From positions 1 to 64,000 of the forward strand of contig CANNBJ010000006.1 of NCBI GenBank assembly GCA_947502835.1: DNA of 64,000 bases. Reading direction: 5' to 3'. A model generated the notes under the pieces. The model was given only the letters and a program-made list of their open reading frames with translations. It searched no databases and was not told where the DNA came from. A program made the position numbers and the translations under genes. This document shows positions 1 to 64,000 of this stretch, one piece after another. The stretch is from Bdellovibrionales bacterium. Its GTDB lineage: Bacteria; Bdellovibrionota; UBA1018; CAIMNF01. The first letter of the stretch is position 1, and each line of letters begins with the position of its first letter.

Positions 1-1
1 G

Positions 2-1726
2 ATTTACAGAAAGATCATCGAAACACCAAAGTTCTGTCTGGATAAAGAGAACGTCTGCAATTTTGTTGCGGGAGAAATTGGGGATGCTGTCCAAATATCA
101 ATAAACGGTCAGCTATTAGGCAGGCATGGCGGTTTCCCACCACGCGATCGCTATGCAAAGCACTTGCCAGTACGCTTTGATGTTCCAGCCTCATTTATAA
201 ATTCAAATGAACAGAATAGCGTTGAACTCGTTGTTCGTTACTTAAAGAAATCACAGACAGGAATTCTTAGAGGACCAATCGCTTTTGTTTCAAGTGATAG
301 TGGAGCGGCCATAGCACAAACAATTCTGACTCAGAATGTGCTCCTGCCAATCTTTTCTGCATTGGGAGTAATGTTATTAACGCTACTGACTGGAATGATG
401 ATTTTTATCAATAAGATTGCCGATACACGTCTTAAATTTTTAGCGATGTACGGAAGTGTGGTTACGCTGTTTCTGGTAAGTTACACGAGCATCCCGCGAG
501 AACACATATCCTTGGCTTTCGCAGGATGCTTACATTTCATGTTGCGCTTTTTAATGGATGGAGCCTTCTTCGAACTTGTAGCTGAAATCACAGATCTTAA
601 AAAATCCATTCGTTATTTCTTTCGAACTTTATACTCGGTAGTGATTCTTTGTTTTCCCATCCTCTATGGTCTTGATAGTGCGGTCGATCCAGCTAAACAG
701 CATTTGACTGGATTTAGTGGATCTGTCCTATTGTCATCATGGGTTGATTACCTACTTGTGGCTGGCCCATATCTTTTTGCGGCTTTCTCTGCCGTTAATT
801 TGCATTCGAGATTGAGCAAGCCCCTGGTTGGCCTATTTCTCGTAGTGGGTCCGTTACCACTTTTAGGCGCATTTACATTTCATGGCGTTGTAAGCCTTCC
901 ACACTTTGTATGTTTCTTTCCATTTTTTGTAGTCTTGGTCCTTTCTATTGAGTTCTGGTCCGAGTTCTTTTTGAACCAAGCCAAACTCGTGAGTGAAGGA
1001 AAGCTAGGAAGGATGGCAACTCAGGTTGCTCATGACATTCAGTCACCCCTGGCAGCTTTGACGAGTTTTTCGAAAACGGCACACAATTTACCAGAGGAGC
1101 AAAAGCTTTTACTTCGTCAGGCTACCTTGCGAATTCAGAACGTCGCTGGTGAGCTTATTTCAAAATATAAATCACTCAGTAACGATGAACTGGGTGCAGA
1201 CCGCTCCATTACTCATGCGTCTCAGTCGATTCGAACTATCGTTTCCGAAAAGCTTGCCGTTCTTGGAAAAAAAACACGGATTGCAATTTCTATCGGTATC
1301 CCGGGCGAATTGGAGTCCGCACATATCCGTATTTCTTCAACTGACTATGCGAGAATTCATTCAAATGTATTGAACAATGCCATTGAAGCTCTTTCAGATA
1401 CGGAATTTCCCTGGATTGAGATCACGGCTTCTATCGAGGGTGGGTCTTTTCAACTTTGTGTTCGGGATAACGGAAAAGGTATCCCAAAAGATGCTCTAGT
1501 CGAAATTCAGTCAAATGGAGGTAATTTCAATAAGCCAGGTGGCTCTGGTATTGGAATTCGCCACGCCAAGGAAACCTTATCCTTGTTAGGTGGGAAACTA
1601 AAAATAGACTCCGTTTTATTTGAAGGAACGACAGTTACTATTTCGGTTCCCCTCGCAAAGGCCTCAGAGTTGCCCATTAAACAGGTAAATTTGGATGCTA
1701 TTTCTACTGTTTCCACTCTTCAGTAA
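2..1726 (+). CDS. Sensor histidine kinase, 7TMR-DISM-like, 5' truncated
   Basis: The frame is open from the window edge, so the N-terminus is missing; 574 residues are visible. A beta-rich extracytoplasmic stretch covers about residues 1-105. Seven hydrophobic helices follow (about 110-320), then a kinase core with the H-box HDIQSP (His near 344), an N-box LNNAIEAL near 456, DNGKGIP near 490 and a GGSGIGI G2 loop. This beta-sandwich plus seven-helix plus kinase order matches the 7TMR-DISM sensor architecture. It should autophosphorylate at the membrane and pass phosphate to a regulator that is not in the window. The gene is AT-richer than the chromosome right of 4 kb and sits beside xis/int, so it is probably cargo of an integrated element. 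TTG at 164 is an internal codon rather than the true start. Confidence 0.8.
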   Translation: MYRKIIETPKFCLDKENVCNFVAGEIGDAVQISINGQLLGRHGGFPPRDRYAKHLPVRFDVPASFINSNEQNSVELVVRYLKKSQTGILRGPIAFVSSDSGAAIAQTILTQNVLLPIFSALGVMLLTLLTGMMIFINKIADTRLKFLAMYGSVVTLFLVSYTSIPREHISLAFAGCLHFMLRFLMDGAFFELVAEITDLKKSIRYFFRTLYSVVILCFPILYGLDSAVDPAKQHLTGFSGSVLLSSWVDYLLVAGPYLFAAFSAVNLHSRLSKPLVGLFLVVGPLPLLGAFTFHGVVSLPHFVCFFPFFVVLVLSIEFWSEFFLNQAKLVSEGKLGRMATQVAHDIQSPLAALTSFSKTAHNLPEEQKLLLRQATLRIQNVAGELISKYKSLSNDELGADRSITHASQSIRTIVSEKLAVLGKKTRIAISIGIPGELESAHIRISSTDYARIHSNVLNNAIEALSDTEFPWIEITASIEGGSFQLCVRDNGKGIPKDALVEIQSNGGNFNKPGGSGIGIRHAKETLSLLGGKLKIDSVLFEGTTVTISVPLAKASELPIKQVNLDAISTVSTLQ

Positions 1727-1824
1727 ATTTTTCATCAGTCCACAAAATGAGACTTACAGTCCACGTTTGTAGACTCCTTCAATCAATTCTCTAAAAATAT
1801 TCAATAAAATCAATGTTTCTTCGT

Positions 1825-1840
1825 TGGCACGTGTCATGCT
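1825..1840 (+). promoter_or_regulatory. Putative sigma-54 (-24/-12) promoter
   Basis: The site reads TGGCACG-TGTC-ATGCT against the RpoN consensus TGGCACG-N4-TTGCW, with one mismatch. The invariant GG and GC are exactly ten bases apart. It lies about 42 bases before the start codon at 1882, giving an estimated 5' leader near 30 bases. No good sigma-70 box is visible in the 155-base gap. A sigma-54 promoter needs an AAA+ activator, which would lie outside this window. Confidence 0.55.
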
Positions 1841-1881
1841 TTTTGCTCGCTTTGGGTTGTAGAACCTGGAGGTAAAATGAT

Positions 1882-2091
1882 ATGAATAATAGCAGTGAAG
1901 ATAATTCACAAAGCAGTAAATCGTTCTTTGAAAATTTCAAATGGCTTACTACAAAAGAGGTTGCGGAATACTTAGGCACCACTCCGAAACAGATTCGGAA
2001 ATGGGCTTACCAAGGCAAGATCAAGGCATATAAGCTCTTGGGGAAAAGTCTTCGCTTCAAAAGCACCGAGATCAAGCTCCTCATTCTTTGA
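1882..2091 (+). CDS. Excisionase-family helix-turn-helix protein
   Basis: This 69-residue protein has a polar N-terminal tail of about 23 residues and then a MerR/excisionase-type winged helix. The sequence WLTTKEVAEYLG is the recognition-helix region, followed by IRKWAYQGKIKAYK and a basic wing, KSLRFK. A GGAGG ribosome-binding site precedes the ATG at 1882. It ends 12 bases before the integrase start, so the two genes are cotranscribed. In such pairs the small protein usually acts as recombination directionality factor or regulator of excision. Similar domains also occur in unrelated DNA-binding proteins, so the excision role is inferred from its neighbour. Confidence 0.8.
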   Translation: MNNSSEDNSQSSKSFFENFKWLTTKEVAEYLGTTPKQIRKWAYQGKIKAYKLLGKSLRFKSTEIKLLIL

Positions 2092-2103
2092 GGAGGAAAG
2101 GTC

Positions 2104-3252
2104 ATGGGCATTTACGCAGAAGAAAAGGAAGTCTCTCCTGGTGTTAAAAAGACGTTTTACACGGTTGTTGCTGAAGGCATCAATCGGTTCACAGGGAGAC
2201 GAATTCAAAAGAAAAGACGAGGTATTCCCTCCAAACCCAAAGCTGAAATGATTTACAAGCAGCTTTGGAACGCTTGTCGTGAAGAAAAGCCTGACGGTGT
2301 TGATGTTTCGAGATGGGGGTTGCTGCGCAATCAATATCTTGAAAGTCAAAAGAACTCAGTTCGCTCACTCGATAATCCAAATGGGATTAGTCTCCATCTG
2401 GTTGGAGTGAAAACTAGCCGACTTCGCCATACCGACAAATGGACGGATATGCACTTGGAGCTTATTTCTCCAAAGTTCGTGACCGACGAATTAGATACAA
2501 TGGAGCGGAATGGGATGAGTCGGTCGCTTGCGAATCAGGTTCTTAAGGAAGTGAAGTGCATGTTTGCCTTTGCTGTTCACTTAGGCGCAATCCAGTTCAA
2601 TCCCTTTCAGGGGATGAAAATGCGGAGAGAATCTAAGAAACGCAAAGAGGCACTCACTCACGCTGAAGTTGATATACTTCTGCAAGAAGCTAAGCTTCGC
2701 AGGCACAAGTATTATTACATCTGGCTTCTCACGGTGACATTGGGGTTGCGTCGAAGTGAACTCGACGGGCTCAAATGGATCGACATCGACTTTGACCAGC
2801 GTCTTGTCTATCTCCGAAGGCAGTTCATTCCCCGAGAGGGCGAAGTGGACCGCTTGAAGAACTTTCAAGACAGAACACCTGCCATCCCTGACTATGTGAT
2901 GCCTGAGTTAAGAAAAATGAAACTCGCATCACTTTCCGAGTACGTAATTGACGTAGATTGTCACGAATGGGACTCGGGGGCTCAAGCAAAAGTGTTGAGA
3001 CGCTTTTGCAAGGAGATTGGCATTAAGGAAGTAACCCATCACCAGCTACGAGCGACCCATATTACGCTTGCACTGATTGATGGCATTTCCCTAGGAATCG
3101 TCAAAGAAAACGTCGGACACGCGAAATTAAGCACTACAGATCAATATTTCCGTTCGGCTGGCATCTCGATGAGAGGTCAGACAGACGGGTTGAAAATACG
3201 AATCCCGCAGGATGACATGGCCGAAATTTTGCCGCTAAAAGGGTCAAAATGA
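2104..3252 (+). CDS. Tyrosine recombinase / phage-type integrase
   Basis: The 382-residue protein has the full catalytic set of the tyrosine recombinase family. Arg216 lies in GLRRSEL, the box HQLR gives His313 and Arg316, His339 lies in VGHAKLS and the nucleophile is Tyr348 in DQYF. The first ~65 residues look like a basic arm-binding domain and residues ~90-170 like the core-binding helical domain. A strong GGAGG site precedes the ATG. It is expected to catalyse integration and excision at an att site. The gene is the last of the AT-rich tract, as expected for the int-proximal end of an island, but no tRNA or matching att repeat abuts it. Confidence 0.92.
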   Translation: MGIYAEEKEVSPGVKKTFYTVVAEGINRFTGRRIQKKRRGIPSKPKAEMIYKQLWNACREEKPDGVDVSRWGLLRNQYLESQKNSVRSLDNPNGISLHLVGVKTSRLRHTDKWTDMHLELISPKFVTDELDTMERNGMSRSLANQVLKEVKCMFAFAVHLGAIQFNPFQGMKMRRESKKRKEALTHAEVDILLQEAKLRRHKYYYIWLLTVTLGLRRSELDGLKWIDIDFDQRLVYLRRQFIPREGEVDRLKNFQDRTPAIPDYVMPELRKMKLASLSEYVIDVDCHEWDSGAQAKVLRRFCKEIGIKEVTHHQLRATHITLALIDGISLGIVKENVGHAKLSTTDQYFRSAGISMRGQTDGLKIRIPQDDMAEILPLKGSK

Positions 3253-3363
3253 AACCCTGCCACTCCCTGCCGGTATACTGTAAGCCACTGAAATTCAAAG
3301 AGAGCCTTTATCCGCTCCATTTTTCAAAATCAATCACCAAAAAAGCCCGTTCGGAAGATCGTG

Positions 3364-3382
3364 CGAGATCCCTTGGATCTCG
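3364..3382. repeat. Perfect 8-bp inverted repeat after int
   Basis: The arms CGAGATCC and GGATCTCG flank a 3-base spacer in the int-to-secreted-protein gap. No T-tract follows on either strand, so it is a poor intrinsic terminator. It could be a recombinase core or protein-binding site near the element boundary. The rest of 3253-3433 shows nothing recognisable. Confidence 0.4.
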
Positions 3383-3433
3383 GTGGGACTAAAGTTTTTC
3401 CTCGTTCAGCCGAAGAGACTCGAGGAGCCCCTG

Positions 3434-4036
3434 ATGACACTTGTTTTTCTGATCTCCCATTTATTTTCTCTCTGCCACGCAGGCCAACCTGATTTAGTTC
3501 GCCAATGGAATAAGTTTGAACAGGCCCTCAGCGGAAAGAGAACCTGTTTGGTCCCGAACCTCAAGCTGGAGGAGAATGATTTCCTTGGTTTGAACTCTCT
3601 CCCCGAATCAGCGGATGAAACTTGGGAATGGCTACAAAAACTTGCGACCCAAGATCCCTTTCACCCTGAATACAAAGAAAACGAAGACTGGATCAAGGAA
3701 ATGCAGCTCAAGATGTTGGAGCGAAGCGGTACCACCCCGTTCAATTTCAATTATCATGATCCCAAAACAGGATGCGTGATTCACCTATCGGGAAAATATG
3801 AGTTCTATAAAGATTCATCAGGCTCGGGACACGCAAGAATTAAATCTCTTTCCGAAGTCCTCATTGCAAAAAAACATTCAGGTGGTACGTGCAACCCCTG
3901 TCTCACCACGAACTCAGGCAAGTACCAGGTTCTTGAATCCCATACTTCTTCCGAAGTCCCATCGAATGCGCCACTCCCTCAATCCGTATTTGAAAAGCTG
4001 GATTCCGCTAAAAAGCACCCTGAGAAATGCAAATAA
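3434..4036 (+). CDS. Hypothetical secreted protein
   Basis: I do not recognise this 200-residue protein. The start at 3434 is chosen because GAGGAG stands 6 bases upstream and gives a clean signal peptide (MTLVFLISHLFSLCHA, cleavage likely after CHA). An in-frame ATG at 3383 would add 17 residues and bury the signal. The mature part is polar, has several Cys (including CNPC near residue 158) and ends in a Pro/Ser-rich tail. It lies between the integrase and a host-like nitroreductase, so it may be either the last cargo gene or the first host gene. Confidence 0.65.
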   Translation: MTLVFLISHLFSLCHAGQPDLVRQWNKFEQALSGKRTCLVPNLKLEENDFLGLNSLPESADETWEWLQKLATQDPFHPEYKENEDWIKEMQLKMLERSGTTPFNFNYHDPKTGCVIHLSGKYEFYKDSSGSGHARIKSLSEVLIAKKHSGGTCNPCLTTNSGKYQVLESHTSSEVPSNAPLPQSVFEKLDSAKKHPEKCK

Positions 4037-4038
4037 AA

Positions 4039-4059
4039 CAGGGACGCCCCGGCTCCCTG
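4039..4059 (+). terminator. Weak hairpin after the secreted protein
   Basis: CAGGGA pairs with TCCCTG around a GC-rich loop, starting just after the stop codon. Only a broken T-run follows about 8 bases later, so termination efficiency is doubtful. Confidence 0.25.
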
Positions 4060-4093
4060 CTCGTGAGTTTTCGTTGAAAATGACCCGCATTTT

Positions 4094-4753
4094 ATGCCAT
4101 GTTCGATGACCATGACTTCCAACGATTCCGCATCCCCGATCCGGCCTTTTTCAGAAGACTTTAGGGAAGAATTCTTGAGACTTCTGAAGGCTCGTCGCTC
4201 GATTCGAAAATTCAAGCAAGTCCCCGTTCCCCGCGAAGCACTTGAGCGAATCCTGAATGCCGCCATCGAAGCTCCCTCCGGAAAAAACCGTCAGAATTGG
4301 CGCTTCTTCATCCTCACAGGCGATAAACGCGACGCCTACCTTGCGCTTTCCCAGAAGTCCTGGCTTGGAATCAAAGACATTCTCCAAAAGCGCTTGAAGC
4401 CATCGCTTTACGAATTCACGGAACGTTTTTTTTACACCTTGGGAAATGCCCCCGTCATGATTCTTTGCTATTCGATGAACGACGAAGAGGAGAAATATCT
4501 CACCAGTGTTGGATCGGTGTATATGGCAGTGGAAAACATGAACCTTGCGGCGGTGGCGGAGGGCTTTGGCTGCTGCACCATGGGGGCGCCGCTTGAGATC
4601 AAAAAAGATGTGGATGAGTTTTTAGGAATTACCAATCTCCCGGAGTACCGGGAAGGAAAGCTTGAGCTGCTCTGCGGGGTGGCTCTGGGTGTGCCGGATC
4701 ACGACCCGCCCAAAGCTCCCCGACAAATCGAGCATCGTTTTCATTGGCTCTGA
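4094..4753 (+). CDS. Nitroreductase family FMN oxidoreductase
   Basis: The 219-residue protein opens its domain with the family hallmark ARRSIRKF near residue 35 and SGKNRQNWRFFI near 67, the FMN-binding N-terminal segments. The central AVENMNLAAVAEGFGCCTMG and the C-terminal LLCGVALGVPD strand are also typical. Members are homodimeric cytoplasmic enzymes using NAD(P)H to reduce nitroaromatics, quinones or flavins; the substrate cannot be read from sequence. In-frame ATGs at 4094, 4106 and 4112 all lack a good Shine-Dalgarno site, so the start is uncertain by six residues. It converges with the gene at 4772. Confidence 0.85.
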   Translation: MPCSMTMTSNDSASPIRPFSEDFREEFLRLLKARRSIRKFKQVPVPREALERILNAAIEAPSGKNRQNWRFFILTGDKRDAYLALSQKSWLGIKDILQKRLKPSLYEFTERFFYTLGNAPVMILCYSMNDEEEKYLTSVGSVYMAVENMNLAAVAEGFGCCTMGAPLEIKKDVDEFLGITNLPEYREGKLELLCGVALGVPDHDPPKAPRQIEHRFHWL

Positions 4754-4762
4754 ATCAGAGCC
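4746..4762. terminator. Possible bidirectional hairpin between convergent genes
   Basis: A 17-base palindrome, GGCTCTGA-A-TCAGAGCC, includes the nitroreductase stop codon and lies 10 bases past the stop of the convergent gene. T-rich bases follow only loosely on the plus strand. Its position between two converging genes supports a terminator role. Confidence 0.35.
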
Positions 4763-4771
4763 TCGTTTGAC

Positions 4772-5032
4772 TCAGTTTTTAGGAGCTTCTTCGTGCCCGT
4801 GCGCGGCTTCCTCGTGATGCTCCTTGTGCTTGTGCTTCGTTTTGCACTTTTTGCAGCTTTTATGGTCTTTTCCGGTTTTGCATTTCGAGCACTCGCACTC
4901 GCCTTCGCAGTCGCTCTTTTTCTCCATTTTTGCCTCTTCTGCAGGAGCAGCGGATTCCTCGGCACGAATCACAGGGGAAAACACCATCCCGAGCGCCAAC
5001 GCATTCACCAAAACAAATTTCTTCATGGTCAT
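4772..5032 (-). CDS. Small secreted Cys/His-rich protein, probable metal binding
   Basis: Eighty-six residues from ATG at 5032, chosen for the GGAG site seven bases upstream. A Sec signal (MKKFVLV...VIRA) is followed by an acidic Ala/Glu spacer. The last half holds CEGECECSKC, SCKKC and a KHKHKEHH run, so about a third of the mature chain is Cys, His or Lys. This composition suggests binding of a soft metal (Cu, Zn or Cd) in the periplasm. No family name is assigned, and the role is inferred from composition only. It converges with the nitroreductase gene. Confidence 0.65.
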   Translation of the reverse strand: MTMKKFVLVNALALGMVFSPVIRAEESAAPAEEAKMEKKSDCEGECECSKCKTGKDHKSCKKCKTKHKHKEHHEEAAHGHEEAPKN

Positions 5033-5088
5033 AAGATTTCTCCTCATCCCCAGTGTAGCCATGGATCCACCCCCATCTCAAGACCTTC

Positions 5089-5118
5089 TTGCAGTGCAGG
5101 CCCCACCTACGCTATGGT
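5089..5118 (+). promoter_or_regulatory. Putative sigma-70 promoter of tRNA-Arg
   Basis: TTGCAG (5089-5094) and TATGGT (5113-5118) are separated by 18 bases and lie 10 bases before the mature tRNA 5' end. Confidence 0.45.
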
Positions 5119-5128
5119 GGGAGACCAC

Positions 5129-5205
5129 GCACCCGTAGCTCAATTGGATAGAGTATCTGACTTCGGATCAGAGGGTTTCAGGTTCAAGTCCTGACGGGTG
5201 CGCCA
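5129..5205 (+). tRNA. tRNA-Arg (anticodon TCG)
   Basis: A 77-base cloverleaf with CCA encoded. The acceptor arms are GCACCCG (5129-5135) and CGGGTGC (5195-5201), with G as discriminator base. The anticodon stem TCTGA/TCAGA encloses CTTCGGA, giving TCG for CGA/CGG codons. The T arm TCAGG/CCTGA encloses TTCAAGT. The last 21 bases of the tRNA are part of a 49-base direct repeat whose second copy lies at 5465-5513. Confidence 0.95.
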
Positions 5206-5233
5206 TCCTTCCTCGCTTCAAGGCATCCCGGAC
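5185..5233. repeat. att-like direct repeat, copy 1 (tRNA-Arg 3' end)
   Basis: Forty-nine bases starting in the T loop of tRNA-Arg and running 28 bases past the CCA. They are identical to 5465-5513 except for T5226 versus C5506. Such tRNA-end duplications are what tyrosine recombinases leave as attL/attR. Confidence 0.85.
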
Positions 5234-5370
5234 ATCGTCACCCTTCATTCGCTCTCCTGCAGCGTACCTCTGTGTACTCTTTAGTCGTGATCATTCGGTT
5301 TCCTTGTGCGGAATGCCTTGCTGCGGGAAGGTTCATTTACCCCGGAAGGACTTGAAGAGAGCAAGCCCGG

Positions 5371-5387
5371 GCAGACTCAATGTCTGC
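5371..5387. repeat. Hairpin in the inter-repeat spacer
   Basis: GCAGAC and GTCTGC pair around a five-base loop inside the 231-base segment between the two tRNA-end repeats. I see no credible gene in 5206-5497. Confidence 0.4.
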
Positions 5388-5421
5388 TTCTGAGCAGGAT
5401 GCGAGGAAAGGGTTTGCGAGT

Positions 5422-5465
5422 GGCAAGGCGCCAGACGCGTAGGATGCGCGGATGGACGCTTTGCC
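5422..5465. repeat. Long structured hairpin abutting repeat copy 2
   Basis: GGCAAGGCG (5422-5430) pairs with CGCTTTGCC (5457-5465) with one G-T wobble. Inside it CGCG (5436-5439) pairs with CGCG (5447-5450). The outer arm ends on the first base of repeat copy 2. It could be an element end, a structured RNA or a transcription terminator for the minus-strand regulator. Confidence 0.5.
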
Positions 5466-5513
5466 AAGTCCTGACGGGTGCGCCATCCTTCCTCGCTTCA
5501 AGGCACCCCGGAC
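5465..5513. repeat. att-like direct repeat, copy 2
   Basis: Second copy of the tRNA-Arg 3'-end repeat, offset by exactly 280 bases with one mismatch. It overlaps the last codons and stop of the minus-strand response-regulator gene ending at 5498. Confidence 0.85.
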
Positions 5514-6214
5514 GCCGGTTGCCCCGACTCTTCCCCGGAACGGAGACGGTAGCCAAGTCCCCTCACAGTCTCAATCCGTTCTCCGGTTTTCCCGAGTTTC
5601 TTCCGCAAGGAAAAGACGTGGGTGTCCACAGCCCGATCCACTACCGCTACACCCTCCCCTTGCACCTTCTGAATCAAATGGTCCCGACTCAAGGTGACAT
5701 CCGGATTGGACATCAGTTCGAAGAGCAACTTGAACTCGCTGGAAGTCAAATGGAGCCTCTCGGCATCCAAGTGCACATCGTAGGATGCCGGATTCAGGCT
5801 CAGCTTTCCGAGGTGAAGAGTGCCTCCGCCTCTGGGCGGGATTTTCAGATTCGATCGAACCACGGACAAAAGAGCCGCGCGATCAAAGGGTTTCGGGAGG
5901 AACAAAATCCGACCTGGCGTACGCCCCGTGAGAAGATCGGGGCCTTGACCGGGATCCGAAATCACCAGGACGAGGGGCTCGATTTCCGCAGACATTCGTG
6001 CAAGAGCCAGGGACACAAACCCCGCAAGACCCGTTTCCGGAACTTTGCTTCCGGTAATGAGAAGATCCACGTGCTTTTCAGGAATCCGCTCCAGAACTTC
6101 TTTCGCGGAACGAGCGGGAACCACGTCCAGCCCCCCACTGTCTCTCAGATGCACACAAATCAAGTCGAGCATCTCGGGGTCAGGGTCGAACACAAGTACC
6201 CGGGGCAGAATCAT
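5498..6214 (-). CDS. OmpR-type regulator with degenerate receiver
   Basis: Start at 6214 (MILPRVLVFD) is supported by an AAGGAG site eight bases upstream; the 238-residue product has a receiver domain (1-120) and a winged helix (about 130-228, with LTSSEFKLLFELM and RGLGYRLR). The receiver aligns well and keeps Lys in the LPKPF motif. However, the expected phospho-Asp in DLLITGSKVP is Gly55 and the acidic pair is reduced to D-P-D. It is therefore probably not controlled by ordinary phosphotransfer, and no kinase is adjacent. The last five or so residues and the stop codon are encoded by the tRNA-end repeat, so recombination may have replaced the original 3' end. It is divergent from tyrS. Confidence 0.8.
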   Translation of the reverse strand: MILPRVLVFDPDPEMLDLICVHLRDSGGLDVVPARSAKEVLERIPEKHVDLLITGSKVPETGLAGFVSLALARMSAEIEPLVLVISDPGQGPDLLTGRTPGRILFLPKPFDRAALLSVVRSNLKIPPRGGGTLHLGKLSLNPASYDVHLDAERLHLTSSEFKLLFELMSNPDVTLSRDHLIQKVQGEGVAVVDRAVDTHVFSLRKKLGKTGERIETVRGLGYRLRSGEESGQPASGVP

Positions 6215-6403
6215 CTCCACTGCTCCTTTGACCCAACCCAAACACTCATGAAATGCCCCTTCCGGGCTCTGTAGCAAGGCTCAAGCGTGCCTGATTCAAC
6301 CAAAAAGGGGGAAGCTTGGGAAGCTCAATCTCACAAAAGAATCACGCCGGCCTCCGGTCGAAGAGGGGTTGGTGGGAGCGCTTCCTTCGGGTACAGTGTG
6401 CGT

Positions 6404-7720
6404 ATGAAGAACGCACTGCTTGAGGAACTCAGAGCCAGAGGAATTCTTTATCAGCTGACCGATGAAGCTCTCGCTTCCGAGATGAATCGTGGACCGATCA
6501 CCCTGTATTGTGGCTTTGACCCGACAAGCGACTCTCTCCATGTCGGAAGCCTCCTCCCGCTTGTGACCTTGCGTCGATTTCAACAGGCGGGTCACCGCCC
6601 CATTGTCGTGCTGGGGGGCGCAACAGGGCTCATCGGGGATCCGAGCTTCAAAGCCCAAGAGCGTGCCCTCCAAACGGAAGAACAGGTGGAGCACAATCTG
6701 CGGGGCATCCGGAAGGTTGCGGAAAGATTCCTTGATTTCAATCAAGGTCGGAATTCTGCAATCATCGTAAACAACCGCGACTTTTACTCGGACCTCAATG
6801 TCCTTACCTTTTTACGGGAAGTCGGGAAGCACTTTACCATCAATCACATGGTGCAAAAGGACTCGGTGCGCTCACGCATGGAGGACCGCGATCATGGAAT
6901 CTCCTATACGGAATTCTCGTACATGCTTTTGCAGGCCTATGATTTCTACCGTCTTCATCTTGAACTCGGGTGTTCGCTTCAGATCGGTGCCTCCGATCAA
7001 TGGGGAAACATCACCGCGGGCACGGATCTGATTCGAAGGAAGCTCGCTCACACAGAGGAGTCAAAAAGAGAAGAAGGAAGAGCTCACGCCTATGGACTCA
7101 CCCACCCGCTGATTACGCGTCCCGATGGCATGAAGTTCGGAAAGACCGAGAGCGGCGCCGTGTGGCTGTCTCCCGAGAAGACCTCCCCTTACCAGCTCTA
7201 CCAGTTTTTCATTGGATCACCCGACAGTGTCGTGGGGACCTGGTTGCGATTTTTGACCTTTTTGCCGATCCAGGAGATTGAAACACTCGAGTCTCTGACC
7301 ACCAGCGAACCCGAGAAAAAGGCCGCTCAAATCGCCCTTGCACGGGAGATCACCCGGATGGTGCATGGCGAGTCCGCCCTGGCACGCGCGGAGGCGGCCA
7401 CCCGCGCTCTTTTCGGGACTGAGATCCAAAGTCTTGATTTGCAGACCTTGAGCGAAATTTTCTCGGACACCCCGGCAACCACGCTCGCCCCTGAACGCCT
7501 CGAGGCGGGCCTCAGCCTGATTGATCTTCTTGCGGAAACCGGACTCTTCCAATCCAAGGGAGCGGCACGGAAGGAAATCCCCGCAGGGGGAGTCTACCTC
7601 AACAATGAGCGAATCACGGATGTCGGCTACGTGGTGACACCCCGGAATCTCATCTCAAACCGTGCACTCGTGCTCCGCAAAGGAAAGAAAAACTACCATC
7701 TGGTGCGATTCGAAGCGTAA
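6404..7720 (+). CDS. tyrS: Tyrosyl-tRNA synthetase
   Basis: The 438-residue protein attaches Tyr to tRNA-Tyr in the cytoplasm. It is a class I synthetase: YCGFDPT and the HIGH-type motif HVGS lie near residues 38-50, GASDQWGN near 195, and the KMSKS-type motif KFGKT near 242. The C-terminal 65 residues form an S4-like RNA-binding domain (GLFQSKGAARKEI...GGVYLNNERI). Length and motif spacing match the usual bacterial enzyme. ATG at 6404 is chosen because the family begins just before the first helix; the 39-codon upstream extension is Pro/Gly/Arg-rich and unlike any synthetase. The Shine-Dalgarno site is weak. No T-box leader was found. Confidence 0.97.
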   Translation: MKNALLEELRARGILYQLTDEALASEMNRGPITLYCGFDPTSDSLHVGSLLPLVTLRRFQQAGHRPIVVLGGATGLIGDPSFKAQERALQTEEQVEHNLRGIRKVAERFLDFNQGRNSAIIVNNRDFYSDLNVLTFLREVGKHFTINHMVQKDSVRSRMEDRDHGISYTEFSYMLLQAYDFYRLHLELGCSLQIGASDQWGNITAGTDLIRRKLAHTEESKREEGRAHAYGLTHPLITRPDGMKFGKTESGAVWLSPEKTSPYQLYQFFIGSPDSVVGTWLRFLTFLPIQEIETLESLTTSEPEKKAAQIALAREITRMVHGESALARAEAATRALFGTEIQSLDLQTLSEIFSDTPATTLAPERLEAGLSLIDLLAETGLFQSKGAARKEIPAGGVYLNNERITDVGYVVTPRNLISNRALVLRKGKKNYHLVRFEA

Positions 7721-7745
7721 GGCCTACGTACTGGCACCTTTGAGC

Positions 7746-8849
7746 TCACTTCAACAAAACAGAAGAATCCTTGGGCTTTTTCGTATGCGGCGAAAATTCC
7801 TTCTTCCGCGACTGGATCTTTTTCCATCCCATGCCCTCCACTCCGCCTTTTTCAAGCAAAGCATGCATCATAGCCTGTGCTGTGACCAAAGGTCTTTCCA
7901 TTTGGGGAATGTGCCCGGTGTCCTTCAGCAAATAAGCATCCAGGTAATCGCCATAATGCTCGATCCAATGCCGGATCCAATGAGTGGGTACGAAGTTGTC
8001 TTTATCTCCCCACAACAGGGAAAGCTTTCTTGCCATGAAAGGCTTCGAAGGATCAATGAACTGATCCGCAGTCACCGAACCCACGAACTCCGCAACTCCG
8101 GATTTTGAGTAAAACTCTTTGAACTCTGTGGAGAGAATCGGCTTGAATTTGCGTGCATCAAACACCACAAGCTCAAGGATCTGGGAGAGCTCAAGCTTTT
8201 GGTTCCGGACAATGAAGTCCCCAAAACTTTTCCTTTCCTCCACCGGGGTAAGACCCGACGGAGCAAAAAGAATCAGGTGATCCATCTGACGGGAAAGATC
8301 CTGCGCCACCCTGCCGGCAAGCCATCCTCCGAGCGAATGCCCCATGAGAACACTCGGCGGATTTGCCTCGCACACTGTTCTCACGACGGACAAAAGGATG
8401 CCCATGGATGTGATCATTTCGTGTCGCGAGAGGAATCCGAGGTATCCAGGAAAATCCAAGACAACCACCTCGTCAAAACTGCGGGAAAGCTCGCGCTGGG
8501 AGAGTGTGAAGAGAGGCAACCAGGAGCCAGGGGAATCGCCAAACCCCGGGATGAAAAGAAGTCTTCGGACCTCCCCGCCTTCGGGCGGTTTGCGCCAGGA
8601 TTTCCGGATCACATGAAAATGGGCGGACCCCATGTTCAAATCCTCGAATTGGAATCCTGCCTTCAGGAATGCCTGTTTCAAGGCCAAATGAACCACCTCG
8701 TTCTTGTTCGGGATCCGGGACTTGAAGAATTCCATCCATCGTTCCCGATCGAGGGTCTGCCTGACCCGATACTCAAGAACCTCACGAAACCCCTTCAGGA
8801 GCCATTCTGCGAACTCATTCGGATCAAAAGGGGATGTCTGATTGGACAT
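7746..8849 (-). CDS. Alpha/beta-hydrolase fold protein
   Basis: The 367-residue protein has the nucleophile elbow GHSLGGWLAG, an acid in LLWGDKDNFVP and a His in DTGHIPQMERP, the standard catalytic triad order. An oxyanion region, LFIPGFGDSPGSW, precedes them. The first ~90 residues are a charged helical extension not needed for the fold, and the C-terminus is Lys-rich. There is no signal peptide, so it should be cytoplasmic. The substrate (ester, lactone or epoxide) cannot be told. It converges with tyrS with a 25-base gap and no clear terminator. Confidence 0.85.
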   Translation of the reverse strand: MSNQTSPFDPNEFAEWLLKGFREVLEYRVRQTLDRERWMEFFKSRIPNKNEVVHLALKQAFLKAGFQFEDLNMGSAHFHVIRKSWRKPPEGGEVRRLLFIPGFGDSPGSWLPLFTLSQRELSRSFDEVVVLDFPGYLGFLSRHEMITSMGILLSVVRTVCEANPPSVLMGHSLGGWLAGRVAQDLSRQMDHLILFAPSGLTPVEERKSFGDFIVRNQKLELSQILELVVFDARKFKPILSTEFKEFYSKSGVAEFVGSVTADQFIDPSKPFMARKLSLLWGDKDNFVPTHWIRHWIEHYGDYLDAYLLKDTGHIPQMERPLVTAQAMMHALLEKGGVEGMGWKKIQSRKKEFSPHTKKPKDSSVLLK

Positions 8850-8902
8850 ATTCCCATGCTACCACAGGCATGGAGCTCAAGTCCCGCCCGCTGAAAGCCG
8901 AA

Positions 8903-9415
8903 ATGAAGATCGTGAAGGCGGGATCAAATCTCAAGTCTATCGTTCTCATGGTTCTCGTCTCGGCATGTACCGCGGCGGAAGAGACCAGCGTCATGGAACC
9001 ACCTCCCCCGATTGAGCCGGTCTACGATTGCACTTTTTATCAAAAGTTCAATACCGAAGCCTCTTGCAATGAAACCACAAAGGCCCAATGCACCAGTGCC
9101 TACCAAACCTTCCCCAATGGCGGCCAGTTGTGTTGGGCGCATGTTGAGGGAGGGGAAATCTGCACAGACCCTGGGTATCCCGCCCCGTTCTGGCAGTACG
9201 CCCTCGGAACAGCCTGGTGTCGGAAACCCACGGGAAACCCGTACCCGTACTACCGACTCCGCTCAAGCATCGGATGCAGCAGCCTGATTTGTCTTTGTGA
9301 GGGGGCGCCGGTTCTCTATGATCAAAACCAGACTTGTGATGCCGCGACCTGCCCCGGGACTGCAAATCCTCCCGTCGGGACGATTCCGTGCTGCCCCGGA
9401 GAGACCTGCCCTTGA
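8903..9415 (+). CDS. Hypothetical Cys-rich lipoprotein
   Basis: I do not recognise a family. Starting at ATG 8903, the 170-residue product has a short signal ending in the lipobox LVSAC, so it should be lipidated at Cys22. The mature protein has about 14 further cysteines, several in pairs (CLCEG, CCPGETCP), consistent with a disulfide-stabilised envelope protein. Pro-rich linkers (PPPPIEP) follow the lipid anchor. An upstream in-frame ATG at 8834 overlaps the divergent hydrolase gene and would bury the signal. It ends 20 bases before the 3' end of tRNA-Leu. Confidence 0.65.
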   Translation: MKIVKAGSNLKSIVLMVLVSACTAAEETSVMEPPPPIEPVYDCTFYQKFNTEASCNETTKAQCTSAYQTFPNGGQLCWAHVEGGEICTDPGYPAPFWQYALGTAWCRKPTGNPYPYYRLRSSIGCSSLICLCEGAPVLYDQNQTCDAATCPGTANPPVGTIPCCPGETCP

Positions 9416-9435
9416 TCGAATCATCACAATTGAAT

Positions 9436-9525
9436 TGGTGCCGAGGACCGGAATCGAACCGGTACGTCGTTATTCACAACCCAGGATTTTAAGTCCTGTG
9501 CGTCTACCAATTTCGCCACCCCGGC
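9436..9525 (-). tRNA. tRNA-Leu (anticodon TAA)
   Basis: On the minus strand the acceptor arms are GCCGGGG and CCTCGGC with discriminator A and an encoded CCA (9436-9438). The anticodon stem CAGGA/TCCTG encloses the TAA anticodon. A long variable arm makes it a class II tRNA, as leucine tRNAs are. Total 90 bases including CCA. Confidence 0.95.
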
Positions 9526-9593
9526 AGGAACGGGAAACCTCTGCCAACTCTGCCAAGCCATAAGCTCTTTGGCAATCCAGATTTGAATCCAAA

Positions 9594-10961
9594 TCACTTC
9601 TTCTCGCCGGAATTCCTTGTCTTCAGGAAATGAAAACGAATGGGCGATCCAAGGAATCCATAGCGGTCCCTGAGGGCCCTGACCAGATGCCGGCTCAAGC
9701 TGAAATGCACTTTCCTCGGGTCACTCACATGTGCCACGAATGTAGGCGGGTTTCGCCCTGATTGGTGAACAAAATAAAACTTCGCATTTTCCGGATTGTG
9801 CACTTCCGATTCGGCACGGACAAACTCAGTCAGATCCTTGGTTGGAACCTTCACGCTCCGTTGCCCGAGGACATGATCGGCAACCCTGAAGAGCCTCTCA
9901 AGGCCGATCCCCTCGGTTGCGGTGGTGAACACGAGCGGAGCATAACCGAGGAAACGGATCTTCTTCCGGATCTCCTCCTCCGCAAGTTTTTGCGAAAATT
10001 CGTCATTGTCCGCCTGGGTGTCCCACTTGTTCAAGACCAACACCACGCTGCACCCGGCTTCTTCGATGAGACCCGCGATCTTCTCATCCTGGTCATACAC
10101 CCCGGTCTCCCCGTCCATGACCAAAAATGCCAGATCCGCACGTTCGAGCGTTTTTCGGGTTTGAACCACAGATAAAACCTCGATTCCCTGCTCTGTCTTA
10201 TTCTTGCGCCGGATCCCCGCGGTGTCGATCACGACAAAATCCTTGCCCTGCCAGTTGATGATGAGGTCGATGGGGTCCACAGTGGTGCCTGCGATCGGAC
10301 TCACGATCGTTCGTTTTTCGCCGCAGATGGAATTGAGCAATGTGCTCTTCCCGACATTCGGCTGCCCCACAATCGCGATTTTCGGAATCCTCGGGATTTC
10401 CGGTTTCGCCTCCGTCTCCGTCTCCTCTTCGTGATTCTCCTCCTCTTCCCCCGGTTCGGCAAACAACCGATCCACAATGAATTCCTTCAAATCATCAATC
10501 TGGAGTGCATGCTCGGCCGAGACCGGAATCAGCGTTTCAATCCCGAGTTCGTAGAATTCATGCATGAATTCCTCTGCCGAATCGGAGTCTGCCTTGTTCA
10601 AGACCAGAATCACGGGCAGGGAGTCGGTCAGGCCCGAGCGTCTCAATTCCTGAAAGACGGCTCGATCCGATTCCGTGAGCCCCGCCTTGATGTCCACCAC
10701 AAAGAGGACCAAATCGGCTTCCTCAAGCGCTGTTTCCACCTGATTCCGGATTTCCTCACGGAACTGTCCGTCCCCGAGACCTCCGGTATCAATCAAGTTG
10801 ACCTCATAGCGACGCGCTCGAACCCAGAATTCTGCAGGCTCGACGATTCTGTCCCTTGTGACTCCGGGTGTGTCCAGAACCAGGGAACGCTTTCGTCCGA
10901 GCAAGCGATTGAAAAGACTGCTTTTGCCGACATTTGGTCGACCCACTACCACGACGTTCAT
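9594..10961 (-). CDS. der: Ribosome-associated GTPase Der (EngA)
   Basis: The 455-residue protein has the tandem GTPase layout unique to Der: a first G1 motif GRPNVGKSS at residues 7-15 and a second, GQPNVGKST, near 203. Each has its own DTxG switch, and NKAD and NKWD serve as G4 motifs. An acidic Glu-rich linker (about 175-193) separates the domains, and a KH-like domain follows to the C-terminus. Der acts in 50S subunit maturation. It is the last gene of the operon and its ATG overlaps the era stop by four bases. Confidence 0.97.
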   Translation of the reverse strand: MNVVVVGRPNVGKSSLFNRLLGRKRSLVLDTPGVTRDRIVEPAEFWVRARRYEVNLIDTGGLGDGQFREEIRNQVETALEEADLVLFVVDIKAGLTESDRAVFQELRRSGLTDSLPVILVLNKADSDSAEEFMHEFYELGIETLIPVSAEHALQIDDLKEFIVDRLFAEPGEEEENHEEETETEAKPEIPRIPKIAIVGQPNVGKSTLLNSICGEKRTIVSPIAGTTVDPIDLIINWQGKDFVVIDTAGIRRKNKTEQGIEVLSVVQTRKTLERADLAFLVMDGETGVYDQDEKIAGLIEEAGCSVVLVLNKWDTQADNDEFSQKLAEEEIRKKIRFLGYAPLVFTTATEGIGLERLFRVADHVLGQRSVKVPTKDLTEFVRAESEVHNPENAKFYFVHQSGRNPPTFVAHVSDPRKVHFSLSRHLVRALRDRYGFLGSPIRFHFLKTRNSGEKK

Positions 10962-11893
10962 CGATGATCCTTTTTTGGTTTCTCAAGTGCATACCCGAGC
11001 CCCTTCATTTTTCTCGCCTCAGAAGTCCACGACTCTGACACTTTCACCCGGAGCTCCAGAAAGATCCGCTCCCCCATCAGGGCCTCGATCTCCTCACGGG
11101 CCTTGGTTCCGATCTCCTTGATCTTTTGTCCCTTTGCCCCGATCACCATTCCCTTTTGGCTCTCACGCTCCACATGAATGAGGGCTGAAATCCGCACAGG
11201 CTTCATGCGATCCTTGAATGATTCGATCTCCACTGCGCAACTGTAGGGCAACTCATCTCCCAGATTCATGAACAACTGTTTCCGAATCAACTCGGACACC
11301 ACAAAACGCAAAGGGCGATCCGTCAGGGAATCAGGATCGTCATACAAGGGTGCTCCCTCGGGCAAATTCTCGAAAATCATGGAAAGGAGAGGATCCACCC
11401 CCTCATTCCTTCCTGCGGCGATCCGGACCGAGTCAAGGTAGTGAAGCCTCGTACCGGAAATCTCTTTTCTGACGTTCTCAATCCAGGGTCCAATCCACGA
11501 ACCGGAATCCGGCGAACGCTTCAAAAGATCGGACTTGTTCACAACCACGATCAATCTCGAATCAACACCGGTCAGGTGTTCCAGAACCCTTGATTCCGCC
11601 TCGGGCTTGCTGCCCGGATCAATCAGATAAAGGACAAGATCCGGATGATCGAGCGCACGCTTCACCTCCTGGATCATGTACTCATTGATTCCACCCTCTT
11701 TCGCGCGATGGATGCCCGGGGTATCCACAAACACGATCTGTCCGCGCTCCTCGGTTCGGATCCCGCGGACCTGATCGCGGGTGGTTTGTGCTTTCGGGGT
11801 CACAATCGAGATCTGCTCCTGCAACACACAATTGAGGAAAGTGCTCTTGCCCACATTCGGACGTCCCACAAGGGCAACCACTCCGCTCTTCAT
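10958..11893 (-). CDS. era: GTPase Era
   Basis: The 311-residue product has G1 GRPNVGKST at the N-terminus, G3 DTPGI, G4 NKSD and a C-terminal type II KH domain (VIGAKGQKIKEIG). Era binds the 3' end of 16S rRNA and helps 30S assembly. ATG at 11893 is chosen for an AAGGAG site and because it overlaps the rnc stop by four bases; the longer reading adds a basic, unrelated tail. It is coupled to rnc and der, the usual RNA-processing neighbourhood. Confidence 0.97.
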   Translation of the reverse strand: MKSGVVALVGRPNVGKSTFLNCVLQEQISIVTPKAQTTRDQVRGIRTEERGQIVFVDTPGIHRAKEGGINEYMIQEVKRALDHPDLVLYLIDPGSKPEAESRVLEHLTGVDSRLIVVVNKSDLLKRSPDSGSWIGPWIENVRKEISGTRLHYLDSVRIAAGRNEGVDPLLSMIFENLPEGAPLYDDPDSLTDRPLRFVVSELIRKQLFMNLGDELPYSCAVEIESFKDRMKPVRISALIHVERESQKGMVIGAKGQKIKEIGTKAREEIEALMGERIFLELRVKVSESWTSEARKMKGLGYALEKPKKDHR

Positions 11894-12618
11894 CGGGCTT
11901 CTCCTTCTTTTGGCTCCGGGAGGTCGCACAAAGCGGCCTCGGCGGCCTTCTGTTCCGCTTCCTTCTTTGAGGACCCCTCTCCCACTGCAAGAATCCTCTC
12001 CCCCAGCCTTACCTCCACCCGGAACACTTTTGCATGATCGGGTCCGGTCGAGCCGGAGAGATGGTAGGTGGGAGTGAGCTTGAACCGACTTTGTGCGGTT
12101 TCCTGGAGCCTGGTCTTGTGATCCTGAAACGAAATCAAGCCTTGGTCGTTGCGAAACAGGGGGGAGAACAGGTAACGCACGACGGGATAGACCGCATTGA
12201 ATCCACCGTCGATATAGATCGCGGCAATCAAGGCTTCAAAGGCACTCGAGAGGATGGAGGCCTTGTCGGCTCCGCCGGAGCGGGTCTCCCCTTTTCCGAG
12301 GCGCAGAAGTGAATTCAAGTGGAGGGACCTGGAAATTTCTGAAAGTGTCTTTTCATTGACCACTGCAGCCCGCATCTTCGAGAGTTGACCCTCGGAGGCT
12401 TCGGGAAAGGATTCCAAAAGAAGGTCCGAGATCACAAGGGACAACACGGAGTCCCCGAGGAACTCGAAGCGTTCATTGTCCCGGTGGGAGGGATTGCGAT
12501 CCTGGTGATTTTCATGGCCATAGGAGACATGGGTCAGGGAAAGCAATAAAAGCCGGGGATCTCCGAATGTGTAGCGAAGCTGTTCCTGGAGGGTTTGAAG
12601 GCTGGTAATGTTACTCAT
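11890..12618 (-). CDS. rnc: Ribonuclease III
   Basis: Starting at ATG 12618 the 242-residue enzyme has the RNase III signature ERFEFLGDSVLSL with metal-binding Glu/Asp, a second acidic patch (SAFEALIAAIYID) and a C-terminal double-strand RNA-binding domain (KTRLQE...EGSSKKEAEQKAAEAAL). It cleaves double-stranded RNA and matures rRNA. The start is supported by GGGAG upstream and an eight-base overlap with mtaB. The 62-codon upstream extension is only the antisense-like remainder of mtaB's frame. Confidence 0.97.
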   Translation of the reverse strand: MSNITSLQTLQEQLRYTFGDPRLLLLSLTHVSYGHENHQDRNPSHRDNERFEFLGDSVLSLVISDLLLESFPEASEGQLSKMRAAVVNEKTLSEISRSLHLNSLLRLGKGETRSGGADKASILSSAFEALIAAIYIDGGFNAVYPVVRYLFSPLFRNDQGLISFQDHKTRLQETAQSRFKLTPTYHLSGSTGPDHAKVFRVEVRLGERILAVGEGSSKKEAEQKAAEAALCDLPEPKEGEAR

Positions 12619-14017
12619 GAATTGCTCCCACCCACGAAACCTCGCCCGAGGCGCGATCCACAATCCATCTGCTTGTCGAAATCTCCACAATGCAATTCCG
12701 CAGTTCAACAGCCTCCGGAACCGGAACCAGAACACGCTGGTAATCCGGCGAATATCCGGAAATCCAATCCCGTTTTCCGTCAGGCCCCCTGACTCTCCCC
12801 TCAAGAAGCACGCCTTTGATCAGCGCATTCCTCGAAGCGGCATGGACGCGAACGAGCCGGGACAGGCTCAGCTCCTGCAGCGTCCTCGCACGGGCTTTCC
12901 GCACCGACATTTCAACTCTACCCGGCAAGCGTGTGGCGGGCGTACCCTCCCGTTCGCTGTAAGGAAAAACATGGAGACGATTCCACTCCAGCTGAGAAAG
13001 CTTTTGCCTCATCGCTTCAAAAACCCCGTCAGTTTCTCCGGGAAATCCTGTGATCACATCCATCCCGATGAACGGTTTTCTGTCCATCCGTGAGATCCTT
13101 TCGAAAAGATCGAGGACGGCATCTCCATTGTATTTTCTTTTCATGAGTTTCAGGATTCCCGATTCCATGTGCTGGAGGGAGACATGAAAATGGGGACAAA
13201 ATGCTTCGAAAGATTCCATGAGGCCGATCAAACGATCCGAAACCTCGGTCGGATCCAAAGAGCCGATGCGAAGCCTCTCAATCCCCGTTTTGGTCAAAAT
13301 GGCCTCCACCAGGGAATCGAGCTCAAAAGATCCGTTCCAATCGAGCCCATAGTCACCAATATTCGTACCCGTCAGCACGACCTCACGGATTCCGCGCGCG
13401 ACCAATCCGTCGATCCTCTCCAAGACGGCTTCGATCCGGAGGCTCCTCGCGGGCCCTCGTCCGTAGGGAATGATGCAATAGGTGCAAAAGGAGTCACATC
13501 CTTCTTGGATCTTGAGAAACGATCGGGTTCGAAACGTCGAACTTCCCTCGGGAAGAACCGGTGCCGCGATCGCTCCCTCTTCCGGCAATGGCCACTCGCG
13601 GTCCATGGGATGCCTTGAGCGAAGCTCTCCATAGGCACTCACCCCGCCGAGGACCTCGGGAACGGCTCCCTCTTTTCCCACATGCGCCTCAATCAGGGCC
13701 GCCGCATTGAATTTGTCCTGATTCCCGATCACCGCACTGACGCCGGGAAGCCCCATCACGGAATCCGGATCAACCTCGGCGCCGCAACCGGTGAAAACCA
13801 CCTTCACTCCCGGATTCTTCTTCATAAGGTCGCGAACCGCTTTTTTGGATTGAAGGTCCGCTTCGTCCGTTACGGTACATGAGTTGACGACCACGAAATC
13901 GGCTTCTTCTGCACTCCCGGCAGTAAGAAACCCCCGGGAAAGAAGATCCGCCTCGATCGACTGTCCATCCGAAAAATTGGCCTTGCACCCGAGGGTCTTG
14001 ATGTAAAACTTCTTCAT
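12611..14017 (-). CDS. mtaB: tRNA t6A37 methylthiotransferase MtaB
   Basis: This radical-SAM enzyme of 468 residues converts t6A37 to ms2t6A37 in tRNA. The N-terminal UPF0004 domain carries three cluster cysteines: TLGCKAN, VNSCTVTD and TGCGAE. The radical-SAM motif CDSFCTYC lies near residue 174, and a TRAM-like domain ends the chain. The spacing TLGCKxN fits MtaB better than MiaB or RimO. It sits after the desulfurase and MnmA-like genes, so sulfur delivery and tRNA thio-modification are encoded together. It is nine bases from the MnmA-like stop. Confidence 0.93.
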   Translation of the reverse strand: MKKFYIKTLGCKANFSDGQSIEADLLSRGFLTAGSAEEADFVVVNSCTVTDEADLQSKKAVRDLMKKNPGVKVVFTGCGAEVDPDSVMGLPGVSAVIGNQDKFNAAALIEAHVGKEGAVPEVLGGVSAYGELRSRHPMDREWPLPEEGAIAAPVLPEGSSTFRTRSFLKIQEGCDSFCTYCIIPYGRGPARSLRIEAVLERIDGLVARGIREVVLTGTNIGDYGLDWNGSFELDSLVEAILTKTGIERLRIGSLDPTEVSDRLIGLMESFEAFCPHFHVSLQHMESGILKLMKRKYNGDAVLDLFERISRMDRKPFIGMDVITGFPGETDGVFEAMRQKLSQLEWNRLHVFPYSEREGTPATRLPGRVEMSVRKARARTLQELSLSRLVRVHAASRNALIKGVLLEGRVRGPDGKRDWISGYSPDYQRVLVPVPEAVELRNCIVEISTSRWIVDRASGEVSWVGAIHE

Positions 14018-14026
14018 CTCAAAACC

Positions 14027-15064
14027 TCACCGCACCCTCTGCACTCTGGCGCCGCCCAGCGCCTCCGACCCGTTCACAAAAAGCACTGAATCCCCCTTCA
14101 GGATCCTGGCATCTTCCCCGCGCATCGGTTCGGCAAGAATCCCCTTGAGCTTACCGCCCTCGAATTCAATCAAGCGAATCATCCTCGGTGTTTCCACCCG
14201 ATTCGAAATCATTCCCACATCGCAGAATCCCATACCGAGTCCGGGCGTTGTAAACCAATGAGCCTCATCAAAATGGAACTCTTGAAAGGCGATCAAAGAG
14301 GTTTCCTGCACCCAAGCCCGCTCGGACCTCGGCTGGAGATCAATGATGCGATACTGCTTATCAGGATCCTCTGAGTCGACATAGGGCTGTCCCATTTTCA
14401 ATGAGCGCAGCGGGGCCCGTCCCAGGAGAACCCCTGCGGTTGTAAATACCTGCAGATCCACGGCCTCGGCGCCTTGAGCCGGACCCTCAAACCGCGACTC
14501 GAGCCCCTTCCAATCGAGCTCAAAGGGTGTCGTGAGGGAATCCGGGGAGACCTCGCCGATCAACTTTTGCAACAGTCCGGAAGGGATCGCGCCCACCGGG
14601 GCGATCAAGCGGGAAAGCGACTCCTGATTCATTTCCGCGACTTCAAAGATCGGATCCAATGAAGTTTGATTTCCCAAGATCACCCGAACGATTTGAAGGG
14701 CCGGATCATCCTGAAGACCCACCATATGACCTGTCGCAATTTTCTCAAGACCGGAATGAGCGCACAAACGGAGGAGCTCCGGGAAGAGAATCTTCCTGTG
14801 GAATACCTGTTTTGCAGAAAATGAAACCCCGGCCATCACGGCGGATTCACGCTCCCTCAGAAAAAGCGTCCCCGCACTTGAGCTCAAGTCCATCACCTGA
14901 ATCTGGATCCCGAGTCTTTTTTCGATCTCATGGATTCCGGAACGGGAAGTTTCGTTTGAAGACAGGTCGAAGTGAACCCCCCGGACCTGCATGCCCTGTT
15001 TCTTCAGGAGCCAGGCTGTGACCATGCTTCTGGGGCCGCCGCTGATTCCAACAAGAACTTTCAT
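14027..15064 (-). CDS. MnmA-like protein with missing catalytic residues
   Basis: The 345-residue protein resembles the tRNA 2-thiouridylase MnmA in its N-terminal PP-loop fold and ATGHMVG motif. MnmA should have SGGxDS; here the loop is SGGPRS, with Arg12 in place of Asp. The nucleophilic Cys expected in a CNxxIKF-type motif is Phe88 in VFHRKILF, and the second catalytic Cys region is not recognisable. The C-terminal part (about 220-345) looks like the beta-barrel domains of MnmA. Its start overlaps the desulfurase stop by four bases, implying a sulfur-related role. It may be a binding or scaffold paralogue rather than an active thiouridylase; a true mnmA would have to lie elsewhere. Confidence 0.65.
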   Translation of the reverse strand: MKVLVGISGGPRSMVTAWLLKKQGMQVRGVHFDLSSNETSRSGIHEIEKRLGIQIQVMDLSSSAGTLFLRERESAVMAGVSFSAKQVFHRKILFPELLRLCAHSGLEKIATGHMVGLQDDPALQIVRVILGNQTSLDPIFEVAEMNQESLSRLIAPVGAIPSGLLQKLIGEVSPDSLTTPFELDWKGLESRFEGPAQGAEAVDLQVFTTAGVLLGRAPLRSLKMGQPYVDSEDPDKQYRIIDLQPRSERAWVQETSLIAFQEFHFDEAHWFTTPGLGMGFCDVGMISNRVETPRMIRLIEFEGGKLKGILAEPMRGEDARILKGDSVLFVNGSEALGGARVQRVR

Positions 15065-16245
15065 CGCTGCACCCGTCTTTTCTCTTCCACGAGCTCCACC
15101 AAGGCCCCCACAAATGCATCACAATCCGCGGGTCCGGAGCCGGGACCAAAAGATACCCGGATCGAATTCAAAGCTTCCTCCCGGGTTGCTCCCATCGCAA
15201 GGAGCACACGGGATGGCTCAATCACGCTGGCCCTGCAGGCGCTTCCGTGACTGACAGCAAATCCCCTCAAATCAAGGAGCTCCACCCAATTCTGATAACT
15301 CGTGAATCCGCGAAAGCTGACCCTCGTCGTATTTGTCACTCGGACTTCATCACTTCCCCAGATCGCAACATCCTGAAGCCTTTCCCTGAGTTCTGTCTCG
15401 ATTCTCCCTTGAAGGGGGCCCGTAATCGCTTGAAATCCATGAGGATCAAGAGCCTCGCAGGCAAATCCCATCCCGAGAATGCCGAGCAGGTTCTCGCTCC
15501 CTCCCCGAAGGCCCGAGTTCTGGGACCCGGGCAGAAGCGGTTTGAACAACGCACCCTTTCGTCGCCACAACACCCCCGCACCTGCGGGGGCTCCGATCTT
15601 GTGCGAAGAGAAACTCACGAAATCGGCCGGTGTGTTCCGCAAATCGAGTTTGATCTTGCCCCAGACCTGCGCTCCATCCAAGTGAAGCGAGGAAGGAAGA
15701 ACGAGCCCCGTCAACACCTGACGAAGCCCCGGAAGATCCGCAAGAACCCCTGTCTCGTGATTGGCCCAAAACAAACTGATTCCCAGTCGGTCGATCCCGG
15801 ATGCCTTCGCTTCCACCGCCAAGTCCGGCAGACTCTTCAGGTCGTGATTTCCGGAAGTAGTAATCGGGAGGACTCTTACCCAAAGGTCAGGGTGCAGTCG
15901 CTTGAGTTCATCGATCGCCTCGTAGCTTGCGGAGTGCTCGGCTGCCCCCACCACGATCCCGAATCCCGACTTTGCGAATGAATGCAATGCTGTTTGATTT
16001 GCTTCGGTGCCCGATGAGGTGAAGATCAACTCCTCCGGAGTCACATCCTCTCCGAAGCTGCGCGAAATGGTCCCCGCAGATTGGAAGAGAATATGATGCT
16101 CGCGTTGTCCCAAACGATGACGACTGGAAGGGTTTGCCTGTCCAGTCTCTTCGTTCTTCAGATACTTGATGAGTTGATCCCGGACACTGCCGGAGATTCC
16201 AGCTGAAGCGTTATAATCAAGATAGCGGACGTTCTTTTGCCACAT
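15061..16245 (-). CDS. Cysteine desulfurase, NifS/IscS family
   Basis: The 394-residue PLP enzyme moves sulfur from cysteine as a persulfide. Visible features are GTEANQTAL for cofactor phosphate, AEHSASYEA (PLP-stacking His), the Lys in SFSSHKIGAPAG and the active-site loop Cys in HGSACRA. The N-terminus reads LDYNASAGI in place of the common DNAATT, a departure from typical IscS. Its start overlaps the Rrf2 stop by 29 bases, and it feeds directly into the MnmA-like and mtaB genes. No iscU or scaffold gene is adjacent, so supply for tRNA thiolation is as likely as general Fe-S assembly. Confidence 0.93.
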   Translation of the reverse strand: MWQKNVRYLDYNASAGISGSVRDQLIKYLKNEETGQANPSSRHRLGQREHHILFQSAGTISRSFGEDVTPEELIFTSSGTEANQTALHSFAKSGFGIVVGAAEHSASYEAIDELKRLHPDLWVRVLPITTSGNHDLKSLPDLAVEAKASGIDRLGISLFWANHETGVLADLPGLRQVLTGLVLPSSLHLDGAQVWGKIKLDLRNTPADFVSFSSHKIGAPAGAGVLWRRKGALFKPLLPGSQNSGLRGGSENLLGILGMGFACEALDPHGFQAITGPLQGRIETELRERLQDVAIWGSDEVRVTNTTRVSFRGFTSYQNWVELLDLRGFAVSHGSACRASVIEPSRVLLAMGATREEALNSIRVSFGPGSGPADCDAFVGALVELVEEKRRVQR

Positions 16246-16729
16246 CCGGACTCACGCTTCCCGCACCGGTCGAACCCTTGATCAGCTGACTTGCGGATTT
16301 CGGAAGCTCTTGCTGGCCCCGAGCCTTGCGGATGAGATCGCCGACACTTGTGGTCGTCAGATACTCCTGCATGATCGTCCCGAGATTCTCAAAATAACTC
16401 TTCGTCAGCACGAACTCGACAGTATCGCTCTTCAGATCGCCAGAACCGATCAGGTCCTTCGCCGGATTGATGTTTTCGCCTACGCTGGTGAGAACTTCCT
16501 TTACAGAAATCTCATCCATGGTGCGCGCGAGCACATACCCGCCGCCCGGACCACGGACGGACTTCACAACAGATCCCTTGCGGAGTCTGCGAAAAAGCTG
16601 CTCAAGATAGTGAAGAGAAATATTCTGGCGCTCGGAAATCTCCTGCAAACGAACAGGCTTTCCGTTCGAATGAAAAGTAAGATCCAAAATCGCACGTACC
16701 GCGTACCGACCCTTTGATGTTAACCGCAT
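16217..16729 (-). CDS. Rrf2-family regulator without cysteines
   Basis: ATG at 16729 follows an AGGAGG site; the 170-residue product begins MRLTSKGRYAVRAILDL, the Rrf2/IscR hallmark. A winged helix with the recognition region ISLHYLEQLFRRL and wing SVRGPGGGYVL follows. IscR binds a [2Fe-2S] cluster through three cysteines near residues 92-104; this protein has no cysteine at all. It may work in the apo form or respond to something other than Fe-S status. It heads the desulfurase operon and an inverted repeat lies just upstream, so autoregulation is likely. Confidence 0.9.
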   Translation of the reverse strand: MRLTSKGRYAVRAILDLTFHSNGKPVRLQEISERQNISLHYLEQLFRRLRKGSVVKSVRGPGGGYVLARTMDEISVKEVLTSVGENINPAKDLIGSGDLKSDTVEFVLTKSYFENLGTIMQEYLTTTSVGDLIRKARGQQELPKSASQLIKGSTGAGSVSPDVAKERPLS

Positions 16730-16796
16730 GTGTAAAAACCTCCTGCGCCAAACAAATGACGACAACGCACAGTCCTCATAACTGAGCGTTCATCTC

Positions 16797-16825
16797 TTCT
16801 ATCATTGGCTGTGCTTTAGAGTCAA
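16797..16825 (-). promoter_or_regulatory. Putative promoter of the Rrf2-desulfurase operon
   Basis: On the minus strand TTGACT (16825-16820) and ATAGAA (16802-16797) are 17 bases apart, 68 bases before the Rrf2 start codon. Confidence 0.45.
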
Positions 16826-16826
16826 C

Positions 16827-16852
16827 TATATTATTGTTGTAGAAATAATATA
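16827..16852. promoter_or_regulatory. AT-rich operator-like inverted repeat
   Basis: TATATTATT and AATAATATA are perfect 9-base arms around an 8-base spacer. The repeat lies two bases upstream of the proposed -35 box of the Rrf2 operon and also faces the divergent gene at 16980. Long AT-rich dyads are typical of Rrf2-family operators. Confidence 0.5.
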
Positions 16853-16979
16853 AAAATCATCAATAAAACCAATTACTTAAATAAACAAGGAAAGATCGCG
16901 GACACACCCTTGAACCCTCACCATGTCTTTGAACTCAAGTAGGAACACACGAATTCCGAAACAAATGACAGGAGAAGAA

Positions 16980-17627
16980 ATGTCGAATCAGAAGAACGAG
17001 AAAACGAAACTCATTCCCACAAACGAAATCTCAGTCTCTGATTTCAGTGAAGATGTTCCGGGAGTGACCCAACTCCTGACACCAAACCTTGCGAGCTTGC
17101 GAAAAAAAGAGGACGCGGAGGCCATCCATCTTGAATCGCCCACGCCCTCCGCGAATGCAGGAGCAAGTCCACCAAAAATCTCTTTGCCGGAAAAACGCAC
17201 AGAGGCGCGCACTTCCAAGAACCCAAATCCTCTCAAAGACTTTGGAATCCTCTACCACCTTCTCTTCGTCGAGGAAGGAGGAACTCTCCGCTATCAGGGT
17301 GTCATGGAAATCGGAGATTCTCCCTTTGCGAAATGGCGTCATTCTTTTTTTCATCAAATGAAGATCGATCTCCGCATTCTCGGAATCTCGGTCTCGTTTC
17401 AGGAATTTGCAGCTGATCGCTTCCCACTGCAGAAAGAAGCATTCGGGATGGATCCCGAGGAATTTCTTCAGTGTGTCCGGGATCCGGTGGACCGGAAGAA
17501 GATGCACGTTTTCATTTCAAAAAAATCACTGCTCGGCAAGAAAAACGAGATCGAGGGAGTGCTCTCCGGGGCGCCCGCTGCAAGCGAACCCGGGTCCGGT
17601 GAAATCAAGATCGAACTTGAATTCTAG
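16980..17627 (+). CDS. Hypothetical protein with disordered N-terminus
   Basis: I do not recognise this 215-residue protein. ATG at 16980 follows a GGAGAAG site. Residues 1-80 are polar, with Pro/Ser/Ala-rich spacers. Residues ~85-195 look folded (GILYHLLFVEEGGTLRYQG, FHQMKIDLRILGISVSFQEF) and are followed by a short Gly/Pro tail. There is no signal peptide or membrane helix, so it should be cytoplasmic. It is divergent from the Rrf2 operon and shares the AT-rich regulatory gap. Its stop overlaps the convergent tsaE stop by the four bases CTAG. Confidence 0.6.
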   Translation: MSNQKNEKTKLIPTNEISVSDFSEDVPGVTQLLTPNLASLRKKEDAEAIHLESPTPSANAGASPPKISLPEKRTEARTSKNPNPLKDFGILYHLLFVEEGGTLRYQGVMEIGDSPFAKWRHSFFHQMKIDLRILGISVSFQEFAADRFPLQKEAFGMDPEEFLQCVRDPVDRKKMHVFISKKSLLGKKNEIEGVLSGAPAASEPGSGEIKIELEF

Positions 17628-18091
17628 ATCCTCTGAAGAAGATAGTCGCGGGACTCGCCAGGCCCGACGACCTCGATCCGGTAGACCCGCTTCCCCGATC
17701 CTTCCCGCGAATAAGCCGAAAAAAAATCGGGAAACAGGGACGCCCACTCCACCAAGACAAGCGCATCCAGGGAGTCGATTTGCTCAGCAATCCCCGAGAA
17801 TTCTAGCTCCTCCTCCGATTTCAAACGGTAAAGATCAATGTGATAAATGGGAAAGCCCTGATCGGCCAGGTACTCCTGCACGAGGGGAAAGGTCGGACTG
17901 CCCTGACTCTCCGATCGGCACGCGAGTTTCCGGATCACAGCTCTTGCGAACGTGGATTTTCCTGCACCCATTTCCCCCTCAAGCAAGAGCAAGGTGCCGG
18001 GCCGGCACACCTCTCCTGCCCATTCGGCGATCCTGGAAAAAAGATCTTCCTCAGAGCAATTTCGCCATTCGAGGCTCTTCTTCTTCTCCAT
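17624..18091 (-). CDS. tsaE: tRNA threonylcarbamoyladenosine ATPase TsaE
   Basis: The 155-residue P-loop protein has Walker A GEMGAGKST near residue 41, SPTFPLVQEY near 67, and HIDLYRL with the EEL(E)F element near 87, followed by VLVEWASLFP. These are the TsaE hallmarks. TsaE assists TsaB/TsaD in making t6A37 on tRNA; t6A is also the substrate of the MtaB encoded in this window. Its start lies 41 bases inside the nnr gene, so it is translationally coupled as the operon's last gene. Confidence 0.95.
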   Translation of the reverse strand: MEKKKSLEWRNCSEEDLFSRIAEWAGEVCRPGTLLLLEGEMGAGKSTFARAVIRKLACRSESQGSPTFPLVQEYLADQGFPIYHIDLYRLKSEEELEFSGIAEQIDSLDALVLVEWASLFPDFFSAYSREGSGKRVYRIEVVGPGESRDYLLQRI

Positions 18092-19640
18092 AAACTTTCT
18101 GCAGCTCCAAATAGGCTCCCGGAATGCTCCGGATGATGTCTCCCGCCATCATGCCCCGCGGGCTTACTTTCCTGGCAGCACGGGCTCCCGCAAGAGAATG
18201 GAGATATACCCCGACCTGGGCCGCATCAAACCCTGAAAGACCTTGCGCAAGGAGCGCTCCGATCATCCCGGCAAGCACGTCCCCTGATCCTGCGGTCGCC
18301 ATCCCGGAATTCGGGAAGTGGTTCAGATACATGACCTCATCCGGAGAGAACAAAAGTGTTGCCGCTCCCTTCAAGAGAACCACTGCATGGGTGGAGTCCA
18401 CAGCCTTCCTCAAGCTCCCCAGCGGGTCCCGCACCACATCCTCTTTCTTGCAACCAAGCAGGCGGGCCATCTCGCCCGGATGCGGGGTCAGCACCGTTGG
18501 CGCCTTGCGATTCTGGCAAAGGGAATGAAGCCGATGCTCGGACATGATGTTCAAGGCATCCGCATCAAGAACGATGGGCCCTTGGTAATATCCAAGGAGC
18601 AACTCGATCAGTCTCTTCGCCTCGGGTCGATTCCCCATGCCGGGTCCCACCACAATCGCTGAAAACTGCTTGAGTTGGTCGGCATAGCGATCGTAATTCT
18701 TTTCGTTCTCGGGAATCATCAGCGTCATTGCTTCTTCCGGCAGCTGTGCGATCAAGCTTCCCATGCTTTCGCTCCAGGAAGCCACCGTTGCAAGTCCGGT
18801 ACCTGTCCGAAGCGCCGCACGCGTTGCCATCGAGATGGCCCCGGTCCGTCCACTCGAGCCGCCGATCATGAGCACATGACCGAAGGTGTTTTTGTGTGCA
18901 TATCGATCCCTGCGCACGATCTTCCGGGCAACGGTTTTGGCCTGAAGAAGAAACTTGTTCCCCTCAATCGAGAAACGATGAGGGAGGGAAATGTCCACAT
19001 TCACAAGTTTCCCCCGGTGATTCGCGCCAGGCGGAAGGAAATGCCCCAAACGCGGAAATCCAAATGAGATCGTGAGCGTCGCCTGAATTGCAGTCCCCTG
19101 GACCAGACCCGAGTCTCCACTGACTCCGGTCGGAATATCGAGACTGACGATCTCCTGGAAGTTCTGGTTGATCAACTCAACGACTTCGTAGAAGTGGCCT
19201 TCAAGATCTCCCTTCAAGCCCGTACCGATGATTCCATCGACAGCCAAAACGGGAGGCCGGGCTTGCGAGAGGAATGCTTCCAACTCCTGCGCCTCGGCGA
19301 TGTGGGCAAGTTTCGCCTTCATTTTCTGAAGAATCTTGAAATTCTCCAAGGTGGCGCCCTTGTACTCCGTCCCCGGAACCAGATGAAACACACGGACTTT
19401 GCGGCCAAGGCCCAAAAGCTGGCGCGCCACCACGAATGCATCCCCGGCATTGTTGCCCTTCCCCGCGAATACAATGATCTCATCTTCGATCCCGGCTCCC
19501 GGATACTCGCGCACGAGGATCTCGCTTGCCGCCCTTCCCGCATTCTCCATCAAGAGGACCGGTCCGATTCCCATCTCGGTCTCCGCAGTCTTGTCGAGCT
19601 GTCTCATTTCTTCATTGGTGCAGATTCTCAATTGATACAT
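18051..19640 (-). CDS. nnr: Bifunctional NAD(P)H-hydrate epimerase/dehydratase
   Basis: The 529-residue repair enzyme restores NAD(P)H from its hydrated forms. The N-terminal epimerase domain (1-215) has FAGKGNNAGDAFVVARQL and VDGIIGTGLKG. The C-terminal dehydratase, a ribokinase-like fold (~230-520), has IGGSSGRTGA, LDADALN, TPHPGEM and the ATP/ADP-binding loop SGMATAGSGDVLAG. ATG at 19640 follows a strong GAGGAGG site, and the longer frame reads back through pdxJ. It lies ten bases after the pdxJ stop. Confidence 0.95.
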   Translation of the reverse strand: MYQLRICTNEEMRQLDKTAETEMGIGPVLLMENAGRAASEILVREYPGAGIEDEIIVFAGKGNNAGDAFVVARQLLGLGRKVRVFHLVPGTEYKGATLENFKILQKMKAKLAHIAEAQELEAFLSQARPPVLAVDGIIGTGLKGDLEGHFYEVVELINQNFQEIVSLDIPTGVSGDSGLVQGTAIQATLTISFGFPRLGHFLPPGANHRGKLVNVDISLPHRFSIEGNKFLLQAKTVARKIVRRDRYAHKNTFGHVLMIGGSSGRTGAISMATRAALRTGTGLATVASWSESMGSLIAQLPEEAMTLMIPENEKNYDRYADQLKQFSAIVVGPGMGNRPEAKRLIELLLGYYQGPIVLDADALNIMSEHRLHSLCQNRKAPTVLTPHPGEMARLLGCKKEDVVRDPLGSLRKAVDSTHAVVLLKGAATLLFSPDEVMYLNHFPNSGMATAGSGDVLAGMIGALLAQGLSGFDAAQVGVYLHSLAGARAARKVSPRGMMAGDIIRSIPGAYLELQKVYGEEEEPRMAKLL

Positions 19641-19650
19641 AGATGCCTCC

Positions 19651-20412
19651 TCAAGGTGCCTGAATGGCCGATAACATTTCACGGACCGCCTGATCCACTC
19701 CAACCAGAGCGGCACGACACACAAGGGAATGTCCGATGTTGTACTCTTCAATTCCTCCGAGTGCCGCAACTTTCCTCACATTTGACAGATCAAAGCCATG
19801 CCCCGCATGAACATGAATCCCGAGTTTATGGCCTTGCGCTGTTGCTGAAGCGATCCTCTTCAGCTCTTGCTTTTGTATGGAGGCGCTCTTTGCCCCGAAG
19901 CGCTTTTGGGCTGCGTTGCAAAATTTTCCGGTATGAATCTCGATTGCGTCCGCACCGAGCTCATGCGAGGCCTCGACCACCCGGACATCGGGTTCGATGA
20001 ACAGCGAGACTTTGATCTTTTTCTTCCGGAAGTCGGCGATCAAGGGGGCAAGCTTCTTTCTCATCTTCAACACATCAAGCCCCCCTTCCGTCGTCACCTC
20101 CTGGCGCTTCTCGGGAACAAGACATACCCAATCCGGCTTCACTTTGTGCGCAATCTTGACGATCTCCGGGGACACCGCCATCTCAAGGTTGAGGCTGATC
20201 CCGATTTTCTTCCTCAGGTCAAACACATCCCGATCCTGGATGTGCCGCCGGTCCTCCCGCAAATGCACTGTGATCTGATGCGCACCTGCATTCTCGACGA
20301 GCCTCGCAACCTCTACGAGATCCGGATAGGGTGTCCCCCTCAACTGCCGAAGAGTGGCAAAATGATCGATGTTCACACCCAGCCTTGGAATCAACCATGG
20401 GGAAGGTTTCAT
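19651..20412 (-). CDS. pdxJ: Pyridoxine 5'-phosphate synthase
   Basis: The 253-residue TIM-barrel enzyme makes pyridoxine 5'-phosphate from aminoacetone phosphate and 1-deoxyxylulose 5-phosphate. It starts with the family signature RLGVNIDHFATLRQ; ITVHLREDRRHI, IEIHTGKF and HVHAGHGFD hold the catalytic Glu/His and phosphate loops, and YNIGHSLV the C-terminal phosphate site. The start overlaps the glmM stop by four bases. PLP made here serves the desulfurase, alanine racemase and tryptophanase found in the window. Confidence 0.97.
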   Translation of the reverse strand: MKPSPWLIPRLGVNIDHFATLRQLRGTPYPDLVEVARLVENAGAHQITVHLREDRRHIQDRDVFDLRKKIGISLNLEMAVSPEIVKIAHKVKPDWVCLVPEKRQEVTTEGGLDVLKMRKKLAPLIADFRKKKIKVSLFIEPDVRVVEASHELGADAIEIHTGKFCNAAQKRFGAKSASIQKQELKRIASATAQGHKLGIHVHAGHGFDLSNVRKVAALGGIEEYNIGHSLVCRAALVGVDQAVREMLSAIQAP

Positions 20413-21818
20413 TGCCCGAGATCCTCCAAAAGCGCATCCTTCAACTGGTGCGCGATCGTTTCATTCTTCACATCACTTTCGCTTTCCACAAGGATCCTGA
20501 GTTTCGCCTCGGTCCCGGAGTAGCGGACAAAGACACGTCCTTTTCCACCAAGGTCTGTTGCCACTGATCTGAGGACTTTTTGATAAGCTGCGAGATCCTG
20601 AAGGGGCTTGCGATCTCTGACCTTCAAATTCAAAAGCGTCTGTGGAAACAGCAGAATCTGCTTTTTCAGCTCGGACAATGGTTTCCCCGTGCGCTTCATG
20701 ATCTCGAGCACTTTCAGTGCCGCAAGCGCACCATCGCCCGTGGTTGAGGAATCCAGGAAAATCAGATGTCCAGACTGCTCCCCGCCCAAACAATACCCCC
20801 GCGTCCGCATCATCTCGACCACGAAACGATCGCCGACCTGGGCGCGGTGCATGGAAATCCCATTCTCTTTCAGAGTCAGCTCGAGTCCGAGATTCGACAT
20901 CGGAGTGGTCACGATCCCGTTTCCTTTGAGCTCCCCTCTTTCCTTCATGGCGAGAGCGCAAAGACCGATCACCACATCCCCATCAAGAACTTCGCCGTTC
21001 TCGTCCGCCAGAATGACCCGGTCGGCATCACCGTCGAGGGCAATCCCGATCTGGGCGCCGGTCCGTTTGGTGAGTTGGGCCATTTTTTCAGGGTGAAGCG
21101 CTCCGATCTCGTGATTGATGTTGGTCCCGTTTGGCGAAACCCCGATCGTGGAAACCTCGGCTCCCAACTCCTCAAATGCCATGGGTGCGGATTTATAGGC
21201 CGCCCCGTTTGCACAATCGAGCGCAATCCTGACTCCGCTCAGATCGGAATCGTTTGGAAATTTCGACTTCAGGAAAACGATATAGCGACCGTGGGCCTCC
21301 TCAATCCGATAGGCCCTTCCGATTTTGTCGCCTCGCGGGGTTGCCTCGTCCATGCCCTTCGGATCAAGGACAAGGGACTCGATCGCAGCCTCGATTGAAT
21401 CGGGCGCCTTGAAACCGTCCGGCCCGAAAATCTTGATCCCATTGTCGGAGTAGGGATTGTGGGAGGCTGAGATCATCACTCCCGCATCTGCTCGCATGCT
21501 GTTGGCAACAAACGCGACACCCGGTGTTGGAAGCGGGCCCAGCAGAATCGCCTCGCCTCCCATGGAGCACACACCCGAAGCCAACGCGGTTTCAATCATG
21601 TAGCCCGACCTGCGCGTGTCCTTTCCAATGACAATCCGGATCTTGTGCTGTGACGCCTTCTTCCGGATCGGATTGCCAAAGCTGGAATCCCAAGCTTCCG
21701 ATTGATGCAAGAGTGTATACACGAGCGCACGTCCCACCTTCATCGCAACCTCGCCGGTCATCGGATAAACGTTCGCTTCGGCCCTGATTCCGTCCGTTCC
21801 AAAGAGCTTTTTCATCAT
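20409..21818 (-). CDS. glmM: Phosphoglucosamine mutase
   Basis: The 469-residue enzyme converts glucosamine-6-phosphate to glucosamine-1-phosphate for peptidoglycan and LPS. The N-terminus KLFGTDGIRAEAN, the phosphoserine loop ISASHNPYSDNG near residue 117, the metal loop DGDADR and the C-terminal phosphate-binding RYSGTEAKLR are all present. It runs about 20 residues longer than usual through an insert near residues 40-60. It overlaps the YbbR gene upstream and pdxJ downstream by ATGA junctions. The cdaA-cdaR-glmM order is widely conserved and ties c-di-AMP to cell-wall supply. Confidence 0.97.
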   Translation of the reverse strand: MMKKLFGTDGIRAEANVYPMTGEVAMKVGRALVYTLLHQSEAWDSSFGNPIRKKASQHKIRIVIGKDTRRSGYMIETALASGVCSMGGEAILLGPLPTPGVAFVANSMRADAGVMISASHNPYSDNGIKIFGPDGFKAPDSIEAAIESLVLDPKGMDEATPRGDKIGRAYRIEEAHGRYIVFLKSKFPNDSDLSGVRIALDCANGAAYKSAPMAFEELGAEVSTIGVSPNGTNINHEIGALHPEKMAQLTKRTGAQIGIALDGDADRVILADENGEVLDGDVVIGLCALAMKERGELKGNGIVTTPMSNLGLELTLKENGISMHRAQVGDRFVVEMMRTRGYCLGGEQSGHLIFLDSSTTGDGALAALKVLEIMKRTGKPLSELKKQILLFPQTLLNLKVRDRKPLQDLAAYQKVLRSVATDLGGKGRVFVRYSGTEAKLRILVESESDVKNETIAHQLKDALLEDLGQ

Positions 21819-22753
21819 TGCCCCTTCACCACAACCCGTGTGGAAGCGGGGATCACTCGAACCAAGTGAACCTTTTCAGGCAACTGGACCCTCACCCACT
21901 TCACATATTCTCCGGAGGGCATGTCGCGGACATCGATCAGGGCGGCAATAGACTCTCCCTCTACCTTCACAGGATCCTCGGGATCGGTCCTCACGATCAC
22001 GGTCACCTCCTCCACATCGGTGGATGCCTTCCCCGTGGACTTGATCTTGACCGGAACATGCTTCACCCGGAACGCGGGGCCCCTGCCTTGCATTTCCACA
22101 TTCAATTCGGGAAGCGCGGAATCGGGATCAATGCCCATGGATTTGAAGTCGAAAGCAAGTGGAATCACCGTTGTCTCACGAATCTGGGAGAGATCGACCG
22201 CAACCGTCGAAAGTGTGTTGATCATCTGAATCCTGTTTTTCGGACCCTTGATCCGGATCTGCGAGGGCAAGATCTCGGTCTTCAGGAGCTTATGTCCTTC
22301 AGGTGCCTCGCCCTGCATGCTCAATTGAACGGAGACGGATTTTCGCTTCAACTCCTCCACTCTCATCTGAATCACGTTCGGATTGATCGACAACACTTTC
22401 ACGCCCAAAGGTAGCTTGATGGAATCGCTGAAAATCCTTTGCGTGAACACGCCCGTCTTCAGGTCCTTCACATTGGCCCGGATCGGATCATCGATCCGGT
22501 TTGTGATGGAGCGGAGAAACGCCTTTGGTCCGGAGAGGCGAAAAGTGATCTTTTCGGGAACAGGATCCACAAGAATCTGATCCTCGGAAACCACGGCTTC
22601 AAACGGAACTTCCTTCGTGATCTCAATGGTTCTTGATCCAAACACCACCACCCAGAGGGCAACGGCGATCAAGAAGGATGTGACCTTGAGCCAAAACTGG
22701 AAGCGAAGCAAATCCAACAGAGGAAGCAAGGGCCTGAGGAAAAACAGTTTCAT
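21815..22753 (-). CDS. ybbR: YbbR-domain protein, CdaR-like regulator
   Basis: The 312-residue protein has one N-terminal membrane helix (FWLKVTSFLIAVALWVVVF) and then repeated YbbR-type beta modules of about 80 residues. Repeated cores such as ITFRLSGPKAFL and IRIKGPKNRIQMI mark them. The modules should be periplasmic. In Gram-positive bacteria the homologue CdaR binds and modulates CdaA. The gene overlaps cdaA by four bases, which supports the same pairing here. Confidence 0.92.
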   Translation of the reverse strand: MKLFFLRPLLPLLDLLRFQFWLKVTSFLIAVALWVVVFGSRTIEITKEVPFEAVVSEDQILVDPVPEKITFRLSGPKAFLRSITNRIDDPIRANVKDLKTGVFTQRIFSDSIKLPLGVKVLSINPNVIQMRVEELKRKSVSVQLSMQGEAPEGHKLLKTEILPSQIRIKGPKNRIQMINTLSTVAVDLSQIRETTVIPLAFDFKSMGIDPDSALPELNVEMQGRGPAFRVKHVPVKIKSTGKASTDVEEVTVIVRTDPEDPVKVEGESIAALIDVRDMPSGEYVKWVRVQLPEKVHLVRVIPASTRVVVKGQ

Positions 22754-23592
22754 CGCTCCGAGTCCTCCTTTCCTCGAACCGTATTGATAAACTTCCTGAT
22801 CCGATTGGGAAGCGGCTCATGGGGAGAATGCAGATTGAGCAGCTCCGCAAGGGTATCCCGGATCTGACTCTCGGTCAGGTTCCGGATGATCTCCCCGCTC
22901 TGCACCAGATGTGCTTGTCCCGCCTCTTCACTCACGAGAACCACAATCGCATCGGTCTCTTCGGTGAGTCCGATTGCCGCCCGATGCCGGGTCCCAAGAC
23001 CCCGATCGATATCCGGATTCTTCGACAGCGGCAAAAATGCTCCGGCAGCGGAGACGCGATCCCCGTTGATGATCACCGCACCATCATGGAGCGGAGAATC
23101 GACAAGGAAAATCGAATAAAGAAGCTCCGCACGCACGCGTGCGTCCACCTTGGACCCTGTATCGACAAAGTTCTTCAGCCCCGTATCCCGCTCGATCACC
23201 ATCAGTGAGCCGATCTTGTCACGCGCCATCTGCGAGGCGGCTCGGGCAACCTCATCCACCATCTCGATCTGGTTTTCGCTTTCGACCGAGGCAAGAAATG
23301 GATTCTTGCCCATTCGGGTAAGGGCGCGTCTCAGGTCATCCTGAAACAACACGATGATGATGAAGACAAAGTAATCGAAGAAATTACTGAGAAGCCAGTG
23401 GGTGGTATAGAGCTCAAACTGGCTTGAGAGAAAAAACCCCGCAGTCAGGATCCCAAGCCCGATCAGCATCTGCACCGCTCTCGTGCCCCGGATCAAGTTC
23501 AACAGGCGATACACAATGAACGCGACGATCGCGACATCGAGCAAATCCTCCTGACGAAAACTGGATCTCAGGTTCGCGAGAAACTCGTGCAT
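22750..23592 (-). CDS. cdaA: Membrane diadenylate cyclase CdaA
   Basis: The 280-residue enzyme makes c-di-AMP from ATP. Three N-terminal helices (about 12-75) anchor it, and the DAC domain follows with the catalytic LHDGAVII (DGA motif) and GTRHRAAIGLTE (RHR motif). The C-terminus is a short charged tail. The start shares one base with the ftsH stop. c-di-AMP usually controls potassium uptake and wall homeostasis; no c-di-AMP phosphodiesterase is in the window. Confidence 0.96.
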   Translation of the reverse strand: MHEFLANLRSSFRQEDLLDVAIVAFIVYRLLNLIRGTRAVQMLIGLGILTAGFFLSSQFELYTTHWLLSNFFDYFVFIIIVLFQDDLRRALTRMGKNPFLASVESENQIEMVDEVARAASQMARDKIGSLMVIERDTGLKNFVDTGSKVDARVRAELLYSIFLVDSPLHDGAVIINGDRVSAAGAFLPLSKNPDIDRGLGTRHRAAIGLTEETDAIVVLVSEEAGQAHLVQSGEIIRNLTESQIRDTLAELLNLHSPHEPLPNRIRKFINTVRGKEDSER

Positions 23593-25478
23593 CAGGCCAT
23601 CACGGGAGCGGGAGCTGCCCCTCCTCCTTCAGGCTTCGGATCCGTCGTCACATTCTTCGGCGCACGCTCGAGTTTTTCTCCACGGATCAGCTTATCCACT
23701 TCTTCGCCATCAATGGTTTCAAACTCAAGAAGGGCTTCCGCAATCCTGTGAAGAGCGGCGATGTTTTCGGCGATCAGTTGCTTAGCGCGTTGGTAGTTCC
23801 GCTCCACAATGTCCCGGACCTCCCGGTCGATGGTCTGCGCGGTCTGCTCGCTGTAGTCCCGGTGCTGGGAGATCTCACGACCAAGGAAAATCGCCTCTTC
23901 CTTCTTTCCAAAACTGAGCGGCCCGAGAATGTCGCTCATGCCCCACTCGCACACCATTCTTCGTGCAACCTCTGTGGCACGCTCGATGTCGTTCCCGGCT
24001 CCGGTGGTCTTCTGGTTGAATACCGCCTCCTCTGCAACACGTCCGCCCATCAGGAACGCAATCATGTTCTCGGCCTTGACCTTGTCCATGCTGACCCGGT
24101 CCTCGCGCGGAAGCGTTTGGGTCACGCCCAGTGCCATCCCTCTTGGGATGATGGTCACCTTGTGAATCGGATCGGTTCCGGGAAGCGAGCGCCCCACCAA
24201 GGTATGCCCTGCTTCATGAAACGCGGTATTGCGTTTTTCCTGCTCGGAAAGCACGAGACTCCTCCGCTCGGATCCCATCAACACCTTGTCTTTTGCTTCC
24301 TCCAGATCATGAAGTTCAACGAACTTTTTGTCCCTTCTCGCCGCGATGAGAGCGGCTTCATTCACAAGATTCTCAAGGTCAGCCCCCGAAAATCCAGGAG
24401 TGCCGCGGGCAATGATGGAAAGCTGCACCTTCGGATCAAGCGGAACCTTCCGCGTGTGCACTTTCAGGATTTCCTCGCGACCGCGAAGATCGGGGTTGGA
24501 CACAACGACCCTGCGGTCGAAACGACCGGGCCTGAGGAGTGCCGGATCCAGCACATCAGGACGGTTCGTTGCGGCAACAAGGATCACCCCTTCATTGCCC
24601 TCAAACCCATCCATTTCCACCAGCAATTGATTGAGCGTTTGTTCACGCTCATCGTGCCCTCCGCCAAGTCCGGCTCCGCGATGACGCCCGACCGCATCGA
24701 TCTCATCGATAAAGATAATGCAGGGAGCGTGCTTCTTTCCCTGCTCAAACAGGTCTCGAACTCTCGAGGCACCCACACCCACGAACATCTCCACAAAATC
24801 GGACCCTGAAATCGAGAAAAAGGGAACGCCCGCCTCTCCGGCCACAGCCCTTGCCAAGAGGGTTTTTCCGGTTCCGGGAGGTCCCATCAACAATACGCCT
24901 TTCGGGATTCTTCCCCCGAGCCGGGTGAATTTTTTCGGGTCCTTGAGAAAGTGAACGATCTCCTCAAGATCCTGTTTCGCTTCCTCTGCGCCCGCAACGT
25001 CCTTGAAGGTAAATTTCTTGTTCGCCTCGTTCAGCATCCGCGCCTTGGACTTGCCAAAGCTCATCGCTTTGCCCCCGCCTGACTGCAGTTGCCTCATAAA
25101 AATGAAGAACACCAAAAACAGGAGAAGCATCGGAAACCACGACACAAGCATTTGTTGCCAGACCGGTGTCTTCTCCGATTGCTCGTAATTCGGAATCAAC
25201 TTGTTCGTTTTGAGAATTTCGGTAAACACCGGATTCTTGGTATCGCCCACGGTCTCAAACGTGGTGACTCCGTCCACAGGCTCTTTGAAGGTTCCGGTGA
25301 TCACATCCTCGCTCCGGAAGGTCACCTCAGCAACCTTGTCTTGCTGGACCAGCTCGATGAACTGGGAAAACTTGAGCTGTTTTTTGGGATGATGATTCGG
25401 ATCCATTGCCTTGATGAGCAATGCAAAGATGAGAATAACCGACAACCAGAGCGCCGCGGTACGGCCGAAACCTTTCAT
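23592..25478 (-). CDS. ftsH: ATP-dependent zinc metalloprotease FtsH
   Basis: The 628-residue membrane protease has two N-terminal helices flanking a periplasmic region (1-125), an AAA domain with Walker A GPPGTGKT and Walker B IIFIDEID, the SRH region [20 protein letters not shown], and the zinc motif HEAGH near residue 424. Residues ~590-628 are a Pro/Ala tail. It degrades damaged membrane proteins and regulators such as LpxC in other bacteria. The ATG follows an AAGGAT site. It lies 69 bases after tilS, so it may have its own promoter as well. Confidence 0.98.
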
Positions 25479-25547
25479 GAGAGGATCCTTTCTATGGACT
25501 CAAGACTCCTCACGATTCCATCACAAGCGACCTGAAAAAACAAATCT

Positions 25548-26492
25548 TTACAATTGATTGTCCGAGCTGGAATCCTCGATCAACCAACCCGTTTTCAGGC
25601 GTTTTAGTTGACCCCCGCCGGGCAGACTCAACGCCTGTCCGGGAGAAGTTTCCCTCAGCATGTTCGAAAGGGCTGCCCTCTGTGCCCGATTCAAGGGTCC
25701 CCCCACCACCGCCTGCACAATGTTGACAAGGCACATCTCCGAACTCCTCTCCACCTCCTGACTCACCTCGGATTGGGGATTCGCGTAGCCTGCCAATGTC
25801 TTTCGGATCGAGGGGTACCGGGTCTCAAGAAAGGGAAGCATTTCCTTTCGCGCCCACGCCCGAAAACGCGTGGAATCAAGATTCGTCGGATCCTCAAAAT
25901 GCGGCACTCCTTCTTCTTTCGCGTATGCCTCGATTTGTTCCTTTGAAACTTCAAGAAACGGGCGCAAACACTGGGAATCAAGAAACTTTATTCCGGCAAT
26001 TCCCTCAAGAAGCTCCCCCCTCAGAAATCGCCACAACACTGTCTCCGCGACATCATCCCGATGGTGGGCCGTCATGACATAGCGAAATTCCTTGTCGGGT
26101 CCACTCAGACGATCGTAAACCTCAAGCCGCTTGTTTCGCGCATCCTCTTCCAAGTTTCCGCTGGTTTTTGATTCCGAGGGCGCCTTCAGCGCCACATGGC
26201 GAAATCCGAAACCCAATTGCCGCGCAAGGTCCTTTACCGCTTGCGGCTCTTCATTTGATGACTCAGTCCTCCACCCATGATCAAGATGGAGCAGCGTCAC
26301 CAGGGCCGGATCTATCAATCTGCGTCCGTAGGTTCCTGCAAGATGAGCGAGCACCATGGAATCCACCCCACCCGAGACCGCAATCAGGATGGGAGATTTC
26401 AATGGCGTGGCGAGGCCCTGACGTTTGAACAACCTGAGAACACTCCGGATCAAGCCGCCTCCGGCTTTCCCCGGCCTTGGATAGGGGCTCAT
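25548..26492 (-). CDS. tilS: tRNA(Ile)-lysidine synthase
   Basis: The 314-residue enzyme attaches lysine to C34 of tRNA-Ile(CAU) so that it reads AUA. The PP-loop ISVSGGVDSMVLAHL-type motif lies near residue 40, HLDHGWR near 71, ARNKRLEVYD near 117 and TAHHRDDVAETVL near 140. It is a short form with the N-terminal catalytic domain and a small helical domain but without the full C-terminal TilS domains. Its start overlaps the upstream lipoprotein gene by four bases. Confidence 0.95.
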   Translation of the reverse strand: MSPYPRPGKAGGGLIRSVLRLFKRQGLATPLKSPILIAVSGGVDSMVLAHLAGTYGRRLIDPALVTLLHLDHGWRTESSNEEPQAVKDLARQLGFGFRHVALKAPSESKTSGNLEEDARNKRLEVYDRLSGPDKEFRYVMTAHHRDDVAETVLWRFLRGELLEGIAGIKFLDSQCLRPFLEVSKEQIEAYAKEEGVPHFEDPTNLDSTRFRAWARKEMLPFLETRYPSIRKTLAGYANPQSEVSQEVERSSEMCLVNIVQAVVGGPLNRAQRAALSNMLRETSPGQALSLPGGGQLKRLKTGWLIEDSSSDNQL

Positions 26493-27184
26493 GACCTCGT
26501 CTGCTGAACCGAAGGGTCAACGGAAAGGAGAGATCCGGATTCCGTATTCAGGAACAGATAGCAGTCATAGGTTTTCTGCTCAGGGGTCGCCACTTTGGAA
26601 CGCTGGTAGCAATCCACCTGTTCTGCAGCTTTTCGAACCCCCGGTCCGTTTTCCTGATCGGGAGTCAGATCAAAGGTCCTGGCAACCTGCAGGGCATTGA
26701 AAATCTTTTCTGCATAGGCATCCAAAACCTGAAGGCGAATCTTCGGCCCCTCGGAGGGATCCGCAATCGAAATATACGCATCCGATTCCTTGACTTGAGA
26801 CATTTCCGGCGCAGCACGCTTGAGCGCGCTTTCCTGCCGTTGCACAGTGAAGGATCCTTCTGGAATCCGGATCAGGAACTCGCATCCGTGTTTCTCGGCG
26901 TTCTTTACGCAGGTAAAATCCCGGCCCACCTTGCTCAAATCCGAGGAGGACTCGGACGCAATCCCCATCAGTCGAAAAATCTTCCCCGCATCGTCGCCCG
27001 AAAGCGCGAGCTTGATCCGAGCAGGATCGGAATCCTCAAGAGAAAGAAACGTGGCAGAGGGTAAACTTTGGGAATCCCTGGAACCCGGGCCCATCGCGGC
27101 CCTGCCGCTTACAGGGGGAGGAAGCTGGGTGCAGGCACTGAGAATCAGAAGGGAACCTAGAGAAATGCGCGTCAGAATCATCAT
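26489..27184 (-). CDS. Hypothetical lipoprotein upstream of tilS
   Basis: The 231-residue product has a signal peptide ending in the lipobox LILSAC, so it is probably lipidated at Cys18. A Pro/Ser-rich linker follows. The folded part (about 45-230) has two internally similar halves, each with a Cys (FTCVKNAEKHGCEFLI and DCYQRS...YDCYLFL), which suggests a duplicated small domain. I know no family for it. Its stop overlaps the tilS start, so it leads the tilS-to-tsaE operon. A loose TTTACA/ATAAAA promoter-like pair lies just upstream. Confidence 0.65.
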   Translation of the reverse strand: MMILTRISLGSLLILSACTQLPPPVSGRAAMGPGSRDSQSLPSATFLSLEDSDPARIKLALSGDDAGKIFRLMGIASESSSDLSKVGRDFTCVKNAEKHGCEFLIRIPEGSFTVQRQESALKRAAPEMSQVKESDAYISIADPSEGPKIRLQVLDAYAEKIFNALQVARTFDLTPDQENGPGVRKAAEQVDCYQRSKVATPEQKTYDCYLFLNTESGSLLSVDPSVQQTRS

Positions 27185-27245
27185 CGCGGAGCGTTTTATC
27201 CGGTCCGGACGGGCTTGTAAAGGATTTTAAATATAATCAATTTAC

Positions 27246-27974
27246 TTACGGAGACGCACTCACCCAGTTCAGCATCTCAACCGCAAGATCCTGGTCCAAA
27301 CCATCCGGGTCCTTCATCCCGTAATAATCCCGCCAGTCCTGCGGAGCCTCCGGATGAAGCCCGGTCACATAGATTCTGCCCTTCCCGAAAACGCTTTTTG
27401 CGGCTGCGATCTGCCCGTTCGGGTACCTTGCAACCACCTCGGCAGCACCCTCGGGCAGGCGGGAAAGATGGGGACCTCCCTCCCAATAGATGTGACGAGT
27501 CACCCCGTTCCAATTTACGGGAATGATCTCGGCACCCCGATTCACATTCCGATACAGAATGGTTTTTCCCGGCATGAATCCAAATCCAAAATCACGCGAA
27601 GTGCCCACGCGGCGAGTGGCGGAGAATGCCCCTGCACAAAATCCAACATAGCCTCCTCCTGCCCTGACAAAGGCGTCGATCGCGCCCTTCAATTTCGAGG
27701 TGAGTGCTCCCATGGCCGTACGGGATTTCCCCCCGGGCTGGATCCAGACCGCGGCATTTCGGAAGAGTGCGTCCCGATCCGCATCCGAGGAGCTGGCGTC
27801 CAACTGGTTCTCCCTCACAAACACGGGATCAAAGCCCGCCTGGGCTGCCACCTGAAATGCAGCATCATAACATCCGTCCTCACAAGCGCCCGGCCCTTGG
27901 TACACTAAAGCACGCTTTGCCGCATCAGCCGGAATCGACCCCAAAAAAAACGCCACCACCAGAATCCATCTCAT
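27246..27974 (-). CDS. Secreted BPL_N-type glutamine-amidotransferase-like protein
   Basis: The 242-residue protein has a signal peptide (cleavage after ADA) and then a class I amidotransferase-like fold of the BPL_N kind. YQGPGACEDGC opens it, WIQPGGKSRT forms the nucleotide-side loop, and GGGYVGFCAGAF carries the nucleophile-position Cys. GLHPEAPQDWR gives the His near the C-terminus. Homologues form the N-terminal region of eukaryotic biotin-protein ligases, but free secreted bacterial forms have no firm function. It stands alone, 61 bases upstream of the lipoprotein gene. Confidence 0.8.
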   Translation of the reverse strand: MRWILVVAFFLGSIPADAAKRALVYQGPGACEDGCYDAAFQVAAQAGFDPVFVRENQLDASSSDADRDALFRNAAVWIQPGGKSRTAMGALTSKLKGAIDAFVRAGGGYVGFCAGAFSATRRVGTSRDFGFGFMPGKTILYRNVNRGAEIIPVNWNGVTRHIYWEGGPHLSRLPEGAAEVVARYPNGQIAAAKSVFGKGRIYVTGLHPEAPQDWRDYYGMKDPDGLDQDLAVEMLNWVSASP

Positions 27975-28057
27975 GTCTCCATGATCGCGGGTTCATCGGG
28001 ATTTTCGAGAGGCAAAGATTGCCGGGCGTCAACTCCCGATCGCTCGATCGCCCGGTC

Positions 28058-28723
28058 TCACGGCTCGAACTTCACCCCTGCTCCACGGATGGTGAGAAGG
28101 TGCTTCGGATGTTCAGGATCAAGTTCGATGCGCTTTCGAAGCTGCGTAATGAGATAATCAATGGTCCTTGTTTTCGGAAGAAAGCTGAAGCCCCAAACAT
28201 CCCGCAAAAGACGATCCTTACTGACAATGGTGCCCTTTCTTTCCAGCATGTATTTCATGAACTTGAATTCCAGCGGAGTGAGCACGACTTCCCCGGTCTC
28301 GCACTCGAGGGTCAAGGCATCCTCTCGCAGATTCCAAAGCTCTGCAGCTTGCCTTTCCGAACCCGCGGGACGCCTCCGGATCAAGGCGTGAATCCTCGCC
28401 TCCAGCTCTTTGAAGGAAAACGGCTTGGGAAGATAATCATCCGCGCCCCTTCTCAATCCCTCCACCCGTTCCTCAACCCCCGATTTCGAGGAAAGAATCA
28501 AGGCCATGATCCCCTTCCTCCGTGGATGCTTGAGCAACTGGGTTCCCTCTCCATCGGGAAGATTGCGGTCGAGGATCATGAGATCAAACGCCTCATGATT
28601 GAGCCTCTCGCGGGCCTCCTTCAAGGTCTTTACCCACTCGCACTCAAACCCCATCTTCAGGAGCGAAAGCCGGATGGTGTCCCCGAGGGCAACTTCGTCT
28701 TCCACAAGCAAAAGACGCGTCAT
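28058..28723 (-). CDS. OmpR/PhoB-family response regulator
   Basis: The 221-residue regulator has a standard receiver with acidic LLVEDE, the phospho-Asp in FDLMILDRNLPDGEG (Asp52), Ser/Thr switch SSKS and Lys in LPKPFSF. The winged helix (about 130-221) has LTPLEFKFMKYML and the terminal RGAGVKFEP wing. It is the last gene of the operon and its ATG overlaps the kinase stop by four bases. The upstream ctaA and thioredoxin-like genes suggest a respiratory or redox signal. Confidence 0.95.
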   Translation of the reverse strand: MTRLLLVEDEVALGDTIRLSLLKMGFECEWVKTLKEARERLNHEAFDLMILDRNLPDGEGTQLLKHPRRKGIMALILSSKSGVEERVEGLRRGADDYLPKPFSFKELEARIHALIRRRPAGSERQAAELWNLREDALTLECETGEVVLTPLEFKFMKYMLERKGTIVSKDRLLRDVWGFSFLPKTRTIDYLITQLRKRIELDPEHPKHLLTIRGAGVKFEP

Positions 28724-29670
28724 TTGAACGGTCCCTCCAAAACGAACCTCGCGCCCTTGCCCTCACCAAAGCTTTTTCCGTTCAAAGTAAGCCCCATCCC
28801 CTTCGCCGCCGTGGCGGAAAGATAAAGACCAAGACCGGTTCCCGGAATCGAGTGGGTCCGCAATTGGTGCGACTCCTGCTCCAGTCTCGAGAACCTTCGG
28901 AACAGGGAGGCTTCCTGCTCGGGGGAAAAGCCCATGCCCTGATCCACGATGGCAATGCGCCACCGGGTTTTCCCGAAGAAGAATCTCGACCTCACGGTTT
29001 TCACCTTGAGCTCCACCTGCGGATCTCCCATCGCAAACTTTCGGGCATTGTCGAGAAGATTCCGGAAAATCAACTCAAGCAACACAGGATCGATCTCAAC
29101 CTTCCTTTGAAAAGGTTCACCCGACAGCGTGAGACGCGCGCCCGGACCAAGGAGCCTCAAGAATCCCTCCCATTGGGTACGGATCCATTCGTTCAGGTCG
29201 ATCCCCTGAAGATTCACCTTGAGTCTGGATTCCCTGAGCCTTGCCGCCTGGAGAAGCAACTCTACATCGGCCTTGAGTCGCTCAAGCTCAAGCGAGTGCG
29301 TGCGCCACAGCCGCTGTTCCTCCGAAGAGAGCGCGGAACCGCTTTGCCGGAGAAGATCGGAAACCAGCGTCAGCGTCGAAAGAGGGGTTCTCAGTTCATG
29401 GGAAATCCGATCGAGGAAATCCGCCTGGATCTGACTGACTTTCATCTCCCGGAGCAGGCGCGCGAAGAACAACACAAGCGCCCCCATGATTCCGATGAAT
29501 CCAAGGGATCCGAGTACGATCTTGGTCCAGGGTTGATCCGAGATGTCGACGTCGCGGACCAACTCCACATTGTAGATGGTGGCCATGATGCCGGCAATCA
29601 GCAGGCCCAGAACCAAAAGAATGACCCAAAGACCCTTCCTAGGTCTCGATACGACTTTTTCGAGCTTCAT
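28720..29670 (-). CDS. Membrane sensor histidine kinase
   Basis: From ATG 29670 the product is 316 residues. Two helices (LWVILLVLGLLIAGIMATIY and IVLGSLGFIGIMGALVLFF) enclose a periplasmic loop of only about 20 residues. HisKA follows with DRISHELRTPLSTL, then ATPase motifs FRNLLDNARKF, DQGMGFS and GTGLGLYL. Such a short loop suggests sensing within or near the membrane. The start lies 32 bases inside ctaA and the stop overlaps the regulator gene, so all are on one transcript. Confidence 0.93.
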   Translation of the reverse strand: MKLEKVVSRPRKGLWVILLVLGLLIAGIMATIYNVELVRDVDISDQPWTKIVLGSLGFIGIMGALVLFFARLLREMKVSQIQADFLDRISHELRTPLSTLTLVSDLLRQSGSALSSEEQRLWRTHSLELERLKADVELLLQAARLRESRLKVNLQGIDLNEWIRTQWEGFLRLLGPGARLTLSGEPFQRKVEIDPVLLELIFRNLLDNARKFAMGDPQVELKVKTVRSRFFFGKTRWRIAIVDQGMGFSPEQEASLFRRFSRLEQESHQLRTHSIPGTGLGLYLSATAAKGMGLTLNGKSFGEGKGARFVLEGPFK

Positions 29671-30568
29671 GAGCGAGTCCTGAGAGAAAGAAACCGATGA
29701 ACACAAGGTCGGCAAAGAAAAGGTGAACCAGCTGCAACCAGTTGGGGGCCATCAGAACCCAATTCAAAAATCCGACCAAAAACTGGAGAATCAGGGCCCC
29801 GAGAAGCGCGGAACGAACGGAAGAAAGAGACCGGTCGTTTTCAAGGTGGCTTGACCAAAAGAATGCGATCATCACCCAGGCTACCGCCAAGATCGGATGA
29901 ACAATCCTCAGGCGAACGAGAAAATGGGAGCCCGGCCTGAAATCCTCCGCCATCCCGGAAAGGAGCGAGGTTGAAGGGAAAAGCGTATCCCCGAGTGCTG
30001 CAATCGCACCGCTCATCCCGAGAAAAAGAAAGACCAGGAAACCGATCCAAAAAATCCTCTCGCGGGGCAGAATCCTTGTGCGACCGGCGAGATACATCCG
30101 GGGCGAGGTTGCAAGCCAACACTGTGTGGAGAGGGTTGCAATCAAAAACAGGGTATTGACGAGGTGAAGGGCAATCGAAACCGCACGCGCAACGGATTGG
30201 TCAAACTCCACAAGCTTCAAAAGCACAAGCCCCGCCCCCAAAGCCGCCTCCAGAAGAATCGCAAACACCCCGAGACCCGAGATCCGGCGCACCCAAGACC
30301 CTGCTTCGGCCACCCTTCGGGCCCAGAACCAACCAAAGAGGACAAGGAGCAGGGAAACCCCGCTGCTCGCGCGATGCGCAAACTCAATCCAAGTTTGGAT
30401 CCGCTCGGGTCGAGGAATCACCTCCCCGTTGCAAAGCGGCCAATGATCCCCGCACCCGGCCCCGGATCCTGTCGCCCTCACATAGGCACCCCAAACAATC
30501 ACAAGAAGGGTGAACCCAAGACTGATCCGGGAAAAAAAAGAGAAACGCTCCGCAGTCAACCACCTCAT
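29639..30568 (-). CDS. ctaA: Heme A synthase (CtaA/COX15)
   Basis: The 309-residue membrane protein has about eight helices and oxidises heme O to heme A for cytochrome oxidase. The four heme-ligating His regions are visible: FAHRASSG, ALHLVNT, RIVHPIL and LVHLFFADL. GAYVRATGSGAGCGDHWPLCNG carries the loop Cys pair. It is located between a thioredoxin-like gene (16 bases upstream) and a two-component pair that overlaps it. The cell should therefore assemble an aa3-type oxidase. Confidence 0.95.
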   Translation of the reverse strand: MRWLTAERFSFFSRISLGFTLLVIVWGAYVRATGSGAGCGDHWPLCNGEVIPRPERIQTWIEFAHRASSGVSLLLVLFGWFWARRVAEAGSWVRRISGLGVFAILLEAALGAGLVLLKLVEFDQSVARAVSIALHLVNTLFLIATLSTQCWLATSPRMYLAGRTRILPRERIFWIGFLVFLFLGMSGAIAALGDTLFPSTSLLSGMAEDFRPGSHFLVRLRIVHPILAVAWVMIAFFWSSHLENDRSLSSVRSALLGALILQFLVGFLNWVLMAPNWLQLVHLFFADLVFIGFFLSGLAHEARKSRIET

Positions 30569-30584
30569 GTTCGCACCTGTTTGC

Positions 30585-31163
30585 TCACCCCTTTTTTGGC
30601 GTGAGCTCCTTCCATTTGATGCTACAGCCCATCGAAGGAATCATTTCACCGCTGAACGGTGCTCCACTCAAAAGGAGGTCCATCGCACTCCTCATGCTCT
30701 GCTCCTTCACACCGGAAGGATCCTTCCAGGAATCATCAATTCTTCCGCGATAAAACAAACGAAACACCCCGTCCTCATTCCGGTACAAATACGGATCAGG
30801 AGTGCACACGGCATCATAGGACTTCGCAACCGCCTGGGACTCGTCAAAGACATAGGGGAATGGAAGGCCCCACTCGAGCGCAGTTCTTTTCATGTTCTCA
30901 AAACTATCGGCCTCCTTGTAGGCCGGATCATTCGAATTGATTCCGATCACGGCAATTCCAGAAGCCCCATAGTCGCGCGCCAGTCGACTGATGCGCTCAT
31001 GGACGGCAATCACATAGGGGCAATGATTGCACATGAAGAGAACCAGAAGGCCACGGCACTCCTTAAATGAATCGAGTGAATACATTCTCCCGTCCACCCC
31101 GGGAAGGGAGAAGGGGGGCGCAACAGAGCCCGGCTCGGAGGAGGATGAATACTGAAGTGCCAT
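30585..31163 (-). CDS. Thioredoxin-fold peroxiredoxin-like protein
   Basis: The 192-residue protein has the AhpC/TSA-like start PPFSLPGVDGRMYSLDSF and the motif LFMCNHCPYV, a CxxC with both cysteines. VIGINSNDP, YVFDESQAVAKSY and TPDPYLYR complete the fold. No signal peptide is seen. Proteins of this type are annotated as thioredoxin-family oxidoreductases; peroxidase or disulfide activity is not settled. It is the first gene of the ctaA/two-component operon. Confidence 0.85.
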   Translation of the reverse strand: MALQYSSSSEPGSVAPPFSLPGVDGRMYSLDSFKECRGLLVLFMCNHCPYVIAVHERISRLARDYGASGIAVIGINSNDPAYKEADSFENMKRTALEWGLPFPYVFDESQAVAKSYDAVCTPDPYLYRNEDGVFRLFYRGRIDDSWKDPSGVKEQSMRSAMDLLLSGAPFSGEMIPSMGCSIKWKELTPKKG

Positions 31164-31213
31164 GGGCGGACCCTACCACACCCCGGGAAATTTCTGGAAG
31201 AGAAGCGAATTTC

Positions 31214-31242
31214 TTGAGCTCTTTTAACAAAACTGATAGAGT
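31214..31242 (+). promoter_or_regulatory. Possible sigma-70 promoter of ahcY
   Basis: TTGAGC and TAGAGT are 17 bases apart and end 46 bases before the ahcY start codon. The match is only moderate. No S-adenosylhomocysteine riboswitch pattern was recognised in 31164-31287. Confidence 0.3.
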
Positions 31243-31287
31243 CCGGACATAACTGAAAATCAAACCTTTTTAGAGAGGCAAAGACCC

Positions 31288-32718
31288 ATGAGCACGGCCA
31301 CCACCCATTCCGTTTCGACCACAGGCAAACCCCAAGCCCCTTCCACCGGTGCGATGGCTCAAAGCACAACCAAAACTCCTGCTCCATTCTCCATCGGGTA
31401 CTATGAAACCAATCCCTCCTATCCCAAGTTCAAGGTACGGGATCTTTCTTTGGCCGAATGGGGCCGCAAGGAAATCACTCTCGCCGAAGCCGAGATGCCG
31501 GGCCTCATGTCCTTGCGCGAAGAGTTCGGAAAAACGAAGCCTCTCAAAGGCGCCCGCGTTGCAGGCTGTCTTCACATGACCATCCAGACCGCGGTTCTCA
31601 TTGAAACCCTGGTGGACCTGGGCGCAGAGGTGACATGGTCCTCGTGCAACATTTTCTCGACCCAAGATCATGCCGCCGCCGCCATCGCAGCGGCAGGCAT
31701 CCCGGTGTATGCTTGGAAAGGCCAAACCGAGGATGAGTTCAATTGGTGCATCGAGCAAACCATTTTCTTTGGCGACAAAACCAAGCCACTCACCATGATT
31801 CTGGATGACGGCGGAGATCTGACCGGAATGGTACTCACCCGATTTCCAGAACTCTACAAGGGAATCAAGGGGATTTCAGAAGAAACCACCACCGGCGTCC
31901 ACCGCCTGCACGACCTCGAAAAGAAGGGCCAACTCCCTGTTCCGTGCATCAATGTAAACGACTCGGTCACCAAATCCAAATTCGACAACAAGTACGGCTG
32001 CCGTGAATCCTGTGTCGATGCCATTCGCCGCGCAACCGATGTGATGATTGCCGGAAAAGTCGCAGTTGTAGCCGGCTTTGGAGATGTCGGCAAAGGCTCT
32101 GCCGAATCGCTTCGGGGCGCAGGCGCACGAGTCATTGTGACTGAAATTGATCCGGTTTGCGCCCTCCAAGCTGCGATGGAAGGATACGAAGTCAAAAAAC
32201 TCGACAGCGTGATTCATCTTGCGGACATCGTGGTCACCTCCACAGGATGCAAGGGAATCGTGAAAGACCGCCACTTTCTTGCAATGAAGGACAAAACGAT
32301 CGTTTGCAACATCGGGCATTTCGACATCGAGATCGACATGGCCTGGCTCAACAAGAACTACGGGCACACCAAAAATACCATCAAGCCGCAGGTGGACCTC
32401 TACACCCTTGAAAAGGGAAAACAGGTGATCGTTCTTGCGGAAGGACGTCTCGTAAATCTTGGTTGTGCGACCGGCCACCCGAGCTTTGTCATGAGCACCT
32501 CGTTTGCAAATCAGGTCCTTGCACAAATCGAACTTTGGTCGAATAGCGCCAAATACGAAAAGAAAGTGTACATGCTTCCAAAGTTCCTCGATGAAAAAGT
32601 GGCACGATTGCACCTTGAGAAACTCGGTGTGGAGCTTGATGTGCTGACTCAAGACCAATCCGAGTATCTCGGAATCCCTGCCACAGGCCCCTACAAGCCC
32701 GAGTACTATCGTTACTAA
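31288..32718 (+). CDS. ahcY: Adenosylhomocysteinase
   Basis: The 476-residue cytosolic NAD enzyme splits S-adenosylhomocysteine into adenosine and homocysteine. [14 protein letters not shown], the substrate-site [15 protein letters not shown], the NAD-binding [10 protein letters not shown], and the C-terminal KPEYYRY are diagnostic. A Ser/Thr/Pro-rich tail of about 35 residues precedes the conserved core. An AGAGG site precedes the ATG. It recycles the product of methyl transfers such as those by RlmN. Confidence 0.98.
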
Positions 32719-32723
32719 GGCCC

Positions 32724-33617
32724 ATGGGGTTCATCGAGATCAACAAGCCCTTCGAGAAAGGCCGGGCGCCGAGCAAGTTCAGACGCTTGGCCATGGGCAG
32801 TTGGCAATCGCCGGATGACCCCACCATTTACGGCGTACTTGAGCTGAATGTCGAAAACGCACTCAGGCACCTTGAGCGTCTCCGGTCCAAAACGGATGAG
32901 AAACTCACCATCACCCATTTTCTCGGAAAAATGCTCGCCGAGGTGATGCGACTCCACCCGGAACTCAATTGCGAGATCCGATTCGGGAAGTTCTATCCGC
33001 GGAAGAGCGTCGACATCTCGTTTCAGGTGGCGATCGAAGATGAGAGTGCGGATCTTGGCAAGAAACATCGCCACGACCTCTCTGGCGCACTCGTGCGGGA
33101 CGCGGACCAAAAGAGCATCCTCGAGATTGCAAAAGAGCTGAATGCATCGGCGAGAAGAATCCGCGGCTCCCATGATCCCGGGTTCTCGGGGATCAAGAAA
33201 ATCAGTGCCTTGATTCCAGGCTTTCTCCAGACGCTTGCCGTGAGCATCATCAAGTGGATCACATCGGGATTGAACCTCTGGAGTCCGGTGCTCGGAATAC
33301 CGAAAAACGCATTTGGATCCCTCATGGTCACCAATGTGGGATCCCTCGGTTTGGATTTCGCCTTGCCCGCTCTATTTCCCCCCGCCGCTGTTCCTGCAAT
33401 CATTGCCGTGGGTGCCATTTACAAGGCACCCATTTTTGAAACAGACGAGCAGGGAGTGGTCACCCGGACACGTCTTGAGCGTCACATCAGGTTGTGCGGG
33501 GCTTTTGATCATCGCTACATCGACGGACTTCATGCGTCCCGGATTGCTCGCGACATGAGGCGATTCACAGAACATCCTGAACAACTGAGCGGAGAATCCC
33601 TCACTCACTCATCATAG
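32724..33617 (+). CDS. E2-type acyltransferase domain protein without lipoyl domain
   Basis: The 297-residue protein matches the catalytic domain of 2-oxoacid dehydrogenase E2 subunits. ITHFLGKMLAEVM, VDISFQVAIEDE, FGSLMVTNVGSLGLD and the active-site FDHRYIDG (canonical DHRxxDG) are present. There is no lipoyl or E1/E3-binding domain, so it cannot work as a normal E2 core subunit. A hydrophobic insert (about 165-185) may contact membrane. It begins five bases after ahcY and is probably cotranscribed. Its stop overlaps the convergent gene by 13 bases. Confidence 0.8.
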   Translation: MGFIEINKPFEKGRAPSKFRRLAMGSWQSPDDPTIYGVLELNVENALRHLERLRSKTDEKLTITHFLGKMLAEVMRLHPELNCEIRFGKFYPRKSVDISFQVAIEDESADLGKKHRHDLSGALVRDADQKSILEIAKELNASARRIRGSHDPGFSGIKKISALIPGFLQTLAVSIIKWITSGLNLWSPVLGIPKNAFGSLMVTNVGSLGLDFALPALFPPAAVPAIIAVGAIYKAPIFETDEQGVVTRTRLERHIRLCGAFDHRYIDGLHASRIARDMRRFTEHPEQLSGESLTHSS

Positions 33618-34063
33618 GAATTGGTATGATCGCCGGCCTCGGTGTATTTCAACCTGAGCTGCAAGGTCCCGACATGGACGTCAGAGCTGGTCAATCGCAC
33701 GCGGCCCCGGGCACTCTTTCCTGCCAGAAGATCCGTTGGATCATGAAGCCGAAGAACGAGTCCTGAACAGGATCTCATCTCGCCGCTCTCAAGCCCAAGC
33801 AGTCCATCGCACGAGAGGCGTCCCTCCACCATCTGTATGGAAATCGATTTCCGGATAAACCCGTGGTTCGGAATCTCTGGATCACCAAGTCGCTCTTCCA
33901 CAATCGTTTCGTTCACCTTGAAACTTACGGGAATGGCGATTTCACCCACATGGAGATTGCCTTCAAAAATTCGATAGAAGTTTCCTTGGGCAAACGCTGA
34001 TCCCGCAGGGATTGCACCCACGCTGCCTGCAAGCAAGAACAAACCCATCAACAACTTCTTCAT
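33605..34063 (-). CDS. Hypothetical secreted protein
   Basis: The 152-residue product has a clear signal peptide (MKKLLMGLF...SAFA) and a mature domain of alternating beta segments (VGEIAIPVSFKV, HVGTLQLRLKY). One Cys pair (SCDGL, SCSG) may form a disulfide. I do not recognise the family. Its start overlaps the stop of the upstream small secreted gene by four bases, so the pair is coupled. Its 3' end overlaps the convergent E2-like gene. Confidence 0.65.
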   Translation of the reverse strand: MKKLLMGLFLLAGSVGAIPAGSAFAQGNFYRIFEGNLHVGEIAIPVSFKVNETIVEERLGDPEIPNHGFIRKSISIQMVEGRLSCDGLLGLESGEMRSCSGLVLRLHDPTDLLAGKSARGRVRLTSSDVHVGTLQLRLKYTEAGDHTNSYDE

Positions 34064-34404
34064 TTCCGTACTCCTTTTTTCGGCCCTGCACTCCGGCCCG
34101 GAGATGCAACCCTTGTGACCTTTGGCCGGTTTCGATTCTTGAGGCGCTCCAGTTGGTCCCCGCTCTCCACAAACTTCGCCTCCAGGCGATTCAACTCCGC
34201 GAGATCCGATTCAAATTCAGGCGAGGAAACCTTTCCATCCTTGATTTCACGAAGAAGAGTCTTCCCCGACTTGGCCTGCTCCGTGGAAAGCGGAGTGGTC
34301 CGCGTCGGAAGGGCTGCCTGAGCAGAGCTCATCCAAGCACACACTGCTCCGAAAACACCGAAAATCTTGAGGAACGGGAAATTGTACCGATTCAAACCAT
34401 TCAT
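34060..34404 (-). CDS. Small secreted protein, helical
   Basis: One hundred and fourteen residues with an N-terminal signal peptide (cleavage after SSAQA). The mature part has a short predicted coiled coil (FESDLAELNRLEAKFVESGDQ) and a basic C-terminal tail (PGRSAGPKKGVRK). No family is recognised. It is coupled by an ATGA overlap to the next secreted protein and is divergent from uvrA, with a shared 143-base gap that holds a CCTTA-CCC-TAAGG dyad at 34412-34424. Confidence 0.6.
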   Translation of the reverse strand: MNGLNRYNFPFLKIFGVFGAVCAWMSSAQAALPTRTTPLSTEQAKSGKTLLREIKDGKVSSPEFESDLAELNRLEAKFVESGDQLERLKNRNRPKVTRVASPGRSAGPKKGVRK

Positions 34405-34547
34405 ACGTGAGCCTTACCCTAAGGGCCCGCAGAGCGTACTTCAACCGATAAAAAGAATCAAGTACTATTTCCGCATCTCATTACTCCGAAACATTGCTCT
34501 TTCGCCCACGTCGCGGGTAGACTCCGGGGCGAACCGAAAACCCACAC

Positions 34548-37388
34548 ATGAATCAAAACGCACCCATCACCCTTCGCGGGGTAAAGCAAAACAATTTAAA
34601 GAACCTCGATCTTGAGATTCCGAGAAACCGTCTGACCGTGATCACGGGCCTCTCCGGCAGTGGAAAATCCACCCTTGCCTTTGAAACGCTCTATGCCGAA
34701 GGACAGAGACGGTACGTGGAAAGTCTCTCCACCTACACCCGCCAGTTCCTTGAGAAGATGCCGAAACCTGAACTCGACTCCATCGAGAACATCCCGCCGG
34801 CAATCGCCCTCGAACAAAGGAACACGGTGCTCAATTCGAGAAGCACAGTGGGAACGCAGACGGAAATGATGGATTTCCTTCGCCTGTTTTTTTCAAAACT
34901 CGGATCCCTGAAATGCAAGGAATGCAGCTCAACTGTTGTGGACATCACTCCCGACCAACTCAGTCGTCATCTTCTTGAGTCCGGAACCGGAAAGCGCTTT
35001 GCCATCCTCTCCCCGATCGAGTTTTCCGCGGATCAAAAGCCGAAATCCTCCACATTCTTGCAAAGCTATCTCTCCTTGTTGCAGGACCAGGGCTTCAAGA
35101 GGGTTTTTTGGATCCGCAAACGCGAATGGATTCTCCTCGATGAGCCACTCTCCCCGTCCATTCCACTTTCCTCCCTCTTGCAGGGGGAGTTGTATCTTCT
35201 GATGGATCGTTTCCAGTTTGAGAAATTCAAGTCTCCCTCCGACCTTGACCGGGACACAAGGACCCGTTTCTCGGACTCTCTCGAACAGGCCTTGAAGTAC
35301 GGTCATGAAAAAGTTCTTTTTTTGGACCTTCAGTCGCTTGAATCAAAGCTTTATCAAACCGGGTTCGCCTGCCTTTCGTGTGGATCAAGGTATCCGAAGC
35401 CCTCCCCCAATCTTTTCTCCTTCAATAGCCCGCTCGGAGCATGTTCGACCTGCAATGGTTTTGGATTCAATCTTGAACTCGATGAGCGAAAAGTCATTCC
35501 CTCCCCGGATACAACCTTGGGAGAGGGTTGCCTTGATCCGCTTGCGAAACCCTCGGCCAAGGAAGAGTTCCGGGCATTCGTGCGGGATGCGCAAAAACAG
35601 GGAATTCGTCCGACACTGACATGGGCTTCCCTGTCGGTGACTCAAAAAAAATGGGCTTGGAAATGGCTCGAGAAGCATTTTGAAATGCTGAACGAGTACA
35701 AATACAAATTCCATGTCCGGATTTTCATTCGAAGATACCAAAGTCCGAGAGAGTGCGGGGATTGCAAGGGATCGCGGCTGAAACCGGAAGCCCTGAGGAT
35801 CGAGATCAAGGGCCACTCCATTGCAGACCTTCTCTCAATGCCGCTCGGGCGTCTTTTGGAGTGGTTCAAGAATTTCAAGCCGTCATCCACCGAGCGGGAA
35901 CTCCTGAAGGAGCTTTATCCCCAGATTCAAAAACGCCTTGAGTTCCTGTGCCGTGTCGGAGTTCCCTACCTGACCTTGAACCGTCTGACCCGGACTCTCT
36001 CCGGAGGGGAGTTTCAGAGAATCAACCTGGCCACACATCTTGGAAACGGACTCTGCGGGACCCTGTATGTCCTGGATGAGCCGACAATCGGACTCCACCC
36101 CGAGGACACGGAAAAACTTCTGGGAATCTTGCGTGAACTGCGCGAGCAAGGGAACACCCTGGTGGTTGTCGAGCACGAAACCCAAATCCTGAAGGATGCT
36201 GACTGGATCATCGAATTGGGACCAGGGGCCGGGAAACACGGCGGCTCCCTTGTGATTCAGGGCTCACCCGAAACAGTTTCGGGCACACCCTCCGCCCGCA
36301 CCTCCCGCTTTCTCGGGAAGACTCCCCACGCAACTCAACGCTCGCATCCTCTCCGTACGGGAAAAACGGGAAGCATCCTCATGAAGGGTTGCACGGGAAA
36401 CAACCTGAAAAACATCGATGCCGAACTCCCCCTGAAAAAACTGGTTGTGGTCACGGGAGTCAGTGGATCCGGCAAGACGACCCTGATTCACCACACCCTT
36501 GCACCTGCAATCGCCTCCCGACTCACGGGCCTTGAGGAAGAAGCGTCCGAGGACGAAGAACAGGAGCCGGGATCCGCAGGCGGATTCGAATCGATCCGGG
36601 GACATGAAACCATTCGCAATCTCATCTTGCTCGACCAAAAACCGATCGGAAAAAACTCCCGTTCCAACCCTGCCACCTACCTGAAGATCTGGGATGAGAT
36701 CCGCAAGATCCTCTCACAGCAGTCCCTTTCCCTGTCGCGAGGATATACAGCGGGATTTTTCTCATTCAATGTCGACGGCGGCCGATGCCCCGTCTGCAAG
36801 GGTGAAGGGGAAATTGCGGTTGATATGCACTTTCTTGCGCAAATCAAGTTGAAATGCGAGGACTGCGAGGGAAATCGATTCATCAAGCCCCTGCTCGACG
36901 TGCGGTACAAGGGCAAGTCCGTTGCAGACCTTCTCATCACCACCATTGACGAGGCTCACGAGTTGTTTTTCGAGTACCCGGAAATCAGGAGAAAACTCGG
37001 CATTCTCCGTGACGTGGGATTGGGCTACCTCGAACTCGGTCAATCGGGCCCGACTTTGTCGGGTGGTGAGGCGCAACGGCTGAAGATCGCCTCTGCCCTG
37101 TGTGAACCAATGAAGGGAGATGAACTTTTCATCCTCGATGAGCCAAGCACAGGTCTTCATCATGACGATGTGATGAGACTCCTCAAGGTTCTCCATCATC
37201 TTGTCGACGAGGGAAAATCCGTCATCCTCATTGAACACAATCTCGATATGATCCGGAACTCCGACTACGTTCTCGACCTGGGTCCCGGGGGTGGTGAGGA
37301 TGGGGGGCAGGTGATCGGAGCGGGCACTCCGGAGACCTTGATGAAAAACAAAAAATCAAAGACCGGCCGTGCCCTTCTTGAGTTCTGA
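34548..37388 (+). CDS. uvrA: Excinuclease ABC subunit A
   Basis: The 946-residue DNA-damage sensor has two ABC modules: Walker A GLSGSGKST near residue 35 and GVSGSGKTT near 643. Signature motifs are LSGGEFQRINLA and LSGGEAQRLKIA, with Walker B LDEPTIGLHP and LDEPSTGLHH. CxxC pairs for zinc occur near 294-321 (CLSC, CSTC) and 747-771 (CPVC, CEDC). The UvrB-binding region (about 130-250) is present but divergent, and an acidic Glu-rich insert follows the second Walker A. No strong Shine-Dalgarno site precedes the ATG, and I see no clear LexA box. Confidence 0.95.
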   Translation: MNQNAPITLRGVKQNNLKNLDLEIPRNRLTVITGLSGSGKSTLAFETLYAEGQRRYVESLSTYTRQFLEKMPKPELDSIENIPPAIALEQRNTVLNSRSTVGTQTEMMDFLRLFFSKLGSLKCKECSSTVVDITPDQLSRHLLESGTGKRFAILSPIEFSADQKPKSSTFLQSYLSLLQDQGFKRVFWIRKREWILLDEPLSPSIPLSSLLQGELYLLMDRFQFEKFKSPSDLDRDTRTRFSDSLEQALKYGHEKVLFLDLQSLESKLYQTGFACLSCGSRYPKPSPNLFSFNSPLGACSTCNGFGFNLELDERKVIPSPDTTLGEGCLDPLAKPSAKEEFRAFVRDAQKQGIRPTLTWASLSVTQKKWAWKWLEKHFEMLNEYKYKFHVRIFIRRYQSPRECGDCKGSRLKPEALRIEIKGHSIADLLSMPLGRLLEWFKNFKPSSTERELLKELYPQIQKRLEFLCRVGVPYLTLNRLTRTLSGGEFQRINLATHLGNGLCGTLYVLDEPTIGLHPEDTEKLLGILRELREQGNTLVVVEHETQILKDADWIIELGPGAGKHGGSLVIQGSPETVSGTPSARTSRFLGKTPHATQRSHPLRTGKTGSILMKGCTGNNLKNIDAELPLKKLVVVTGVSGSGKTTLIHHTLAPAIASRLTGLEEEASEDEEQEPGSAGGFESIRGHETIRNLILLDQKPIGKNSRSNPATYLKIWDEIRKILSQQSLSLSRGYTAGFFSFNVDGGRCPVCKGEGEIAVDMHFLAQIKLKCEDCEGNRFIKPLLDVRYKGKSVADLLITTIDEAHELFFEYPEIRRKLGILRDVGLGYLELGQSGPTLSGGEAQRLKIASALCEPMKGDELFILDEPSTGLHHDDVMRLLKVLHHLVDEGKSVILIEHNLDMIRNSDYVLDLGPGGGEDGGQVIGAGTPETLMKNKKSKTGRALLEF

Positions 37389-37399
37389 TCCCAAGGGAT

Positions 37400-38170
37400 T
37401 CATTGGGCGAGCCAACCCCCATCCACGGGCAAGGCTACCCCGGTCACGAAACTCGCCCGATCCGATGCAAGCCAATGAACCGCATCTGCAACCTCGCTTG
37501 GATTTCCAAGCCTCCCCATTGGCTCCCGTTCGGCAAGAGATTTTCTGATCCGCTCATCCCCATTCACATATCGATCAATCATCGGAGTCTGGATGACTCC
37601 CGGGCACACAGCGTTGATCCGGATATGAGACCGTGCACATTCCAATGCCGCGGCTTGCGTCAACCCCACCACCCCGTGCTTGCTCGCCGTATAGGCGGGG
37701 GAATCCGGGAATCCCACCACCCCCGCAATCGAAGAACAATTCACAATCACTCCGGCTCCCTGTTTCAACATCACAGGAATCTCGTGCTTCATACAGAGCC
37801 AGGCTCCCCTCAGATTCACCGCCATGATGCGGTCCCAATCCTGCAAGGTGCATTGGACCGTTCCCCCCTTCGGACCCGAGATGCCGGCATTATTGACTGC
37901 AACATCCAATCTTCCAAACTTGCCGATCAATGTCTCGATCATGTGCTGAACCTGACTTGGCTCTGCAATGTCGCAGCGGATAAAGTGGGCGCTTCCGCCC
38001 ACCGTTTCCACCATCCTCGCCGTTTGGATTCCATGCATCTCATCCTGATCCACCACGACCACGGTGGCACCGTCTTTTGCAAATGCAAGGGAGCATGCCC
38101 GCCCGATTCCACTGCCCGCACCTGTGACCATCACCACCCGCTTTTGCACCAATTGTTGTCCTGACTCCAT
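37400..38170 (-). CDS. Short-chain dehydrogenase/reductase
   Basis: From ATG 38170 (after GGGAG) the 256-residue protein has the classical SDR layout: TGAGSGIG for NAD(P), NNAG, catalytic Ser in NCSSIAG, YTASK for Tyr/Lys and the C-terminal GVALPVDGGW. Asp after the second strand (VVVVDQDE) favours NAD(H). The substrate is not evident; 3-oxoacyl-ACP reductases and secondary-alcohol or sugar dehydrogenases share this pattern. It converges with uvrA with an 11-base gap. Confidence 0.9.
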   Translation of the reverse strand: MESGQQLVQKRVVMVTGAGSGIGRACSLAFAKDGATVVVVDQDEMHGIQTARMVETVGGSAHFIRCDIAEPSQVQHMIETLIGKFGRLDVAVNNAGISGPKGGTVQCTLQDWDRIMAVNLRGAWLCMKHEIPVMLKQGAGVIVNCSSIAGVVGFPDSPAYTASKHGVVGLTQAAALECARSHIRINAVCPGVIQTPMIDRYVNGDERIRKSLAEREPMGRLGNPSEVADAVHWLASDRASFVTGVALPVDGGWLAQ

Positions 38171-38308
38171 CTTTTCTTCTCCCTTGAAAGTTCCATTTCG
38201 CGAATCCAAACACTGCAAATCGCCTTTCTCCTTTCAAGCTCAATGCCATCGGGAGCAATCCATAAATCCGCTCCCGATCCGACCCGGGAGTCAAATCGTC
38301 CCTTTTTG

Positions 38309-38348
38309 AAAGAAAAAAGGGGACGAAGGCATTGCCTTCATCCCCTTT
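38309..38348 (-). terminator. Intrinsic terminator of the TPR-regulator operon
   Basis: On the minus strand a 15-pair stem with one mismatch and a three-base loop (38316-38348) is followed by TTTTTTCTTTC. It lies 24 bases past the stop of the secreted-protein gene. The rest of the 38171-38371 gap shows nothing more. Confidence 0.8.
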
Positions 38349-38371
38349 GGTTCACGAATCATCCTAATCGT

Positions 38372-38833
38372 TCAATAACGAATCGGCGCAGGAGGCAGAA
38401 TCACCTCGAGCTTCACCCTGATGCCACCACCCTCCGCAATGGAGCTTTGGTCGGCCTTGCGAGCCACAACCGCCATTTGCACCAGCCGGCCCGAGTACTG
38501 TCCGACCGGGACACTGTTGTCATCCAGGAGCAGGTATGGAAACTGAAGCATCCGCTCAGTCTCAAGCCACGGTTGGGTTGCGAAGTCCACCTTGAAATAG
38601 GTTCGCCCGCTCATGGTCACGATGGTTCCGTTCAGAAGATAGGTTTCATTCTCCGACAGCTCGAATTTCGTATTCGCCTTTCGCAATGGAAAGGGAACCC
38701 TCTCATCATTGATCTTGGTAATCACGCACTCCGGGTTTGGATTGAGGTACTGCGCCTGCGCGCCCGTACCCGTTGCCCACCCCGAAATCACCACAAAGAA
38801 AAACAACCATCCCACGCGCTTGTTTTGTTTCAT
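38372..38833 (-). CDS. Hypothetical secreted protein coupled to TPR regulator
   Basis: ATG at 38833 follows a GGGGAGGG site and gives 153 residues with a signal peptide (cleavage after AQAQ or GAQA). The mature domain has beta-type segments (KFELSENETYLLNG, YFKVDFATQPW, YSGRLVQMAVVARK) and one Cys. I do not recognise it. Its start overlaps the stop of the regulator gene by four bases, so the two are made together, and a strong terminator follows it. Confidence 0.65.
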   Translation of the reverse strand: MKQNKRVGWLFFFVVISGWATGTGAQAQYLNPNPECVITKINDERVPFPLRKANTKFELSENETYLLNGTIVTMSGRTYFKVDFATQPWLETERMLQFPYLLLDDNSVPVGQYSGRLVQMAVVARKADQSSIAEGGGIRVKLEVILPPAPIRY

Positions 38834-40071
38834 AGACCCTCCCCTTGGATCACTCGAACCCGAAGCTCCGGCGCCAGACGATATCCCTGTCTCCAATTCA
38901 AAATATAAGACGGGCTTTTCTGATCTGGCTCCAACAGTTTCCGAATCCGATTTATGTTATAATAGAGTTTCCCGTCATGCGCTTCCGGGTTGTAACTCTC
39001 ACACCACACTTTTTCAATCAACTCCGCCTTGGACAGTCCCTGCCTTCCGCTTTCCGAAGGTTCCACATGGGCAATGGCCAACTGGTGAACCATCTCGATC
39101 AACAGGTGTTGCCTCCCCAAACTGAACTCGCCCTCACGGGTCCGGATCACACTCCTGTTCAAATCAATCTCCAGATCCACGCGATGCAAATTCAGCTTCA
39201 CCCGTTCCTCTGAGATTCCAAGCCTCAAACTCCGAAGCTCTTCCTGAACCACAGCCTTTTCAAGCAGATCAAGATAGAATCGGGCCTGGATGAAATCCTG
39301 TTCGAGGCGGGAAATCACGGCAAAACTGTAAAGAACATAGAGGTAGTGATACCAATTGTGCTCCGATACGGACTCGGCAAATGCTTTGTTCAGCCACTTT
39401 TTCGCCAAGGGCAAATCACCGGACTTTTCGGCAAGCCGGCAGAGCATGAGGTAGGTCGACGCCAGGATCCCGCGTGGCCGCTCCCGTTCGGCAGTGGAGA
39501 GAATGACTTCGCCAAGATAGCGGGCCCGGCCAATCTTGCCCTGGTTCTGTGCGACCACGGCACAGGCAAGCAACGCCTGGGACTTTGAACGCATGATTTC
39601 ACGGTAGCGCTCGGGGGTGGTGGCAGGACTCAAGCTTTCCTCCCGATCAATCTCCCTCCAAAACCGGTGAAACAGCACCTGCGCCTTGCGATACTGCGCA
39701 TTCCGGAATGCAATGATCCCTTTGCAATACCACACGTGGGGTGTGAGGTTTCCGTCATTGTGGGCAATGAAGATCTCAAGCTCGTTCACCCATTTTTGGA
39801 TTCCTTCTTCATCACCGATTTCGCTGGAATAGCGAAGCAATTGAGCCAGGGAGTCGCTGATTCCGCGCAAGTCCCTGTGTTCACGCGCCCTCTCGTAGGC
39901 AAGCGAGAAATACAAGCCCGCGTCCCGGATCTCGCATTTTTCGAGCCTGAGATTCCCTCGTCTCAGCAATTCTTTTGCACTCAGGCCTTCCAGTGTGGAA
40001 AGAGGAAGGCCCTCGGAATCCGCCCTCGGCGAACCGGCATGAGAACTTGGAATGGGATGATCCTGGAACAT
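38830..40071 (-). CDS. TPR-containing winged-helix transcriptional regulator
   Basis: The 413-residue protein has an N-terminal helical solenoid (about 25-290) with TPR-like units such as ELLRRGNLRLEKCEIRDAGLYF and ASTYLMLCRLAEKSGDLPLAKKW. A C-terminal OmpR-type winged helix follows (about 310-405), with LSKAELIEKVW, NINRIRKLLE and WRQGYRLAPE. No receiver domain is present. SARP/BTAD regulators have the same two modules in the opposite order. It probably senses a protein or peptide partner through the TPR part. It is cotranscribed with a secreted protein and divergent from the hydrolase at 40155. Confidence 0.82.
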   Translation of the reverse strand: MFQDHPIPSSHAGSPRADSEGLPLSTLEGLSAKELLRRGNLRLEKCEIRDAGLYFSLAYERAREHRDLRGISDSLAQLLRYSSEIGDEEGIQKWVNELEIFIAHNDGNLTPHVWYCKGIIAFRNAQYRKAQVLFHRFWREIDREESLSPATTPERYREIMRSKSQALLACAVVAQNQGKIGRARYLGEVILSTAERERPRGILASTYLMLCRLAEKSGDLPLAKKWLNKAFAESVSEHNWYHYLYVLYSFAVISRLEQDFIQARFYLDLLEKAVVQEELRSLRLGISEERVKLNLHRVDLEIDLNRSVIRTREGEFSLGRQHLLIEMVHQLAIAHVEPSESGRQGLSKAELIEKVWCESYNPEAHDGKLYYNINRIRKLLEPDQKSPSYILNWRQGYRLAPELRVRVIQGEGL

Positions 40072-40154
40072 TCCGCCTCCCTCTTTGGCAATGGGCTTTG
40101 AGATTGAGAGTCGCCCCTATGACTCCGCGAAGGAATCTAGTAGGATCACCGCGA

Positions 40155-41003
40155 ATGGTCAATCAAAAGCTAAATTATTTTCGTTGGAAGCCCGATCGTT
40201 TTGTTTCGGATCAGTCCCATCCCTCCCTGGTTTTCCTCCACGGCATGGGCGGAACAGGACAAATCTGGAGACCGATCGCAGCATTCCTTGAGACCGAGTG
40301 GGATTGCATTGCTCCTGATCAACGGGGCCACGGAGGAAGCAAAAACGCATCACTACCCGATCCAGGCGATTTTCATGCCGAGTCCTATGCACGGGACGTG
40401 CTTGCACTCCTTGATAGTCTCGGGATCCAGAAATTCATTTTGATCGGACACTCCATGGGAGTCCGCACGGCCCTGGCCCTTGCGAAATCGGCACCCGCTC
40501 GAGTTGCCGGACTGATCGCAGTGGATATCGGAATCTCCTCTTCCTGGGGCGGGGGCATGGGGATCCCTCTTGCGAACTTCATCCGAACCCTACCGGAAAC
40601 CTTCCCCGAAAAAGGGCTCATGAGGACCTATCTTCAGACCCACTGCCCCGATCCCGCCATCGCCCAGTACCTCTCGGCCGTTGCCCTCCGGCTCCCCGGC
40701 CCCCCGGAGCACTGGGGATTTCCGTTCGATCACAAGGCTTTGGTGCAAACGATCGAACAAGCCCACGAAGCACCGCTTGAGGCCTGGGTAAGGGAGATTC
40801 TTGATTCCGGCGTTTCCATCACGTTTCTCCGAGGAATGAACTCCAGGGTTTGGAGCAAAGAGGATTATGAGGACCAAAAGAAAAGGATCCACCATCCCCT
40901 GATCCGGTTTGAGGAGTGGGACCAGTGCGGCCATGGTCTGCCATTTGAGCAGAGAAACCGGTTTGTCGAATGGATCAGATCAACCGCAAAGACCCTTGCC
41001 TGA
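40155..41003 (+). CDS. Alpha/beta hydrolase
   Basis: The 282-residue protein has the fold's landmarks: LVFLHGMGGTGQIW (oxyanion), APDQRGHGGS, nucleophile elbow GHSMGVRTAL and the catalytic His in CGHGLPFEQ. ATG at 40155 is chosen since the domain starts soon after and upstream frames overlap the divergent regulator. There is no signal peptide. The substrate is unknown; esterase, lactonase and MhpC-like activities fit. It converges with the PpiD-like gene with a 13-base gap. Confidence 0.87.
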   Translation: MVNQKLNYFRWKPDRFVSDQSHPSLVFLHGMGGTGQIWRPIAAFLETEWDCIAPDQRGHGGSKNASLPDPGDFHAESYARDVLALLDSLGIQKFILIGHSMGVRTALALAKSAPARVAGLIAVDIGISSSWGGGMGIPLANFIRTLPETFPEKGLMRTYLQTHCPDPAIAQYLSAVALRLPGPPEHWGFPFDHKALVQTIEQAHEAPLEAWVREILDSGVSITFLRGMNSRVWSKEDYEDQKKRIHHPLIRFEEWDQCGHGLPFEQRNRFVEWIRSTAKTLA

Positions 41004-41016
41004 AGAAGGCGTCCTT

Positions 41017-42123
41017 TCAGTTGTCGAGCGTGAGTGGCATGCCGCCACCCTTCCCGGTCTTGATCATGTCCGAATTCGAGGAGACGCGGGCCGATTTCAT
41101 GAAATCATCCACAAACCGCTTCACCATTTCGCCTTGCTTCTCATTTTGGAGCTTGGAGAAGGCCGCCGCGCGGTCCTTGGCAGAAACCTGCTTCGGATCG
41201 AATTCCTCATGCGCCACTGCCACGGCAAAAAGGGTGCCCCCCATCAGGGAAAACGACTTTGCCGGATCCCCCTTTTTCATGGCGAACAGCTCTTCCTGAA
41301 CTGACCTGATGGATCCCACACCCGGGATGATGTTGGACTGCCCGTTCAGCCACTCCGAAGTCTTTACTTGCACCTTCGCATCCCTCAACGCCGCATTCAC
41401 CTTGGCATCCGACCCGGAGGACAGGAGAGGAAGGACGGTCTTCCCCATCTCAGCGACCTTCTCGTTCAAACGGACCGACTGCTCTTCCGGCTTGAGATCT
41501 TTCGGCAGGAGCTTCCGTGCGGATTCGTTGTCGAGGTACGCATACTTCACCTTGTGACGATCCCGGGTTGCCTTCAATTCACCGACCACTTCCTCTTCCC
41601 GAACCACTGCGAGTTGGGCCAAAAACATTTTGAAATTCTGTTCCATGATGTCCTGACCAATGAGCTCCTCGAACCTGACCGGGTTGAGTCGATTGGCCGA
41701 CAACACGTTTTTGTAGGTTGCACGGTCAAACCGCCCATCCTTTTGGAAAACATCCATCTTCACGATCTGATCGCGGATCTGTTCTGCAGAAGGATAAAAA
41801 CCCTGCTTGCGGGCCACCTGACCAAGCGCCTTTCGCTGCGCAAGCTCCTTGAATACGGACTCACCGATTCGAAATTGTTCCAGTTGAGCCTCCGAGATCT
41901 TGCCACCCATCATGCTCTTGAAGAACTCGACCCTCTGGTTCAAGGCTCTTGAGAACTCGGAATAGGTGATCGTTTCACCATTGACCTCGCCGGCCACCCC
42001 GGGGCCCTTTGAGCTGCTGCTGCCGGGAACAAAGATTCCGTAGAAGATGAAAACGAACGCAACCACCGCGATCACTCCACCGATTACCTTCGGCCCCAAC
42101 TTGCTTCGCATTGCACTAATCAT
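41017..42123 (-). CDS. PpiD/SurA-N-type membrane chaperone lacking parvulin domain
   Basis: From ATG 42123 (AAGGAT upstream) the 368-residue protein has one N-terminal membrane helix (VIGGVIAVVAFVFIFYGIF), then a SurA_N-like chaperone domain: VAGEVNGETITYSEFSRALNQ, KELAQRKALGQVARKQGF, DGRFDRATYKNVL. In PpiD a parvulin domain follows near residue 260; no HILV-type parvulin motif occurs here. The remaining segment (about 230-340) resembles the PpiD C-terminal part (SVQEELFAMKKGD). It should be a periplasmic folding helper anchored in the inner membrane. It is divergent from mreC across 47 bases. Confidence 0.8.
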   Translation of the reverse strand: MISAMRSKLGPKVIGGVIAVVAFVFIFYGIFVPGSSSSKGPGVAGEVNGETITYSEFSRALNQRVEFFKSMMGGKISEAQLEQFRIGESVFKELAQRKALGQVARKQGFYPSAEQIRDQIVKMDVFQKDGRFDRATYKNVLSANRLNPVRFEELIGQDIMEQNFKMFLAQLAVVREEEVVGELKATRDRHKVKYAYLDNESARKLLPKDLKPEEQSVRLNEKVAEMGKTVLPLLSSGSDAKVNAALRDAKVQVKTSEWLNGQSNIIPGVGSIRSVQEELFAMKKGDPAKSFSLMGGTLFAVAVAHEEFDPKQVSAKDRAAAFSKLQNEKQGEMVKRFVDDFMKSARVSSNSDMIKTGKGGGMPLTLDN

Positions 42124-42170
42124 GAATTTATCCTTTTGCAACTATTCAAACACAATATAGGATATTTGCA

Positions 42171-43061
42171 ATGTTAAAGCTGATAAAGCAATACCGATTC
42201 TACCTGATTTTGCTTCTGTTTTTGCTGATTCCTCTGCTTTCAATCGATACGGTGAATCGATCTCCCCGCGACTACCGCGCCTATGACAGGATCGCTCTTG
42301 CGATCACCACCCCGTTTGAAATCGCCATCCACTGGACGCTCGACACGCTCTTCGGGGTTTATCAGAACTACCTCTCGCTTTGGAACACTCGAAAAGAGAA
42401 CCGCGCGCTGCTCGATGAGAATCGCAAGCTCGTCAACACCATCCTGAACCTGCGGGAACTCGAGCAGGAAAACATCCGCTTCCGGGATCTGCTCCGCTTC
42501 AAGGAAACCTACAAAGTGGATACAGTGCTCGCCCGGATCATCGCAAAGGATGTTTCCACCGAATTCCGGACCCTGAGAATCAACCGTGGCAGGCAAAGCG
42601 GCATTGAGCCGAACATGGCAGTGATCAATGCAGAGGGCGTTGTGGGGCGAATTCTCCGGGTCAGCGAGGACACCTCGGATGTCGTGAGCATCCTCGATCC
42701 GCTTTCCGCGATTGATTCCTATATCCTCCGCTCCCGGGTGAGGGGCATCGTGGAAGGACTCACGGACACGCTCTGCCAACTCAAGTTCGCTCTCCGGGTG
42801 GATGACATCCAACCCGGCGACATTCTCCTCTCCTCCGGACTGGGCGGGAATTTCCCGAAAGGCGTCCCCGTGGGAACCGTGATCAAGGTCACTCGCAAGT
42901 CCTACGGGATCACCCAGAAAGTGGAAGTCAAACCGAGCGTTGATTTTTCCAAGGTTGAGGAGGTCCTCGTCGTGACGCACACTGATCCGGCCCCTGTGCA
43001 CGCCCAGCTCGTGGAAGCCCCGTCAAAACCCGTTCAAAAACCCGTTACGGGCAAGCCATGA
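42171..43061 (+). CDS. mreC: Rod shape-determining protein MreC
   Basis: The 296-residue protein has one N-terminal helix (FYLILLLFLLIPLLSI), a coiled coil (about 65-105, RKENRALLDENRKLVNTI) and the double beta-barrel typical of MreC with VLARIIAKDV, GVVGRILRV and PGDILLSSGLGGNFPKG. It lies in the periplasm and binds PBP2 in the elongasome. A Pro/Lys-rich tail ends it. A TTGCAA/TAGGAT pair with 16-base spacing ends a few bases before the ATG, so the leader may be very short. mreB is not in the window. Confidence 0.95.
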   Translation: MLKLIKQYRFYLILLLFLLIPLLSIDTVNRSPRDYRAYDRIALAITTPFEIAIHWTLDTLFGVYQNYLSLWNTRKENRALLDENRKLVNTILNLRELEQENIRFRDLLRFKETYKVDTVLARIIAKDVSTEFRTLRINRGRQSGIEPNMAVINAEGVVGRILRVSEDTSDVVSILDPLSAIDSYILRSRVRGIVEGLTDTLCQLKFALRVDDIQPGDILLSSGLGGNFPKGVPVGTVIKVTRKSYGITQKVEVKPSVDFSKVEEVLVVTHTDPAPVHAQLVEAPSKPVQKPVTGKP

Positions 43062-43624
43062 AAATACGTGCACTGAAACTGCTCAACATTCCAGGTCTCG
43101 TGTTCTTCGCCCTCGTCTCGATGGCCCTTCAATCCACTCTCTTCAATTCCCCGACACTCGCGTTTTTCAAACCCGATGTGATTCTCTTCCTGGTTCTTTG
43201 GGTGGCCATGAAACGGGAGATGTTCGAGGGCGGGATACTGACGCTTCTTTTCTCCTACCTGATCGAACTCAAATCCGGAGTCCCTCAGGGCCTTTTCTTG
43301 ATCCACTACATGTTTGTATTTCTCACCACCCGTTTCCTTTACGGGAAATTCCAAGTCATGAATCGCCGCTCCCTGATTTTGATTGGAACAAGTGCAGCGG
43401 TGTTTTCGCATCTGAACCTGCTGTTTCTCATGTATCTGCTCAACAAGTCCGAGAATCTCTGGTTTCTCACGATCCAGATCCTTGCGCCCACGGCGATTGT
43501 CCATGGCGCACTGATCCCGCTCGTGTTCAAGTTCCTCTACCATTTTGACCACTGGACCTTCAAGAACCCCGAAGCCGAGCACCGCTATGAGCGCGACTTT
43601 TACCTGGACGAGGAGCCGATCTGA
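43058..43624 (+). CDS. mreD: Rod shape-determining protein MreD
   Basis: The 188-residue integral membrane protein has about five helices. Conserved polar positions of MreD appear in FFKPDVILFLVLWVAMK, GILTLLFSYLIEL and GVPQGLFLIHYM. It starts four bases inside mreC and ends before mrdA, the fixed order mreC-mreD-mrdA-rodA. It works with MreC in positioning the wall-elongation machinery. Sequence conservation in this family is low, so assignment rests partly on context. Confidence 0.88.
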   Translation: MKIRALKLLNIPGLVFFALVSMALQSTLFNSPTLAFFKPDVILFLVLWVAMKREMFEGGILTLLFSYLIELKSGVPQGLFLIHYMFVFLTTRFLYGKFQVMNRRSLILIGTSAAVFSHLNLLFLMYLLNKSENLWFLTIQILAPTAIVHGALIPLVFKFLYHFDHWTFKNPEAEHRYERDFYLDEEPI

Positions 43625-43627
43625 ATC

Positions 43628-45601
43628 ATGAGCTTCATTGGCAACGAAGAGCAAATCCGGTATCTGCAAGAGCGCTTCCGACTGGTCTACGGCTTTGTGT
43701 TCGTCGGACTTGCGATCCTGGCAACACGAATGCTGTACCTGCAAGTCATCAACGGGGATCAGATGCGCCAGTACTCGGAAGAGAACCGGATCAAGAGGGT
43801 GAAAGTCCCGGCCCCCCGCGGAATGTTCTTTGACCGGGAGGGAAACCTCCTGGTCGACAACCGACCCGCGTTCAATGTCCAAATCACTCCGCAGTACCTG
43901 AAAGAATCGGGGAAGCCAAAGCAGGTCCTCGAAAAACTCTCGAGTCTGATCCATCTTCCCGTATCGGAAATTGAGAAGCGACTGCAAAGGGCCCGCCAGC
44001 CCTCCTTCATGCCCGTCATCATCAAAGACAATCTCACGCGTGACGAGGTGGCAGAGCTTGAGACATGGAAAATCGACATGCCGGGAGTGCAAGTGGAAAT
44101 GGCCATCGCACGGTCGAACCTCTCAGGCGACATGGGCTCGAATTTGTACGGATACATCGGAAAGGTGAGCACAAGCGAACTTCCGAACCTGAATCAGAAT
44201 TCCTCGCGAAAATACCTCCTCGACGACTACACCGGAAAGAGCGGGCTCGAGAGGGAGTTCGAGGACTTTCTTCGGGGAATCGATGGCTCGGAACTGGTGG
44301 AGGTGGATGCCCTCGGTCGAAGCATTGAAGCTGCCCGGTCAAAGGGAAGAGTCCTTTCCCAACCCCAGGTGGAACCCTCGGTTCCGGGAAAAAACCTTGT
44401 CCTGAGCATTGATCAAGCACTCCAGGAAGCGGCAGTTCGGGGATTTGGCGAAAAAAACGGAGGACTCATCGCGATCGACCCGAGAAACGGGGAAGTCCTT
44501 GCGATGGTTTCACGGCCTTCCTTCAACCCTTCGGATTTTTCCCGCGGAATCGATCCTGAAATCTGGAACAAGCTGATCTCCGATGAGAATCACCCTTTGC
44601 GGGACAAAACCATTCAGGACCATTACTCACCGGGCTCCACCTTCAAAACCATCACCGCAATCGCAGCCCTCGAGGAAGGGGTCATCACCAAGGATACCAC
44701 CTTCAGTTGCGCAGGATCCATCAACCTGGGAAGCCGCAAGGTGCACTGCTGGAAAAAAGGCGGACACGGTCCGGTCAATGTCGTCTCCGCCCTCACCCAT
44801 TCGTGCGACGTCTTTTTCTACCGGGTGGCACAAAAGCTGAAAAGCGTGGATGACATTGCGAAATGGGCCTTCCATTTGGGGCTTGGCAAGAAGACCGGGA
44901 TCGAGCTTGGACGCGAGGTTCCCGGCCTGATTCCCACCGAGGCGTGGAAACAGCAACGCTTCAACGTACCCTGGTCCCCGGGAGAAACACTCTATGTGGC
45001 GATTGGCCAGAGTTTCGTTCTGACAACCACGATCCAACTCGCCAATGCCTATGCCTCCCTTGTGAACGGGGGCACGCTCTACAAACCCCACGTCGTCACC
45101 TCGGTTCAAACCGAGGATGGGAAAACGCTCCGCGAGTTCCTGCCACAGATCCTCGACAAAACGCGCCTGAAGCCCCAGACCGTCGACCTGGTGACCCAAG
45201 GACTCTGGGGAGTGGTCAACATCCCGGGAGGCACGGCCTACTCCCAACACATTCCGGGCATGGAGTTTGCGGGAAAAACCGGGACGGTTCAGGTGGTGAC
45301 CCAGAAGGCCGAGAAGATCTACCAGAAATGTGAGAATCTCCGATACAACCAACGGCACCACGGCGTTTTCGTGGGGTACGCACCGGTGAAGAATCCTTCC
45401 ATCGTGGTTGCAGTGGTGGCGGAGCATGCATGCTCCGGATCCCAAGGTGCCGCACCGATTGCGCGCGAGGTGATCAAGACATACCTTCAAAAGTACTATC
45501 CCGAACTTTACAGCGATCGTGCGATCGAAGAGAGAAAGCAACTCGAACTGAAGACGGGCGGAAGACGGGCAAATCCGCCCGCTCTGGAAACGGGGGATTG
45601 A
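43628..45601 (+). CDS. mrdA: Penicillin-binding protein 2
   Basis: The 657-residue transpeptidase has an N-terminal membrane helix ([17 protein letters not shown]), a dimerisation domain opened by [16 protein letters not shown], and the penicillin-binding domain. The catalytic SxxK is in PGSTFKT, the second motif is SCD in THSCDVFFY, and KTGT lies in [10 protein letters not shown]. It cross-links peptidoglycan for lateral growth together with RodA. Its start is three bases after the mreD stop. Confidence 0.97.
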
Positions 45602-45605
45602 GCAC

Positions 45606-46760
45606 ATGACATACACTTCCATGGAGACGAATCTCGATCATCAGTTTGATCCGAACCGGACCAGTTCGTTCGAGGAGGACTTCAAATGGCTCAAGTGGGT
45701 CCCCTTGCTTCTGGAATTGCTTCTCATCGGAATCGGAATGCTGAACCTTTCGAGCGCCACTGCGGTCGAGGACAAGGCGATGGGCCTTTGGAAAAACCAA
45801 GCCATCTCCATCGGTCTCGGCGCCGTGATCACCCTTGTTCTTTATTTTCCGCATTATTCCTTTTTGTCGAGACTCGCGTATCTGGTATACCTCGGAAACG
45901 TTGGACTCCTGCTGGCAGTCCTTGCCTTCGGACGCGCCTCCCTCGGAGCAAAACGCTGGATCAGTTTTGGCGGCTTCAGTCTTCAGCCCTCGGAGTTGAT
46001 GAAGCTTTCCATGGTGATCTTTCTTGCCAAGTTTTTTGAGAACAAGAACACCACGGCAGGGCTGAAGCTGTCGGATCTGATTGTCCCCACCCTGTTTGTC
46101 TTGATCCCAGTGGGGTTGATCATCATCCAGCCGGACCTCGGCACTGCAATGATCATCCTCTTGGTCTATGGAAGCATCCTGCTGTTCCTGAGGCTCAACG
46201 CAAAGCTTCTTCTCGGCTTGTTTGTCGCCGCAACGATCGCGCTTCCTGTTGTGTACAACTACGGCCTGAAACCCTACCAAAGGCAAAGAATCGTAACCTT
46301 CATCGACCCCATGAGCGATCCGAAAGGCGCCGGATACAACTCCATCCAGTCCATGATTGCAGTCGGCTCCGGACAGCTCTGGGGAAAGGGGTATAAAAAA
46401 GGGACCCAAGCCCATCTGAATTTCCTCCCGGAACACCACACGGATTTCATCTTCTCCGTGTTCAGCGAGGAGTGGGGCTTCATCGGGTGCTCGGTGCTCC
46501 TCCTTGTGTACGCCCTTTTCCTGATGAGCGGCCTGTCCGTTGCCTATCAAAGCAATGACAAATTCGCATCCATTCTCGCCTTTGGAATCGTTTCCATCTT
46601 CTTTTGGCATGTTTTCGTGAACATGGGCATGGTGATGGGCATGCTCCCGATCGTCGGGGTTCCCCTTCCCTTCATGAGTTACGGGGGGTCCGCACTGTTG
46701 ACCGCCATGAGCGGAGTTGCGATCCTCGTGAATATTGCGAACAAGAAATACATGTTCTAA
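45606..46760 (+). CDS. rodA: SEDS glycosyltransferase RodA
   Basis: The 384-residue polytopic protein is a SEDS-family peptidoglycan polymerase. [27 protein letters not shown] (catalytic Asp region), [35 protein letters not shown] and the terminal [12 protein letters not shown] are the family landmarks. An acidic N-terminal tail of about 30 residues precedes the first helix. It forms a pair with PBP2 and follows mrdA by four bases; an internal ATG at 45621 is an alternative start. Confidence 0.96.
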
Positions 46761-46771
46761 GGAGGTGCTGC

Positions 46772-48118
46772 ATGAGGAAAACCATCATTGAACCCTTCAA
46801 AATCAAGGTCACCGAGCCGCTGGTGCTGAAATCAAGGAAAGAGCGGGAACAAATCCTGAAGAACGCCTTCTACAACCTGTTCCTCATCAAGTCCGAGGAC
46901 GTCACCTTTGATTTCCTGACGGATTCCGGGACCACGGCGATGAGCGCGAATCAATGGGCTGCCATGATGGTTGCGGATGAAAGCTATGCGGGCTCCCGCA
47001 GTTTTCACAGGTTCAAGGCGAAGGTGACCGAAATCACATCCTACGAGCATGTCATTCCCACCCACCAGGGACGGGCTGCTGAGCGCTTGCTCTTTGGGGT
47101 GTTGCTGAAACCCGGAATGAAGGTTCCCTCCAACAACCACTTCGATACCACCCGGGCCAATATCGAGTTTCTAGGCGCCCAGGCGGTTGACCTGGTGATT
47201 CCCGAAGGAAAGATTCCGGATCATGAGCACCCTTTCAAGGGAAACATCGATCTGGGGCGCCTCGAGTCATTTTGCAGGGAATTCAAGGAAAAGATTCCTC
47301 TTGGAATGTTGACCATCACCAACAACACCGGAGGCGGTCAGCCTGTCAGCCTCGAAAACATCAGGGAAGCGGCCCGGATCTACCACCGCCATGGAATCCC
47401 TTTCCTACTGGATGCCTGCCGATTTGCGGAAAACGCATGGTTCATCAAGTGCCGCGAGAACGAATATGCCCATGCAAGCATCAAGGAGATCGTGAGCGAG
47501 ATCTTCACGCTTGCGGATGGCTGCATGATGAGTGCAAAAAAAGACGGCATGGTGAACATCGGAGGCTTCATTGCACTCAAGAATTCCGAGTGGGTGCAGG
47601 ATCTCCGAAACCAGCTGATTCTGACGGAAGGATTCCCCACCTATGGCGGCCTGGCCGCACGCGACCTTGAGGCTCTCGCAGTGGGACTCGATGAGGCGAT
47701 GGATGAGGATTATTTGCGCTATCGAATCGCAACCTCCTCCTACATGGGAAAGCGACTCAGCGAGATGGGCATTCCCACGGTAAAGCCTGCAGGGGGACAT
47801 GCCGTGTATATTGACGCGGCAAGATTCCTGCCCCACATCCCCAAAACTCAATTTCCGGGACAGGCGTTGGCCACAGAACTCTATCTCCAGGATGGCGTCC
47901 GAACCTGCGAAATCGGGTCGGTGATGTTCAAGGAAGCGGCTCCCATGGAGCTCGTCCGCATGGCATTTCCCCGCCGCGTCTACACCCAGAGCCACTTTGA
48001 CTATATTCTTGAGGGTTTCCAGGAGCTGAAGGAACGTGCCCCCGAGCTGAACGGCTTTGTCATCAAGGAGGCGCCTCCGTTCCTCCGCCACTTTACGGTG
48101 AAGTTCGATCGAATTTAA
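46772..48118 (+). CDS. tnaA: Tryptophanase (tyrosine phenol-lyase family)
   Basis: ATG at 46772 follows a perfect AAGGAGG, giving 448 residues. The PLP-binding Lys257 lies in MSAKKDGMVNIGGF, and YAGSRSFHRFKA, PTHQGRAAE, NNTGGGQP and RHFTVKF are shared by tryptophanases and tyrosine phenol-lyases. The substrate-deciding Arg381 of tyrosine phenol-lyase is Ile381 here (TCEIGS), as in tryptophanase. It should split Trp to indole, pyruvate and ammonia. No tnaC-like leader was seen. It lies only 11 bases after rodA and so is cotranscribed with wall-elongation genes. Confidence 0.88.
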   Translation: MRKTIIEPFKIKVTEPLVLKSRKEREQILKNAFYNLFLIKSEDVTFDFLTDSGTTAMSANQWAAMMVADESYAGSRSFHRFKAKVTEITSYEHVIPTHQGRAAERLLFGVLLKPGMKVPSNNHFDTTRANIEFLGAQAVDLVIPEGKIPDHEHPFKGNIDLGRLESFCREFKEKIPLGMLTITNNTGGGQPVSLENIREAARIYHRHGIPFLLDACRFAENAWFIKCRENEYAHASIKEIVSEIFTLADGCMMSAKKDGMVNIGGFIALKNSEWVQDLRNQLILTEGFPTYGGLAARDLEALAVGLDEAMDEDYLRYRIATSSYMGKRLSEMGIPTVKPAGGHAVYIDAARFLPHIPKTQFPGQALATELYLQDGVRTCEIGSVMFKEAAPMELVRMAFPRRVYTQSHFDYILEGFQELKERAPELNGFVIKEAPPFLRHFTVKFDRI

Positions 48119-48154
48119 ATTGATTTCATTTAAATAAACCATTAGGGTTGACCC

Positions 48155-48553
48155 GTGAAAACGGCAATCCTTTTGGCAATCCTCCAGTTCGCAGTCTCTT
48201 TTTCACCGCCCCCCTCCCGCGCAGAATCCGGAAATGTGTCGCACGGGGAAAACAGAATCATCCCCGTCTGCGGCGCTTCGATCGCGCTCCGATTTCGCAA
48301 TGAAGTAAATCTTCCGGGAAGGCCAGACAAATTCAAACACTGCGCACTCTCGTGTGTGATGACCTTGTACTGTGGTCCGATCGAATCACTCGAACTTGGC
48401 GCACTGAAGGAACTTTATGATGCCCTTGGGTTCGGAACTCCGGACATCGAGGACCTCAAGGCGGACCTTACCGGAATCAAAACAGGGATCAAAATCGGCT
48501 TTTTCGGGGAGCGAAACCGGTGCTACGAGGCGTGCTCGGGACTCTTCCCGTAA
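48155..48553 (+). CDS. Hypothetical secreted protein with Cys-rich motif
   Basis: The 132-residue protein has a signal peptide (cleavage near SRA) and a region DKFKHCALSCVMTLYCG followed by GALKELYDALG and DIEDLKADLTGIKTG. That pattern recalls small helical domains seen at the ends of some secreted repeat proteins, but I cannot name the family. Five or six Cys suggest disulfides. It lies 36 bases after tnaA. Its last 31 bases overlap the 3' end of rlmN on the other strand. Confidence 0.65.
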   Translation: MKTAILLAILQFAVSFSPPPSRAESGNVSHGENRIIPVCGASIALRFRNEVNLPGRPDKFKHCALSCVMTLYCGPIESLELGALKELYDALGFGTPDIEDLKADLTGIKTGIKIGFFGERNRCYEACSGLFP

Positions 48554-49794
48554 TCCCGGTGTTTCTCGGTTCCGCGGGCCGTTCCGAAGAGGGACCGAAG
48601 CTGTCCACACGCGGCGAGAATGTCCCGTCCGCGTGAAATCCGCACTGTCGTCGTATACCCCTGGTTCAGAAGGGTTCTCTGAAACCGCATCACCGTTTCA
48701 TCCGTTGGCCGCTTGAAGTCGGCACCGGGATGTTCGTTGAAGGGAATGAGGTTCACTTTTGCGGGAATGCCCTTCAGCAGCCTTGCCACTCGATGGGCGT
48801 CCTCGATGGAGTCATTGAAGTCCCGCAGCATCACGTATTCGAAGGTGATTCTCCGGTGACCCCCGAGCGGCACCCTTCGGCACGCATCCAGGAGTTGCTC
48901 GATGTTCCAGCGCTTGTTCACGGGCATGATCTGGGATCGCTGCTCATCTGTGGACGCATTGAGCGAGATCGCAAGAGACACATCAGTGGCACTGTAGAGC
49001 TCATCAATCGCAGGAACCAGCCCTGAAGTGGATACGGTCACCTTTCGCTTGGAAAAGTTCATCCCGTCCTCATCAAGAAGGATCTGACAGGCTTTCGCGA
49101 TGTTCTTTACATTGTGAAGGGGTTCACCCATTCCCATGAACACGATATTCGTGATCGGCGCCCGCATCCGAAGCTCATGCACCTGGGTCACCACTTCATG
49201 GACTTCAAGCGACCGGTCAAGCCCCTGAACTCCCGTAAGGCAGAATTTACAGGCCATCGCACACCCTACTTGGGATGAAATGCATGCCGTCAACCGAGCC
49301 CATGAATCGGAATCGAGCTCTCGATCAAGACCTGCCCGATCCGTTTCAATTCCCGCATAGCGCTTGCCATCCGAAAGCGCATCCACGACCTCTTCCCCGA
49401 TTTTTTCCTTGAGCGCGGCTGGAATGATCACGGACTCGATGGTTTTTGTGTCATTCAGCTTCCAGAGAAACTTGTAGGTGCCGTCATCCGACTGCTTTGA
49501 AAAACTCTCCTCAAGCCGGAAGATCCGGATGTTTTCCTTGAGCCAGCCTCGAACCTCTTTTGCAAGATCCGTCATCTGGTCATACTCCGTCACGTAACGC
49601 TGGTACACCCAATGAAACAGTTGTTTGGCACGCAACTCGGCTTGCTTGCGCTTCTTCTTTTCGATTTTAGACAGAAGCTCCTGCCGTTCGGTCGCGTCCT
49701 CGATCAGGGCGAGTCCACGCTCTTCCTTCGCCGTGCTCATCGGCAAGAGTGCCTCGGCCAGTTCCGTCTTGGTGAGTGATTGAAAGATCAGCAT
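48523..49794 (-). CDS. rlmN: Dual-specificity RNA methyltransferase RlmN
   Basis: The 423-residue radical-SAM enzyme methylates C2 of A2503 in 23S rRNA and A37 in some tRNAs. The cluster motif is CAMACKFC, GMGEPLHN and VSTSGLVPAI follow, and the second catalytic Cys is in ILAACGQL. Compared with the usual ~370 residues there are two inserts: about 35 charged residues after the first helix (about 18-52) and about 35 near residue 130-170. ATG 49794 is kept because SLTKTELAEALL matches the family N-terminus. Confidence 0.95.
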   Translation of the reverse strand: MLIFQSLTKTELAEALLPMSTAKEERGLALIEDATERQELLSKIEKKKRKQAELRAKQLFHWVYQRYVTEYDQMTDLAKEVRGWLKENIRIFRLEESFSKQSDDGTYKFLWKLNDTKTIESVIIPAALKEKIGEEVVDALSDGKRYAGIETDRAGLDRELDSDSWARLTACISSQVGCAMACKFCLTGVQGLDRSLEVHEVVTQVHELRMRAPITNIVFMGMGEPLHNVKNIAKACQILLDEDGMNFSKRKVTVSTSGLVPAIDELYSATDVSLAISLNASTDEQRSQIMPVNKRWNIEQLLDACRRVPLGGHRRITFEYVMLRDFNDSIEDAHRVARLLKGIPAKVNLIPFNEHPGADFKRPTDETVMRFQRTLLNQGYTTTVRISRGRDILAACGQLRSLFGTARGTEKHRDYGKSPEHAS

Positions 49795-49940
49795 TCAGGT
49801 CCGCGACCCTAACACATCTGATTGATTTAGTCGAGAAAGTCGGAGGGTCATCTCGAATTCCACGATTTTCGCTGAAACAATCCCCTCCCCGGTCTCTCCA
49901 TTCGATTGAAATTGTGGAGCTTTATGGGCACACTGTGGGC

Positions 49941-51122
49941 ATGTCACTCTGGTTCATCAGCAACGAAGAAAAACTCATCGCAGAATCCGTACGGGCCTTC
50001 GCAAAGGAAGAGCTGTTACCGAAAATTGAACACCTGGACGAAGTCGAAGGGTTCAATGAGGAGGGATTCAAGAAACTGGGTGAGCTCGGCTTGCTCGGAA
50101 TCACAGTGCCGGAAGAGGATGGCGGAGCCGGAATGGGCGCAGTTGCCGCAACCCTGGTCATGGAGGAAATGGCCGCTGTGGATGCTTCCACCACCCTCTC
50201 CTATCTCGCCCACTCGATTCTTTGCGTAAACCAAATCGGATCGAATGCCTCCAAATCCCAAAAACAAAAATTTCTCCCGAAGCTCCTTTCAGGCGAGAAG
50301 ATCGGGGGGATGGGGATGAGTGAGCCCGGCTCTGGTTCGGATGCCCTGGGAATGTTGAGTCGCGCGGAGAGGAAGACCGATGGCAGTTATGTTTTGAATG
50401 GTTCGAAATCCTGGATCACCAATGGACCAAATGGGCATGTCTTCTATTGTTATGCGAAAACGGGGCCCTCGAAAAAAGATGTTTCCACCTTCCTTGTGGA
50501 AAAAGGAATGCCCGGGTTCACCACAGGAAAGAAGTTCAAGAAAATGGGGATGCGCGCCTCTCCCACGGGTGAGCTTTGGTTCTCGGATGTCAAAATCCCT
50601 GAGGAGAATCGCATCGGGGTCGAGGGGGCCAGTCTCAAGTCGATGATGAGGAACCTTGACATTGAGCGAATCACCATTGCGGGGATTTCGCTTGGAATCG
50701 CGCGAAACTGCATTGAGGTTGCCACTCAATACGCAAAGGAACGGAAGCAGTTCAATCTGCCGATCGGTGCATTTCAACAAATCCAAGAAAGGCTGACCGA
50801 GGCAGCTGCGTGGTACGAGGCATGTCGCGCACTCACCTATCAGGCCGCAAAAACCTGGGATATGGGCCTCATGACCGGCAAGGATGCCTCCATGATGGCG
50901 GCCAAGGCAAAACTACAATCGGCACAAATGGCAACCCAAGTGGGCCTTGATGCGATTCAGATCCTCGGCGGGTATGGATACACCCGTGAGTTTCCGGTGG
51001 AACGGCAGATGCGGGATGCAAAGCTCATTGAAATCGGTGCAGGAACGAATGAAATTCTGCGTGTGATCATCGCCCGGCAGATGCTCGGAGATGTTGCGGA
51101 CGAGCTGATGAAACACTCGTGA
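49941..51122 (+). CDS. Acyl-CoA dehydrogenase, isovaleryl-CoA type
   Basis: The 393-residue flavoenzyme oxidises acyl-CoA to 2-enoyl-CoA. GMGMSEPGSGSD, WITNGP and ILGGYGYTREFPVERQMRDAK are family motifs. The medium-chain catalytic Glu in YEGT is replaced (EIGAGTNEI), while Glu stands in LDIERITIAG, the position used by isovaleryl-CoA dehydrogenase. A branched-chain substrate such as leucine-derived isovaleryl-CoA is therefore likely. ATG 49941 is chosen by family length; its Shine-Dalgarno site is poor. No liu-cluster partner is adjacent. Confidence 0.9.
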   Translation: MSLWFISNEEKLIAESVRAFAKEELLPKIEHLDEVEGFNEEGFKKLGELGLLGITVPEEDGGAGMGAVAATLVMEEMAAVDASTTLSYLAHSILCVNQIGSNASKSQKQKFLPKLLSGEKIGGMGMSEPGSGSDALGMLSRAERKTDGSYVLNGSKSWITNGPNGHVFYCYAKTGPSKKDVSTFLVEKGMPGFTTGKKFKKMGMRASPTGELWFSDVKIPEENRIGVEGASLKSMMRNLDIERITIAGISLGIARNCIEVATQYAKERKQFNLPIGAFQQIQERLTEAAAWYEACRALTYQAAKTWDMGLMTGKDASMMAAKAKLQSAQMATQVGLDAIQILGGYGYTREFPVERQMRDAKLIEIGAGTNEILRVIIARQMLGDVADELMKHS

Positions 51123-51123
51123 G

Positions 51124-52002
51124 TCAGTCCTGAAGACTGCCGGTCTTTGCCCAAAACCCGGTCAAGGGTGCGGCTTTCGCGTCCTCTTGATTGAGATTTC
51201 CGAGACTCAAGCCTTCCTCCAGTGTCCTCAGTACCGAATAGTGATTCACAGGTTCTTTGACCACCCTTCCATAGTCCTTGACCCATTTTCCAAAGATCAT
51301 GGCAAAAGGCGCTTCCCCTTGATCCTGGGCGGAGTTCATGGTGCTGATCACAAACGTCGTTCGATTCATCAAATCCTCGTTCCGAAGGATCGGGCTCAAA
51401 AGTGTCTTGAGTCCGGAATCCACCGCGAGAGAATCACCAAAGGCACCGCTGCTCTTCAGATTGGGAATCACCACTGAAAACCGTGCGAGGGTCCCGTTTT
51501 TCAGGTCATCCTGATAATTCGAATAATTCAGGATATTCATGCACAAATACCGGTCCGCCTGGATCCGATCGACAGAGAGGAACGGAACTCGGTACCGCTT
51601 GTAATTTCCAAGCCCCGGGCTCAGATAACAAGCGCCCGGAAAATCCTCTGCGTACACCTTCCAGGGAATCCCCTTTGACTCGAGCAAATCGACCACGGTT
51701 GGGGCGAAGATCCGGGTGAGTTCATTGTCCTTCACACCCAGATCCGTTCCGGCAATCATCGCGATGGCATTCCCCTGTGTGCTCGGATTCACCTGCTGAA
51801 ACCCGGAAAACCTCACGGAGGGTTGATTCCGAAGAATCCCCTTCATGAACGCCCCGGCCGCACCCTCCGAAACCGAAACTCCTTCGAGCCAGATCCAAAC
51901 CACCCGGTCCATGGCGGGTACCGGATCGGCTCCTGCGGGAGCAGCCGCGCCCGCGAAAAGAGAAAACAAGAACCCCATCTGCATCCACTTTGAAAGCTTC
52001 AT
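51124..52002 (-). CDS. Secreted phosphoesterase-like protein, probably inactive
   Basis: The 292-residue protein has a signal peptide (cleavage after AGA) and resembles the phosphoesterase family that includes acid phosphatases and phospholipase C. Landmarks are VVWIWLEG, STQGNAIAMIAG, TVVDLLESKGIPWKVYAEDFPGACY and the C-terminal HYSVLRTLEEGLSLGNL. The metal ligands normally seen as EN near the start and as DE in the late TYDE-like strand are absent (EGVS and ISTMNS here). It may be a binding protein or pseudo-enzyme. It ends one base from the convergent dehydrogenase. Confidence 0.65.
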   Translation of the reverse strand: MKLSKWMQMGFLFSLFAGAAAPAGADPVPAMDRVVWIWLEGVSVSEGAAGAFMKGILRNQPSVRFSGFQQVNPSTQGNAIAMIAGTDLGVKDNELTRIFAPTVVDLLESKGIPWKVYAEDFPGACYLSPGLGNYKRYRVPFLSVDRIQADRYLCMNILNYSNYQDDLKNGTLARFSVVIPNLKSSGAFGDSLAVDSGLKTLLSPILRNEDLMNRTTFVISTMNSAQDQGEAPFAMIFGKWVKDYGRVVKEPVNHYSVLRTLEEGLSLGNLNQEDAKAAPLTGFWAKTGSLQD

Positions 52003-52024
52003 GTCACGAGTGTATCAGAGAATG

Positions 52025-52603
52025 TCAGAAAATCGAATTCATGGACTCTTCCGCATCCATCACAATTCCGGAGGACAATTCCCCGAGGGTGCGTTCAAAG
52101 TCACTCTCATTGATCAGTGCTGAAGTGGTCCCCAGGGCACCAAGATAGGTGGAAGCCGAAAATGACTTTTGACGCGCCAAGCTATCCCTCCAGAGAATCT
52201 TTTTATTCCTCAACACTTCCATCTCAAAGGAAATGCTCAAATTCACATTGTAGGCGGATGCGATCTGGATGTTGGAAGGCCCCGTCTGTACCGGCGCAAG
52301 CTGATCCGCGGTGGTGATCCCGGCAGGCGAATATGCAGCAGTTAGAACTGTAGCGCGAATTTCGCCATCTGCGAGTGATCGCTGATCCACAATTCTCACA
52401 TATCCGCCCTGTGCGATTCTCTTTCGGATCGCGTTATAGACAGTGATCTCGACCCCTGCTTTGTAGGAATCGTTCCTCACGGGAGCAACATAGAGGGTCC
52501 GAATGCCGTTTTGGTCAAAGAAAACACGACTGTTCCCGCGGAGCGTGTAACCACACCCCGAAAAAACCAAACAAATGGCCATAAAACGCCAACTGAGCTT
52601 CAT
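52025..52603 (-). CDS. lptE: LPS-assembly lipoprotein LptE
   Basis: From ATG 52603 the 192-residue product has a short signal with lipobox VFSGC and the LptE opening GCGYTLRGN. VRNDSYKAGVEITVYNAIRKRI and the C-terminal helix follow the family pattern. LptE plugs LptD in the outer membrane during LPS insertion. The family is diverse, but the position-specific opening and length fit. The longer frame upstream is antisense to the DUF721 gene. The downstream phosphoesterase-like gene starts 22 bases beyond its stop. Confidence 0.85.
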   Translation of the reverse strand: MKLSWRFMAICLVFSGCGYTLRGNSRVFFDQNGIRTLYVAPVRNDSYKAGVEITVYNAIRKRIAQGGYVRIVDQRSLADGEIRATVLTAAYSPAGITTADQLAPVQTGPSNIQIASAYNVNLSISFEMEVLRNKKILWRDSLARQKSFSASTYLGALGTTSALINESDFERTLGELSSGIVMDAEESMNSIF

Positions 52604-52652
52604 TGCCCCGATTTTGACAAAATCGAGTGAATTTGCCAAGAATGAAGACCCG

Positions 52653-53018
52653 ATGGATACCCTGAGCCAGATCCTGAAAAAAATCCTTTCCACCAATCCC
52701 GAGCTCAGCCATGGAGTGGAAGAGGCTCGCATTCTCGAGCTCTGGCCTGAGGCGGTGGGCGAATCCATCGCACGACACTCAAAAGCGGTTCAGATCAAGG
52801 GAACAACCCTATTCATTTCAGTGGAAAAGCCGGTGTGGCGCCAGGAACTGCATTCGAACAAGTCCCTTGTGCTTCAAAAGCTCAATCGCCACCTGAGTGT
52901 CCGACTGGGCCAGCATCGCTCAGGGGGAAATTGGATAGAAGAGATCTTTTTTCTGGGAGCCCAAAACCCTACTTCTTCGAATTGGTCCAAAGCAGGTAAA
53001 CCGTTCCGGAAAAAATGA
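52653..53018 (+). CDS. DUF721/DciA-like protein
   Basis: The 121-residue protein fits DUF721: ILKKILSTNPELSHGVEEARI, LWPEAVGESIARHSKAVQIKG and LFISVEKPVWRQELHSNK are the typical core. Members related to DciA help load the replicative helicase DnaB in bacteria without DnaC. ATG 52653 is chosen since the core starts there. The gene is divergent from lptE with 49 bases between, and its end overlaps the convergent gene by 50 bases. Confidence 0.8.
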   Translation: MDTLSQILKKILSTNPELSHGVEEARILELWPEAVGESIARHSKAVQIKGTTLFISVEKPVWRQELHSNKSLVLQKLNRHLSVRLGQHRSGGNWIEEIFFLGAQNPTSSNWSKAGKPFRKK

Positions 53019-53457
53019 GAAGAATCACAAAAAGAAATGCGATTTGGCTCCAAAGAGAGACTTCGCTTTCCTCTTCCAATGCTTCAAAGGAGGCTCCGTA
53101 TGCCGGGGTCGCCCCCTGCTCCTTTGTCCCAAACCTTCCGCCTCGGGAGAGGGATCCGCCTTCATTCCCGGTGACTCGATCCTGTCCGAGAAGCGTGAGT
53201 GGTTTTGACTGAGCATTTCCAATGCCTTGAATCGTAGTGGATGTTTCGGCATCATTTGGGACATTCCGTTCGAGCTTGATGTCTCCGAAGAATTTCCTCA
53301 CTTCAACCGCATCCTGAATCGGAAACCAGTACCCGGCGGAAACACAAATTTCGTCTTTTGGCGCAAGCTCCCCGGCCTCGATCTTCGCAATGAGGGAAAT
53401 CTCAGGAATGGGCCTTGAGAAAGAATGATCCGGATGACGAATCAGCCACCACTTCAT
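52969..53457 (-). CDS. Tail-anchored protein with GYF-like N-terminus
   Basis: The 162-residue protein has an N-terminal module (1-60) like the GYF_2 domain: WWLIRHPDHSFSRPIPEISLIAKIEAGEL then CVSAGYWFPIQDAVEVRKFF. A Ser/Gly/Thr-rich linker follows (about 65-135). One C-terminal membrane helix (IAFLFVILLIFSGTVYLLW) ends in a short basic tail, so the domain should face the cytoplasm. Its start overlaps the ABC ATPase stop by four bases, suggesting a shared function at the inner membrane. No function is known to me. Confidence 0.65.
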   Translation of the reverse strand: MKWWLIRHPDHSFSRPIPEISLIAKIEAGELAPKDEICVSAGYWFPIQDAVEVRKFFGDIKLERNVPNDAETSTTIQGIGNAQSKPLTLLGQDRVTGNEGGSLSRGGRFGTKEQGATPAYGASFEALEEESEVSLWSQIAFLFVILLIFSGTVYLLWTNSKK

Positions 53458-54245
53458 GGACGCCCTCCAGTCCCAGCCATTGAAAGCGCCCGAAACGAAA
53501 CGAGATCGGCGTCGAGAAACCGGCGAATCGCAGGATGCACTGATTTCACAAACTCGGCCGGGCCCCCTCGAAACGCGACCCTTCCCTGATCCAAAAAAAC
53601 AATCTGGTCGGCCAGGCGAAGAGCCGAGGGAATGTCGTGCGAGATCACGACGGACGTCAGCTTGAGATCCGTTTTGATCTTTTCAATGAGTTCATCAACC
53701 GTGATCCGCGTGTAGGGATCAAGCCCCGTGGTGGGCTCATCATACAGAAGAATCTCGGGCTTCCTGACGATTGCGCGGGCGATTCCCACGCGTTTTCTCA
53801 TTCCCCCCGAAATTTCGTTCGGGAACTTGTCGTACGGCCCGTTCATCCCGAGGGTCTTCAAAACAGAGACAACCTCACGCTCGATCTCGGCCTCCGTCAT
53901 CCGTGTGTGCTCTCTCAAGGGGAAGGCCACATTCTCAAAAACGGTCATGTCATCGAACAACGCGGAGTTTTGAAAAACCATTCCGAATTTTTCACGGAAC
54001 CGGATCTTCTCCCGCACGCTCAACGTGGAGAGATCCGTTCCAAAAACCTTGACCACTCCCTGATCCGGGTCCAGCAAACCAAGGATGTGCTTCAGGGTAA
54101 CGGACTTCCCCGTGCCCGAGGGACCAAGAATGTAGGTCAGTTTCCCGCGGGGAAACTCCAGGTCCAATCCACGAAGGATTTCATCGCGTCCGCCACGAAA
54201 AGACTTATGGAGATTTTCAAGAATGATTGCGGGCTCAAGGTTCAT
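53454..54245 (-). CDS. MlaF-type ABC transporter ATP-binding protein
   Basis: ATG 54245 follows a GGAGCGG site and yields 263 residues. Walker A is GPSGTGKSV, the signature SGGMRKRVGIARA with the Met-Arg-Lys of MlaF-like ATPases, Walker B ILLYDEPTTGLD, and the H-loop ISHD. Close relatives power lipid or toluene-tolerance (Mla/Mce) transport with MlaE and MlaD. Neither partner is adjacent; instead the gene is overlapped by alr upstream (11 bases) and the GYF-like gene downstream. The permease must be elsewhere if the assignment holds. Confidence 0.88.
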   Translation of the reverse strand: MNLEPAIILENLHKSFRGGRDEILRGLDLEFPRGKLTYILGPSGTGKSVTLKHILGLLDPDQGVVKVFGTDLSTLSVREKIRFREKFGMVFQNSALFDDMTVFENVAFPLREHTRMTEAEIEREVVSVLKTLGMNGPYDKFPNEISGGMRKRVGIARAIVRKPEILLYDEPTTGLDPYTRITVDELIEKIKTDLKLTSVVISHDIPSALRLADQIVFLDQGRVAFRGGPAEFVKSVHPAIRRFLDADLVSFRALSMAGTGGRP

Positions 54246-55329
54246 ATTTCCGCTCCACGCGAAATCCCATCCGGGTCGTAATCTCATACGGGATTGTCCC
54301 TGCATGAAACGACTGTTCATACGGGTCCACACGATCCCCCCACAGTTCAAGCTCATCGCCGATCCGAATGCGCGACAGCCCTTCCACTGCGGAAAGATCC
54401 ATGCTTACCCGACCCCTGAATCGTAACTTCTTTGACCCATGGTATGCAACCCCCTGATTTCCCAAGGAACGAAACACTCCATCGGCATACCCCGCCCCGA
54501 GGACTGCAATCCACTCCCCCCCCGGTTTCTTGCAACGATAGGTGCCTCCGTATCCGACCGAATCACCCTTTTCGAGATAAATCCGGTTCAATACCGGGGC
54601 GGCAAACCGCATTGCCCTACGCAATCTGTCTTCCCGGGCATGGGAAAAGGGCCGAATGCCGTAGAGCGAAAGACCGGGCCTTGCCAGATCCATCTCCTTC
54701 ATCAAAGGAAACTCCCTGTGATTCCAGATCGCGGAACTGTTTGCAAAGTGCAAAAGCGTGCGGGGGAACCGGGAGCGAACCTCCCCGACGAGCCTTGAGA
54801 ATCCCGTGATCTGCCGGCGCGTTCTTTGTGAGGAGGGCTCGTCCGCGTCGGAGAGATGGGTGAATGCGGTCTTCGGGTAAAACCGGAGTAAAGGCAGGGA
54901 ATCAACAGGAATTCCGAGCCGGTTCATCCCGGTATTGAACTCAACATGCGCAGGAATCCCTTGAGACCTTCGATCCGCCTGAAAAGAAAGCAAACTGGAG
55001 ATCTCGGAGAAAACCGGCTCAAGGCGGTATTTGGTGCAAAGATCTGCATGTTCCGGGGTCCAGGGCGCACAATCCGAAAAAACAATGATCGGAACGGCTG
55101 AATCGCCGAGCCCTTCTCGCAATCGAATTCCTTCCCCGAAGGTGGCCACACCGAGGGAAAACGTTTTCGGATCTCTTCCAAGGATCTTTCCGGCAAACAC
55201 GGCTCCGTGCCCGTATGCATCCGCTTTGATCATCGGGATCAAGCCCAAATGCGGCACTTTTTTTGATATGATCTTGAAATTATTCCTGAGTGCACTTCCC
55301 GATACTGTGATTGCCGCCCGGGAACTCAT
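54235..55329 (-). CDS. alr: Alanine racemase
   Basis: The 364-residue PLP enzyme makes D-alanine for peptidoglycan. The PLP Lys lies in MIKADAYGHGA near residue 35, the racemase Tyr in VGYGGTYRC near 255, and FNTGMNRLGI and RGRVSMDLSAV are standard. Its start overlaps the stop of the upstream sensor gene by four bases, and its end overlaps the ABC ATPase start. The length is normal. Confidence 0.96.
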   Translation of the reverse strand: MSSRAAITVSGSALRNNFKIISKKVPHLGLIPMIKADAYGHGAVFAGKILGRDPKTFSLGVATFGEGIRLREGLGDSAVPIIVFSDCAPWTPEHADLCTKYRLEPVFSEISSLLSFQADRRSQGIPAHVEFNTGMNRLGIPVDSLPLLRFYPKTAFTHLSDADEPSSQRTRRQITGFSRLVGEVRSRFPRTLLHFANSSAIWNHREFPLMKEMDLARPGLSLYGIRPFSHAREDRLRRAMRFAAPVLNRIYLEKGDSVGYGGTYRCKKPGGEWIAVLGAGYADGVFRSLGNQGVAYHGSKKLRFRGRVSMDLSAVEGLSRIRIGDELELWGDRVDPYEQSFHAGTIPYEITTRMGFRVERKYEP

Positions 55330-56999
55330 GCCATCACTTCAGGGTCTGTGACATTCCTGGATTTGATCTTGTTGCCATGGGCATAGAGATAATTGCCGGC
55401 CTCTTTCATCACTCGGGCAAGAACAGCACGATAGGAGGAATCCGCCTGATCGGGATGGATCAGGACCAAGAGCCCCACCAGTTTGGCCTGCAAGCTCACT
55501 TCAGGCTGGGAGGCAACCGCCCAAGCTTCATACTTCACGCCCCCAAATCCGGTCTGGATGATCTTCTTGATCGGGGCATAGTGGGTCAAGGAGGCGACTT
55601 TACCGCTGTCGGACAGCTGCTCAACCTGCAATTCAATATCCTTCCTGACGTAGGCCTGAAGCAAATGATAGTTTTCCACCTTCAAATCGGGAGATGCGCA
55701 CTGATACGAGAGGTTCTGCATTCTTCTCTGGTACCGGAAGTAAACCACTCCCCCTTTTGTCAGCAGCGACGCCGTTCTCACCAACTCTTTTTCCACGGTC
55801 TCCAGAGTCATGGCCCCTTCCAAACGGGAGAGCATTTCTGCCGCAGGGTCTTCCGAACCGGAATCCAACAACTGCTCAAGTGAACTGGATTGATTCTTGA
55901 GCTCGTTTTGCACAGCTTCCACCGTGCCGCGGGCACTTGAAAACCGTTCTGCAGCACTCGCCACAGTGAGAGGTGCGCTCACTCGATTCATTGCCGCACC
56001 GGAATCAATCGGGGAAACCGAATCATCCGCCTCGGTCTTCCGGATTGCTGCGGACCTCTCGACTTCAAGCCTGAGCCCGCGAGAGGCCCATGCGCTCACA
56101 AAAGAAAAAAGAACCAAAGCAAGGGCCACAAGAACGAAAGCCACTCCCGCGCCCCTCCTGGCGGAACCGGAATCAAGTTGCTCCATCAACCAGGCGGTAC
56201 TGAGCACCGGACTCGCCGCTTTTTGTTCCACCCCGACGGCGAAGGGAAAGACCCCTGCTCGCACCACAGCCAGGACTTCCCGGGTTCCATCGCTCTGAGC
56301 GTATCTCTGAACAAATCCGGTCTGGGCTCCCAGAAAGAGATTGGAGAGGGAGTCCTTGAGATCACCGATCCGTTTCAGATCCGTTCCCACATAAGCACTC
56401 CGGGTGTGAGCAAGCACTTTGCCGTCCTTGTGAATGAGAAATGCGCTCTGTTCACCCGCGGAAAGCTTTCCAAGACCGGGAAATGCCTTCACCGGATCCA
56501 TCAGGCTCACATTCAATCTTTCCACAACCTCGGATTCCGCCCCCCCGGGAACGCCCGCCTTGAACACAGGCTGAGCGATGAAAATCCCGAGCTTGCCCCC
56601 TGTTTCATTGAGTTCAAAGGTGCCAAGGCCAAGCTTCACAAGCTGAAGATCTGGAAGCGAAATCTGCGCCTTGAGTGAGTTCAATACCCGTTCCTGGAGT
56701 GCCAGATCGTTTACGGAAAACGACTCAAACTCCTCGGGAGCGCCCGACTTCATTTTCACGGTTCCTGAATGGACCAGATAGGGAAGATTCTCTTCCGAGG
56801 CTTTCGGGCTCAGTTTTTTCGCGGACTCCAGAACGGAGAAAAACTGATCGACCAGCACCGTTGCTTGGGACTTGAGGCTCTCGTGGGTACGAAGCAGCTC
56901 CTGCTCCTGGCTGGATTTCAAGGCCGAAATCGAGATCAAACCACCCGCCATCATTCCGATCACACCCGCCAAAAAGATCGCAACCCTTGCCAATTTCAT
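55326..56999 (-). CDS. Membrane sensor-like protein, Cache-type ectodomain, no output domain
   Basis: From ATG 56999 (AGAGG upstream) the product is 557 residues. A first helix (about 4-26) and a second (GVAFVLVALALVLFSFVSAW, near 285) bracket a periplasmic region of about 250 residues with dCache-like elements (SAFLIHKDGKVLAHTRSAYVGTDL). The cytoplasmic part has a Ser/Ala-rich coiled coil (about 345-400) and an alpha/beta domain like GAF (about 415-535, GGVVYFRYQRRM, VGLLVLIHPDQ). No kinase, GGDEF, EAL or methyl-accepting domain is seen. It is coupled to alr by four bases and is divergent from nadB. Confidence 0.65.
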   Translation of the reverse strand: MKLARVAIFLAGVIGMMAGGLISISALKSSQEQELLRTHESLKSQATVLVDQFFSVLESAKKLSPKASEENLPYLVHSGTVKMKSGAPEEFESFSVNDLALQERVLNSLKAQISLPDLQLVKLGLGTFELNETGGKLGIFIAQPVFKAGVPGGAESEVVERLNVSLMDPVKAFPGLGKLSAGEQSAFLIHKDGKVLAHTRSAYVGTDLKRIGDLKDSLSNLFLGAQTGFVQRYAQSDGTREVLAVVRAGVFPFAVGVEQKAASPVLSTAWLMEQLDSGSARRGAGVAFVLVALALVLFSFVSAWASRGLRLEVERSAAIRKTEADDSVSPIDSGAAMNRVSAPLTVASAAERFSSARGTVEAVQNELKNQSSSLEQLLDSGSEDPAAEMLSRLEGAMTLETVEKELVRTASLLTKGGVVYFRYQRRMQNLSYQCASPDLKVENYHLLQAYVRKDIELQVEQLSDSGKVASLTHYAPIKKIIQTGFGGVKYEAWAVASQPEVSLQAKLVGLLVLIHPDQADSSYRAVLARVMKEAGNYLYAHGNKIKSRNVTDPEVMA

Positions 57000-57040
57000 G
57001 ATATCCTCTCCCAAAAAAGACTCTAACACACGAGACCAAT

Positions 57041-58645
57041 ATGGCAACTGATCCTCCCAAAGTTCTGATCATAGGAAGCGGGATTGCAGGACTTTCTGCG
57101 GCAATTCACTTCGGGGAGTTTAGCGATGTCACCGTTTTGACGAAGGTTGCGGCGGATGAAGGAAACACACGTTACGCCCAAGGCGGAATCGCGAGCGTTT
57201 GGTCCAAGGAAGATTCCTTCGAGGAACACAAAAAAGACACCTTTGAGGCCGGAGCAGGGCTATGCCGGAAATCGGCTGTGGATCTCTGCATCCAGGATGG
57301 TCCCGAGAGAATCCGCGAGTTGATCTCCTGGGGCGTGGAATTCACCCGCGACCCGCAATCCCCGGATGAGTATGCTCTTCATCGCGAAGGGGGCCACCAT
57401 CAACGCAGGATCCTTCACGCCCACGACTTCACGGGCCTTGCCATCGAGGAGGCCTTGATCAAAAAGGTCCGCACCCATCCCCGCATTCGAATTCTAGAAA
57501 ATCGAATGGCGATTGACCTGATTATGGAGGGAAAACTCGATCCGAAGCCCAACACAAGGGAACTCGGAAGATGTCTTGGCGCCTACGTGTTGAACACGCA
57601 AAGCAACTCCATTTCACCCCTCGCCGCAGATCTGACCGTGATTGCGGGCGGTGGAGCCGGAAAAGTCTATCTCTACACCTCCAATCCGGATGTTGCGACC
57701 GGCGACGGAATCGCCATGGCTCATCGGGCAGGCGCGCGTGTCGCAAACCTGGAGTTCATGCAGTTCCATCCCACCTGCCTCTATCATCCGGCTGCAAAAA
57801 ACTTCCTCATCACGGAGGCACTCCGGGGCGAAGGGGCTGTGCTGCGCAACCTGAATCATCATGACTTCATGAAAGATCATCACGAGATGGGATCTCTCGC
57901 ACCCCGCTATGTCGTATCTCAGGCGATCGATCTCGAAATGAAACGCACCGGCGCGCCCCATGTATGGCTCGACCTGACCTCCATGGAAGAAGCCCGTTTC
58001 AAGAACCATTTCCCCCAAGTCCACGCCATGTGTGAGAAGTTCGGCATCCATCCTCCGAAAGATTTCATCCCGGTGGTCCCCGCTGCACATTATCTCTGCG
58101 GAGGCATCCTGGTGGATGACTGGGCCCAAAGTTCCGTACCCGGATTGCTCGCCATCGGAGAGTCCGCGTGCACAGGACTTCATGGCGCAAACCGTCTCGC
58201 GTCGAACTCGCTTCTTGAGGCCGTTGTCTATTCCAAGCGGGCTGCAGTCCGGGCGCAAGAGACGCTCACTTCCCATCAACTCCCAAAAGCGCCACGCTCT
58301 CTTCCGGCTTGGGAGTTTGGTCGTGCGGTCGATATGGAGGAGCAGATTGACATCGTTGCCACGTGGAGGGAAATCCGGACCCTGATGTGGAATTACGTGG
58401 GAATCGTCCGATCAGACCGAAGACTGAATCGCGCCCGCGAACGCCTCGCTCTCCTGAGACACGAGATCAATGAAGACTACTGGAAATTCAAAGTGAACCG
58501 CGACCTCATCGAGCTCAGGAACCTGCTCACGGTCTCAGAGCTGATTGTGGAGTGCGCGATCCGCAGAAAGGAAAGCCGAGGACTCCACCTGAATGTGGAT
58601 TACCCGGGTCAGATTGCGGATGAGGCCCACGACACCATCATTTGA
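57041..58645 (+). CDS. nadB: L-aspartate oxidase
   Basis: The 534-residue flavoprotein oxidises L-Asp to iminoaspartate, the first step of NAD synthesis. IIGSGIAGLSAAIHF binds FAD, RYAQGGIASVW, HREGGHHQRRILHA, QFHPTCLYHP, and ALRGEGAVLRN are family motifs, and CGGILVDDWAQSSVPGLLAIGESACTGLHGANRLASNS carries the active-site Arg (quoted here only as a landmark region near residues 350-390). It is distinct from succinate dehydrogenase by length and C-terminus. nadA and nadC are not adjacent. Confidence 0.95.
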   Translation: MATDPPKVLIIGSGIAGLSAAIHFGEFSDVTVLTKVAADEGNTRYAQGGIASVWSKEDSFEEHKKDTFEAGAGLCRKSAVDLCIQDGPERIRELISWGVEFTRDPQSPDEYALHREGGHHQRRILHAHDFTGLAIEEALIKKVRTHPRIRILENRMAIDLIMEGKLDPKPNTRELGRCLGAYVLNTQSNSISPLAADLTVIAGGGAGKVYLYTSNPDVATGDGIAMAHRAGARVANLEFMQFHPTCLYHPAAKNFLITEALRGEGAVLRNLNHHDFMKDHHEMGSLAPRYVVSQAIDLEMKRTGAPHVWLDLTSMEEARFKNHFPQVHAMCEKFGIHPPKDFIPVVPAAHYLCGGILVDDWAQSSVPGLLAIGESACTGLHGANRLASNSLLEAVVYSKRAAVRAQETLTSHQLPKAPRSLPAWEFGRAVDMEEQIDIVATWREIRTLMWNYVGIVRSDRRLNRARERLALLRHEINEDYWKFKVNRDLIELRNLLTVSELIVECAIRRKESRGLHLNVDYPGQIADEAHDTII

Positions 58646-58659
58646 TCGGGAGCCCTCTC

Positions 58660-60003
58660 TCAATCCACTTTCGAATCCCACCCGGGCTTGCACCCCCACC
58701 TGACCCCTCCGTTCCGGTTTCGAACGAAATCCGAGAGCAAAATCGTGTTGAGCTCACCGGACTTCAGATAGGACATGAGCTTTTCCGATGCAACCGCGGA
58801 CTGCCAATGAATGTCGTGAAACAGGATCACCCCTCGTCCAAGGCTTTTCATCTGCTTCACGGCACGATCGAAAATCGATGCAGGATCACGATCCTGCCAA
58901 TCGAGGGTATCCACATTCCAAAAGACATGCACCTGGCAGGATTTCACCAAATTCCCGCGGACCACCGGATGATTCACTCCCGCCCCGTAAGGAAGCCTGA
59001 AGAGGTCCGGGCGGAATCCCAAAACTGCCTCAAATCCCTGAAGAGCTCCCTCGATCTCGTGCTTCTGGGATTCTTGTGAAAGCTTCGGGATCTGCAAGTG
59101 CTGATAGGAATGGGAAAACACGTCATGTCCGTCCTGAACTGCTTGAATCGCAAACGAGGCCAATTCGGAAGACTTCTCCAGTTGGCTGGTAAGTACGAAG
59201 AAGGACGCCTTGATCCCGTGGGACTTCAGATTCTCAAGAACATCCCGCGTGTGGAACCCCGGGCCGTCATCAAACGTGAGCGACCAGTTCCCCTGCGGGA
59301 ATCCGCTTCCCGTGATGTTCCCGGATGAAGCAGTCGACGGGAAGATCTGCAGGTCCGGATCAAGCCGGGCAGGCTCCGTCTGCAGTCCCTCAGCCCAACC
59401 TTCCCGAATCTCCCCGGCACCCGCCTCGATTCGGGAGCGCAAGGAAGACAGCCCTCGAACCCTGGCCCCGCGCCTTCGAAAACCATCCCGCCACTGCCGA
59501 TACTCCTCGAGCACAACGGGTCCGGAGAGCGATTCAAGACCAAAGCCCCTTTCCCGGTCAAAGGACTTTGCAAATGCGATCAGCGGACCCATGGAAAATG
59601 CGTACGAAGGGTCTCGCACCCGAAGTTTCTTCCGGAAGACCTCAGCTCTGGTCCGGATCCATGACTCCATTCCGGATTGAGCGGAAGAAGACTCCTCGAT
59701 AAAAAAAGAAAGCATCAGCCTCGATTCAAGCTCGGCAGTCAGTTCTTCATTCATCCCGCGAAGGACTTGGAGCTTCGCATAGACCTCGTCAAACCGTGCT
59801 CCGTCACGCACAAGGGAGGGAACCGTCTCCCCTTGCAAAACCAACCGGTCAAATCCCGCCACGAGTTCCTCTCCGAGAAGAAACTGTTCATGAAGGGACG
59901 CCCACAACTCTTGCTCGGATCGTGAGGAATAGTCATGTTTCCCGAAGGCAAAAGAGGATTGAGAGAATAAAAAAACCGAAATGAAGAAAGAAAACCATCC
60001 CAT
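58660..60003 (-). CDS. Secreted NodB-type polysaccharide deacetylase
   Basis: The 447-residue protein has a signal peptide (cleavage after SFA). An N-terminal helical region of about 220 residues has no recognised family. The NodB domain follows: LTFDDGPGFHTRD near residue 243, the metal His pair in FSHSYQHLQIP, RLPYGAGVN and the late ILFHDIHW. Such enzymes remove acetyl groups from peptidoglycan or other envelope glycans. The helical N-terminal region may place it on a substrate. It converges with nadB with a 14-base gap. Confidence 0.9.
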   Translation of the reverse strand: MGWFSFFISVFLFSQSSFAFGKHDYSSRSEQELWASLHEQFLLGEELVAGFDRLVLQGETVPSLVRDGARFDEVYAKLQVLRGMNEELTAELESRLMLSFFIEESSSAQSGMESWIRTRAEVFRKKLRVRDPSYAFSMGPLIAFAKSFDRERGFGLESLSGPVVLEEYRQWRDGFRRRGARVRGLSSLRSRIEAGAGEIREGWAEGLQTEPARLDPDLQIFPSTASSGNITGSGFPQGNWSLTFDDGPGFHTRDVLENLKSHGIKASFFVLTSQLEKSSELASFAIQAVQDGHDVFSHSYQHLQIPKLSQESQKHEIEGALQGFEAVLGFRPDLFRLPYGAGVNHPVVRGNLVKSCQVHVFWNVDTLDWQDRDPASIFDRAVKQMKSLGRGVILFHDIHWQSAVASEKLMSYLKSGELNTILLSDFVRNRNGGVRWGCKPGWDSKVD

Positions 60004-60095
60004 ACTTCACACTCCCGTAGCGTCCGCATCCTAACCGCGAAACACCCCCTTTGGGGAGCCAAAAAAAGAACCCGTTCAGGCTCAACGAGATTCCT

Positions 60096-60584
60096 TCAGA
60101 CGGGAGGATTCAGTTCTCTTTCAATGTCTCCCGAGATGGATGCCGGCCGATCCTGGGGAGCATACCGTTTCACCACTCTCCCCGACCGGGAGACGAGGAA
60201 TTTCGTGAAATTCCATTTGATTGCCTCCGTGCCAAGGAGTCCGGGTGCCTCGTGCTTCAAGAATTGAAACAAGGGATGAGCCTCCGGACCATTGACCTCG
60301 ATCTTGGAGAAAACCCTGAATTGGACTCCGTAGTTCCGCTCACAAAAGGACTTGATCTCTTGATCGGTTCCTGGCTCCTGCGCGCCGAACTGGTTGCAGG
60401 GGAACGCCAGAATCTCAAAACCCTGCTCACGGAACTTTTCATACAATTCCTGAAGGCCCTCGTACTGGGGCGTGAATCCACATGCACTTGCCGTATTCAC
60501 CACGAGAAGCACCTTCCCCTCGAACTCCTTGAGGGAAAGCTCCTTTCCCGACTCTTCCTTTGCCGTGAAATCATAGACACTCAT
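60096..60584 (-). CDS. Glutathione peroxidase family protein
   Basis: ATG 60584 follows a GGAGAAG site; the product is 162 residues. The peroxidatic Cys35 lies in NTASACGFTPQY, followed by AFPCNQFGAQEPGT (with a possible resolving Cys) and IKWNFTKFLV. A Cys rather than selenocysteine active site and the second Cys suggest a thioredoxin-dependent peroxidase. No signal peptide. It lies 28 bases after dedA in a possible redox/envelope operon. Confidence 0.93.
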   Translation of the reverse strand: MSVYDFTAKEESGKELSLKEFEGKVLLVVNTASACGFTPQYEGLQELYEKFREQGFEILAFPCNQFGAQEPGTDQEIKSFCERNYGVQFRVFSKIEVNGPEAHPLFQFLKHEAPGLLGTEAIKWNFTKFLVSRSGRVVKRYAPQDRPASISGDIERELNPPV

Positions 60585-60612
60585 GATCTTCTCCTTCTTA
60601 GTCTTTTCTTCC

Positions 60613-61260
60613 TTATGCTCTTTTTCCGCCCATGCTCTTCCGGATCGCCCCGATGAAGATCGGGAGCACCGAAACAAAAATCACCAAGACAATGATCTTG
60701 TCCAGACGGTCTGCATACGCAGTCTGCCCCAGGTAATACCCGAGCCATAAAAGCGAATTGATCCAAAGCAGGCCGCCGAAAATGTCCCACTTCAAGTACC
60801 GACGGTACTCCATTTTCGCAACCCCTGCGATGAACGGAACAAAGGTCCGGAGAATCGGGATGAATCTGCAGGCAATGATTGCAATCACGCCGTACCGTTC
60901 GTAAAACTCCTTTGCTCGATTCAAGTGCTTCTTCTTGAATAGAAGACCGTCCTTTTTCTGATAGATCAATTCACCGGTCTTCCTGCCAAGAAAATATCCG
61001 ACCTGGTCCCCGATGATCGCCGCAAGGCTCAACGCCACTGCAAACTCGGTCGTGGTCACCCCCGTAAGGTGATTCGGGTTCTCGGGGTTGGTGAGAACGC
61101 CTGCGGTGATGAGAAGGGAATCCCCCGGCAGGAAAAAGCCCACCAAAAGACCGGTTTCAGCAAAAATGATCCCCGTCACAATATAGATCCCGCCCACCGA
61201 GAGCCATTGAATCATGGTGTCGGTGTGATGAAGCGATTTCAGCCAGTACAATGTCATCAT
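60613..61260 (-). CDS. DedA-family membrane protein
   Basis: The 215-residue integral membrane protein has about five helices. Hallmarks are FAETGLLVGFFLPGDSLLITAG, IIGDQVGYFLGRKTG and the basic/acid motif RFIPILRTFVPFIAGVAKM, with G-x-x-W-x-x near the end (GGLLWINSLLW). DedA proteins recycle undecaprenyl phosphate or move phospholipids and support proton-motive force. Its start overlaps the thioredoxin/TPR gene by four bases. Confidence 0.93.
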   Translation of the reverse strand: MMTLYWLKSLHHTDTMIQWLSVGGIYIVTGIIFAETGLLVGFFLPGDSLLITAGVLTNPENPNHLTGVTTTEFAVALSLAAIIGDQVGYFLGRKTGELIYQKKDGLLFKKKHLNRAKEFYERYGVIAIIACRFIPILRTFVPFIAGVAKMEYRRYLKWDIFGGLLWINSLLWLGYYLGQTAYADRLDKIIVLVIFVSVLPIFIGAIRKSMGGKRA

Positions 61261-63038
61261 GGCTTGTGTTTTTCCTTTCTCACCGCCTCAAGAGTGCGAC
61301 TCAGGGCTGAGACATAGCGCTCGGTCCTCACCCGAAGGGAGGGATCAAGCCGGATTCCGTTCATGAACTCCTCGCCTCGCCTCAGGGCAAACGCCGATTC
61401 TCCTTGTTGATGCATGATCTTTACGAGCCAATCCATCGAGCGGATGAGGTTGTCCCCGTAGGCATGCCTGACCGCCTCCTCCGCATGGGCTCGCGCACTG
61501 CCCAGCTCCTTCATTTCGTAACACACCCGTGCAGCTCCGAGATGAAAGGTGAACTCTTTTGGATACTTTCGAATGAATGTCTCGTAAATGGTACGCGCCT
61601 TTGCATGCTGTCCATCCTGTGTCAACAGCCCGGCAAGCTCGAGATGGAGCGCCCTGGAGGCCGGGTTGCCGGAAATTTGAATCTGCTTTTGAAGGCTGCT
61701 GATGGCGCCGGCCCTTGCTTTCTTGATCCGCGCCTCGTCGCTGAAGGCCACACCGAGGTCCAGATCAAGCCCTTCAAGATCCGATTCTGAAACCTCTGTT
61801 CCGGGAATGCAGAGGGTCTTGGGATTCATTCTGTCCCTGAGCTCCCGGATCACCGGGTCCGCGAGGGCTCGCAAAGTCACGGGAACCAGGGCCCCGGCCG
61901 AAACAAAAACCGAAACTGCCGAAAGGAGCAACCTCGAATTCCGGTGTTTCGGAACCTCCATCACCTTGCGAACAATGGCCGAATCCGACTCTTCCCACTG
62001 AAAGGATGCAGAATCCATACTTCGAACCTGGATTCTTCTCATTCCGAGTTCAAGGTCCCCGGGCGAGACTGCGTCAGCATCATCCAGCAGCTGAAGGGCA
62101 GCAGCCACGTTCTTGCCTTCCATTTCGGCGTCGATTTTCAACTTCATCGACTTGACCAGTGCTTCCCGCTGGGTCGCAATGCGCTCCTCCAGACTCATGG
62201 CCTGAAGGGAGAGGAATTCTCCGATCTCGGAGACGAGCTCGGCCTCAGGACGAAATCCAACCACGCGTCCGATCTCACTGAGGGATTCCATTCCCCTCGC
62301 TTTCGAATCAATCGAGATTCCTGTTCCTCCCGGTTTTGCGAGAATGAGAGTAGGATACCCACCCACTTTGAGATGCGACTTCAACGCAAACGAACTCTCG
62401 CGATCCGCATCCATTTTCAGAAGTACCAGGTTTTTTGAGAGGTTCCGGAATTTTCGACCGTTGAACACCCTCTCGTCGTATTGATTGCACGGGGGACACC
62501 ACACCCCGAAAAAATCAATGAGGATCGTCTTGCCTGTGCGTGCCGCCTCGGAAAGGGCAGCATCCGGATTTCCGACCCAAAACCCGTTCTGGTCCTTCCC
62601 TCCCGACGTGGATGTGCTTTTGATTGTGGATTCGCTTTTGATTGCGGATCCCCCCCCGCCCTGGACTCCCGTTTTGATTTCCTGCAATGAGGGATCGGGC
62701 TTCATGGCCGCGGACACGCTCTTCTTCACACAGTAGGTTTTCGCATCATCACACAAAAAAGCGCTCGTCTCGAGGCGATCCGTTTCCTTGAGTTCCAAAC
62801 TGCTTGCGGCAAACCCGAGAATCCGGTCTTTTTTGATGAGGGGTTTGAACACCACCGTCCCGGACTCCACTTTCAAGGGAGCCGACACATTGAAATGATG
62901 ACCTGCAGGAGGCGTGAGTTCCACAAGCCATCTTGGAATTTTGGAGGCGGGCTCGAGTCCGACACGAACCAGATACGGGGGAGCTTCAATTCCGAAGGCA
63001 GGAATGGAGACCAGACACGCAAGAAGAAAGGCTTTCAT
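61257..63038 (-). CDS. Secreted thioredoxin-domain protein with TPR tail
   Basis: The 593-residue protein has a signal peptide, a DsbD-alpha-like beta domain (about 20-115) with a Cys pair (FLCDDAKTYC), a Ser/Thr/Lys repeat linker (about 128-150, IKSESTIKSTSTSGG), and a thioredoxin domain with WCPPC near residue 180 and the cis-Pro in GGYPTLIL. The last 300 residues are helical with TPR-like units (HAKARTIYETFIRKYPKEFTFHLGAARVCYE). It lacks the eight-helix membrane core of DsbD, so its electrons must come from another protein. It lies 22 bases after the SpoIID gene and is coupled to dedA. Confidence 0.8.
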   Translation of the reverse strand: MKAFLLACLVSIPAFGIEAPPYLVRVGLEPASKIPRWLVELTPPAGHHFNVSAPLKVESGTVVFKPLIKKDRILGFAASSLELKETDRLETSAFLCDDAKTYCVKKSVSAAMKPDPSLQEIKTGVQGGGGSAIKSESTIKSTSTSGGKDQNGFWVGNPDAALSEAARTGKTILIDFFGVWCPPCNQYDERVFNGRKFRNLSKNLVLLKMDADRESSFALKSHLKVGGYPTLILAKPGGTGISIDSKARGMESLSEIGRVVGFRPEAELVSEIGEFLSLQAMSLEERIATQREALVKSMKLKIDAEMEGKNVAAALQLLDDADAVSPGDLELGMRRIQVRSMDSASFQWEESDSAIVRKVMEVPKHRNSRLLLSAVSVFVSAGALVPVTLRALADPVIRELRDRMNPKTLCIPGTEVSESDLEGLDLDLGVAFSDEARIKKARAGAISSLQKQIQISGNPASRALHLELAGLLTQDGQHAKARTIYETFIRKYPKEFTFHLGAARVCYEMKELGSARAHAEEAVRHAYGDNLIRSMDWLVKIMHQQGESAFALRRGEEFMNGIRLDPSLRVRTERYVSALSRTLEAVRKEKHKP

Positions 63039-63060
63039 GGTTCCGGAAGCTTAATCTCAA

Positions 63061-64000
63061 TCAGGGTGAAATTCGAGCGATTTTCACTCCGGGATAATAA
63101 TGAAGAAGGATCTGCTCACGGGTGAACCCCTTTTCGCCCATGTTTTTCGCGCCCCATTGGCACATTCCCACTCCATGACCCGATCCCTTGCCCCTAAAGA
63201 AAACAGCCCTCCCGCGGGTCACAAGCTCATACCACGTGCTCTTCAATCGCGATGGATCAATCCAATTGCGGGCCGCATAGGCATCCATTTTGACTTTCAG
63301 TGCATTCTCCGGATCATCCCGATCCACAAACTCGAATTGCAACTCCTTGATGTGTCCCTGATCCCGTTCATCGGCACGGCCGGCCCTCGCCTCCGGAATC
63401 AATGCTCCAAGCGGCATTCGAACACTCTTGGGAGCTTCGCCGCGGGCCACAATCCCTCTCAAGTACCAACGATTTGGATCGTCGCGGTACGACTTGGGCC
63501 AGTTCTTGCCGTTTGCGGGATCCTTCTGGATTCCATTCCAGATTTTTTTTTCCAGTTCATGGAAACTGAGCCGGTAATCCCAGGAATAGGATGGTGAACC
63601 ATAGCAGTAGGGGCAACGAACCCCTTTCCCGAACCCTTTGAAGGAGGCCCCCCAGACTTTCTCGGGCGTGATCGTGCGACCACCACAGCTTGCGTGGTAA
63701 AAGGCCTTGATGGGCGATGACTTTCCAAATCGGGGGACGAGGACCAGACCCTTGGTTTTGGCCACAAGCTCGGCGGCCTTCGAATCCACCCGGTCAAGTC
63801 CGAGATACACCTGGTCCTTCTGCGTGGACTCCACATCAAACACCCGCCCGCGATCCTTTCTCATTTCCCCCATCTGAAAAAGCGCATAGGTGCGTGCCGC
63901 GATGATTTGCGCTTCCACTGCCGACTCGGCCCACTGGGAGTTGAACTCTCCATTCACGACGGACTCCAGATACATCTCCAGATCAATGTGATTCACAACG
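63061..64000 (-). CDS. SpoIID/LytB-domain protein, N-terminus cut by window edge
   Basis: At least 312 residues are visible and the frame runs off the right edge; the GTG at 63996 is a codon within the domain. The SpoIID domain starts with LEMYLESVVNGEF and AVEAQIIAARTYAL, continues with YHASCGGRT and ends with GKGSGHGVGMCQWGAKNM. SpoIID is a lytic transglycosylase on denuded glycan strands in Bacillus; in non-sporulating Gram-negative bacteria the same domain is found in wall-remodelling proteins. A Cys pair (CPYC) lies in an insert. The neighbouring deacetylase and thioredoxin genes fit an envelope role. Confidence 0.88.
   Translation of the reverse strand, partial: VVNHIDLEMYLESVVNGEFNSQWAESAVEAQIIAARTYALFQMGEMRKDRGRVFDVESTQKDQVYLGLDRVDSKAAELVAKTKGLVLVPRFGKSSPIKAFYHASCGGRTITPEKVWGASFKGFGKGVRCPYCYGSPSYSWDYRLSFHELEKKIWNGIQKDPANGKNWPKSYRDDPNRWYLRGIVARGEAPKSVRMPLGALIPEARAGRADERDQGHIKELQFEFVDRDDPENALKVKMDAYAARNWIDPSRLKSTWYELVTRGRAVFFRGKGSGHGVGMCQWGAKNMGEKGFTREQILLHYYPGVKIARISP

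Follow-up and report, generated by a model that had tools for sequence, protein, structure and literature searches.

A candidate RtT-like RNA unit behind a tRNA-Arg gene of a Bdellovibrionales bacterium and its counterparts behind tRNA and tmRNA genes of Bdellovibrionota

The tyrT operon of Escherichia coli has been known since 1991 to contain RtT RNA, which, to our knowledge, has no accepted role or origin. In the E. coli K-12 operon tyrT-tyrV, the tRNA 3' end (T, ...AATCCTTCCCCCACCACCA) is followed by a spacer, an inverted copy of the tRNA end (T', GGGGAAGGATGAGAAG), a core (K) and a direct copy of the tRNA end (T2, ATCCTTCCCCCACCACCA), in tandem repeats, with T' and T2 pairing in a closing helix (GGGGAAGGAT/ATCCTTCCCC). 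The Rfam family for RtT, RF00391, covers exactly T'-K-T2 in tyrT, in four copies, and the annotated rttR RNA has its 3' end exactly at the CCA of T2. RtT units with arms of their own isotype also lie behind lysT, lysW, lysY, lysZ, lysQ and lysV, and weaker, sub-threshold units, again with own-isotype arms, lie behind argV/argZ; nine other E. coli operons that were examined contain no RtT unit. A tandem GA motif has been reported for RtT (PMC7657543), and in A. pleuropneumoniae Northern blots revealed RtT RNAs next to tRNA-Asn and tRNA-Lys, with RtT RNAs being described as released during tRNA processing (PMC4986893).

The stretch of DNA analysed here, referred to as the window, comprises 64,000 nucleotides of a contig from a Bdellovibrionales bacterium. 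Behind its tRNA-Arg(TCG) gene the repeat finder detected a 49-base direct repeat at 5185-5233 and 5465-5513, with one mismatch (98% identity) and a spacing of exactly 280; the first base of copy 1 is C56 in the T loop, and the repeat extends 28 nt past CCA. A preliminary description of the locus had reported two copies of the tRNA-Arg 3' end with this spacing and mismatch, each extending from the T loop to beyond CCA, and a folded spacer of 231 bases between them, and all of this is confirmed. The repeat is far beyond chance, because the best other ungapped matches to the 49-mer within the window reach just 27/49 on the plus strand and 31/49 on the minus strand. The 231-base interior is without a gene and folds better than its shuffles (z -2.4; about -6.6 for T'-K-T2 alone), and within it the repeat finder located a third, inverted copy of the end of the tRNA T arm (arms 5183-5198 and 5341-5356, 88% complementary). 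An assembly artefact, a danger that the preliminary description had itself raised, is excluded because the orthologous tRNA-Arg(TCG) locus of another species of the same genus (G008) has the window's unit at 77% identity, with upstream genes identical in kind. The features of the unit, all on the plus strand, are as follows.

5129..5205, plus strand: tRNA-Arg(TCG), the host gene (ARAGORN; Rfam tRNA, 67 bits)
5185..5205, plus strand: T, the original copy of the tRNA 3' end from C56 to CCA, from which the direct repeat continues to 5233 (repeat finder; T55|C56 border in 38/48 units)
5207..5332, plus strand: H, an imperfect hairpin past CCA with its 5' arm within the direct repeat (fold)
5341..5356, plus strand: T', the inverted copy of the tRNA T-arm end, 5' strand of the closing helix P0, in which 5341-5353 pairs with 5466-5478 (inverted repeat; fold; P0 covariation)
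5357..5464, plus strand: K, the conserved structured core (covariance model R1, 159.8 bits; fold; compensatory changes in 44/46 pairs among 80 units)
5361-5368/5410-5417, plus strand: helix P1 of K (fold)
5370-5376/5382-5388, plus strand: helix P2 of K (fold)
5389-5396/5400-5407, plus strand: helix P3 of K, with the tandem-GA motif (fold)
5422-5441/5445-5465, plus strand: helix P4 of K (fold)
5465..5485, plus strand: T2, the direct copy of tRNA C56 to CCA, 3' strand of P0 and end of the unit (repeat finder; comparison of T2 with the tRNA)
5486..5513, plus strand: continuation of the direct repeat past CCA, a copy of the 5' arm of H (repeat finder; tandem units elsewhere; ORF and Pfam)

The plan of the unit is thus tRNA-T (C56 to CCA) - H - T' - K - T2, in which P1 of the core encloses P2 and P3 and is followed by the long P4. 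The last segment, 5486-5513, which overlaps the 3' end of a response-regulator gene at 5498-6277 on the minus strand (ORF, Pfam), probably represents either the duplication edge or the beginning of a second tandem unit that has since been lost. The H of many other units is simply a normal tRNA terminator, as also present at unoccupied loci. T' does not invert the whole 49-mer in every unit, as was first supposed: most units have a T' that spans the end of the T arm plus a variable stretch of the acceptor strand, and their H often corresponds to the tRNA's own terminator. On the other side of the tRNA gene, a small exported protein rich in Cys, Lys and His is encoded divergently at 4772-5062 on the minus strand, and this neighbour is kept in G000, G008, G005 and G010.

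The preliminary description had proposed to search the repeat and the spacer across the genome and its relatives, and this revealed a recurrent family of units. BLAST with the tRNA and the spacer as query identified the unit at tRNA-Arg(TCG) of G008 and pieces after tRNA-Arg(ACG), tRNA-Arg(CCG), tmRNA and elsewhere. The covariance model R1, which describes T'-K-T2 and was built from eight units, gave 59 matches in 16 of 58 relatives and 80 units in 31 of 369 Bdellovibrionota genomes, patchily distributed over many families. The window's genome has nine of them: at Arg(TCG), Gln, Arg(ACG) and Ser(CGA), two at Val(TAC), and three in tandem after tmRNA. Of the units, 64 closely follow a tRNA or tmRNA gene of the same orientation, and these hosts represent 30 isoacceptors. 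T2 is lost or degraded in some units, namely the Val units and copies without a tRNA; for the latter the upstream stretch was examined for a more distant tRNA and no matching one was found, the tRNA-Arg(TCT) that lies 13 kb away on one contig (G002:C217) adjoining a serine-recombinase-like gene and having a 3' end that matches the T2 of the unit poorly. Two nearly identical units of G012 (L028, L029) are likewise distant from all tRNA genes and have a degenerate T2. Phages and viral contigs gave no unit, and matches in plasmids were to the tRNA only. Six loci at tRNA-Cys, -Arg, -Ser and -Asp (L164, L021, L013, L162, L188 and L196) display the T-H-T'-K-T2 plan or part of it with a different core that is missed by R1, and the plan is therefore commoner than the 80 counted units. 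A further inverted copy of the tRNA-Arg(ACG) 3' end, flanked by a GAGTGAAACGAACGAGC-type motif, occurs downstream of the unit in L033 (at about 1950-2000), and motifs of the GAGTGAAACGAACGAGC type also occur in the loops of H within the window's genus. In G011 (L024, 600-1200) a core stops after GGCGACC at an apparent insertion sequence, and in G047, from another family, a right-hand piece of a unit that is the counterpart of this broken core adjoins a transposase-like ORF (L032, 1-600); the matching pieces could reflect mis-binning or transfer.

The arms of the units follow the host tRNA. T2 scores on average 17.2 against its own tRNA vs 6.5 against other isotypes, and T' scores 11.6 vs 6.9. 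Among units with a good T2, this copy starts exactly at T55|C56 in 38 of 48, whereas the duplication's far end lies anywhere between CCA and a point about 70 nt further on, the window's repeat ending 28 nt past CCA and including the first arm of H. Sequence comparison establishes that one plan recurs behind the tRNA and tmRNA genes of 30 isoacceptors, each time with arms that fit the host.

The closing helix and the core covary. In the alignment of 80 units 85% of cells are paired, vs 61% after shuffling and 34-39% after sliding, and 44 of 46 base pairs, P0 included, have changed on both sides; because the alignment was fitted to the model these counts are biased in its favor, although both controls, shuffled and slid, lie far away. 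A set of 57 units was analysed likewise. G-U pairs (137 observed, 269 expected) are spared more on the unit strand than A-C (48 observed, 205 expected), which indicates the fold of a sense-strand RNA. The tandem GA in P3 is present in 54 of 75 units. As judged from these alignments, the helix between the direct copy (T2) and the inverted copy (T') closes a conserved fold of the tRNA-sense RNA.

Comparison of orthologous loci demonstrates occupied and empty versions at Arg(TCG), Cys, Ser, Gln and Asp. The tRNA-Arg(TCG) gene with the small Cys-rich gene upstream, for which a search for both versions had been recommended, is occupied in G000 and G008 and empty in G005 and G010; tRNA-Cys is occupied in G001 and G009 only; tRNA-Ser(GCT) is followed by two units in G011 and by a stub in G000; and tRNA-Asp is occupied in G008 and followed by a T2 remnant in G000. 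The native terminator is identical in occupied and unoccupied Asp and Ser loci and H is, therefore, not always part of the incoming unit. In a tree of K, which is based on only 108 columns, the cores group both by genome (50 changes vs a shuffled mean of 66) and by isoacceptor (45 vs 54). Units at Val(TAC), tmRNA, Cys and Arg(TCG) appear to have been inherited. Groups with good support that mix isotypes comprise Trp/Lys/Arg (G041-G042) together with two G017 units, Ser/Arg (G000-G001-G011), Trp/Val (G079) and Met/Arg (G017). We infer that the unit has been gained and lost over evolution and that its core may reach new tRNA genes by some mechanism in which the target's 3' end is duplicated from a fixed point, T55|C56.

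Combining these data, we suggest that the feature in the window is one RtT-like tRNA-tail RNA unit of the form tRNA-T - H - T' - K - T2, which would act as a freed mimic of a tRNA end, and we assign this reading a probability of roughly 0.7. In this model, read-through transcripts of the tRNA gene would carry the unit and the T':T2 helix would imitate the acceptor/T-stem stack with its CCA end; because of this imitation, the enzymes of tRNA maturation might cut the unit RNA free, by analogy with the end of E. coli rttR at the CCA of T2. Its tandem-GA hairpins would bind tRNA-processing or ribosomal factors, for which the freed RNA would most likely serve as a decoy or partner, and each new copy would come with a duplication starting at T55|C56. 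Several observations count against the proposed explanation: a terminator of the Rho-independent type (H) stands between the tRNA and K in many units, so that K may be poorly transcribed; T2 is lost or degraded in some units; and RF00391 does not match the window's unit, nor R1 the tyrT operon of E. coli.

The preliminary description had interpreted the duplication as the footprint of attachment-site recombination or the scar of a deleted genomic island, with attL and attR remaining after the loss of the island. A direct repeat that begins in the T loop and passes CCA and an integrase 1.9 kb away are in agreement with such a history, but this integrase is found on the upstream side of the tRNA, opposite the repeat, 80 units share one conserved fold that contains an inverted third copy, and the orthologous locus of G008 has the window's unit. 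Moreover, dozens of tRNA and tmRNA genes are followed by identically built units, and unit-bearing relatives do not have homologues of the integrase at 2104 more often (6 of 16) than the others do (22 of 42). We consider a scar very improbable, and as a general account the island or attachment site was rejected on the basis of the recurrence, the inverted copy, the covariation and the missing link to an integrase. The same description had also considered a minimal non-autonomous unit mobilized in trans, perhaps by a recombinase like that at 2104. The variable occupancy of orthologous tRNA loci and the shift of cores between isotypes partly support a small non-autonomous unit in altered form, but no mobilizer was found and the distribution of integrase homologues speaks against the suggested recombinase. 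The gene at 2104 belongs to a pair at 1882-3252, an HTH_17 (excisionase-like) gene and then a tyrosine recombinase that is 64% identical to one in G002.

Alternatively, a tyrosine or serine recombinase that targets tRNA genes could act in trans on the unit as a DNA-level element, with T as the attachment core (T-loop sublocation) and T'-K-T2 perhaps recognized as a folded single strand in the way of integron attC sites. The left border fixed at T55|C56 (38/48), the gain and loss at orthologous loci, two units at tRNA-His in G122 that enclose an MNT/HEPN pair and a further gene, and an integrase and AbiE pair that adjoin a unit in G002 all argue for it; nevertheless, we regard it as unlikely given that no recombinase tracks the units (with Y1 transposases in 11 of 16 unit-bearing vs 30 of 42 other relatives, in addition to the integrase counts above), that attachment-site recombination between tRNAs does not explain the isotype-rewritten arms and the compensatory changes, and that the wobble asymmetry favors a sense-strand RNA. 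Still less probable, in our view, is a SINE-like retro-transposing RNA element whose 3' junction is set by site-specific nicking at T55|C56, with a variable second nick, and for which the target tRNA gene templates T' and T2 at insertion. Such an element would account for the fixed 3' junction and the variable other end (0 to about 70 nt past CCA) and for cores that change isotype while T2 is rewritten, its freshest case being tRNA-Arg(ACG) of G326, where T and its terminator are duplicated, but RVT_1 reverse transcriptases are found in only 5 of 16 unit-bearing vs 21 of 42 other relatives, no intermediate was seen, and gene conversion between repeats could imitate the hopping. A Y1 or reverse-transcriptase mobilizer was rejected for want of association across the 16 unit-bearing and 42 other relatives. 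A gene-bearing, autonomous version was rejected as well: just two loci have genes beside or between units, with unrelated cargo. In L121 (1686-4458; G122:C115) a nucleotidyltransferase/HEPN-type pair (PF01909/PF08780) and a beta-propeller-repeat gene lie between two tRNA-His units, the second without the 5' half of H, and in L123 (2297-9527; G002:C266) a tyrosine recombinase fragment, an AbiEi/AbiEii pair and two near-identical units lie on a contig without a tRNA. By eye, serine-recombinase-like genes directly adjoin tRNA-Arg genes in L009 (G010) and L145 (G002), and these tRNA-Arg genes may, therefore, also be real integration sites.

A more far-reaching, speculative and in our opinion doubtful extension is that RtT-like units from E. 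coli to Bdellovibrionota belong to a single class of RNA elements, selfish or domesticated, which place copies of themselves behind tRNA genes and at each insertion rebuild T' and T2 from the local tRNA 3' end with the junction fixed at T55|C56, as a bacterial counterpart of tRNA-linked SINEs.

The Bdellovibrionota units would give RtT a second set that shares its plan, spans a phylum and has arms following 30 different tRNA or tmRNA hosts, pointing to a general rule in which the core is constant and the arms are borrowed from the tRNA. In addition, 80 natural variants with strong covariation are now available for RtT-like RNAs, and both the release by tRNA-processing enzymes and the way in which a core arrives, with matching arms, behind a new tRNA have become testable. 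The locus also carries a caution, in that a duplicated tRNA 3' end need not mean the scar of an island.

Several known systems share single traits with the units. Genomic islands integrated at tRNA or tmRNA genes by tyrosine recombinases (T-loop sublocation) likewise have a direct repeat of the tRNA 3' end from the T loop, and occupied and empty versions of a locus are expected of them; in contrast, the units have neither internal cargo nor a recombinase, contain an inverted internal copy and a conserved RNA fold, and do not co-occur with homologues of the integrase at 2104. Integron attC-type sites also have a closing helix made of inverted copies and can end gene-bearing segments, as in L121, but the arms of the units are host-specific tRNA sequence, with a sense-strand wobble bias, and no integron integrase is known to be linked to them. 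REP/BIME and other intergenic palindromic repeats are equally short, dispersed, structured and non-coding, whereas the units are strictly tied to tRNA 3' ends, their arms are rewritten and Y1 transposases are absent from several unit-bearing genomes.

RtT RNA (rttR and the units of the lys and arg operons, together with Arrc20/21 of Pasteurellaceae, PMC4986893) is the closest known counterpart in design. RF00391, with its curated cut-off of 45 bits, has no match at E<=5 in the window's unit (L004) or in L034, L091 and L127, and across the 58 relatives nothing exceeds the cut-off, the best match and sole bridge being a sub-threshold one (28.2 bits, E=0.002) to a tRNA-Ser unit of G046 whose T2 matches at 20/21; conversely, R1 has no match at E<=1 in E. 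coli tyrT. Common descent of the cores is thus unproven and the plan could be convergent, and we file the window's unit as a variant of the RtT kind and not as a member of RF00391. The Bdellovibrionota core is larger, with P1 carrying P2 and P3 and with the long P4, T2 starts at C56 instead of about A58-A59, and the units occur at many more isotypes and at tmRNA, often behind a terminator hairpin. Nevertheless, by sequence the E. coli units at tRNA-Tyr, -Lys and -Arg share the plan of the Bdellovibrionota units. Both kinds lie 3' of a tRNA gene in the order tRNA-T - spacer - T' - K - T2, occur in tandem copies and end with CCA in a copy of the tRNA 3' end (5465-5485 in the window); both are closed by a T':T2 helix (P0, which covaries in the 80 units); and in both a core with a tandem-GA hairpin is common to different isotypes while T' and T2 follow the host tRNA.
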